Assembly (NCBI GenBank): GCA_903813345.2
Contig: CAIIXF020000010.1
Span: forward strand, 10,904,349-10,968,348
Direction: 5' to 3'
DNA length: 64,000 nt
Source of the DNA: Owenia fusiformis
Taxonomy: Eukaryota; Annelida; Polychaeta; Sabellida; Oweniidae
The position numbers and the translations under genes are program-made. This document shows, piece after piece, positions 1 to 64,000 of the stretch. Numbering within the stretch: position 1 is the stretch's first letter; the number at the start of each line of letters is the position of its first letter. The notes beneath the pieces were generated by a model. It did not search any database and was not told the DNA's origin. It saw only the letters and a list, made by a program, of their open reading frames with translations.

Positions 1-422
1 CTCAAATTGAATTTCTTACTCATACCTAGTCTTGCATAAAACCCTTGGCATATTTTCCTTACATACAATTTTAAACACTCTGTGTAGAAAATTTCATGAG
101 GGGAACCAGAGACCAGATGCAAGACTACGTTGATACATGTAAATGTAAACAGTTATCTTCGCCATTGAGCCCTGATTCCCATATGGCAATTACAAACCAT
201 CACATGATCAAATAGTTTCATGGTTTCTGAGATCTCGTATTGAAAACTGTTTGCAACTGATTTTTGCTTACAAAATTCATGATTTATTTATTCCATTTGA
301 TTTTACATAATATTCATGAAGTTCAAATATTAGCAAAATTATCCTGAGGGTGGGTGCCCAATGGAGATTGACTATTGTATCTTTGTTGAATTATACACTC
401 AATTGAATATTATTTTACTCAC

Positions 423-3400
423 GCAAGTGGGGCAGGTATTGTCAACTTCCTTTTCCCTCCTACTTTCATTCCTGTAAAAAGACAAAAAAAAAGTTAAAGG
501 AAGAATTAGGAATATCGAACATTTTCTCCAAAATCTGTATGAATATAAGAACCTAACAGAAATTGTTATAGACATTTAAATTTGTGTCAAGTTTAAGCAG
601 ATTATAAAGGATTCTAAAATCAGGTTATAATTCCATTATTTAGGATTTTGTGTCATTAACTCAAAGTACAATAAAATAATAAAGGCACTTTAGTACAGGG
701 TGGTCAAAAAAATTGGAAACCCTGCATTTTCTTCATATCTTTGTCATTTTAAGAAATTACTCCCTGATATTTCACACATCTGTAATTCAATTTCCTACCA
801 CCCTACCATATTTCATGACCATCAGACTGATACTCAAAATTTTACAGCACTTTGAACAACATGCTTCAGGTTTCACGTGCAGGTTTCTATACAGCACAAT
901 AGTGGCTACCAGTAATGTTCTTTAATGTGCTGTAACACTGACTATCAATCTGATCGTCATGAAATAAAATAGGCAGGTAGGAAATTAAGTGATGCACAAA
1001 TGTGTACAGTTATTTCTTAAAATGACATTAGGAAGATACAAGGCATTAACATGACAAAATGTCACCACCTAAAACAATTTGGTAAATTTAAAGCAAGTTG
1101 GAAAATACCTTTTGACCTTAAGAAGGTTTTTGAAGATTTGAGCTTCTGGGATCTTGTAGATGATTTTGAAAAAAGAAATTGTTCAATCTGAAGCAAGTTA
1201 AAACTAGTTGCACACAATATTATAGTGATCAAAAGTTAAATAGTATAAGCATAAGTCTCATAATTTGGTACTATGTACCAAATTTTGATAAAAGCTAAAC
1301 ATGTATACAGGTATAAAACATGCAAAATTGGTGATTACTCTAGGAGTCACATTTCATGTCATTTGAGGTTGAAAGTGTCCAAATGCCAGAAATGTTTCAG
1401 TCTCAGGATCGTTTGGCACAGTACAAACATTGTACTGTCTATACACTTTTGAAGATTTACACTAGAGTGGACTGACTTTTTCACATCAGCCCTTAGCGCA
1501 GAATTTATTTCTGTGTTTTTATTAATTACCTAATACATTATTTGCCCAGAGTAAGAAACATGACTGTAGCAAAATAATTAGAAATAGAGGAAAAATACTT
1601 ACTGTAGATTAGGTTATTTTGACAGTATTTTATTTGGTGAATTTCCAATTATTTAAATTTTGGTACATACCTATTTTGGTGGACACCTGGGGTTGGTTAA
1701 TAGTTCCTATATCTCAGTTTCCATTAAACTATGGTGACAAACATTCCCAGGAAAGTTTTGGTTAAAGATCAAAATTGTTGATTTTTCCATTTGCCTTGGT
1801 CAAAATAAAGTGTGACCAAATTAACCCAATCTACAGAATTACCCATAATCTTAAGATACCTGTAGAGACAATCAGAGTAGGTTGATCAACTGGCTGATGT
1901 TACACATTTTGTTGTTTCATCTGAGCTGATGTTAACCACTGTTGGATCAAATATTAAATACTGAAGTCCCTCAAATGAAATCAATATGGCATGATGGTGA
2001 CTGTGATGAAGTTGTCCCATATTGATAAGGTCAGATTTGTATCCATTTAAATGATATAATATATAGGTTTGCTTGTAGTTCCAGTAGATTCACTAAGTCA
2101 TGGTACATAGTATTTTACAGTACTTAGTACCTGTCAACATAAACACAGTAAGTATATCAATTGGTTGGTCAGAACTTTTGATTAATTAATGTTACTTATG
2201 ATACTGGTAGTCCACTCGTGTAGCTCAGTGGTAGGGCGTGTAAGCTGAATGATTAAATTCCAGGAATTCAATCTAATGCAACCCATATAGCACTATGGTA
2301 ACTGTAGTACACTTCTTCTGTACCTGCTTGGACATTGTCAGATTTGCAATTGGTATAAATGTGATCTATGGTTGTTCGAAGGTCTGTTGTATAGCCTGTA
2401 CTTATTTGCTTCATCCCATATTTGGAAAGATAGCTTATTATCAGATTATGTTCAGGTGTCATAACATTGATGTTAAAGTCTCCAAGTATGATGGTATTTG
2501 TAAAAGAAGTTGTTACTATCCTTGCTGTGTCCAGTGCTTCAATCAAGGTTTTCACCATAATTTGTGGGGGTTTATATAGTTCAACAATATGTATATCCGT
2601 GGATAGTTTTACAACTATTATCTCAATGCCTTTGTGGTTCTCCACCATAAGTGTTTCTAAATGAAGAGAAGTCTTATAATACAATGATGAACCATGGAAT
2701 GGTCTTAAATGAGACTGTTCAATGTAATGCACGCCTACAAAGTTGTCAATAACTTTATCATCACTTTCTTTAAATCTTGTTTCAGAAAACATCATAATAT
2801 GGGAACTTAGAAGTGCTTCATGTGCATTGATATCTTCAAGATGTTTGTGGAGTGACTGTGCATTCAGATATACTAATTTCAAGCTTGATTGTGTCCGTAA
2901 AAGTTTATTATATTCATCTCCTTGTGGAGCATTCCTTAACCTTTCAATTTCTGTTTGAACTTGATCATCAACTTTGATCTTGCTTGGGTCAAAGTTGAGC
3001 AGAAATAAGCCATCAAGGCTAGTTGCACGACTCAGTGCTACATAATGCACATGTCTGCTTGTTCTCCCGGTAAAATCAATGACAACTTTATTCATGGTAT
3101 CTCCTTGTGCTCTCCATACTGTTTTACCATTAGAAGGACGAAGGGGAAATTGTTTTCGTAAAACTCGAGCATGCTTGCTTCGTCCAACTTGAAACTCTCT
3201 ACTTATTGGTATTATCGGTGTCCAGGATTTGTCAATAAGCTGTGTATATAAATGCTTATTTTGCTGTCTTGTCATTTTGCCAATACGTGCTTCATTAAAA
3301 TGTACCCAAATAACACCAGATGCATAGCTGGATGAGATGGAGGAAATGTCTTTAACGATACAATTTGCACCATTTGTGAGACCATCCTCAACGTCCATAT

Positions 3401-6400
3401 TTACAGAAATGTCATACTTGAGTCCTACAGAGATCTTTAACATATTTGACAGTTGCATTGTTTTTGCAGGATCATCAGGAATTCTTTGCAGGACTGCTGA
3501 TTTGTGCTCAGATGATAGATCTCCAACAACTACATCATATGCTTTAAAATGCTGTTTGCGTAACAAAGAAAGTGAATATACAGATTCATTGTGTTCATTG
3601 ACTTTCTTATTACTGAGAAAAAGGTGCTGCTCATTAAGTGGATAGTTATCACTGTCTCTACAAATGCACCTACTGCTAAATAACTCTATGTCGGCATCTG
3701 TATGTGTCCCTACACGAAGTCTGTTAAGAGCTTCTGCAAAAGTTTTCTCTTTTTGTCGAATCACTTCAACTAACTCCATGATTTGAAAATTATGCCACAG
3801 GTTTGTAGCTAAAGAGCCATACCCCCTTTTCAGATCAGAAAATATCCAGTTATCGCAAACTGGTGCAAGTTGTCCAAAATCACCAACGGCAATAATTGGT
3901 AATCCACCAAAATCTTTAGGAACTCCAGTAATTTCTTGTAAGCGTTTATGAATAAAGGTTAACATATTGTTGCCAACCATGGATATCTCATCCACTATTA
4001 AAAGTTTCAAATTGTGCAGTTTGTGTCTAAGCGTATTTCGCTTATCTGATGTCAATGGTTCATAATTAAAACCTTGATTTGCTGGCACCTTGAATATAGA
4101 ATGGATTGTATTTCCCTCTATGAGGAAGGCAGCCTTCCCAGTTGGTGCTGCAACCAAAATAAATATGCCATCTGGTGGATTAGACACCCTGCTGTTGAAA
4201 TATTTTGTTAAAGTTTGATATATAGCTTTTGTTAAGTGTGTTTTCCCTACACCAGCACCTCCATTGATAAATTTGTAAATTGCAGTATCACATGTTTTCA
4301 GATGATGGACAATATGATTCAAAAATCCCCTTTGCGTTATTGTTAAAGATCTCATTAATTGGGAATATTCTGTTTCTTGCATTTCTCGGGTTGCTTTCAA
4401 CTGCTTATCTATATTACATGATTGATCTGTAGAATAATGACAGGTATCATCTCGCTCCTGTTTGTTCTTTTCATCTATAGCTACATCTCTCTCCTCATTT
4501 GCCTCAGTACAAGGTGCAATTGTATCATCGATGTAGGGCTCATTTACTTCATTTTCCACCATATCCATAGCTTCATCAATATATTCAGAAAATGGTTCAA
4601 GCTTGGCTTTTTGTAGGTTGATGTCCTCTTGTCTTGTAAAGAACATTTCTTCATACGAAGAATGAGTTCCTTTTATGTTACTTTCTTTTCTCCAGGACGT
4701 ATGTAACATAAGCTGTTCACGGTAATGGTTCTCGGGATCTTTTTCTTTGTTGTAATGAACATATCGCAGAATGTAAGGTTTTTTTCTTTGAGTTGGCTGC
4801 ATGGACTTTGTTTTAACATCATAGTATGCAGAATATTCAGCAAATGTACAATGTTCAAGTGAATGTGGCCTATCACAATACCTTTGTACTTGGTCCTTGC
4901 AGCTAATATCTTCATCATCATCATCAAGAGTTTCAAGTACATTTCTGGGTTTAAGTAAAAATACTCTGTTTTCTTCAGGGCTTGTGTTCACAAACTTTAC
5001 TGCTCTCGAGGATTGAACCATTGGCAACTGAAGGCAAATGTAACTTGCTTCTTGGGCACTTATTTCCACTGAATTTAGAAATTTGTTACCAATGGTTTTT
5101 AATTGATCTCGAATAGAACTTGCTCCTCTTTCAACTTCTTCACAGCATGATCTTAAAAGCTCACTCATACCTTTCTGGTCTTTCATAATGTATGATGAAA
5201 TGTACATAGCAACAGCGTATGAGTCTAGACAAATTTGAGAGTCCATGTTTGCTTTCCAAAGTTTCAACAGAAATGGAATATAGGCATTGCTTCGTATTTC
5301 AGATGGCTGTCGTTTCAGAAAAAGTGTCCTTTTTTTCAAGCTGGCTGATACAGCAAGTAAATACATTTCTTCAGTAAGTTTGGTTTTTGAGAGAAAATCT
5401 TCAAATGATATGTCCTCGCCAAACTTAAGACCATTTATCACTTCATTGATATGGGACCAATTTTCTGTATGTTTTTTGAAATCAGGATTATCCTTGTCTA
5501 AAGGATATAAAATTGTTGTCGATGACATCGGTGGTAGAGGATATCCAAATCTGCACTGGAACTTTTTACCTTTTCTACAAGTGTGTGTGTGCCTGTGTTG
5601 TTGGAGTTGAACCAACTCAGAGAGTTCTTCATCTTCTTCATTTGATGGTATATGGCAGGAAATAACAGAATCGACATAAGCAGTAATTTCAATATCTTGG
5701 CAGTGATTAATATTTGGTGCTCCATCCAACCAAATAAGGGAATGGATATGTGGACTGCCCCTATTTTGGAATTCTACCCTGTAGAAGAAATCCTTCATTT
5801 TTTTAATTGGAGAATCCTTACTCTTTAATGTGTGATTGAAGAGATAATTGACTCTGTGGTTAAAATGTCTGGCACACATAACTGGATCGAGTTGAATGAG
5901 CCTGCACTTTTCAGACCATTTCAAATCCCTTGCTTCCTGTAGTGTTATATCTTCACCATCCAACTTAGCAAGTGTTTGAAGCAAATGAGGCCATCGTGTT
6001 TCAGCCGAAGAGAAGCTACAGAATAGAGTTGGAGGTCCAACAGTTCTAATCATTGCTAGTAGATCTTTGTGAGCTTTTTGGTAATAGGGAGGTGATCCTC
6101 GAAGGGTTTTTAATATTTTATATCCCTTATCATGGTGAATTAAATTAGTTATATGTTCTGAATCTTTCACCTTCGATGCTGTGAGTTTTTGCCCTTTTGT
6201 CTGGAGTTTTCTGATGGCAATATTCGCCTTATCAGATAATTGCTGCATTTGTAGTTTCTTGGTTTTAAAGAAAATATTATCTGTGCATTGAGCTGCTCTT
6301 CTGTCAATGTTTCTTAATTCAGCTTTTACCAGTTCACTGTAATACAACTTTTTCTTGCTTGGTCTTTCAGACTGAGGAGTTCGTGAAGAACCAACAAAAA

Positions 6401-9400
6401 TGTTTGGAAATGCTAGCTCTTCGCTATACATATCTTGGAATATATTTAAAGGAATGTTATACTGACCTGGAGCAATGTTGTACACTATATCCCTTTCATT
6501 TTCCTCAATATAATCAGGGGATGTGAGAAGTGTATCCAAGTTACCATGTTCACTATCTATGGCAATCTCTTCCCAAACCTCTTCATTTATATTGGATTCA
6601 ACTTGTATATCTCCTGATATGTCTTTGTCATTACTAATTGAATTTCCTCTCTTCTCATTGCAAACATAGGTGTTACTTGCTGTCAGGCAGCTATCATTTT
6701 CATTACTAACATTTGGTATAACAGTGCTCAATCCTTTTACATTGTGGCCTGTTAGATGAGTTACATCAGCTAGTTTGAAATCTTTCTCTACAGATGTCTG
6801 TATACATGTCAATTGGTACTGACACCCAATGTTATTCTCATACAACTTGAATATATGATTAACAGTTGCAATTAGATTTGGAAACCTCATCAATACTGCT
6901 TTCCCATTACAATGTAAAAGACCTTTGGTGTTTCTTGAGTGTGAATCAAACCAAAAGTATTTGTTCTCTCGTTTCATTATAGCAGTCGTGAAACCTGCAC
7001 ATGTAACCATTACATCTGATGAATGTTCTAACGCACTGCTCAATGCTTGAAATACTTTGTGTTTTTCATTCAAAATACCAAAGTAACACATATCACACTT
7101 CATCTCAACTTTCTTAGTTTCATAATAGTAATATTTTGGCAACTCATCACTGTCATAGTAGTCATACTTGTGGGTATTTGAATTGTAGACATGATCACCA
7201 CTCTGAAGAACATAATTCATATCATGCTTTTCCCAGTACCTTGCATTTTTAAAAGAACTGTATCCAATAGCTGCAAATGCCATCGGTGTACACTGTTTGC
7301 CACGACTGGAGTCTTTAAATGTTGATGACCCTTGGTGATACGAAGCGATTGCTGAAAGAGTACCTTTCCCATTTTGTTTTCTACTGAAATCAGGTTTAGT
7401 ATCATCTGATAGAGAAGGTTCCATTGATTCTTGGGAATGCAATGATACACTAGCACCTGAGGAGGAACACATGCCGGCATCATGTAGTGTTCCTGAACTT
7501 AAATATTTGCTTTCACTAGAAGGTGGTGATTTAATTTCTAAAGAACTATCTTTTCCTTTTCCTGTTGGTACAAAATCATCATGTAAGCATTTTAGTGGTG
7601 CTGGTGATGGAACCATACTCCCACCTTCAGTAACGGCACTGTCTAATGGAGGAACCACATTCTCAGGATTTTCTGTTCCAGACGTTGATTGTCGAGATTT
7701 TAGAGGATCTTCTGGTCCATGTTTAGATGGTGAAGTTGAATTCAAACCATCAATTGTATTAGTATTGTCTTTAGGTACAATTCCATGATGATATTCTGTT
7801 CTAGTTACTTTCTGTGTCTTGGACCTTTCTAAATAGTTTTCAGTTTCGTCTATGGTTGGTTCAAATGATTTCCAATTTTTATTAGTTTGTATACCTTCTC
7901 CTTTAAACAATGTTTTCTTTGTGAGAATTTCTGCTGCCTCTCTTAATTTTTCCGGCCTGACATTTTCTGAAGAAACAAAGGACTTGTACTTCAGATGTCG
8001 TTTAAGTTTTACCTGTATGGTGTTGTCATTACTTGGCAACCTTGGTAACAATGTCACTGTTTGTATTACATTTGCCGGAACATTTACAACATTCCCAGTT
8101 ATCTTTTGTTGCCCTCCGGAGGGTGCAGCACGCAACTTCATGAATGGTAATCTTGGTGATAGCAATCGCCATTCAAGTGGAGTAAGGTCTCTCAATTCCA
8201 ATGGGATAACAGGAAATAGTGTTTTATTGTATACTGACACAGATGGAATATGACCATTCTTGATTTGCTTAGAACATGTCAAACAAATCCATTCTATATC
8301 CCTGACACTTTTTGTTTTAGTACTACAAAGCCTTGCTGAATCATTAAAAACTTTAAATTTCTTGACACTGCAACGATAGAACATTTGGTGACATGCTGTA
8401 CACACATAAAATGGCTTTTTAGAAGAGTTCATATTGAAATCTTTGATCAGCTGCTCTGTTTTAAGTTGTCCGGTGTGTTTCCCTTTTTCTCGCAATGTTG
8501 TCTTTTTTCTGTATTTATCACTCTTCTGTCTGATTTTCCTTGCTATTGCACGTGCTGCTATCTCTTTTTTTCTTCCAGGTCTTTTTTTCTTCAAGTTGTT
8601 TTCTCTTTCTTTGTATTCTGGATTTTGTCTTTTGTTTGCTTTCTTTTGTACATCTACTGTTATCTCTTTTTTTCTTCCAGGTCGTTTCTTTTTTAGTTCA
8701 TTTTCTCTTTCTTTGTATTCTGGATTTTGTCTTTTGTTTGCCTTCTGTTGTACAATTTTTGCTATCTCCTTTTTTCTTCCAGGTCGTTTCTTTTTTAGTT
8801 CATTTTCTCTTTCTTTGTATTCTGGATTTTGTCTTTTGTTTGCTTTCTTTTGTACATCTTCTGTTATCTCTTTTTTTCTTCCAGGTCGTTTCTTTTTTAG
8901 TTCATTTTCTCTTTCTTTGTATTCTGGATTTTGTCTTTTGTTTGCTTTCTTTTGTACATCTTCTGTTATCTCTTTTTTTCTTCCAGGTCGTTTCTTTTTT
9001 AGTTCATTTTCTCTTTCTTTGTATTCTGGATTTTGTCTTTTGTTTGCCTTCTGTTGTACAATTTTTGCTATCTCCTTTTTTCTTCCAGGTCGTTTCTTTT
9101 TTAGTTCATTTTCTCTTTCTTTGTATTCTGGATTTTGTCTTTTGTTTGCTTTCTTTTGTACATCTTCTGTTATCTCTTTTTTTCTTCCAGGTCGTTTCTT
9201 TTTTAGTTCATTTTCTCTTTCTTTGTATTCTGGATTTTGTCTTTTGTTTGCTTTCTTTTGTACATCTTCTGTTATCTCTTTTTTTCTTCCAGGTCGTTTC
9301 TTTTTTAGTTCATTTTCTCTTTCTTTGTATTCTGGATTTTGTCTTTTGTTTGCCTTCTGTTGTACAATTTTTGCTACCTCCTTTTTTCTTCCAGGTCGTT

Positions 9401-12400
9401 TCTTTTTTAGTTCATTTTCTCTTTTTTTGTATTCTGGATTTTGTCTTTTGTTTGCTTTCTTTTGTACATCTTCTGTTATCTCTTCTTTTCTTCCAGGTCG
9501 TTTCTTTTTTAGTTCATTTTCTCTTTCTTTGTATTCTGGATTTTGTCTTTTCATTTTCTTTCTAGAAGTCTCGTATTCACATAGTTCTTCGTGCTTTCTT
9601 TTTCTGTATTTTGCCATATATTCAGCTCGTGACTTTTTGGATTCTTTATTTTGGTGTAATATATCTTTTTTGGGAGATTTATCCTCAGACAGTTCTTTTG
9701 CCATTTTGTGTTCAGCCGTATATTTAGCACAATACCTTTTTTTAGGCAAATCTTCATTTTGATTGGTTTTACTTAGTTTCTTATTATTCAATAACTGTTC
9801 TGTTCTACTGTATTTTGTTTTTTCCACTTGTTCACACTTACTAAGTTCTATTTGTACAGCATGAGATTTTTCTTGTTTATTTGATTTCTTGAACCAACTA
9901 CTTATGATTGAAGGATCCTCTTGAACTGCACCACTGTTCTTTTCTTTTTGTTTTTCACCTCTTTCCATGGTTGACGATGAACTGCTGATCACTTTAGTTT
10001 ATGTCTGAAATGACAAAATAACAATAAATTGAGAACAGATGATTTTTAACAAATTATTGAATAAAACATGAGTATTTTTAAAGTGCTGTTATATTTTATG
10101 TTATATAGTTAAAGGAAAACAGTGTTTTTGAATATAAATAAACTGATATCAAATGTTCTTTGCACATTTATATGGAAAGAAAATTTATATTTAAATGTAT
10201 TTTCATTTACTAATCTTGTTGACTAAATTGTTATTTTGAAGAAAATGTAAACGTATTGCAATAACATCATAACATCCAAATGTTCCAACTTCTTTCAAAA
10301 TGTGAAGAACATTAATGCTTTCATGCCAACAATAAACTTATCACTGTACAGGAATATGTGTTTAATAATCATGATTTATACAATTAATGAAACAAAGAAA
10401 TTCATGGATTAAAACACCTATCCCTGTAAAACAAATAATCAACATATTTGAAACACTGAACTTTTGTTGTAAAGCTTTTTTCTTAATTCAGTACTTCTCA
10501 TCTTTGGTAACTGTTTTCCACTGTTTTTCTCTCAAATGATTATACTTAGACATTTACTTCAGACAGAAAATTTGTAGCTGTTCAGTTTTTCAGAATGGAA
10601 GCATAAATGAATATGTTGAAGTGCCACAATGAAGAGAAGACCAAGAACTATTCTTGAGACATAGAAAATTTTTTCTTTAATTTGGGCAACATTCATATTC
10701 AACTAAAAATTTCCCTTAACTGTCATATACTAATACCTACTAATATCCATATATACTTACTATATCTGAAGAATTCAAAGAGCATATAGGTGGAGAAAAG
10801 AATAGATATAAGCCCTTCCCTAAGTTCAGGCCTCTTGTATGTATTCTTTTCTTCAGCTATATGCTCTTTGTAGAGCCATTCCTGGGTGAGTATCCAGTTC
10901 CTAGGTTAAAAGAAAAATGGTATAAGTAATCTGTAAGTAAAAATTGGTGCAAAATTTTAATTAAATGTTAATATGTGTAGAACCTTCATAGGACTGTATA
11001 CCCTGACCTTATATGACTAAATTATATATACTTATATGACCTTCAACCAAAAATACTGATATGTAGTCTTGAACTTAGGAAACACCGTTTATGATTTAGT
11101 TTGATAACCTCTAGTCAATTTGAAGCAAGTTGAAAAAAGACCTTTTTGACCTATTTTGACCTTGAGAAGGTCATTGAAGGTCAAATGTCAAATCTTAAGT
11201 CAGATTTGAACTTCTTAGAACATGTAGATGATTTTGAAAAAAAAATTCGTCAATTTGTAGCAAGTTGAAAAAATACTTCTTTGACTTTTTTTGACATTGA
11301 GAAGGTCATTGAAGGTGAAATGTCAAATGTAAAGTCAGATTTGAACTTCTGAGAACATGTAGATGATTTTGAAAAAAAAATTAGTCAATTTGAAGCAAGT
11401 TGAAAAAAGACCTTTTTGACCTTTTTTGACTTTGAGAAGGTCATTGAAGGTCAAAATTTGAACTTCTGAAAAGATGTAGATGATTTTGAAAAAAACTGGG
11501 TCAATTTGAAGCAAGTTGAAAACAGACCTTTTTGACCTTTTTTGACCTTGAGAAGGTCATTGAAGGTCAAATCTTAAGTCAGATTTGAATTTCTGAGAAC
11601 ACGTAGATGATTTTGAAAAAAAAAATTAGTCAATTTGAAGCAAGTTGAAAACAGACCTTTTTGACCTTTTTTGACCTTGAGAAGGTCATTGAAGGTCAAA
11701 TGTCAAATGTAAAGTCAAATCTAAAGTAATATTTGAATTTCTGAGAACATGTACATGATTTTGAAAAAAAAATTTAGTCAATTTGAAGCAAGATGAAAAA
11801 ATACCTTTTTGACCTTTTTTGACATTGAGAAGGTCATTGAAGGTCAAATGTCAAATCTAAAGTCAGATTTGAATTTCTGAGAACATGTAGATGATTTTGA
11901 AAAAAAAATTAGTCAATTTGAAGCAAGTTGAAAAAAGACCTTTTTGACCTTTTTTGACTTTGAGAAGGTCATTGAAGGTGAAATGTCAAATCTTAAGTCA
12001 GATTTGAATTTCTGAGAACACGTAGATGATTTTGAAAATTTTTTTTAGTCAATTTGAAGCAAGTTGAAAACAGACCTTTGTGACCTTTTTTGACCTTGAG
12101 AAGTTCATTGAAGGTAAAATGTGAAATCTTAAGTCAGATTGAATTTGTGAGAACACGTAGATGATTTTGAAAAAAAAATTTAGTCAATTTGAAGCAAGTT
12201 GAAAACAGACCTTTTTTGACCTTGAGAAGGTCATTAAAGGTCAAATGTCAAATCTAAAGTCAGATTTGAAGGTCAAATGTCAAATCTGTCAAATCTAGTC
12301 AGATTTGAATTTCTGAGAACATGTAGATGATTTTGAAAAAAAATTTAGTCAATGTGAAGCAAGTTGAAAAAAGACCTTTTTGACCTTGAGAAGGTCATTG

Positions 12401-15400
12401 AAGGTCAAATGTCAAATCTAAAGTCAGATTTGAACTTCTGAGAACATGTAGATGATTTAGAAAAAAATTGAAGTCAGTCTAAACAGTATTTGTTAAGTTA
12501 TAGGAAGTTGTAAGAAATTGTTACAGACGCCGGACGCCAACCGCCAGACGCCGGACACCAACCGCCAGACGCCGGACGCCAACCGCCGGACGCCGTCAGA
12601 AAAAAACGGAGACCATAACAATATGTCACCACTTTTGGTGGTGACATAATAAGAAAAATGGTGTAACAGTTTCCAGTTTTTTTGACGACTCTGTAGTGTA
12701 TGTCCTGACATGTCTTACTCTTTACAATGCCATTTTTACACTGAAAGATATGATGATGTTTTTTAACCATACAATTTCATGACATAATTACACTACAAGA
12801 TACCACACCATGAACAGGGTGAGCCTATTTCCTACCTGCTACTCCAACGTCCCAGCCTTTGATAACTTCACCTGCTCCAAGTCTGAACTTGAATGGTTTT
12901 CCTCCTTGTGCTGAGTCAAAGACCTTGCCATTCTTTAACATGCCTTTGTAGTAAACACCCACCTGGGGGAAAAACATTGTTTTATGCATTTATTTTATTT
13001 TATGAACCAGAGGCCATGAAAAGAAACTTCGAGAAGTTTAAAATTCCTAAATCAACTGATTTTACTCCCATGATTTATGAAAGGACAAGGACTGAAGACA
13101 AGAAACTGACAGGAGAGAAATATACATGTAGCTCTATGGAGGGGGTACATATACTAAATAAAATATTTATGTGTTCATTTTATTTAAGTATTCTGATGAT
13201 ATTGTGAATATTGCCTGCAATTTTTTCATCTGCAACTTCGACAGATTTTACCTATTAAAGATGATTATTCTTTATAACTTTTACAATATTTGAATGTGAT
13301 GTCATAAAGTAACTGTATTTCCAAATCTAAGATACAACTTGATTCACAATCGGATATGGCTTACCATTTTTCCAGCCTTTGCTTCTGGTCCATGGCCGTC
13401 TTTTGAGTCTTCTACTATAAGACCTCCCTTTAGCGTTTTCTTCACAGATTTTGGAGTTGGTTGGGTCTGTTTCTTGTTGGTCTCATTCTGAGCTTCCTTC
13501 CCTTTCTAAAAATACATGTTTAAATGAATACTCAATAGATTTCCCATGTAAAATAAAAATAAACAACTCAATTAATAAGTTTTAGCCAAGAAAAAAAGAT
13601 TAAATGACACAAATGAAAATGGCATATGGCCAGCATTAAGTTTTTAAAAATCATATTGTTAAAGCTTCCAAATGTAACATTGAAGCACTCTACTGCTGTT
13701 ATGGGGCAAAGATGCTGTTACGCTTCCAAGTATAAAGTATCAGATGTCAACAAAATTGCTCTATTACTTTTCAAGTAATAGCAACATTTTTTTTAAGAAA
13801 ACATATACAATAGGGCAGTAGGTGCCACTTATCACATAGTTGCCATTTGCCATATGCTTGACAGAATAATAAAACTGAAAAGGGAAGAAGTCCTTACCTT
13901 GGCACTGCCATTGGTTGCTGGTTGTGCTTTATCATCTTGTTGTTCCTCATTTTTCTTCTTTTTGTTTTTCTTCTTTTTCTTTTTACTAGATTGTGTCTCT
14001 GGGGGTGTCTAGAATTGAAGAGATATTTCAGTCAATCAGTGTCTGACATCTATGTGAATGGGACATAATCTAGCTGGATAGGCTAACAAGCAATTGTTTA
14101 CCAAATATTCTCTTACACAATGACAAGAGTTGTTACATTATTATATCTCAAGAAATTTTGCAGCATTGGCCAAATATATGTTACTTAAATGGGAAGGAGT
14201 ACATCACAAATAATGAACAAACATTGGATTTCGTGAAGAATACATGAAAAAATATTGCAATATAAGTTGCAAATATTTCAGTCTTGTATCAAGTCCGTCC
14301 ACCTCCATATATACTATATTGTTCCCTGAATAACTAAAAAAGTACTAAAGGGGGGAGACCTAATGAGAAAATAAGAGAATCTTACATCTGGGACTGTTGG
14401 CTTGGGAGTAGGAGCCTCTTCTTTCTTATCCTTATTTTTCTTTTTAGAACTCTTCGATTCTTCCTGAGGTTTTTCTTGTGTGGCTGTTGCTTGTTTTTTC
14501 TTGTCTTTCTTGGACTTCGAGCTAGCTGGTTCCTGTATATAACTTGCCTGGGGATCTTCTTCATCTTCCTCGTCAGATTCCATTTCTACGGACTTCAGGA
14601 AATCATCATCACTCAGATCTACAAAGGGAAAACTAGCGTTGGATGTGTAATTGTACAAAATCATTTAATCTTTGATCAAAATTTGAATTTCTAAAACACA
14701 ATCCTTATTGCAGAGATCAATGAGTGATTTCTACAAAAACTACCATTTCATTTACCACTGTTTCATATAGGATGTCATCAATTTAAGGGTGGCTTCAGTT
14801 CAGACTTGCTTTCATTGAAGGTCCAGGATAACATTAATTTTTCAGTGTCAAATACTTTCTGCAGTATTGTTTAGTTCTGTAAGGTTCTAGGCTGATTAGT
14901 ATTTTTCTCAGTGTTTTGATTGATGCATTTATTTATTTCATTTGAATCATTACCATCATCTTCCTCCTCTTCTCCAGAATCTTCCTCATCATCATCATCG
15001 TCATCATCCTCCATCTCAGAGTCTTCTTCTGAGTCTTCATCTGATTCTTCTGCCTCATCCAACATAAACTAAAATAAATATATACAATTTATCACTTGAT
15101 CTGGAACTTAATGTCCTTCAAAGAAATGCAATAAGTTTAGGAAAGGTGGATAGGGTCTAATCCAAAATTACTTTCACAAATAATTCAGCTCCTTCATTGT
15201 ACATAATGAAAATTGTACTTACATCGTCATCTTCTTCATCACTGTCTTCATCTTCCTCTACTACTACTTTCTGTTTCTTCTTTTTACCAGTAGCTTCTTC
15301 GGCGTTTTTCCTTTTGCTTTTCTTTAGTGCTTCTATAGCTTTAAGTTTAGGTATTTCCTCATCTGAAACCAGTAAACACTTAGCTTTGAATCACAGCAGG

Positions 15401-18400
15401 TTCAAACATCAATCTGCCATGTATACAAAGTTTTAGGGAGCCAGGTTTTTTCTTAGAAAATCCATATAAAAGTAAACTCCTTAATACCAATGGTTTTATT
15501 ATATTATGCATATTGACACTGTTTTGTTTCAGTTCACTTTAAGGAGTTGGCAAATTTTCTTTATGGTCAATGATAAATTCCTAAAATATCATAACACAAG
15601 GAGGCAGTTCGAAAAGTCAGTTTCTGACGGTGAAAAAAGGATCAGAAAATAATTCTGTTCTTAGATTTGTAGAAGATTGCTTTACAGACCACTAGGATCT
15701 TCATTGGCGCAGGACATTGAGAATTGTGGATGTTGCAAGACCAATCGCCTGATCATGTAACTAGGCGATTGGTAATGTAAGAGTTTCAAACAAGACTTTA
15801 CCATTTAAGTTTGTTTCAAATTCAAGCTGTATCATTGTATAGTAATTGATTATTCATAGGCAGACACATCTTGATAAATGAATCTGCTAAACAGTCTGTC
15901 TAAATAATGCTCTATTACCTTCAGATGATTCTTCCTCTCCACTCTCATCACTCATCTCTTCCATACCCTCAAAGTCTTGCTGATCTATATCATCCTCTAC
16001 CAAATAACCTGTGAGATGGACCACACCTACAACGATAGAGAATATAGTATGTATAAGCAATTTTTCCATGAACTATATGATCTAATGTGATTATCTCTTG
16101 TAAGCAAACCTTTGAACTCGGGTTCCCACCATCATTCAAAGTAACATACAATAGCCTTGCACTTAAAAGCATTCATAAGTCATTGAGCTATGGGCTTAAA
16201 TCCTTAAGTAGATCAATGTAAATGAAGCATACATACCCTCTCCATTTAAGAAAAATGTGACCTCCTCTCCCTCTGTAAAGTTCAAGTCAAGCTGTTGGTT
16301 GTAGGTTTTCCCATGTTGCAAGACAGCTAGCAAGAATTCAGCTTTGTTTGTAGAGATCATTACACTAACAGGCTTGTGCTTAGCTGAATCTGCAAAGACA
16401 GAAACATTTTTCAAAGAGCAAACACAAAAAGGCAGTTAGCCTATGATTTTTATTATTCTAAAATTGACTCTAATTTTTCAACTATCTAGTGTGCAAAAAT
16501 GAAAAAAATTCTGTTCAGAGTTCTTCACAGGATTTTTTCTCAAGTAGGTGCAAATTTCTCATTTTCACAATTCAGACTGAAATTGGTCAAAATATGCCCA
16601 TTTTTTATGTTTTTCCTTATTTTCAAGTGAGTGCAAATGGATTCTCAGTGGGTGGAAGCCTATTTTTGAAATTTCAGGTGGGTGCTGCACCCACTTGCTT
16701 TAAGGCTGGGGAGATCACTGCACAGATTTACAGATAACTATCCTCTTCTCCTTACTTTTCAATGCCCCAATACAAGGGATCAAAATGCTTTTCAGCTTTA
16801 AGTAAAAAGCAATGTTAGTGACATCCATTTTTTTACTTACACATGAAACTTTTTAAACATTTTGACAGAGAAAAATATATACTGTATCATAAACGACTAG
16901 CGGATCTAGGGGACGGCATGTGCCCACCCTAAAATCTTTCAAAAAATAATATGTTTTCAAAAATCCGATAAAACACCTGTTATAGTTTTAAAATCTCTCA
17001 TAAAATTTAACCAGGAAATAAATAAAAGTTGTCTCAAATTAGATTTAGTATTTTTCATGAAGTCATTCATATTTTAATTGTGAGAAAATGCTCAGATTGC
17101 CAGTAATTGCACTCTAATTTTCACAAAAATGTTTGGATGCACCCCCATAGCATATGTTCAACATTCATTCTTGCAACTTTTTGTGATATATTAGTGCCCC
17201 CTCCAGCCCAAAATCCTGGATCCACGTGTGTAAACTGATGTTTAGGCCTCCAGGTAAATCTTTATCAATTCTGGATAAATCATATCTCCCTGGTCTAACA
17301 TTTTATCACATTTTGAAAAAGTATTGTGTTGATGCCGTCTTGTGCTGATGGGCATGGGCCTGTATGGGTAGGCACCACAACTTGTGTGCCAAACTCAAAT
17401 TTACCTTTAGGTTCGAGTGTTGCTGCTGATATGTGGAAGGATCGCTCAACGGTCTGAGTATACCGCTTTCCCTCATCAAGCGTAACTCCTACAAAAAATA
17501 ATATGGCAATTAGTCGAGCATGGTTAAGCATATAAGTAATGAGTTCAAAATAACATGGGATTCCAAATTACTAAGTGCTAAATTAAAATTTCTCAACATA
17601 CAGAACTACAACCAAAAGTTGGTGACACAAAAAAAGTTATTTCTCGCTTTGTGTAATGGGACAGATAGGTACCCTTCATGGTCCCATATGGCCTTGTCCC
17701 ATATAATTTGAGAGAGCCGCATGTTTTGAGTGAGAATGTTTCTGGTGATGTTTAGAATCCAATGAGTCAAGAATTATGTGCATAGTAGTGATGTTTTTTT
17801 GAGACTTTTGAAAAATAATGTGTGCTTTCTATGGAGCCGTTGCAAGACCAGAACGAAGAGATGGTCTTGGTACGAGCATGGGCTTTCTGTTTCTGTTGAA
17901 AGTCCATGGTATGAGAGGCAAGATAAAATGTAAAGTACTCAGGTGTGAATATTTTCGAAACAAATGCGTGATATATACACATATTTTGTACCAAATGCGT
18001 GACATAAACGGCAATCGCGTGCAAAGACCGACAGAATGCGTTCGCTTTTTTTCGACGTTCACTTTTTTACCATTTCGGCATTTCACAAAGAACTATTTTT
18101 AAAAATATCAACAAAATGCGTGATTTGCGTGATATTTGATCATACACGGGCATTCTCGGTAAATAGTACCCAAATCTTTTTTTAAGTTTGTTATCGTTCT
18201 AAGGGGTCCTTTTTATATAAAACTGTATTTCCATAATGTTATCAGGGGTTATTGGCTTAGATATGTGGATATTTTAGTAAATTACTTATCTTCAGTGTCT
18301 TATATTAACTCGGTAAATGGTACCCAAAACGGCTTTTTCAATGGCAATTTAACACAGACTGGGTACTATTTACCGAGTTAATATAGGGGAAGGGACCAGT

Positions 18401-21400
18401 TTAGTGTCTTATATAACTCGGTAAATAGTACCCAAAACGACTTTTTCAATGGCAATTTAACATGGGCTGGGTACTATTTACCGAGTTAATATAGGGGAAG
18501 GGACAAGTTCAGTGTCTTATATAACTCGGTAAATAGTACCCAAAACGACTTTTTCAATGGCAATTTAACATGGGTTGGGTACTATTTACCAAGTTAATAC
18601 AAGACACTGTTATATCAAAAAAATTCAATTATTTACTTTTTATATAATATATATCATTCTTAATTGCCCTTCATTCTAAAGAGGGATTTATTTGAGGGGC
18701 CTTATATAAAAAAGAGGCATGGTATTTTTTGGGGGTAAAGAAAAAGAAAATTAAAGAAATATAACGATTTTAATTTGGGTACTATTATAATAGTACCCAA
18801 ATAAATAATACATATTGTTGTTTAATATTGGATAATGAAATAATAATAATACCAAAATATGAATAAATTATAGAGAATAAAAAATATAAAGATTTTAATT
18901 TGGGTACTAAAATGATAGTACCCATTTCAAATTATTTCTTAAAGGTTCTACAACTAATAAGGAAAATATATTTCACTACTTCAGTAAGACATTGATTCAA
19001 AATCAGCCGTTATTGCAATTTTAAATACATTTTTCTATATGATTAGCCTTATTAGTGTATGTTTTTTACTATATAAAAAGTACCCAAAACGACTTTTTCA
19101 ATGGCAATTTAACATGAGTTGGGTACTATTTACCGAGTTAATAAAGGGGAAGGAACAGTTTAGTGTCTTATATTAACTCGGTAAATAGTACCCAAAACTA
19201 CTTTTTCAATGGCAATTTAACATGAGTTGGGTACTATTTACCGAGTTAATATAGGGGAAGGGACCAGTTCAGTGTCTTATATTAACTCGGTAAATAGTAC
19301 CCAAAACGACTTTTTCAATGGCAATTTAACATGGGTTGGGTACTATTTACCGAGTTAATATAGGGGAAGGGACCAGTTCAGTGTCTTATATAACTCGGTA
19401 ATTAGTACCCAAAACGACTTTTTCAATGGCAATTTAACATGGGTTGGGTACTATTTACCGAGTTAATATAGGGAAAGGGTCAGTTCAGTGTCTTATATTA
19501 ACTCGGTAAATAGTACCCAAAACGACTTTTTCAATGGCAATTTAACATGGGTTGGGTACTATTTACCGAGTTAATATAGGACACTTTTATATAGAAATTA
19601 TTAAATTTTTATTTTTTTTAAATATTTTTTTATCATCCTTAATTGCCCCTTCATTCTAAAGAGGGATTTATTTGAGGGGCCTTATATAAAAAGGGGCATG
19701 GTATTTTTGGGGGTAAAGAAATAGAAAATTAAAGTACTATAAAATATTTTATTTGGGTACTATTATAATAGTACCCAAATAAATAATACATATTGTTGTT
19801 TAATATTGGATAATGAAATAATAATAATACGAAAATATAAATAATTATAGAGAATAAAAATATAACGATTTTAATTTGGGTACTAAAATAATAGTACTTA
19901 TTTCAAATTACTTCTTAAAGGTTCTAGAACTAATAAGGAAAATATATTTCACTATTTCAGTATGACATTGATTCAAAATCAGCCGTTATTGCAATTTTAA
20001 ATACATTTTTCTATATGATTAGCCTTATTAGTGTATGTTTTTTACTATATAAAAAGTACCCAAAACGACTTTTTCAATGGCAATTTAACATGAGTTGGGT
20101 ACTATTTACCGAGTTAATATAGGGGAAGGAACAGTTTAGTGCCCTTATATTAACTCGGTAAATAGTACCCAAAACGACTTTTTCAATGGCATTTTAACAT
20201 GGGTTGGGTATGTAACGACCCTTGATACCAAGTTGCTACTACAGTCCAGCTGTAGTGGCTTAAGCCTTTATAGCTCAGTAAGTAGAGCATCAGTCTTTGG
20301 ATCCAAGGGTCCTAGGTTCGATTCCCACACGGGGCATTGAATTTAGCACACTTTCTTTCAATTTCTTTATCTGGCTTGTTACACTATGCTCGTTAGTTAA
20401 TTAGTTAGTCATTCCCCTGGGGCGCCCCCGGGTCATTACATTGGTGTCAGATGTGGGATCAGAGCATTGGTTGTATCCTTTGCGCCCTTGTATATATGGT
20501 AGTCATTGCTAGGGAAGCAGGGCTGACCACGAGGACGTGGTCCTTTCAAAGGGGGAGATAGTGTAACGACCCTTGATACCAAGTTGCTACTACAGTCCAG
20601 CTGTAGTGGCTTAAGCCTCTTTAGCTCAATCGGTAGAGCATCAGACTTTGGATCCAAGGGTCCTAGGTTCGATTCCCACACGGGGCATTGAATTTAGCAC
20701 ACTTTCTTTCAATTTCTTTATCTGGCTTGTTACACTATGCTCATTATAGTCGTTAGTTAATTAGTTATTCCCCTGGGGCGCCCTCGGGTCATTACAGGTA
20801 CTATTTACCGAGTTAATATAGGGGAAGGAACCAGTTTAGTGTCTTATATTAACTCGGTAAATAGTACCCAAAACAACCTTTTCAATGGCAGTTTAACATG
20901 GGTTGGGTACTATTTACCGAGTTAATATAGGGGAAGGTACAGTTTAGTGTCTTATATTAACTCGGTAAATAGTACCCAAAACGACTTTTTCAATGGCAGT
21001 TTAACATGGGTTGGGTACTATTTACCAAGTTAATATAGGGGAAGGAACAGTTTAGTGTCTTATATTAACTCGGTAAATAGTACCCAAAACAACTTTTCAA
21101 TGGCAATTTAACATGGGCTGGGTACTATTTACCGAGTTAATATAAGGCACTTTTATAGAGAAAAATATTTGAAATATTTTGTTTTATATATATCATCCTT
21201 GCCCCTTCTAAAGAGGGATTTATTTGAGGGGCCTTATATAAAAAAGGGGTATGGTATTTTTGGGGGTAAAGAAAAAGATTTCTAAATTTTATTAGTATTT
21301 TGGTAGTAAATAAATTAAAAGGACCCCTTAGAATGACAATAAATGAAAAAAAACGTTTGGGTACTATTTACCGAGAATGCCCATACACGCTAAATTGATG

Positions 21401-21748
21401 CGTGATTTCTATTTCCAGCAAATGCGTGACAATCACGCCTAATGCGCGAGGGTTGAAAGGGCAGAGTACTGGATAATGTGAGTGTAACTACTGGTAGGTA
21501 AGTGACAGTCGCATTCATAGTCAAAATCTTACTTTTAAAATTTGATTGACTCAGAGGAAGGAAATGTGATATGGACTTCACGCTCAGATTAATTTTTTTT
21601 TAGATCCAAAAGAATAAAAAAATTCCGGAAGTGTTGGCAATTTTGCAGTGGATCCAGTTACTTGTGGCTTTATAACCATAACATAACCTTAACTATTTAG
21701 TGATACACATTTATTAACGGTCGAAATAACATATTTACCCCAAAACAT
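423..21748 (-). CDS. FKBP46: FKBP39/46-type nuclear FK506-binding protein (peptidyl-prolyl isomerase), spliced, 3' end outside window
   Basis: Coding exons in transcript order: 21739-21748, 17405-17488, 16237-16389, 15919-16026, 15223-15362, 14954-15068, 14386-14618, 13898-14008, 13365-13505, 12836-12962, 423-471. Every junction is GT/AG and the phases agree throughout, giving 423 complete codons plus two bases. Residues 1-100 begin [16 protein letters not shown] and form the nucleoplasmin-like domain of this family. Residues 100-290 hold long Asp/Glu runs, and 240-340 hold Lys-rich blocks likely to act in nuclear or nucleolar targeting. Residues 345 onward are the FKBP-type isomerase domain, with [32 protein letters not shown] and LTIPAPLA visible. 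The closing exon (YG... to stop) should lie left of base 1. Known family role: prolyl isomerase that binds histones and chromatin. The symbol follows the insect and mollusc naming and is approximate. Confidence 0.93.
2214..2280 (+). repeat. tRNA-like fragment just past the helentron stop codon
   Basis: TAGCTCAGTGGTAGGGCG (2221-2238) matches a Pol III A box and D-arm. A weak B-box-like GGAATTCAATC follows at 2263-2273 and overlaps the last codons of the minus-strand gene. The B box departs from the GGTTCRANNCC consensus and no good cloverleaf forms, so this is at most a tRNA-derived remnant, not a tRNA gene. Confidence 0.4.
2268..9968 (-). CDS. Helentron Rep/helicase/endonuclease polyprotein with cysteine-protease-like domain
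   Basis: About 2566 residues with no frameshift. I take the ATG at 9966-9968, in an excellent ACCATGG context; the frame stays open only to a GTG at 9992, above which is a stop. In order (numbered from the GTG): basic N terminus; ten 34-residue lysine-rich repeats (about 146-490); CTAC...CLTC zinc-binding segment and DUF6570-like block (about 525-640, GNVVNVP); protease-like region with GKQCTPMAF (about 900) and FDSHSRN (about 1015), resembling C76/OTU-type deubiquitinases; Helitron_like_N; Rep with HUH motif PHIHS (about 1414) and Tyr pair [10 protein letters not shown] (about 1600); PIF1-like helicase with GGAGVGKT (about 1910), VDEIS (about 1998), GDFGQLAPV and [10 protein letters not shown]-terminal endonuclease/exonuclease/phosphatase domain (about 2370-2574) with LNAQS, SETRF, LGDFNIN and TIDHIY. 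All core catalytic motifs look intact. Role: rolling-circle-type transposition. Confidence 0.93.
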   Translation of the reverse strand: MERGEKQKEKNSGAVQEDPSIISSWFKKSNKQEKSHAVQIELSKCEQVEKTKYSRTEQLLNNKKLSKTNQNEDLPKKRYCAKYTAEHKMAKELSEDKSPKKDILHQNKESKKSRAEYMAKYRKRKHEELCEYETSRKKMKRQNPEYKERENELKKKRPGRKEEITEDVQKKANKRQNPEYKKRENELKKKRPGRKKEVAKIVQQKANKRQNPEYKERENELKKKRPGRKKEITEDVQKKANKRQNPEYKERENELKKKRPGRKKEITEDVQKKANKRQNPEYKERENELKKKRPGRKKEIAKIVQQKANKRQNPEYKERENELKKKRPGRKKEITEDVQKKANKRQNPEYKERENELKKKRPGRKKEITEDVQKKANKRQNPEYKERENELKKKRPGRKKEIAKIVQQKANKRQNPEYKERENELKKKRPGRKKEITVDVQKKANKRQNPEYKERENNLKKKRPGRKKEIAARAIARKIRQKSDKYRKKTTLREKGKHTGQLKTEQLIKDFNMNSSKKPFYVCTACHQMFYRCSVKKFKVFNDSARLCSTKTKSVRDIEWICLTCSKQIKNGHIPSVSVYNKTLFPVIPLELRDLTPLEWRLLSPRLPFMKLRAAPSGGQQKITGNVVNVPANVIQTVTLLPRLPSNDNTIQVKLKRHLKYKSFVSSENVRPEKLREAAEILTKKTLFKGEGIQTNKNWKSFEPTIDETENYLERSKTQKVTRTEYHHGIVPKDNTNTIDGLNSTSPSKHGPEDPLKSRQSTSGTENPENVVPPLDSAVTEGGSMVPSPAPLKCLHDDFVPTGKGKDSSLEIKSPPSSESKYLSSGTLHDAGMCSSSGASVSLHSQESMEPSLSDDTKPDFSRKQNGKGTLSAIASYHQGSSTFKDSSRGKQCTPMAFAAIGYSSFKNARYWEKHDMNYVLQSGDHVYNSNTHKYDYYDSDELPKYYYYETKKVEMKCDMCYFGILNEKHKVFQALSSALEHSSDVMVTCAGFTTAIMKRENKYFWFDSHSRNTKGLLHCNGKAVLMRFPNLIATVNHIFKLYENNIGCQYQLTCIQTSVEKDFKLADVTHLTGHNVKGLSTVIPNVSNENDSCLTASNTYVCNEKRGNSISNDKDISGDIQVESNINEEVWEEIAIDSEHGNLDTLLTSPDYIEENERDIVYNIAPGQYNIPLNIFQDMYSEELAFPNIFVGSSRTPQSERPSKKKLYYSELVKAELRNIDRRAAQCTDNIFFKTKKLQMQQLSDKANIAIRKLQTKGQKLTASKVKDSEHITNLIHHDKGYKILKTLRGSPPYYQKAHKDLLAMIRTVGPPTLFCSFSSAETRWPHLLQTLAKLDGEDITLQEARDLKWSEKCRLIQLDPVMCARHFNHRVNYLFNHTLKSKDSPIKKMKDFFYRVEFQNRGSPHIHSLIWLDGAPNINHCQDIEITAYVDSVISCHIPSNEEDEELSELVQLQQHRHTHTCRKGKKFQCRFGYPLPPMSSTTILYPLDKDNPDFKKHTENWSHINEVINGLKFGEDISFEDFLSKTKLTEEMYLLAVSASLKKRTLFLKRQPSEIRSNAYIPFLLKLWKANMDSQICLDSYAVAMYISSYIMKDQKGMSELLRSCCEEVERGASSIRDQLKTIGNKFLNSVEISAQEASYICLQLPMVQSSRAVKFVNTSPEENRVFLLKPRNVLETLDDDDEDISCKDQVQRYCDRPHSLEHCTFAEYSAYYDVKTKSMQPTQRKKPYILRYVHYNKEKDPENHYREQLMLHTSWRKESNIKGTHSSYEEMFFTRQEDINLQKAKLEPFSEYIDEAMDMVENEVNEPYIDDTIAPCTEANEERDVAIDEKNKQERDDTCHYSTDQSCNIDKQLKATREMQETEYSQLMRSLTITQRGFLNHIVHHLKTCDTAIYKFINGGAGVGKTHLTKAIYQTLTKYFNSRVSNPPDGIFILVAAPTGKAAFLIEGNTIHSIFKVPANQGFNYEPLTSDKRNTLRHKLHNLKLLIVDEISMVGNNMLTFIHKRLQEITGVPKDFGGLPIIAVGDFGQLAPVCDNWIFSDLKRGYGSLATNLWHNFQIMELVEVIRQKEKTFAEALNRLRVGTHTDADIELFSSRCICRDSDNYPLNEQHLFLSNKKVNEHNESVYSLSLLRKQHFKAYDVVVGDLSSEHKSAVLQRIPDDPAKTMQLSNMLKISVGLKYDISVNMDVEDGLTNGANCIVKDISSISSSYASGVIWVHFNEARIGKMTRQQNKHLYTQLIDKSWTPIIPISREFQVGRSKHARVLRKQFPLRPSNGKTVWRAQGDTMNKVVIDFTGRTSRHVHYVALSRATSLDGLFLLNFDPSKIKVDDQVQTEIERLRNAPQGDEYNKLLRTQSSLKLVYLNAQSLHKHLEDINAHEALLSSHIMMFSETRFKESDDKVIDNFVGVHYIEQSHLRPFHGSSLYYKTSLHLETLMVENHKGIEIIVVKLSTDIHIVELYKPPQIMVKTLIEALDTARIVTTSFTNTIILGDFNINVMTPEHNLIISYLSKYGMKQISTGYTTDLRTTIDHIYTNCKSDNVQAGTEEVYYSYHSAIWVALD
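8530..9556 (-). repeat. In-frame minisatellite: ten 102-bp units within the helentron gene
   Basis: The DNA repeats every 102 bp and encodes a 34-residue unit beginning [20 protein letters not shown]. Two unit types alternate: A ends [11 protein letters not shown] and B ends [11 protein letters not shown] (or [10 protein letters not shown]). Reading along the protein the order is A B A A B A A B A followed by a divergent closing unit, a higher-order period of three units (306 bp). B units on the plus strand lie near 8750, 9055 and 9360. The reverse strand also stays open through the array (8434-9762), but only because the repeat unit is stop-free there as well. Confidence 0.95.
10776..10873. 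repeat. Inverted repeat upstream of the helentron gene
   Basis: Arms of about 30 bases, near 10778-10808 and 10843-10872, pair through AAAGAGCATATAG and CTATATGCTCTTT and through an AGAAAAGAATA / TATTCTTTTCT block, around a loop of about 35 bases. It lies about 0.8 kb before the start codon, in the presumed 5' leader of the element's transcript. Function unknown. Confidence 0.75.
11112..12470 (+). repeat. Tandem array of ten units of about 117-163 bp, helentron right (5') side
   Basis: Each unit runs from GTCAATTTGAAGCAAGTTG through GACCTTTTTTGACCTTGAG, AAGGTCATTGAAGGTCAAAT and CAGATTTGAATTTCTGAGAAC to TGTAGATGATTTTGAAAAA. Anchor copies of GCAAGTTG (one GCAAGATG) recur near 11124, 11260, 11394, 11511, 11639, 11787, 11921, 12058, 12193 and 12358. 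One diverged unit lies at 1088-1200, just inside the opposite end of the element. That placement ties both flanks to a single element. Internal tandem repeats are a usual feature of helentrons and their short derivatives. Confidence 0.92.
12525..12600 (+). repeat. GC-rich 21-bp minisatellite near the helentron right end
   Basis: About three and a half copies of AGACGCCGGACGCCAACCGCC occur in otherwise AT-rich DNA. They replace, at the same place, the single short segment found in the small copies (for example the bases after TTGTTACAGACACCGA near 51650). The expansion is therefore internal to the element family rather than part of the host intron. Confidence 0.9.
12622..12648. repeat. Terminal hairpin of the helentron (right end)
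   Basis: Perfect 11-bp inverted repeat TATGTCACCAC / GTGGTGACATA around a 5-base loop. The same hairpin, with small changes, ends the copies near 32213-32236, 34231-34256 and 51736-51760. Relative to the minus-strand gene it is the 5' end of the element. Confidence 0.9.
20264..20336 (+). other. tRNA-like Pol III module in the 5' LTR of the TRIM
   Basis: Seventy-three bases with D-arm GCTC/GAGC (TAGCTCAGTAAGTAGAGC), Gln-like anticodon loop CTTTGGA, and perfect B box GGTTCGATTCC. The acceptor ends GCC/GGC pair. The anticodon and T stems have mismatches, so it is probably not a working tRNA but retains Pol III promoter boxes. Confidence 0.8.
20442..20460 (+). other. Primer-binding-site-like sequence of the TRIM
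   Basis: TGGTGTCAGATGTGGGATC begins with TGG, as expected for complementarity to a tRNA 3' CCA end, and sits immediately after the 5' LTR. The second TRIM-like element has the near-identical TGGTGTCAAAAGTGGGAT at 31928. The tRNA used is not identified here. Confidence 0.75.
20547..20561 (+). other. Polypurine tract of the TRIM
   Basis: AAAGGGGGAGATAG lies directly before the 3' LTR, in the position where plus-strand priming occurs in LTR retrotransposons. Confidence 0.7.
20615..20687 (+). other. tRNA-like Pol III module in the 3' LTR of the TRIM
   Basis: Second copy of the 73-base module. Here the acceptor stem is better (GCCTCTT against ACGGGGC, six of seven pairs counting G-U). A box region is TAGCTCAATCGGTAGAGC and the B box GGTTCGATTCC is intact. 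The loop CTTTGGA would present TTG (Gln). Confidence 0.8.
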
Positions 21749-22419
21749 GCTGGAAACCTCTGTTATAACTGGCATTTCTCGGCAGACCGCTGAACCATGT
21801 GTTGTGTACTGCCGTAAAGGACGGGACGTTTCGTTTTCCCCCTGATTGGACCCGCGATTAGAAAAGCCACATGGTTTATTTTCACATGATTTGACCCTTG
21901 GAAATGGAATAGTAATACCATGAAAGTTTGGTGTTTTACTCGAGAGATTTTAATGTGTACATATAAGTAAATATATTAATTATAAATATTGTCAAGGATA
22001 AGTCGCTGCATTATGTATTTGTGCAGAAAATACTAAAATTTTGAAACGGTTACGAGTTAAAATTTTCGAGTCGCCATTTTTTATTGAAATTTTCAAAGTC
22101 AAACTTCTAGTGCGATATATTCGTCGTGTACACGCAAATTCTGCAATATCTGTTGTCGGAAAGACCTAACTTCGATATCTTGACATGTTACATTGGAAAT
22201 AAAATCAGTTTGTATTTAGTTTTTTTTAGATTTGTAATCTAGAACTACAGTAGTCTAACTCTAATATTTTCCACAAAAAATCATAAATATTTTCAATTTT
22301 ATGCATAGGCCTATATATATAGGAATTGAATATACTGTATGAAGCATATTTCTAATGTTATTTCAGCTAAAATTGGGTTTCAATAAATCACTAGAGAGCC
22401 TAGACACATCATGCCATAA
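21749..22419 (-). promoter_or_regulatory. Presumed promoter/5' UTR region of the FKBP gene
   Basis: This is the DNA upstream of the start codon at 21746-21748. The nearest 130 bases are richer in CpG (ACGGGACGTTTCG, CCCGCGATT) than the surrounding AT-rich DNA, as at many animal promoters. No TATA box or transcription start can be assigned. A 758-bp foldback element begins 0.67 kb upstream. Confidence 0.35.
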
Positions 22420-23177
22420 GGTGCTATGGAACTTAACAGGAAATGACAAAACAGGAAGTGACAATTTTTTTTTGCATTTTTAGATTTTTTTTGAGTAAAG
22501 ATAACAGAGTTCTGGTTTGACCTCCAGTCAATTTAACTATTTCCACATATCATTTACATGACCAGGATCACAATGTGCATGCTCAGAATGACCCTAAACA
22601 TGATGAAATAACCTTTTTAGCCCTTTGAAAGTGTGACTGAAAAAAAGCTAAAAGTAGGAGCGTAGGGAAGGTCACTGAACAGAATCTTTTGAATTTTTCA
22701 GAAAATGTGCCCAATATATTGCTCTAAATGATACAATCTTTGAAAATTTGATATCATTCATAGAAAAAGAAAAAAAATGAAAAAACTGATTTGAAAAGCG
22801 ATCTATTTTCCTTTTTATGACTGCCATTTTTGTTTAAGACAATTTTCTAAAATTTCAAAGATTGTACTAGTTAGAGCATTATATTGGGCACATTTTCTGA
22901 AAAATTCAAAAGATTCTGTTCAGTGACTATCCCTACGCTCCTACTTTTAGCTTTTTTTCAGTCACACTTTCAAAGGGCTAAAAAGGTTATTTCATCATGT
23001 TTAGGGTCATTCTGACCATGCACATTGTGATCCTGGTCATGTAAATGATATGTGGAAATAGTTAAATTGACTGGAGTTCAAACCAAAACTCTGTTATTTT
23101 TTTTCAAAAAATATCTAAAAATGCAAAAAAAATTGTCACTTCCTGTTTTGTCATTTCCTGTTAACTTCCATAGCACC
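22420..23177. mobile_element. Long-armed foldback element upstream of the FKBP gene
   Basis: The ends GGTGCTATGGAA and TTCCATAGCACC begin near-perfect inverted arms of about 340 bp (22420-22760 and 22845-23177) around a spacer of about 85 bp. Matching blocks include AACAGGAAATGACAAAACAGG, CACAATGTGCATG and AGCTAAAAGTAGGAGCGTAG with their complements. Flanks carry the direct repeat ATAA (22416-22419 and 23178-23181). No coding potential; the short reading frame over the right arm is incidental. Confidence 0.88.
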
Positions 23178-24674
23178 ATAAGGTCAGGTCAGACCATTAG
23201 GATTTTCTCTAGCTCCCTAAGGATTTGGACCACAAGGCGGGACCACACCTGGCATCGGGACAAGTAGAATTGACCGAAATAAATATCTCCACTGCCCTCC
23301 ACTCTATGTGTACCAAGGAAAAAGAGAGTGAGGACCCTGTCGAAAAGTTTTGTAATGTATAACTGTTTCGTATGAATCGGTGTCGGTGAAGGTCATAATG
23401 TCTGTTTCGTATGAAACTGTGAAGGTCATATTGCATTGGGACAAATTTGTCTTGTCCAAAGTGGGCCCCTGTAGGCTACACATCAGTGTATGCATGCAAA
23501 CTTTCTTTGCTCCATGTATGATGTCTATATTATCTCTTCTACTCCCTTACTTCTATTTGTTTAGTGGCTTTAGTTTGTCAAATCTCTGTGACAGAATTGC
23601 CATCCTCTTAATCTATAAGTATTAGTCTATCATAGGGGTCGCCTCATTGGTCTAAATCCCATTCATCCAAATCCCAATAGTCTGAATCCCATTGGTCTGA
23701 ACTTAATTTTAATATCAAGATAAAGATGCTAGAAATGTGTGAACATGGAATACATCACATTGATGTGTGTTTATTGAATAACATACATGTAGATTATCCA
23801 TTTTGCCATGCTTATTCAAAATATTACATTTCGCATTTCTTGTGGTTACCATACTCCCTACATGTCAATCTGCACTTAGGGGATTAACATCATTTGAATA
23901 GATTAGGTAAATGGAATTGAATGTAGGTTTTAGATAGGTTGAGCTAAAATCTTATATTAAGTCTTTCTGTCATGATATTTAAATTGTTTACTCCAGATAA
24001 TTTTCATTTGGATTTTGTTTGATTTTGTTTCGCAGAAATATAATCTTCGCAAATTTCCCATTTTAAGACTGAGGTGCAAGTAATTGTATATCGTACCATA
24101 TCCAAATATATTGGGTAGGTAATTACTGTACATAGGGTAACTTAGTTTACAGAGCTTGAGGATTCAGAGAATATGAAATTGAAACTTGTGAAATAGAGCC
24201 ACGAAATTGTGATTTCTCAAAATTTGCAGAATTAAAACTTGCTTAATTGACCAGGAGTACAGTATTGAAATTTAAATATCATATCAACAATTGTTAATTT
24301 TAGGATCATTAGGTTTCTGACCAAAGGGATTTGGACAATTGATATTCGGACCATTTATTTGGCCTATTACCTTTAAGATTTAATTATTTTCATTCATCAT
24401 ACCTTCAAAGGTGTGATTAGAGGAACAATAATAGACAATACACTTTTGATTTTTCCAAATATTGGAATCATCTCTCAAAGTTCTGGGATATAATCACATG
24501 GGATTATCTGATGTTTTAATTGATCCTACCTTCAAAGATAGTATAAGATGAGCAAAAAAACAATTTCTATTGATTAGAATTAGCGTTAGTATTAGCGTTC
24601 GGTATTTCAGTGCACTTTTCTCAGACTTTTTCTCAATGTACATCGCGATGTGCATCGATGTTTACTATTGAAAA
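23178..24674. other. Intergenic spacer with short direct and inverted repeats
   Basis: No gene seen. TTTCGTATGAA...GTGAAGGTCATA is duplicated at 23362-23400 and 23404-23433. From about 23636 a series of CATTGGTCTGAATCCC-like units starts; its inverted counterpart (GGTTTCTGACCAAAGGGATTT...ATTCGGACC) lies at 24310-24350, suggesting a MITE of about 700 bp. Around 24640-24715 palindromic CATCGCGATG and CATCGATG words cluster, like the subterminal repeats of some DNA transposons, just before the Ulp1-like pseudogene. Confidence 0.5.
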
Positions 24675-24830
24675 TTGCTGATGCATCGATGTACGATTAT
24701 GGCACATCGCGACAACACAACTACATATACAGTCAAAACAGTGATGTTTGTGAGTACTTTGAATTTAAGAAATAAGCAATCAAATGACCATATTGAAACA
24801 GTTTATGTAAAAATAGAAACATTTATATTC

Positions 24831-25120
24831 ACTGGCGGATTAGGGGGGGGGGCCCGGGGTGGGCCCAGAAAAAAAAATTGGGCCCAAAAAAAATTTTGGG
24901 CCAAAAAAAGCCTTAAGGCCCCCAAAAAGTCGGCCTTTTTGGTCATTACTGGGCCTTTTAAGGCCTTATTTTTTAAATTCAGGCCAAATTTTGAAGAAAA
25001 TGGGCCTCAAAATTTCAAAATTTGGGCCCACTTTTGCGTTTTAGGCGCAAGCGCGGTCGTTTTTTCATCTGACCTGAAATTTGGGCCCCCCCCCTTGTTG
25101 GTTCCCAGATCCGCCCCTGA
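24831..25120. mobile_element. GGGCC-rich MITE-like insertion
   Basis: It starts ACTGGCGGATTAGGGGG and ends CAGATCCGCCCCTGA, so GGCGGAT and ATCCGCC are inverted terminal repeats. The interior alternates GGGCC words with A-rich runs, very unlike the AT-rich surroundings, and TATT lies on both flanks as a possible duplication. It creates an accidental frame that runs on into the Ulp1-like gene. Confidence 0.65.
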
Positions 25121-25178
25121 TATTTATCTTAACTTTTGTATATTTCATGATGAAATTTCAAATAGTTTAATCAATGAA

Positions 25179-26069
25179 ATGGCCAGTGATGATAATTTAA
25201 GTAATAAATCAGATGTTCAATTAAAATGTGAAAATAGTAGTAAAGATAGTAATGAAATGGAAAAAAATGAAATTCAATCAGTTGACAAAGGTGCAGATAA
25301 TATTAACTTTCTTAAAACTCAACATTATGAACTTATTCTTAATCCAAAGGGATGGTTAGATGACCAGATAATTAATGCAGCTCAGTCAGTTCTAATTGGA
25401 CAATTTGAAAATATTTCCGGATTCCAATTAACAAACTATGCTCCCATTTATGTAGCAAATAAAAATATGTTCACTTGGTGTACTCCAATGATTTCAACTA
25501 ATGGTCCTTCTGTGCAGATTCATCATAATGGCAATTCTCATTGGGTAACTTCAATTCAAGATTCTGATGGCAAAGTATATTTATTAGATAGCTTAAATAA
25601 AAAAGACATTAACAGTAGTTTACAAATTTAATTAACTCAGATTTATAAACCAGATAGGGTAAACCATTTTGATGTTATTATTCCAGCTGTTCAAAAACAA
25701 AATAATGGTTATGATTGTGGCCTCTTCTCTATTGCATTTATGACTGAGTTTTGCTTCAATGGGTTCAATGGGACAAGTAGAGTCGTGTTTGAAGAAAAAG
25801 AAATGAGATCACATTTGGTATCCTGTTTAACAGAGAAAAAAATTCTTCCCTTTCCAAAACAGACTAAGAAAAAATTATAATTATCCAAAGTTGCCACATC
25901 AACATTCCAAGTAAGTTGTTTTTGTCCATGTGGCCAAGCTGATGTAGTACAAGATATGGTTGGCTGTGAGTTTGTGAGTAAAAAGCATGAATGTCAAACA
26001 TGGTATCATAAAAATTTTCTAAGCTTAAGAAAGTTTCAAAGAAGATGTATTGTCCTGATCATTAATTGA
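25179..26069 (+). pseudogene. Ulp1/SENP-type (C48) cysteine protease with zinc-finger tail, transposon-type, broken by two in-frame stops
   Basis: One continuous frame from ATG 25179 carries the C48 signature: GWLDDQIINAAQ, VQIHH, then catalytic His (HWVTS), Asp (LLDSL) and Gln-x-Cys region (QNNGYDCGLFSIAF). A PHD-like zinc finger follows (CFCPCGQ, MVGCE, CQTWYH). In-frame TAA codons at 25629-25631 (between the Asp and Cys motifs) and at 25878-25880 (before the finger) break it. No frameshift separates the parts, so decay looks recent, unless the stops are read through. Such protease-plus-finger proteins occur in many invertebrate transposons; which superfamily applies here is unknown. AATAAA follows at about 26287. 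Confidence 0.8.
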
Positions 26070-27061
26070 TAGTAGGCATGCTCATATAAGTAGGTTGGCA
26101 GGTTACATAGATGTATTTTAAAACTTTTGAATTTAGATTTTAGTATGTTTGGCAATGCTGTATTATAATATGTCATCTATATAGATCTCGGTGGATTTTA
26201 ACATTGTGTATATTTTTAAGTGTATTTTGCAATTCTGTATCTATAATGTATGTATTTATGTATAATGTACATGTATGTATATTTTGAATAAATCATGAAA
26301 TGCTAATAATAAGTTTTTTTTAATCATTTGTAATATGTTGGTTAACATGAACTTTTAATCAGTAACATTTTCAGTAGAGTTCAGCTGATGAGATCTGAAT
26401 TGATCGAAAGAAAAACTTGATGCATACTTAATCGACAAAAATAAGAAACTTATAAACAAGCAAGAATGGGTTCATTTCAAATATGATCTTAAATAGGCTA
26501 CTTTATCAATGAAAGCATCATGTTTTTCTCCTGAACAAGACTGCATATTTGAAATGCATGAGGCAGTTTGATTCCATAATGGACCTTTAATTTACAAACT
26601 CAAGTGTATTATTAGAGAGACAAAACTCATATGAATTCATTATAATTTTCCAAAGAATAATATTCAAGCACAATGTATACTAAACTGAACTAAGAAATGT
26701 TAGATGAAGCATATTATCTAGGTGGCAAATGACTGACTGATATAGGTGGTCTGTGTGTTATTCAAGCCACTCTGTATTCCTTTAGTTTTTTGCTTTTTAG
26801 CCTGGAAACTCATCATGCAGCAAAAAACCATGAAGCATGGAAGCACAGTGTGGGCGAATACAAAACTGAACTAAGAAATAGATGAAGCATATTACCTAGG
26901 TGGCAAATGACCATCAGTCATATTAGCGAAAACTTCTGGAATGGGTGTGGTGAGGAATGGATATATCATATTCAATGTAATAAATAAATAGTATTGAAGC
27001 ACATGTCTATGTTACATAAAATGCAATCTTGATCTAAGAAAATCTTGATAAAGGCTATGAA
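26070..27061. other. Non-coding spacer between Ulp1-like pseudogene and LINE
   Basis: AT-rich, no gene seen. A segment is duplicated: GATGAAGCATATTATCTAGG...GGCAAATGACTGACTG near 26703-26740 and GATGAAGCATATTACCTAGG...GGCAAATGACCATCAG near 26881-26917, each preceded by AAACTGAACTAAGAAAT. Confidence 0.5.
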
Positions 27062-28155
27062 AGGCTTTTTGCCGACGACAGCCTTTTATTCATGACAGTC
27101 GAAAGCAAGCAAGATGCATTAACACTACAGGATAATCTTGATAAACTGGTCTCCTGGGCATCAACATGGCAAATGAAATTCCATCCATCAAAATGCTATG
27201 TGCTAAATATTCACAAAGGTAAATCCCCTATCATGCACAATTACACCATGCTAGGGGAAAACCTTAAGTCGGTAACACACATCCCATACCTAGGAATTGA
27301 CATCACAAATAACTTACGCTGGACTACACATATTCAAACTATTGTATCCAAAGCCAATAAGGTGCTTGGATTTCTCAGGCGCAACCTCCATCAATGCCCT
27401 GAAAAAGTGAAGGCTCAGGCGTATAAGTCACTAGTCCGGCCTAATTTAGAGTATGCCAGCTCGGCATGGGATCCGTACCGACAAAAAGATATTGATATGT
27501 TGGAACAGGTACAGAGAAGAGCAGCCAGGTTTGTAACCAAATGTCACTCAAGGGAACCAGGCTGCGTCACCAAAGCTCTTCAAGACCTACAGTGGGAGCC
27601 ACTGAAGGAGCGTCGAGAGGCTGCTAGAGTTTTCCTTTTCTACAAAGGAAAGCAGAACCTAGCAGCCATCGACGTGCCTCCATACTTCCGCCAACAGATC
27701 AATACCAACACTAGGTTGTATCATCCTTCTAAGTTCATACAACCATCAACTAGAACGGATGCATACAAATTTAGCTATTTCCCTAGGACAATAGCTAAAT
27801 GGAACACTCTACCTGGTGACATCTTAGACTGTGACAGTCTAAGTAGTTTTAAATCATCATACTATGCCTATGTCAATAACTGCAATTAAATAGGTGTGTT
27901 TTTAATATAGATCTATGTTTTAATGTAAAGGGTCCCCAGTGCACAGAAACAAGCCTGCACTACTGGTAAAGAGGGGTGATGTCAACGCGGTTAGCCTGAC
28001 AGTCTCCCCAGGTAAAATGAGTTGTAAACCATAGATCTATTTTTAAATGTTAAGGTTTTAAATTATATTCTATTCAAATTCTATCACTGTTAAATTATAT
28101 ATCTGCTTTATATGGGCTTATTAGCCTTTTGCGGATTATTGACATAGACATAGAC
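27062..28155 (+). mobile_element. 5'-truncated non-LTR retrotransposon (LINE), 3' part of reverse transcriptase ORF
   Basis: The frame opens directly at the reverse transcriptase catalytic box (RLFADDSLLF, 27062-27091). It continues through the thumb and C-terminal part with WQMKFHPSKC, YLGIDI, NKVLGFLRRNL, RPNLEYASSAWDP and LEQVQRRAARFV, ending at 27889. These motifs are typical of Jockey/CR1-like LINEs. The upstream RT motifs and the endonuclease are absent, the normal result of 5' truncation. The 3' tail ends in a short GACATAGACATAGACA repeat, as in many CR1-type elements. Untranslated 3' sequence runs from 27890 to about 28155. Confidence 0.88.
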
Positions 28156-28340
28156 AACTCTGAATCACTATCAATAGATGGCAGCACTAATCAAGTACAG
28201 AGCTGTCAAGTGTCCCGCGAATGGCGGGATTATCCCGCGAATTTGATCAAAATTAGGCTAATTCGCGTGTCCCGCAATGTCCCGCGAAGTCCCGCAAATG
28301 TGGTTTTTGACCTCCGCGAATTTCCGAAATTGTTGCTATA

Positions 28341-28742
28341 GGGGCAATCTGCGCGAGGTTCCATTTTCAGGTTCGGTTTTTCGCGCATGAGCATTAAATT
28401 CAGCAATTTAATTGGTTCAAATTATTATAACGCATGCGCATTTAATAACTTAGTTAGAACTTATAATCTAAGAAAGATGTCACTTACGTTCATTATTTCA
28501 CAGCAGTCCGTACCCATAATGCACCTTATATTGCGGGAATGTTTTTGTTTAGCATATCAAACAAAAAAGTATTCCCCCGACAGAAGAATGACATATTATG
28601 AACTGGCTACCGTTTGTGGACGTTTGGTGTGCAAATTTAAACCGAACTGATCGCAAAAAAGCAATTTGAATCATGGGAATGAAGTACTTTCATTAATGAA
28701 AAACCGAACCTAGTAAAAACCGAACCTCGCGCAGAATGCCCC
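28341..28742. mobile_element. TA-flanked MITE nested in the CCCGCG element
   Basis: Ends GGGGCAATCTGCGCGAGGTT and AACCTCGCGCAGAATGCCCC are inverted repeats with TA on each side (28339-28340, 28743-28744). A second inner GGTTCGGTTTTT / AAAAACCGAACC pair extends the arms. Its reading frame at 28387-28650 has no recognisable product. TA duplication suits Tc1/mariner-type mobilisation. Confidence 0.82.
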
Positions 28743-29016
28743 TACTCCTATATTGTGATTATCTTATCTTATAAAAGAAGCTAAGTTTTTGCACTTTTGA
28801 GGAGTAAAGTTTACCTAATTTTAAGTACCTAGCATGCTGTTGTTTGGTATCAAAATAAAGAGGAAGGGTTCAACTTTCATTTTAATTACGAAAATAGGGA
28901 TGTAGGTCAAAAATAGTTCTAACGTTGGGCTTTTTACTATCCGTGTGGCCTTCATCTCAGAACTGAGCAAATGTTAGCAAACGCGAGTTACAATAAATGG
29001 ACGCTGATATCTAGAA

Positions 29017-29883
29017 AGGGTGCATTGTAGAAAAACCGGGTACCGGGTAGTAAATCCTCCATGCTGGGTTCAAACTTGGTACCCGGTACCCGGTCAAAAA
29101 ACGGGTACCCAAAAAACGAAAAATACGAATATATAACATAATTAGATTATGAGAAAACGTGTAAGATTTGTTTTGAATTCACAAAAATGTATGTAACATC
29201 CTTCAAAATTGAGCTAGAAGCTTCAAATAAAAAGTATATTTAAGGCTCTTTTCTTCCTCTATCGTCATGGCCATATTTTCATCGGTTATGGGGGGGGGGT
29301 GCGATCGCACCATCGCACCATCTCCTGGCTACGCCTATGACATTGTAAGACATAACAATTTACAATTCAGTGGACATGATTTTGTCGAAAATTGGGATAA
29401 CTTAAATTATGATTAATAATCAAAATCATGTAAATTAACACGTCACCTCCCTGCTAAAGCAACGATAGCTATTTACAGATTTAAATCATAATCAAAACAA
29501 TTCACGTACCAACAAACGAACTATTGAAAATAGAGTAAGATTGATTTGTCTTGTTTTTCAAATCTACTATGTCATTGGCGTAGCCAGGAAGGGGTGCGAT
29601 CGCATCCCCCTCCCCCTTTCATTACCAATGGGAAGATGATGATGATAGAGGACGAAAAGAGCCTTAAAATGCTTTTTATTTGAAGCTTCTAGCTCAATTT
29701 TGAAGGAAGTTACATACATTTTTGTAAATTCAAAACAAATCTTACACGTTTTCTAATGATCTAATTATGTTGTATATTCGTATATTTCGTTTTTTGGGTA
29801 CCCGTTTTTTTCGACCGGGTACCAAGTTTGAACCCAGCATGGAGGATTTACTACCCGGTACCCGTTTTTTTTCTACAAACCCT
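29017..29883. mobile_element. hAT-like foldback element nested in the CCCGCG element
   Basis: Inverted arms of about 290 bp (29017-29310 and 29590-29883) begin AGGGT...GTAGAAAAA and include CCGGGTACCGGGTAG, AATCCTCCATGCTGGGTTC and CAAACTTGGTACC with their complements. The exact 8-bp direct duplication ATCTAGAA flanks it (29009-29016 and 29884-29891), the size made by hAT transposases. A GGGTGCGATCGCA motif and its complement close the arms. No transposase. Confidence 0.9.
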
Positions 29884-30616
29884 ATCTAGAAAAGTAACCC
29901 CATTCCCTATAATTTGATGTAGATTAATCGAACCGCTATACATGGGCTTTCAATTGAAAGAAAATGCCATGAATAGGTACATTTTAATATATAACATTAT
30001 GGGGGTAAGCGTTTCATAGTTGTTCACGACGCCAGAAGTGCAAAGTATTTGTTCCGAATTTTTGAATTTCGTGTTAGATTACGGTACTCACACCTGAAGC
30101 ATGGTTTTTGCTTTTGAAAAATTACAATAAAGTTTAATAATATTCCTATACGTATTTTGTGAAATTGTGTTGACGTTTATTTAAGTTACAATGCAACGGT
30201 GCATTGTATTTGATTAATCAGTATCTGGAAGTTTGATTAAGTACTTTTACACGCTTTTACATTAGTCCCAATCACGCAAATCCTTGAGTGTCCCGGGACA
30301 TCCTGCAAATTTAGGTGAATGTCCCGCGAAATCCCGCAAATTTAGGGCACTTTGTCTAAAAAATCTGTCCCTCTATCAAGTTTTTGGTGGTAAACCTGTT
30401 AACTATAGCGCAATTAGGGTGTTTGTCCCTCGAATGGTCCCGCGAAATCCCGCGAATTTGATAAAAATTTGGCCTATTAGCGCAATCACGCAAATCCCTT
30501 AAATGTCCCGCGAAATCCCGCGAATTTAGTAGATGTCCCGCAAAATCCCGCGAATTTTGGGCACTGGGTCTAAAAAATCTGTCCCGCGAGAAAATCTTTA
30601 GGGGTTGACAGTACTG

Positions 30617-31310
30617 CAAGTAGGCTAAGTTGAAAATTTCCATGATAATTTGACTTGTTTTTGATAAGCTGTTTTTAGGTAATAAACTTGAAGATATGGG
30701 AATTATTTTTGCTTTATATTTCAAAGTTAGATGTATTTTTAACATTTCAAATTACTAGATGTTATAAATTGGGATATTTTATGAGGAATTGATCCTTTTT
30801 TCCAACGCCGACCAAGGGTCTAATAGGGTTTTGAAAAAAATTGATGAAAATACGGTACGTTTGGTGACAGTTTTCTAAGACATCTGGATATATTTTCCTC
30901 AAACCTTCAGATATTATTAAAGATAGTAATGCAATCTGTATGGAGAAGACAAAATTTATTCGAAAAAAGTACATTTTCAATATAAAAAACGCATTTGTTT
31001 TCGATATCAACCAAGGGTTTAATCAGGGGTCAGAATCAGGGGTAAAACGAAAGGACCCTAAAGGACTGTCGTAAAATGTTCTTTTTCGTTCAATGCGAAG
31101 TGCTCGTTTGCATTGTTGATATCCGTGTACACTATTTCTTCAATGTATGCAGATTTAGGGAAATTCGTAAGTTAAATAATATGTTGTCGAACTTAAAAAA
31201 CCGAATCAAAGTTCATTTACTTGATAAATGCTGGTGTTATTTGCCCCGGGAAAAAACCTCGTTCGAGATAAGAGTTCTTCAATCTCCTATCACGAAATGT
31301 TGCGGTAAAA
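30617..31310 (+). promoter_or_regulatory. Upstream region and presumed 5' UTR of CDK7
   Basis: No separate gene seen. CpG words become commoner from about 31040 (AAAACGAAAGG, GTCGTAAAATG, GTTCAATGCGAAG) towards the CDK7 start at 31311, suggesting the promoter and 5' UTR lie there. The open frame at 31076-31342 runs across the CDK7 start in another frame and has no recognisable product. GACCAAGGGTCTAATAGGG at 30809 and AACCAAGGGTTTAATCAGGG at 31009 form a direct repeat. Confidence 0.4.
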
Positions 31311-43297
<11,987 letters not shown>

Positions 43298-43934
43298 GAC
43301 TTTGTCTTACCAAAGGATTACATTGTCTGTAGTTCTTTATGTGCCAGGACCACATTTACTGTAGTCCCTCATTTACCAGGACCAATTCTCACAGGCCAAC
43401 ATTGCCCTTATGGACTGGGGACCACAGTTATCTGGACGATATCCACCAGGCCTTCTTGTCCTAAGGAAAATAATGTGTGGTTGATGAAACCATGGTAATC
43501 ATGGCAATATATACACAGAATACAACTTTAAATGTGAATTATGAATGTAAGATGTCCATCCGTGCCTCCAAGGATGTTTTATACTGGGACCTTGCTACAG
43601 TAGAACTAAGTCCATGTTATGGCATTAGACTGTTGGGAACTGAAAGAAAAGTACAGTAGATTTAATACGAAAATTCATAGTAGCTCAAATAGATCAATTC
43701 AAGCATCACTTTTTCAAAGTATATATTTTACCATGAAGTTATCAGTCCGGGCTACTACTATGTAGTAGAAGGAACAAGAATTAAAAGTTCATCCTAAAAA
43801 ATTCAGCAAAAATATTTGTACTTTATAATGGTCACATTAGAAGTCCACTGAGTAAATAATTTGCAAAAAATATTATTCACAATCAATGTGTTCATTGATA
43901 TTCAAAAATGAAAGTATATCCAGTAGCTCTGGAC

Positions 43935-43940
43935 AATAAA
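43935..43940 (+). terminator. Candidate CDK7 polyadenylation signal
   Basis: First AATAAA after the CDK7 stop codon, 640 bases downstream. A second candidate lies at 45202-45207. The choice cannot be made without transcript data. Confidence 0.4.
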
Positions 43941-44199
43941 AAGAGATTCTCCAAAACAGCATAGATGTTTTAACTCGCTGGATTTTTAGACCCAAGCATG
44001 ACAAGGTGGTCTGAAACACATCAAAGATTGTGATATTTTATTTAAAAAGTAGGCCAATGTTTTTATCTCTGATCTTCTTTAAAGTTTCTTTCATTCCAAA
44101 ACTTGACTCAGAAAGTAGGTTAAAAAGAAACAGTGAAGATGCATGCATACTCATATGTATTTTGTAAGATGTAATCCACCTAATTTATGTATCTACAGC

Positions 44200-44470
44200 A
44201 AGACCTGTAGGTGTGAGTACCTCTTTATAGTGAGGAACTCTTGATATGAACACTTGGTTGAAAGTAATGTGAACACTTGGATCACATTGATTAATGTTCC
44301 ATTGACTCCCATGTTATCAAAAGCTGTTTTGTGACCACCTTCCAATGTGAACACCTTCCAATGTGAACACCTTTCAATGCGAACACCTTCCAATGTGAAC
44401 ACCTTTCAATGTGAACACCTTCCAATGTGAACATCTTCCAATGTGAACACCTCCAAATGTAGACACAGCT
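44200..44470 (-). repeat. GTGAACACC tandem repeat, expanded MITE copy
   Basis: From 44336 to 44460 a 17-18 bp unit CAATGTGAACACCTTC is repeated about seven times. It is preceded by looser GAACACTTGG copies and CAAGACCTGTAGGTGTGAG. The same GAACACC / GGTGTTC words make up the MITE copies at 45006-45150, 56370-56455 and 57046-57193. Confidence 0.8.
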
Positions 44471-44529
44471 GTGTCCCAGTGTTTTGCTGTTTACAGTACA
44501 TATATGAGGTTTATACAGTAAGACTATCA

Positions 44530-45007
44530 GTTATCACACGTTTCAGCATGTGATACAGGAAATATTCCACGAAAGGTAATACTGTATCATCCACGAAAGC
44601 GAAGCTTGAGTCGTGATACATTGTTACCAGAGTGGAATATTTCCTGTATCACATAAGCTGAAACGTGTGATGACGATTTTATCACATGTCTAGGAATTTT
44701 GAAGCATTTTGATTTGGTCGGTTATGATTGTGTTCAGTACCCCGTGTACTTCTGGTAACTATTATAATTTTTGATTTCGCTTTGAAACACTATGACGTCA
44801 TACCGTTGTATTCGTACTTGTTTGTGAAATAGTATGACGTCATATTGTTTTCCTTAGCTAGAAGTGATATAATCAGTGACATCACATCGTTGCTATTGAT
44901 CATCACTGGTTGCCTCTAGTAACGTGTGAGACGGCCGTGTGAGACGGGAAAACTCACACGGTAATCAACCAATCTGATTACTGGAATTTTACAGAGCATG
45001 TGATAAA
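44530..45007. mobile_element. Foldback element with ATCACACGTTTCAGC arms
   Basis: Inverted arms 44533-44570 and 44632-44671 pair through ATCACACGTTTCAGC and ACAGGAAATATTCCAC with their complements. GCATGTGATAAATGTG near 44995 repeats the GCATGTGATA word at the left end, so the element may extend to about 45007. TGACGTCAT words (44792, 44830) also occur in the CDK7 intron 9 foldback, hinting at kinship. Confidence 0.65.
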
Positions 45008-45150
45008 TGTGTACATTGAACACCTTTGGAGCCACTAAACGTGTTCAATGTAATCAAGTGTTCACTGCAGATTTCTTAATACAGAAGTCAGTAATGGTGT
45101 TCATTGGAACAGGTGTTCACTGGAGGAAAGTGTTCACGAGGACAAGATTA
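45006..45150 (+). mobile_element. GAACACC-family MITE copy
   Basis: TGTACATTGAACACC, GGAGCCACTAAACGTGTTCA, AAGTGTTCACTG and GGAACAGGTGTTCACTGG follow the same order as in the copies at 56370 and 57046. It lacks a clear terminal repeat. Confidence 0.6.
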
Positions 45151-45892
45151 AGTGTATAAAATGGGAGTAAAGCTATACTGTAAATATTTATGTAAAACGT
45201 AAATAAAATGAAAATGATGCATAGTAAATTAAAGTCAGTGCATTTTGTATTTCCTGCATCTTTTGAAAATAGTCATGAGTGCTTTGCCGCTATGTTCCGA
45301 CTTCTAAACTTGGGAGTTTCATCAGGCCTTATCACTTCTAAGATTTCCTCAGATTTATGAAGTGCAGTTAGAGGAACGCTTCCGATTTGACTCAGTGAAC
45401 ATGATATTTTTTACTAATGTTTTCACCATTACTAGATTATAGTTTGATAATGAGGATTTGGTTTGGCCATAGTGAAGTAATGCAAGTTGCGCACAGACTA
45501 AGCCAAGAAGCAATTAGAGTTAAACTCCCCCATGAAACTTCATACAAATTAGGGCAATTCTGGACTTGAGTGTCATACTTGATTTTATGACTAATGCATT
45601 TTTACCTTATTATCCAATGTTTTGAATTTTTTATTTGACATCTCTCCATATCGGATGTGGTAGAATATTGAAATTATGTCTAGGTCAGCTCAGACTTGCT
45701 ATATTTTACAAGTACATTTTATTTAGATCAGAAGCAATTAAATGTATGACCAAACTCAGAGCATAACTAGCTACTTAAGTACATACTTAAAATTTCATAT
45801 TTTTATTATGATTTTGCAATTATATTTTGTGCCGAGGTTAATTATTTTAAGACTGAAACAATTAATTTTAGATAATTTGTGAATATGAAAGT

Positions 45893-45975
45893 ACATGTAT
45901 GTGTAACACCATTGTTGTTGTAACACCATTGTTGTTTGACACCATTGTTGATGTAACACCATTGTTGTTGTTATA
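45893..45975 (+). repeat. 18-bp minisatellite, TAACACCATTGTTGTTG
   Basis: Four imperfect copies in a row, one shortened (GACACCATTGTTGATG). Non-coding. Confidence 0.85.
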
Positions 45976-48900
45976 CAGTATTCTAAGTGAATTCCACTTG
46001 GACTGGCTTAAAGTGTTCAAACTGAGAAGTGAGTAAGGACATAAAATCTGTTCACATTTTAAGGTGTTCACCTCAGACAGGTGTTTGCACATAATGTGTA
46101 TGTGTCATTAGAGTGTGTAAGTGTCATTAGAGTGTGTTTGTGTCACTTCCCTGTCAGCAGTGTTTCATGAGGTAATTTTGGCGATTTGAAAAAAATTCAG
46201 ATACAGATTATCCAAAAGCATGATCTTTTATATATATAATTGCTAACAAGTGGATCTCAAATCTAGGCACCACAAGCTTTCCAATGGTACCAAATTCGAG
46301 AATATGTTGCAACTGTACATTAAAAAGTACTTTCCTGGCACTTTTGAGCCATCGTTCCGACTACCTAATATGATTAAAAAGTTTGGTAGGGCAAAGAATT
46401 TGACATGCTTTAAGACAAAAAATACAGAATAAGACACACTTTACAAAAAGTTGCACTATCTTTGTTTCTTGCTTGAAATAGATCATGCATGTACATGTAA
46501 GGACTTATACAGATATAGAATGGCCTGTCTGGAAATTTAGCTGGGGGTTAACCTCATTGACCCTTGAAGAGCTATATATAATAGGCTATCAGTCAATGGT
46601 TCTATAAAATTGCCAATAGATATAATATTTTGAAATATTAGCCCATATTTCACGAACAAGCGTTTAAAAATACCAAATTGCCCTTTGGTTGCATCCAATG
46701 GAATGTCACACCTTCTTCTGTAAAATCTCAAAAAATATTTATTTTTAACTTAATGTACTAAAAGATAATTCTATTTCAGGCGAGAATATCTTGTATTTGT
46801 CACTTTATTTTGAAACTTAATTTGATTAAGTTAATGATTGTAACACAATAATTGGATCTGAATGAAAATATCGTGGATCATTTTCAGAAGGGTAATCTGG
46901 AAAATGACATAAGTGATCTGTTCTAAGCATCGTTTCAGTATCACTTTAAGCACATAGAATGACAGACTAATTTTACAGAAGTTTTTTTTCTTGATAAATC
47001 TGTTAAATAAAGATTCTATGGAGGATTTGTCAAGTGTAATCAGCTGTTTATAGAGATAACGATTTTTTACAACAAGTACACAGTAAGTGGGCTAGATTCA
47101 CATTTCAGCATTTCTGCTAACAAATTGAATATTTCGCTTGCTTGTTGCTGCATCATTGAGCACGTTGAGTGTTAACTACAAAGTTAGACCATAGACAGCT
47201 AAGCATTGCACATTAGAAAAATTCATTGTGAGGCTGCAGGCCCTCAAATTAGGTGGAGGGGGGGGGTGATTTGTGAAAGAATAGTCCAGCATCACACATG
47301 GAATTGGGGATTAATAAAATTCTGAGATTATTACCTAACATTATTAATGTATACTTTCTGGGTTATGGTTCCTTTTAATTCAAATGCAGCTCGTCATAGA
47401 AATTTTGTATAAATTTTGTATAATGGCATAATAAAATACATACATACACTATTTATCAACAAAATGATACCCTATAAATTAACACGCCACACAGTCCATT
47501 AGTATTGCACTTGAAATTCAAAATGGCCACCATGTTAATTACCCAGAATGCCTAAAACCTATTCAGATATTGCCCAGGGGATGGAGATTTTCCAAAGATG
47601 ACCTTTCGTACGATGGCACGTTCGAAAACAAACAGGCCTACCCTTTGCATTCGTTTGACTTCACTTCTTAAAAGAGAGCTTCGTGCTGGCAGATTCTTGA
47701 ACTGGAATAAGAAGATGTTGTAAAGCAAACAGATATTAATTAGATAGGCAAATAAAAAAGGCCATAAAAACAGGCATTCCACGAATGACTCTTGCCACGT
47801 CCTTATTTTATTAGTCATGTGTTAAGTGAATACTTGCATGAACAATCTATATTCTGATAACATGAGCCGATAGGACATTCAAAAAGTGTAAACTAATTGT
47901 GAAGATTTTGTCGAAACTTATTCTCAGATCATCTCTATCCCATATCTTTATTCAAAGCAGTCAAGTCCAAAACACACCTGAGATATACAGTAGGTACACG
48001 AGACCATGATGTCAATATATGACTATACATTGCACAAGAACGATACACAACCAACTTGCAAGACAAATAAACATTCCCATACATTTATTGTGAATTCTTT
48101 AAATTTTCTACAAATTGAATGAAAAAAATACAAAACTCACTCATTGATGTTGAGTCTTAAAGATATGCCACAAATGTGTCATAGCTATGCATTTTTTGGC
48201 AGTGTTTCATGCAAAAAGTACTGAAATGGTGAGTATTACAAAAGGGAATCTAAACAATGATTACATATGTTATGAAAACATGGCAAGCCAACATTTACAC
48301 ATGATCCCATGTCTAATTATCCACTTAAGACATCAAAGGCCACTATGTAATAGATAGTTTGTTTCTTTCTGGCTGCTGGCACAGAAACCATGCAATACAT
48401 TCAATCTCCCTTGTTGAAGGATTTACTAGTGACCAGAGCTCTGTTTCTCTAAAATATCGTAGGCCTAGATAACAATTCCTGAATTTAAAATACCCCAACT
48501 ATGGTTTTTGCTGTAACTATGGCAATTGGTGTAACTAAGGTTTTGCTGTCACTATGGCAATTGCTGTAACTATGACAACTTTTCAATAATAGTTATTCAA
48601 GATGTTTTTGAGAAACTTGAAGTTTCAGCATTTAACAGGTAGTTTAAATTCTGCATAAAATCTTTGATCCATTTATGTATATGACCTCCATAGTCAGTGG
48701 AGCTAAGATGTGTGGGAGGGGGGGGGGGTAACATTACAAGATAATAATTTTGGTATTGTTGATATAATCAATTTTTGAAGCTATATGTTTTATCATTCAT
48801 ATATATAATATAACCCTTTGAATATTATGTCATCTATTGACAGTCCAAAATCTATTGAGACTAGAATTGATGCTTCAAGTGATAAAATTGGAGGCTACCC

Positions 48901-51612
48901 ACCAGGTATGGAGCTACTGTACATGTATTTCCAGACTTGTCTGAGAGTACATTCTAATTCAATGGTATGCTTTTCCAGGAACATGCTCCCTTCTTAAATA
49001 ATTCACTAATTTAATTTGCTTTACAAGTCTTGTGGTCTTTGATGATGTAAGACATCTTGTAAATAGAATGCCATCATGTTTAAGGTATGTTTGATCCTAA
49101 AAGACTGCCTATCAAAACATTAGGATATCAATTTCTCTTTTTAAGTTCATCATCTAGACTTTGTATTTCTTTATACAAGTGGGGGAAGCATATACAGTAT
49201 ATTGTGTTAAATTCAGGTTTTACATCTAAATGATAAAGCATTATAACAATACCTAAATAGAAGAATAAGAAAAAATTAATCAGTTTCAGTTTAATCAAAG
49301 ATTGTAGTCCAAACCTAATGAAATAAAAATATTGCTTTTTGCCAAAGATAGATCAGAAATGGTGAATCCTGAACAATTCTGTCTTGGCTACTAATGTAAT
49401 GAATAGTGTTTCGGAAAGTCAATTAAAATCCATGATTAATTCTTATATTTATGCCCCAACAGTTTTGCCCCAATGTTTTTCAACAATCGAGAATTTGTTT
49501 TGAGGAGAAAGGTGGTTGAGTCAAAACATAATTAAGCTTTTGACAGATCCGACCCAGAGCAACTTAATTTTGTTAACTAACCAAACAAACGCAAACAACA
49601 ATTGATTTCAATTTGTTCTAAGAATATATTACAATTTTTTAAATAAAAAGTTTACAATACGCATGTAATAACAACAAAATGAGATATACAGAATGATACA
49701 GGTGTGTAAGAGCCACTGTCTTACAATAATGTTCTACAATCTTCCACTATACGTGCTAGGTGCTACAGTATTGTGCAATTATTACTTAATCTAGTAATGT
49801 AGTATCACACATTAGGCCTACTATTTTTAATTAATTATACTGACATCAAAAATGAGCATTGGGCAACTTTTGTTTGGCAAAATTACAATATTTGATGTAC
49901 TTTTTAAGATCCATTAACATGCTATATCTTTTTTTAAACATATCTTTGCATTTTCATTTTGAAAATGTTACATGTACTATTAAATAACATTTTTTATATA
50001 AATTTGTGTTTTTATAAACTACCATTAGCTGATGTATTTAGTTTATGCAAAATTATTGTGAATTACAGAATATTGACTGTATTAGTGTCATGTGACTATA
50101 GCATTGTGACATCATTATGATTTGACTCAAGGAATACTCTACGCCCATTTTAACATTCTTATGTGTTTTTCTTTAACTAAACTGTCCACCTGAAGTTTGC
50201 CCCTCTCATACAATAAGAGAGGCCTGACTTAGATGCATGTAAGAGGGAGAAAATAATTATCTCTAGGAGGGACTGTATCTCAAAAATATCTTGGGATTGT
50301 CTTGTTTGATATTGTCAAAGTTACATTGTAAAATAACATCATAAACTACAATGTTCTGGAACCGACTCCGATGGGGGGTTATCTAGATACAAGATTCTCT
50401 CAAGCCTAGGGATAGTATTGTTGCTTGTTCCAAGCTTTTGTGACAACCCCCCCCATATACCTCAACTCCAAAGTTGGTGAAGTAGATAAGGGAAGGGGTT
50501 CCAGAGACATTGACTGGTGACAGTTATGAGTTATTATGTCCACCTGTGGCGTCGTCCTAGCTTTATGTAAACAATAAACAAACAAAAACATCATAATGAG
50601 TCATTCTTCTCTGACAAAATATTAATGAACGGAAGTAAACAAAAAATCCAGTAATTTTTCATTGTATAAATTGACCTGGAGGAAAATTCTAGGAAGTTCA
50701 TAAAGTTGAATTAATAGAAATAATTCCTCTGAGGGACACACTCATCCTTGCAGCATCTATAGCTTTAGTTTATTGTAACAGATTGTAATAATTGCTAAAT
50801 GATTCCTTGAAGCTTTTGAGAAGTTCACTCTCATGTCTCGCAATAACACATGATACATATGATTTTGACATTTTGAAATCCCGAAGTTAAGGTTGATATT
50901 ATGACATCAAATCACATGCACCTTTTTTATATTTCCCTTTGAGTAAAGAATCATGGAGATCATGATTCTTTGATCATAAATTATGCACATTTTGAACAAA
51001 GAATGTGTTATAATGCACTCTGTGACCTTTCCCCAGCTTGAAAACTAGACTCAAAATTTCATTCTTGACAAAATCTCATTTCAAATGAGATTCTCTTTTC
51101 ATTGACAAATACCTAATATACATAGACATACATGTACATGTGTCTTTATAATATATTGGAATTATTTTATATATTTATACATATAAAAGCATAATTTAGT
51201 ATCCTAGGGTAGCAGTTGTATTGTTACTTAAACACGAATTTGTTTTCTCTTTTGTTAAACAAGCAAAGTATTTCTAAATAGCTAATGTATACATGTTGCT
51301 CTTCTATATATCAAAATACTGTAAAACAATAAACGTTTGCAATTTTCAGATCTTAAATAAACAACATTTTCATAACGCAATTTAATATGGTGATTCTCAT
51401 ATGGATTGGAATTTAAATATGTATGAAGGAGGAATCTTCTATCATTTTTACATACGCATTCTTCATTGATAAACTAAAAGATGTACGTAGCCCCAGATCC
51501 TCTGGGACAGTCATACTAACTCTAAACCTGCATGAATGCTTAAATAGATTGGTATTGCACCAAGCCAATGCATTGTCACATGACCTCCTCTTTTGATTTT
51601 TCCTAGTTCTGA

Positions 51613-51761
51613 ACATTGCATTAACACACAAAATGTCACCACCTACTATTTGTTACAGACACCGACCACCATTTGTTAGAGATGATGACACCAACACCAA
51701 ACGCTGTCCACAAAAAGTTGGAGACTATAACAATATATCACCACTCCTGGCGGTGACATAA
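51613..51761 (+). mobile_element. Short non-autonomous helentron relative, 3' flank of CDK7
   Basis: Starts ATTGCATTAACACAC then AAATGTCACCACC. The middle has TTTGTTACAGACACCGACC, then AAAAAGTTGGAGACTATAAC and the ATATCACCACTCCTGGCGGTGAC hairpin (inverted repeat of about 8 bp). It is the cleanest short copy and shows that the autonomous element differs mainly by inserted internal sequence. Confidence 0.8.
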
Positions 51762-52679
51762 AAACCGAAAATATGAAGTGCCGGCCGGCATATTTGATGA
51801 AAGACTATAAGCTTAATGTGTCTATTGCTAAACTACAGGCCAATGAAGCTAATATACATTTTATATGTACAATTCTTTACAAAAATATTTTGTACACTTA
51901 TTTAGATACATATGTACAATTTGTACAAATGTTGCAACAAACATCAAACTAATATTCTCTCATAACTTGAGCTCATCTTGAGTATAGAGGGCGTTCATAA
52001 TCATAATTACAGGTTGTTCTTATCATAAATAGGGCTAAATAGACCTGGAATTATACCAAGATAATGCAGACCTTTTTACAGTGGTTACTATGGTGAAATA
52101 TATTTATAGCATACATATCTGATTTTTTTTATATCACATTCTTGTAACTGTCCCATCTATAAATGCACAGATGAAGTATCTATTCACTTAACTGCGATAA
52201 TAATGGAGTTCTACATCGAAGTACATCATACAAAAGCCTATCACAGTTAAAAGCTCTATCTAGTTCCATTTAGACCAGCCATTTCTCTTAATCCCAAACA
52301 GTTTGACAGGCCAGTAAATATATATCATATTCATATCTATCACTTACTGATAGTAGGGAGATATGAACAATGTTGTGTTACCCCTCTTTCCTCATGTGAT
52401 AGAATAAAGGATTACTGAATTGGCCTCACAAATAAGTTAGCATCATAAATGAAAGAGATAACTACTTTAACAAATCAAAAACAAAATTGGGCCACGGAGC
52501 TGGATAATGAGCCAGAGCTGCTGAGTCACATTAGGTGCATTTCAGGTGCATTCCAGGTGCATTCCTATTAAAGGGGCATCTCTCAGTCATTATTGAGACA
52601 TGTCCTTTAATTGACTTGGTGATTACACTTGTCACAGTTATAGTGGATTATCCATACACCGAGGATTATCTCTAATCTG

Positions 52680-55600
52680 TTAATCCAGACACTCTGGTAC
52701 TTTACAAACAAACTTCCCCAGTTCTTCTTTCTGAAAGCATAAAATAGTTTGGCTATAATTTATATTTATCAAAACAATCTATTCATAATACAAAGTTTAT
52801 GTGGTTCTTTGAACATAATGCAAAACAGATTCAATGACACCTTATTCGATTGAAGCATATAAATACCATATCCACCTCTGAAATTAATTTTATGTCTTCT
52901 TTGAAAACATGAATGGGAAGTGAAGTGAATATAACAGAACGTTTGACAAAACCTGTCATTTTTTGATTTACATGAAATACTCAAAAAATGTTAACTTCAT
53001 TTTACGGATATGTAAGAAGATATGACTTCTAAAAGATGCGAGAATGATTTAAATAAAAATCAAATCAACTGGAATGATATAGTAATGCTATGTATAAATC
53101 AATTACGATAAAACATTTTACTCATTTAAGACTTAGCCTTATAATTAGTTTCTTTATTTATCTTAAAAACATATGATACACATATATATACAAGTATATA
53201 TATATTTTCATTCAATTCAAATTCTTTAGTTTGTGAATATATTGATGTTTGTGATAATGTAAAAAATAACGAACTATTTGTGTAAACTTGATTAAATATG
53301 AATTCTTTTGGGAGCTGTGGAAATGAATGTAACTCACAGACAAACATATATGAGAGATGTCAAAATTATATCTTAACTGAATGAATCTATAATTAATAAT
53401 AATTACCTCCTCAAAATGTATCACATTTCATAATTGTTAAATTTTAATTTCTCTAAATTATGAAAACATGATAATAATTTTCTCAGCGGCATCATGTAAT
53501 ATTCTTCCGCACAATTCATAAAAATTCCCACTTTTTCTCTCTCAGTCCTCTATTTCTATGAGAAAGATCCTTACATAAACAACGGAAATATGGAAATTTT
53601 TGAAAGGGGCATGTCATGTTTAAGTCCATTCAACAGCACTTGTGGCCACTATAAGTGGTGGCAATTTTCACTTTTTATCCAAACATTTCTTTAAAAGACA
53701 GGATATTGAAATGAAACTGTGAAAACAGTCTATTCTATTCCATCTATTTGTGGTTGCATACTGTGCAGGCAATTATTGGTATATTGATAGAATACCCTAA
53801 GACCAGCATGATCTTTAGTGAAACCTTTCATTCCTTGATTCTGGAAGACATATAAGGACGCTTAATTCAGATTTTAATTGTGAAGAATTTGAAGTTGGAA
53901 TGTCTCAATTGAAAGAGTGCCCAGTTGACATCTCCAAACTGAAACAATAATCGTAAAATATGAAACTCTTTATAAAATTCTCAAATATATCATCAGATCA
54001 ATCTCTTACTCGAATGAAGAAGTGAGATTTTATTCTTACGTCTTAATAGTTTGAAAATTTACCTCTTACTAGTTGCTCTTAATATATGACTCTTATTGAC
54101 TCATCTATGATTCATAAATAAAATAAATATATAAGAATTTAGATTATAGAGACTGGAAACCCCATTTTATTATTTGGAAAATGGGGTAACATATGAAATA
54201 TTAGCAACCACAAGACACCCCCCCCCCCTTGATATCTGGAATGTCCCACTGCTTCAAACTCTATTTCAAAAACAGACCTCAGACCAGATTAAGAAGATTT
54301 GGGCGGGATTAGTGGCTCACAGGGAGGACTAAGAAAATATTGACCCAGTGCAAGTTCTGTGAATTTTGTGGATCATAAACAAGCGTTGGGAATAACAGGA
54401 TGAGAAGACTTTCGTGTTGATTCAATAGACAATAATCCAATAATAATTTGACATAAGTGTGGACTATAAGCACATGACAAACTGAGTATAATCTTCAATT
54501 CCTGCCCCCCCCCCCCCGCCCCAAGCCACATACCATTTAATTAAATACATGTATCTCTTTTAACGTAAGGGAGCTGCGGAAAAAACAACCTGACATTTGG
54601 ACACCACCCCAATATTCCTTTTATCTTATTCCCTAATAATTTCAATGTGTGACAATAATTAATTTGAATATATGTGAATGTGTATTGCAATATATTCTGA
54701 ACATGTATAACCTCTCATCAAATAACAAAATGCATAGTGAAATATGTTTGGAAGTAAAACTGAGGTTTAAGAAAACAAGAAAACAGGAATCCGATTTGTA
54801 GTTGCTACGAAAACATCAACTCGTGTAAATGAACCAACATGATTCCCCGATTGGTTTACACTTTGTTGTCTATAGGTTGATCACGGCATAAGTAGGTTGC
54901 ATTTTTTCGTGTTTTTCTATGTTACATGATCTGATATGACTATGACTTGGTTTATTCAGGTGGACAAACTAGACAAGATAAGATCCTCACACAGAGATAA
55001 CCCTCACAACATATCAACAAAGTCTTCTCAATAAAATTAAAATGAAATGTTTGATTTACACGGAAATTCATCCTAACGGTCAATGACTATTATTTAACCC
55101 CAAGATCAACTCAGTTTGACATTTTTCTACTGAAGATGGGTCCAGAATTGTAAGAATTGGTATTTTCGTTTCTGGTTTGTATTTTATTTTTTCAGCTGCA
55201 CAATTAACCATATATTCTTGTAAAAAGTAGCCTCTAACTATAAATATTATTCTTCGTATTTACCAATATTTTTGTAACAGGCCATGTCTCAGTGGTTGTA
55301 GCTAGAATTACAGATGCACTGAGAAGAGCGATTATTAGAGGGAAAGGAGATATACTGAAACCAGGAGTAATACCAGTTTTCTTTCATCCTTATTTCAAAA
55401 TAATTGTAAAAACTATGTTTTGTTATATCAAGAGATCTTCAACCCTATCCAGCTTCCTTTGGAATTTATTGTGTCATGTCAGAAAATTTCAAGTTATTGC
55501 TTCTATGGCTGGTCATTTATAAAATCTTTGCTGTGTTTTAACTTAAAATTAAATTTGTAAAAAACACCTATGAAACTATTATATTCTCAATAAATGTTGC

Positions 55601-58600
55601 AGTCAGAGCAGTTTAGTTACAAAAATATGATGAGTCAAGCACTATAAGTTTTGTGTTAATGAAATACTTGAATAAGTTTTTTTACAAGGGCTCCATGTAA
55701 AACAGATTTTGACTTTTGGCTAGATGACTTTTAACACTCACTGACCCAACCACCTTCAGCCATATATATTAATTTTACAAAGCCACGATTAATTGTCTAA
55801 ATTGTGTGAAATTTTTAATTCATTGACTTCCATCTAAATTTGAATAACAGCCGAAAAGTCAGACAAACTTTGCGGGATAGTAGAAACTGGTCTCCTGTGT
55901 GAAATTCCGCTGAAAAACACAGCCGTTCATTGGTTACATTATATGAGATTAATCCGGCTATTTAACATTTAAGTTTTTTTCAAATTCTGATTCATTACAC
56001 CATTATTATTACTGAATAGATTACATAAATAAATAGTTTAACAATGATTTAATATTTTAGTATCTCATGCGGAATGGCTACTGTACCCTTTTGCCCTTAT
56101 CCAAAATAGAATAGAATTTGGAATTTGTAATCTCTGTGCCATAAACAAAAAATTATCTATTGTCTGATTTCAACATGTTATGTGCCTCATTTTGTTTAAT
56201 TTAACATGAAGTGAATACTGGAGGAGTCATCAAAATCATTCAATGGGTTTGTGCACATATAATGACTGATCACATTTTTCTTTCGGATAAGGCCCACACA
56301 AATAAATTGTGTGAGTAAGGGTGCAAACTTGGTTATCTAAAAATGGAATAAATTAACAGAAAGTACTTACAGTAAAACATGTGTACAATGAACACCTATG
56401 GAGCCACAAAAATGTGATCACTATAGGTAGGTGTTCACTTAGACGGGTTTTACTGTACTGAGTTTAAGCTTCATTATTGGGACCTGTCAAAAGCAATTTT
56501 ACAGTATGACATAGTCTCTGACTCTCTGACCCCATAATTATGGAGAGAGTGTGGGGTGGTGGGGATCCCACACTTGATATTCTAACAAGTCTGATAGACA
56601 CCAAGACTGAAAACATCAAGATTTCTGTATACTAGTATATCATAATCAAAACTATATAAAATTGAGCTAACAACAAGAGTTCTTTGCAGTATAAACATCA
56701 AAACTATAACATTAAAAGTATATTATAATAATATAATATAAATACCAAGACAACAATACATAATAATAATATCAATTTCTCACCTTACTCTTTTTCTTAC
56801 AGGGAAACTTATGTCTCGTACACACTTGTTTGCGTACGCATTTGCCATAATTTTTCATACATTGGAAATCATCTCTTCGGCACTTTATACAATCAGGTTC
56901 ATCGTTGACAAACCGACATGCGCTACATGACGTGTGTTGACAGTCACCCTGACAATTCTGCTTCCTCTCAGCTATATCTCTGCAAGTAGAAACAATTATA
57001 GAAGTTATAGATCATGTAATAATTCTATTTCAGAATGCTACAATGAGATATGTGTAGAGTGTACATATTCAGAGCCACAAAAAGTGTTCATTGTAATTTG
57101 GTGTTCACTATTGAGCTACTTTACACAGAAGCCAATGGAGTGTATTTCAAGATGTGGTGTTCTCTACAGAGAGGTGTTCACTTGGACAGGTTAACCAAAG
57201 GACATCATTGATATGTAATACTTTCATAACAATACATATGTGTTTAAATCTAAAAGCCAAATTGTTCAAAATATTTTCTAGCTATTTCACATACAAAATC
57301 AGGTAACCGTTAGAGAAGAAATCTTTCCTGCATTTTGAAAAAGGAGGTGGGAAGTCATTAATTTCCAGATTCCAATAAATAAAACCATTATAATAGAGGT
57401 CAAAGGTTCCCATTTATTTTATGATAATTTGATATATAGATACTTTCATATTGTACCATATTTCCTGAAATCTCTGAAAAAACACCTTGATAATGCACCC
57501 AACTCCAAGTAAAGAAATGCACAAACTCTTATGTAACAGATACCTATTGTTATCATTATATATTTAATAAATAATCCTGGTGACTTTTTGTAGGGGTCAG
57601 GAAGGAGCAGAGGGAGGGGATCTCAGTTGGAGAAATATCATATACCACCCAGATAATTCCCCCTGGCCATTTCTTGGTACTATAAATCACACTAAATATG
57701 TTCTAATCATAGAGTTGAGGTTCTAAACTGATGCTCTCTCACAATAAGTCTATCACAACCAGCAACTAAAACCCTTACAAAATACAGCCATGTTCATTCT
57801 TTTTCGTGTCATTTTTCATGAAAATAGAGAAATCCTTGAAAATGTTATATCAAAATAAGGGACTAAGATGGTGTTAAATATAAAAATATGATAAATTGTA
57901 CATATTTTGTTTACTTTTACACTGGTAGGACTTTGAAACCACACCGATGGAAGTCATAGTTTGGAAGGGTTTACTGCTCTATGGGTGTTTATATGTGATT
58001 TCTATTGTGTTCTTGTGAAAAATATTTAAAGATACAGCTCGAAAACTAGGAGATCTTTTTTATAGGGGATAATTATGGATGTGTTTTGCAGTGTATTAAG
58101 TGAAGTGAGTGTTACAATAGGTGGCCCTCAGTTTACCCATACCCTGTAATTATGGACTCATTTTGAAAAAATATGTTCATTTGTTTGGGTGGTTTATAGA
58201 TCTCTATGTCGCATATGGTCCTCCTAGAGCGTGCTCAGCGTTTCAGCATCTCCAGGCACCGGAACAGTTACAGACATCAATTTATGTTTTATATGGTTGC
58301 CCTTGTCTATTTATTCTTTGACAAATCAGTAACATATTTATCACTCAAGGTGTTTTCACATAGTTTTTATGTGCCTTTTAGATCAATATGTAATTTAGTA
58401 ATGACTGTTTATAAACCCTAGAAGTCATCCATAATGAGTTAGTTTTCACAAAACCACCTGTGTTTAAGGACTCTTTCCCCTTAGGGAATTATAAACAATT
58501 CAGATTTCATATCTGCTGCTAAATCAAAGGTAACACTTTCTTTAAAAAATTGGATTCTTATTTTTTGAATTAATTGTTTCTTTCACATTGTCCACACTAA

Positions 58601-60861
58601 TATATGCAAATATAAGTTAAGGCATGAAAAATATGAGAATGGTTGAATGGTGAAAGGTACACCTAGAAAATCTGATAAAAAAGAAAAATCAACACGCAAA
58701 TAGCCCAAACAATTGTGGCAATATTTTCTCATCAAATAAGCTTGTTTAAATAAATATTATTCTAATTACCATAATTTGTTAAGATATATTTTGACAAACA
58801 AACTCATATTGACAAACTGCATGCTATTTCCAGCAAACATACAAAATGATTATTTGCCCTCTTGAAAAACCAGAGCCGATGAATTCAAATAATGTGTGTG
58901 GTAATTCCCCTTATCTGATATAGCTTTACATGTTCAAAATACAAAACCCCCTCCCGTTATAAGCCACAGGTCACAGAATTTAAAACCATCTTATAATATT
59001 CCACAGTATGCTCTCTGTAACATTATGAATAAAATAAATATTCAAGATTAAAAAGTTTACAATTTTTAATGTTTATTCCTTCAAGGCACATTCTATACTA
59101 CTCAGGCGACAAATTAAACTAGACATGTACATTAAAATCTCAATATAATGTCATCACATTATGGCCATCATGTATTCAGATCTTATACTGTGATAATTAC
59201 ATGTTCATCAAAATCCCTAGCAAAATACACAGATTTTTTTAGTCCGTAAAATTGCATGACAAAGATAAGATCAGTCTCCCTGGGGCACAAAGATTTGTAC
59301 AATGTGTTCGGATGTCGAGCTAACTTTCAAGAATTTGTAGATGGAAGTGATTGACCTTGAATCCATGAAAAATATGCGAAAATAACTTTCTAAAGAGGGC
59401 CTTAACTGACTCAATTATTATCTGAAATTAACCCTAGTCTATAAAAAAGTGGTTAAATAAAAACTTGGCCTTATTTATCAGACAGTAAAACTTATTAAGG
59501 TAGCTAGTAAATTATCTTTCTCTGATATATTGGCAATAAAGCACACATAAAATCGAGCAATAGTCACCCTTCCTCAAAGATTTTGGGAATTGGGAACACT
59601 TAAACAGGATTATATTTAATATAACATGGCTAGCCAATATATTATACCTACCAGCCTTATCTCATATAAAATATGTGCATAAATCAAAACTAAGATAACC
59701 ATCTAAATATTTCAGATAGGTTTTTTGAGTTAAGTGCCCACAAAATAACAGTTATGGAAATACATTATTATTATATTTAAGTTATTTCTAAATGTTGGAT
59801 ATTTTCAACTGTTTTGTAAACATTTCATAATCAGAATCAGTTTATGGAAATTTTGCACCAAGTCAAAAATCCTGAGGCGACACTATCGCTCTCCATGTGA
59901 TAAAACTTATATTAAAAAAATAGTAAAGCTAAGTAGAGCATCCTTACAAGTAGATTTCAGAAATATTTTATACCATATCTAAATTATAATCAAAAATACA
60001 GAAATATTAAACATAAATGAACAAAATGTAGATTTTGTTTCTAAAACTAAAATTAATGGCAATTATCTCTGCTATGAATCCACGGAAACATCAACATTGG
60101 GCAGAGAGGTTAGATAGAAGTAAGATGCAAATGCCACCGATTTGGTCAAGTGTTTTCCACTTTATATTCTCCCTGAATGACTGGTATCTCAGCAGAGGAA
60201 AAAATTGTGATTTCCTGTACAAAACACATCATCCGATCGCACACAGTGGTTGATTTAATTCTTATAACTTAGGATTTAATAAATCATTTTAGCATGGTTT
60301 TGTATGGATAAGTTCAAATGATATCAAAAAGAGAAAATTATAAATTAAATGAATGTTTGAACAGAAAAAAGTTTAAAAAAATTTTACTGTTTATTTCAAA
60401 TTATTCTATATTTCAAATTGCCTGATATCAATAAATTATAATTCAAATATTATAATAATATACCTGACCACTTTAAGTGGATAATGGACGTAGAGTGTGA
60501 GAAACAGATTGCAGGCGTCACAAGTGCTGGCTGAGGGGACGGGGGCGTCACAAACTAAGGAATGCACACATCACGCACCTTACAAAAAATCCTCTGGTCA
60601 AACATCCAACAAAAATCACACTTTTTACTTTTAAACAGTTATATAATTGAACTAATTTTGGAAATGAAATTCAATGTTGAAGAAAACAAGCTTTCACTGG
60701 TAGGAATAGTTGTATCTATTTCACATCTCTTCTCTATTATTTCTCACTCACAATACAAACTGTGAGGAATGTTATACCCACCCACCTACGATATTCAGTG
60801 CTCGTGGGAGCACATCGACACACTGGTCAGTTCTCAGTACAATAGAATGGACAATACATGC
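52680..60861 (-). CDS. Cysteine-rich gene of unknown function, four 3' exons, 5' end outside window
   Basis: Exons in transcript order: 60786-60861, 60464-60554, 56784-56979, 52680-52730 (TAA). Acceptors and donors are GT/AG; phases join cleanly (G|TT Val, AG|A Arg, then phase 0). The joined piece is 137 residues with about 17 cysteines. Features: TDQCVDVLPRALNIV, then VCDAPVPSASTCDACNLFL, the paired motif CSACRFVNDEPDCIKC (C-x2-C-x8-C-x2-C), FQCMKNYGKCVRKQVC, a lysine run CKKKSKKEE, and the end FVCKVPECLD. The CxxC spacing suggests zinc binding or a disulfide-rich domain; I cannot name a family. If the AAG/gtgaga donor at 56784 is unused the exon reads on to a TGA at 56772-56774, giving an alternative end. 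Upstream exons were not found up to 64000. Confidence 0.62.
54217..54517. repeat. Two poly-C tracts
   Basis: Runs of about 12 C at 54217-54228 and about 13 C at 54504-54516 in AT-rich DNA. Low-complexity sequence, prone to length variation. Nothing else is recognised between them. Confidence 0.7.
56370..56455. mobile_element. GAACACC-family MITE, complete copy with TA flanks
   Basis: CAGTAAAACATGTGTAC at the left and GACGGGTTTTACTG at the right are inverted repeats, with TA on both sides. The interior has TGAACACC and GGTGTTCAC. Small (86 bp). TA flanks and CAGT ends suit a Tc1/mariner or pogo-type origin. Confidence 0.8.
57046..57193. mobile_element. GAACACC-family MITE, diverged copy
   Basis: GTGTAGAGTGTACATATTC, GAGCCACAAAAAGTGTTCA, TTTGGTGTTCACTATTGAG and GAGGTGTTCACTTGGACAGG line up with the 56370 copy but with a longer middle. 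It lies just upstream, in transcript sense, of the 56784-56979 exon. The short frame at 56934-57194 is incidental. Confidence 0.7.
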
Positions 60862-63800
60862 CTAATAAAGTCTTCAGATTTTTAACGAGTTTATGATCGT
60901 TGGTTAATTCATGTATAAAGAACTGTAGATCATATTCACTGAGCTGTTGCAAGTCAATGCTCTGCTAATCAACATTGTACTCCCTACCCTTGTATGCATT
61001 TCTAGCCATGATATCGTTTTCTTTCCAGACAGTAGAAGTTTTACATGGATTCAGAATTTATATCACTGCAATATGGCATACATATTTTGCCCTTAATTAT
61101 TGAAAGTGTGAAGCGATGTTTTTTCCAAAGAAAAAATGGGAGAATATCGTAAATCAGACTGGAGGGGTGTCAGCGAGAATTCATGCTCATTGATATTCAA
61201 ACTTAATTGCAGGGGGATCTACTTTTGAAATAACTAACAAAAGACTTCAAATTTTGCCATATGGAACGGATATGCTTTCAAGATGTTACTAAGAATGTCC
61301 ACAATAAAGATAATTAATGGTCACTTTTCTCATCATGAAAAATTCCAAGGAATTATCATCAGCAACATCTGCTGATGGATTTTTCATTGATATATTGGTG
61401 ACATCACAGCTATGTAGAACTACCCATCTGCAATTGTTTGGCTTGAGCTATCGCCACCTTGGATGAATTTCTTCATCCTAGGCCCCACCTAGTGTAAAGA
61501 AAAATAATTTCCTCATCCCAGGCCCCACTAATTTATTCAAAGACATTCAACTTTGTCTTTCCTAGAAGATCTCATACCTCAAAATACTTTTTATCATAAA
61601 TCTAAAAGGTACTTATTTCTCTTAAGTTAAATTATTTTGTAGAATACCTTCAAAGTTAAATGCTCTTCAAATGAAGAATACCTTGAAGGCTCTTCTATAT
61701 ATCTTAAAGGCTCTTCATGTGAAGAATACATTGAAAGCTTTTCTAATGAGGAATAGGCTTGTCTATACATCTTAAAGACTTTAAGTGAAGAATACCTTAA
61801 AGTCTCTTCTAATAAGGAATACCTTAAAGGCTATGCTGTATATTTTAAAGGCTCTTCATGTGAAGAATACATTGAAAGCTCTCCTAATGAGGAATACCTT
61901 AAAGGTTCTTCTATATATCTTAAAGGCTTTAAGTGAAGAATACTTTAAAGTCTCTTCTAGTAAGGAATACCTTAAAGGCTCTTGTATTTGATAATTTTAT
62001 CACTTATATCATGAATTTATAATGATGCAAAATTCTGGGGAATTCTGAATTCATGAAAATTGCAAGCATTTTACCATTATCTTTGAAGCTCTATGGTACC
62101 AGTACCTTAAAGTCTTCAATTCAAGAGAGCATCTCCCTTACTCTCACAGGCTCTCCCTATATACTTGGTACCCATTCCCTCTTGTAGCAGGGCAGCTCAT
62201 ATATGCCTAGCTCTAGCATGCATTTCTATTTGAGTTGATCCCTGGCTGTTATCATCTAAGACAAATGAGTTAGAGCTGAGAGAAGAACAGGTGAGGGTGT
62301 TTTGTGCATCCTGCAGAATTACAAGCTACCTGGTGGTCTTGCCCCTGCTAACACATCTGCCAACACAATGTGCACCCCTTAACTCATTAAGTCAGTAATT
62401 TGTAAAAATCAGGTTTGTCATATTGGGAATAATTTTGTGATAAATAGCACTTGAAAGTAATCATGCAGATTATTCACCATTTTGAGCACTTTTTGCATGA
62501 TTTTTTTTTAGCCGTAACTGTCAAAAAATCTCCCCCCTTGGAAAAGGTGCTCCCCTGGTAAAAGCTGGCTTGGTACCTGTGATTGTCTAATATCAATAGT
62601 AACATGTAGGTTATTTTGGTGGCCTCACCAACCGAATGAGTTCAAAAATGTTATCATTTCTCTGATAACCTTCCTAAAAATCCAGCATGGGGTACAGATA
62701 CTATTGACACAATGGATTGTGTATCATACCAAAAGATCAACTTGTATTTTCATTTGGTTGAATATCTAAGATAGAACACATTCTTGGACTATTACAGGAT
62801 ATCAGTATTGACCTTGATCTAATAATAACTTTGGAGAGAAATGTTTCAGCAATTGTCTTGATTTTTGAATACTTTGTATTTGTATCCTTTTTTGTCTTCC
62901 CTAAAATTCAGATATATGCTTTCAATCATTTTTGTCAAAAATCAGATATTTATACAATATCAGATATTCATACAATATCTAAGGATGTAAACTTTTCTTT
63001 TTTAACTTCAGATACCTTGAAGTGATATTTCAGTTGTTTTACTTTGGATGGCAGAAAAGGAATTGTAAATGCATAAAAACATCACATCTTACCTTGACCT
63101 CTGATAGAATTGATACTTTAAACTAAAGCAGTAGTCATATTATTCACTTACCCACTAAAAAAGAGAAGTTAGCACTCATCTTAATTAATGATCAATATAA
63201 TTTCAAAGCATTCATTCTTATTTTTAAGTAGTTCATCAGATTCTTTCTACAAATTCAGAATTACACTGTATCTGTTAATTGTCATGTTTTTCAATATCTT
63301 AAATTACTTTTAAAGTTTCTGAAACAATTGGCTATACATTAATCTATCAAAAGACTTGTGTGGTAAGTTTTTAATTGACTGAGCAGTTTTTGCAATCTAG
63401 CCTGGAAACAAATGAGGCGTTATTCTGAATGTTGATGAGCAATCATTTATGACACATTGCATTTCATTGCTGCATACTAAAGGTTAATTAAAAGCAAGTT
63501 TTCACTTACGTGTGCCTTTAATGTTTCAAAATAAGACATTTATCACAACTAACCCTATCTGAAACTTCAAGATGATATCATATTCAATGTTAAACTTATA
63601 ATTATTACACCTTTCATGAATATACAAGGTGAGAAAATTAAATATGATATGATATGATAGAGCATATAAGAAACTATATTTGCTACAAAAATTAATTTGG
63701 AAGTATAAAGTGCTCAACTGTATGTAAGGGGACTTAGACCCTTAATTACCCAGCTTCAGGATTAATTACTTTTTGGAGGACAAAGGTTGTGGTAACCTCC

Positions 63801-64000
63801 AAAGATTAATATCTTACTTCACACAGATACATGATTCTTACAGAACCCACTTTACAACATTCTGAAGGGATTGTGCCAAACATTTCAATCTTGATGCTTA
63901 AAGGGTCTTGCATCACAAAAACACTACCTTGGGAAAATTGCAATCAACCCTTTAAGTATAAAACAAAACAATTTCAAGTGTATTTCATTTATATCTGTAG
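60862..64000. other. Right-hand end of the window, no gene supported
   Basis: AT-rich sequence, probably intronic or upstream of the cysteine-rich gene on the minus strand. Apart from the 61.6-kb minisatellite I see no exon with good splice sites and a compatible phase. A CATCCCAGGCCCCA duplication (61475-61490 and 61513-61527) is present. Confidence 0.45.
61600..61990 (+). repeat. Compound minisatellite (AAGAATACCTTAAAGGCTCTTC family)
   Basis: Short words such as CTTAAAGGCTCTTC, GTGAAGAATAC and TAATGAGGAATACC recur. A larger block of about 140-145 bp repeats at least twice: CTCTTCATGTGAAGAATACA begins at 61711 and again at about 61851. Short frames across it are by-products. Confidence 0.85.

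Follow-up and report, generated by a model that had tools for sequence, protein, structure and literature searches.

An 11.6-kb stretch of DNA lies inside an intron of an FKBP gene of the annelid Owenia fusiformis, and it raises three questions: whether it is a complete mobile element with definable ends, what kind of element it is, and whether it and its relatives have moved recently. We analysed the whole 64,000-nucleotide region that contains it (the window). We conclude, with a probability of roughly 95%, that it is a full-length, coding-intact and recently inserted Helentron whose protein most likely mobilises the element itself and has spread its short non-autonomous relatives (HINEs).

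Three FKBP exons, whose boundaries were set by eye, lie on the minus strand at 13365-13505, 12836-12962 and 423-471, and their joined peptide matches FKBP_C (E 5e-23). The intron that separates the second from the third (472-12835) is 12,364 bp long, or 753 bp minus the Helentron, which occupies 1039-12649 (11,611 bp, minus strand). The first-pass annotation had placed the element within the intron and on the strand of the host gene, and the exons on either side, all on the minus strand, bear this out; the Helentron gene may be co-transcribed with FKBP. For the host this is an ordinary intronic insertion. A tRNA scan of the window found none.

Ends of the element and its empty sites

Read in gene sense, the Helentron runs from its 5' end at 12649 to its 3' end at 1039. 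A genome search with window positions 1039-1700 gave copies that start at base 1039 in 40 of 40 scored places (the best 40 of 2513 candidates, the window itself among them; the best match begins at query base 1), and the remaining rows listed for this search are internal repeat matches. Outside CAAGGCATTAACATG the flanking DNA of the 20 copies read and of the window varies, bar one constant A. At the other end GGTGGTGACATAA is present in 18 of 18 right ends read, followed by a biased NAA and then by divergence, and the same right end closes five HINEs and two further full-length copies. An element extending over this NAA beyond GACATAA was considered and dropped given the empty sites described below, and the right boundary is 12649. 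Since an A lies just outside the left end and the right end also closes with an A, the placement of both ends could be shifted by one A.

The flanks themselves supply an empty site. Positions 694-1038 and 12650-12695 align with the left and right parts of a MITE, and when the window is joined from 1038 to 12650 a full-length MITE copy is restored, with gaps elsewhere and none at the junction. Against the short-form copy L019, for example, the two parts align over 391 of 391 bases with 85% identity, 38 mismatches and 8 gaps. Eleven MITE copies (the two ranking highest behind the window plus 9 more, from the best 40 of 2583 candidates) were aligned with seven trial joins, in which the right flank started at 12647 to 12653; a start at 12650 scores best with ten of them, by 1-3 points, and the eleventh, L019, favours 12649 by one point. 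Six bases to the left of the junction the window also carries TTAGG, five extra bases that are absent from all 11 aligned copies, so the MITE empty site is good, not perfect, evidence. It could be argued that the two halves come from different MITE copies, or that the site was rearranged, so that the empty site is illusory: MITE copies are common (of the 2583 first-look candidates 40 were scored), and the TTAGG and the 8 gaps in the match to the nearest copy point the same way. We consider this very improbable, as the junction is gap-free, nearly all copies prefer the same join, the same ends emerge independently from every scored left end, and two other empty sites are gap-free.

The first of these belongs to a full-length copy (C11), whose joined flanks match, over all 150 bases, at least 38 element-free places; among the places listed one is 100% identical and 37 are 99% identical. 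The second belongs to a HINE (L036) that sits in a 98-bp tandem array. Its joined flanks match 12 places of the array at 99% and 4 more at 91-96%, those at 99% over the full 150 bases, and its empty-site junction was read directly. Both sites are exact and show no target-site duplication. They are the yield of a single composite search with 14 of the 27 joins that were built; the remaining 12 speak neither for nor against an empty site, because repeats filled the scored places (the best 40 of 2252 candidates). A second copy of the FKBP stretch, that is a haplotig without the insert, was not found in the present assembly. The exact ends rest on other copies as much as on the MITE. The ends originally proposed, and the single MITE split between the flanks, agree with all of this; the one correction is that AAGAAAAATGG, which had been placed at 12650, starts at 12651.

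Together with the MITE site of the window this makes three empty sites, of which two are free of gaps and one has gaps that lie away from its junction; they show insertion into a T-rich target without duplication. The target reads TT(A/T/g)^T in gene sense: T stands on the 3' side of the insertion and three bases to its 5' side in 28 of 28 sites, and two bases to its 5' side in 26 of 28, while the base on the 5' side is A in 13 sites, T in 12 and G in 3.

Coding capacity and type of element

The open reading frame list gives a single frame of 2574 codons (2268-9992, minus strand), of which relatives were found, so the earlier description of a gene unbroken over 7.7 kb was correct. Its listed start at 9992 is a GTG, and the next methionine is codon 9. 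Near its beginning, tandem-repeat searches and comparison of copies identify a coding minisatellite of 102 bp (8555-9563, minus strand), which specifies a basic 34-amino-acid repeat; the window has 10 units of it, and the two further full-length copies have 8 and 7. The domains that follow, all on the minus strand, are DUF6570 (7914-8255, Pfam E 6.6e-13), a herpes-tegument-like deubiquitinase (VTD) domain (6831-7364), a Helitron_like_N (Rep) domain (5733-6263, Pfam E 3.4e-26), a PIF1-like helicase domain (3714-4346, Pfam E 2.4e-24) and a C-terminal AP-type endonuclease domain (2277-2876), by which Helentrons are recognised. The VTD piece matches 8ADD by phmmer (E 1.1e-11) and Herpes_teg_N in Pfam with E 0.0023, which is below the curated cut-off; in the alignment with the 8ADD crystal structure the Cys (QCT) and Asp-Ser-His stretches are shared, and these are presumably the catalytic residues. 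A VTD structure predicted from the single sequence had a pLDDT of 28.8 and was discarded. The endonuclease piece gives Exo_endo_phos_2 at E 4.1e-4, under the Pfam curated cut-off, and was without a PDB match up to E 1; its counterpart in a relative (L098), 38% identical, passes the Exo_endo_phos cut-off (E 9.7e-8), and it is on this relative that the assignment rests. An NCBIfam scan of the whole protein was without a match up to E 0.01.

Both ends of the element are structured. On the minus strand, the 3' end, which terminates in CTTG, carries a predicted hairpin TGACA-TTT-TGTCA 13 nt from the terminus (1052-1064) and a subterminal inverted repeat, GGTGGTGACAT (1059-1069). The 5' end folds into a terminal hairpin with an 11-bp stem (12622-12648) that includes the 5' subterminal repeat ATGTCACCACC (12637-12647), two bases from the end. 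The subterminal inverted repeats are palindromic. Repeat searches also found a 21-bp minisatellite near the 5' end (12524-12595) and, at 11112-12434, 135-bp satellite-like tandem repeats that are common to the HINEs.

Rep (HUH) and PIF1-like helicase domains in one protein, the endonuclease and the termini identify the element as a Helentron, a complete and coding-intact one as the first-pass annotation had it; the family is new, the transposon type already known. Canonical Helitrons insert between A and T, have the 3' motif CTRR and lack an endonuclease. Assignment to these, or to Helitron2, could appeal to the A on the 5' side of 13 of 28 insertions, as in A^T targets; however, T or G stands there in the rest, the 3' terminus is CTTG, the subterminal inverted repeats are palindromic and an AP-type endonuclease is present, and we consider this assignment very improbable.

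The Helentrons of Thomas et al. (2014, PMC4067079), in the parts of that paper used here, have a Rep/helicase protein with a C-terminal AP endonuclease, palindromic subterminal inverted repeats, a 3' palindrome, tandem repeats, a T-rich target and HINE partners. The present family resembles them in its protein domains, repeats near the 5' end, 3' palindrome, tandem repeats, T-rich target, unmodified target site and non-autonomous partners. It differs from the mite families in those parts, where the 3' subterminal repeat is 38-60 nt from the 3' end, in having this repeat 20 nt away, and from the Helentrons there in that its 5' hairpin is multiplied in tandem at some copies and in that an RPA gene was unseen, there being no second open reading frame of at least 100 amino acids outside the main frame (an intron-bearing gene could escape). 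The VTD deubiquitinase domain has been described from Helentrons (Erven et al. 2022, PMC9741609, as far as drawn on here); ours shares the herpes-tegument-like domain, in a separate family and a separate animal, and its deubiquitinase is predicted from sequence.

Copies, age and the HINEs

The search for other full-length copies that had been proposed yielded two, making three with the window (among the best 18 of 946 candidates). Both are about 99.9% identical to it outside the coding repeats: of 2070 codons outside the repeats, 6 are changed in C6 and 4 in C11 (nonsynonymous/synonymous 3/3 and 3/1, changes too scarce to reveal selection on the protein). The five HINEs that were read completely, chosen because both of their ends ranked among the best matches of the end searches, are 98.9-99.6% identical to one another. 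Both comparisons favour the suggestion that the insertion is recent, and it is apparently very recent. The protein may still be functional. Alternatively, the Helentron is already silent, its intact frame reflecting youth alone and the HINE burst being over; the small number of full-length copies and the broken start of the C11 frame fit such an ending, and we rate it a serious possibility at somewhat under even odds. On the other hand, the coding sequences of the copies differ by about 0.1% outside the repeats, and two of the three frames are fully open, with lengths that differ by exactly two 34-amino-acid units.

With at most 2 mismatches allowed, 2938 left ends are present in the genome (control 0). 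Those that were read or paired are mainly short non-autonomous derivatives, and most of the approximately three thousand end-matching sequences are probably short relatives of the Helentron. The HINEs share its ends: over their left 179 bp the five match the window at 98.9% identity, and four of them are about 90% identical to it over the right 1.5 kb with the repeats. The 20 insertions (C1) used in the target-site comparison were hand-picked from the first 100 listed of the 2938 left and the first 100 of 2564 right ends, on the criteria that the left and right ends lay near each other and that each was exact; this selection in part explains why they are short and have exact ends. Copy numbers from the scored searches with the ends and the gene are lower bounds, as these searches of the genome score best candidates only.

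For the Cg_HINE elements of the Pacific oyster, the authors were unable to connect the HINEs with any autonomous Helentron (PMC7492417, in the portion consulted). The Owenia HINEs are like these in their 5' subterminal repeat with an inverted repeat, microsatellite-like stretch, central satellite-like repeats, 3' subterminal repeat and palindrome, and TT-rich target without duplication; unlike them, they have autonomous copies with the ends and repeats of the HINEs read. The most likely action of the 2574-codon protein is to nick the element, peel off one strand and insert a copy at a T-rich site without target-site duplication. One copy came to lie in the MITE within the FKBP intron, and machinery from very few intact copies most likely spread the short HINEs, which retain both ends along with the satellite-like repeats. 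In this one genome there is a Helentron family whose ends are known to the base and whose empty sites are independent, with intact frames in some copies and a great many non-autonomous relatives. It is well suited as a natural system in which to study how Helentrons transpose, what the deubiquitinase domain does and how satellite-like repeats are spread by Helentrons.

Tandem 5' hairpins

The 5' terminal hairpin is tandemly repeated at 146 junctions (control 0). The unit is about 45-51 bp and is present in two to four tandem copies at some insertions, and each junction between units carries an A-run of variable length. It is conceivable, though we think it rather doubtful, that these arrays are the footprint of a repeatable step in Helentron transposition, in which, for example, the T-run just inside the 5' end would be re-used as an acceptor or re-initiation site; if so, they would be a genomic record of 5'-end processing. 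Separately, close end-to-end junctions were seen 18 times.

Termini and insertion site

The first-pass annotation had taken the ends of the Helentron at window 1039-12649 from the halves of a split foldback MITE (694-1038 and 12650-12695), and comparison with other copies in the 498 Mb source genome (where the window is C10:10904349-10968348) confirms this to within one base. With window:1039-1700 as the left-end query, 40 places including the window itself were scored of 2513 candidates, and in all of these best 40 the best match starts at query base 1; four (window included) cover the full 662 bases at 97–100% identity, and the remaining matches listed are to an internal repeat-like stretch. 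An A lies directly outside CAAGGCATTAACATG in the window and in 20 of 20 copies read, and the DNA beyond is otherwise dissimilar. On the right (query window:12500-12720; 39 scored places besides the window) the main matches stop at query bases 151–168, most commonly at 153, and 18 of 18 right ends read have GGTGGTGACATAA and, beyond it, N-A-A-like host bases. Read in the direction of the element's gene, the 5' end opens with TTATGTCACCACCAAAAGTGGTGACATA, a hairpin whose stem is 11 bp long, and the 3' end is GGTGGTGACATTTTGTCATGTTAATGCCTTG, which includes a short hairpin and the subterminal repeat corresponding to that of the 5' end; a 21-bp minisatellite and satellite-like repeats of 135 bp lie close to the 5' end. 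This is the same layout of ends and repeats as in the Helentron/HINE plan outlined in PMC4067079 and PMC7492417.

The position within a host gene intron, in the host's orientation, also holds. Three minus-strand exons with boundaries set by eye (13365-13505, 12836-12962 and 423-471) match FKBP_C when joined (E 5e-23), and the intron at 472-12835, 753 bp long if the element is subtracted, houses it on the FKBP strand. From this position and strand, the element's gene is likely to be co-transcribed with FKBP. The adjacent stretch 12696-13550 matches itself alone in this assembly, which therefore holds no empty allele there.

At the MITE junction, the form most frequent among intact copies, AAGATATTAGGAAAATGG, is equal in length to the joined window flanks, AAGATATAAGAAAAATGG. 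Of 11 copies aligned, the short-form L019 matches the joined flanks along all 391 query bases (85% identity, 38 mismatches, 8 gaps), and a second short-form copy, L020, matches them at 78%; the other nine contain an extra middle part and so match in two pieces. In seven trial joins a right flank beginning at 12650 scores highest against 10 of the 11 copies, by 1–3 points, and L019 favours 12649 by one point. Five extra bases, TTAGG, within window 1023-1038, six bases left of the junction, are absent from all 11 aligned copies; they either predate the insertion, as an older change in this copy, or were left behind by it.

Two other insertions have cleaner empty sites than the MITE. Along their full 150 bases, the joined flanks of the full-length copy on contig C11 match 38 listed element-free places, 37 of them at 99% and the remaining one at 100%. 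The HINE at locus L036 is located in a 98-bp tandem array whose adjacent units carry CATAAAACAATAAAT, identical to its joined flanks there, and over all 150 bases these flanks match 12 places at 99% and four at 91–96%. Thus no base was duplicated or lost at these two sites, save for a one-base (A) sliding ambiguity. Where both ends were read (28 insertions), A always lies to the left of the element; on the right the first host base is T in 13, A in 12 and C in 3, the next is A in 26 and the third A in all 28, giving in gene sense the target TT(A/T/g)^T.

The Helentron gene and its relatives

An ORF search finds a single minus-strand frame of 2574 codons (9992 to 2268) and no further ORF of at least 100 amino acids elsewhere inside the element. 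It encodes DUF6570, Helitron_like_N and PIF1 domains and a deubiquitinase domain (VTD) resembling those in herpesvirus tegument proteins, which matches crystal structure 8ADD (E 1.1e-11) and has Cys and Asp-Ser-His stretches in common with it. The C-terminal 200 residues give weak matches to endonuclease families, under the curated cut-offs; the counterpart in L098, a relative on C1, is 38% identical and exceeds one such cut-off. A 34-residue basic repeat in the N-terminal part has 10 units in the window, 8 in the C6 copy and 7 in the C11 copy.

A protein search of the genome, in which 18 places were scored of 946 candidates, returned the window element itself, near-full copies on C6 and C11, a broken copy on C47, one relative on C1 at 52% and 13 more distant relatives at 31–33%; among these best 18, 12 of the 13 distant ones lie outside contigs C1–C12. 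The three complete elements measure 11,611, 12,118 and 11,859 bp. The C6 and C11 copies are 99.5% identical to the window over 8.2–8.3 kb (repeats partly included), and the C47 copy 98.9% over 5.0 kb. Outside the coding repeats, 6 of 2070 codons differ between window and C6 and 4 of 2070 between window and C11; in the non-coding stretch 1039-2267 the identities are 98.1% (6 mismatches, two gaps) and 99.8% (3 mismatches), respectively. The C6 frame is open throughout (2508 residues), and that of C11 has a broken start. These findings support the reading of the window element as a complete, autonomous and probably recent insertion, and the element represents a new family of an already known type. 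That the Helentron is now silent is compatible with this reading, and we put it at somewhat below even odds.

The distant Helentron proteins (four on C515, three on C13, with others on C104, C399, C432 and elsewhere) have open frames of up to more than 3000 amino acids. The VTD piece has one 42% match on C4 and weak matches at 39 further places (E 1.6e-9 to 0.12), some of them in distant Helentron frames. A tRNA-like A-box stretch, TAGCTCAGTGGTAGGGCG, at window 2215-2270 adjoins the end of the Helentron gene and may be a SINE or tRNA fragment that was captured; ARAGORN called no tRNA there. Farther along the window, palindromic units (CTCGGTAAATAGTACCC ... GGGTACTATTTACCGAG) form a long tandem array, recognised by eye at 18290-21140. 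Two near-identical repeats interrupt it at about 20212-20797 and contain a tRNA-like stretch (TTAGCTCAATCGGTAGAGCATCAG...GGTTCGATTCC), in which ARAGORN likewise made no call.

HINEs, tandem 5' units and end-to-end junctions

At two or fewer mismatches, the genome contains 2938 occurrences of the 31-base left end and 2564 of the 32-base right end, counting tandem 5' units; the same patterns read backward gave 0 and 0. Five fully read HINEs are 1928–1950 bp long with mutual identities of 98.9–99.6%, and over the left 179 bp they share 98.9% identity with the window element. On C1, twenty pairs of ends picked by hand are spaced 1.1–2.6 kb apart. Judged by their lengths, mutual identity and shared left end, the HINEs read or paired look like recently spread internal-deletion derivatives, to which most of the 2938 left ends probably belong.

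More than one 5' unit is present in three of the 20 hand-picked C1 insertions (two, two and four units), and junctions between tandem 5' hairpins, marked by A-runs of varying length, number 146 genome-wide (100 of them listed; control 0). At L092 (C1:9864610-9864960), L082, L084 and L012 the 5' terminal hairpin unit of about 45–51 bp is repeated two to four times, with A-runs of varying length at the junctions, and L007 has a shorter, 34-bp form.

Right ends lie 0–9 bases from left ends at 18 places genome-wide (control 0), one of which, at C8:7284939, has no spacer. Many of the 18 could be independent insertions next to each other; two junction pairs, 472 and 1368 bp apart, carry identical spacers. 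Close end-to-end junctions are expected of rolling-circle elements; both tandem arrays and head-to-tail junctions are described for Helitrons of plants and bats in PMC5876387. The pair 472 bp apart lies at L095 (C1:3326600-3329800), where direct reading showed a head-to-tail array of HINEs of about 472 bp, with identical junction spacers at about 1207-1240 and 1679-1712 of that locus.
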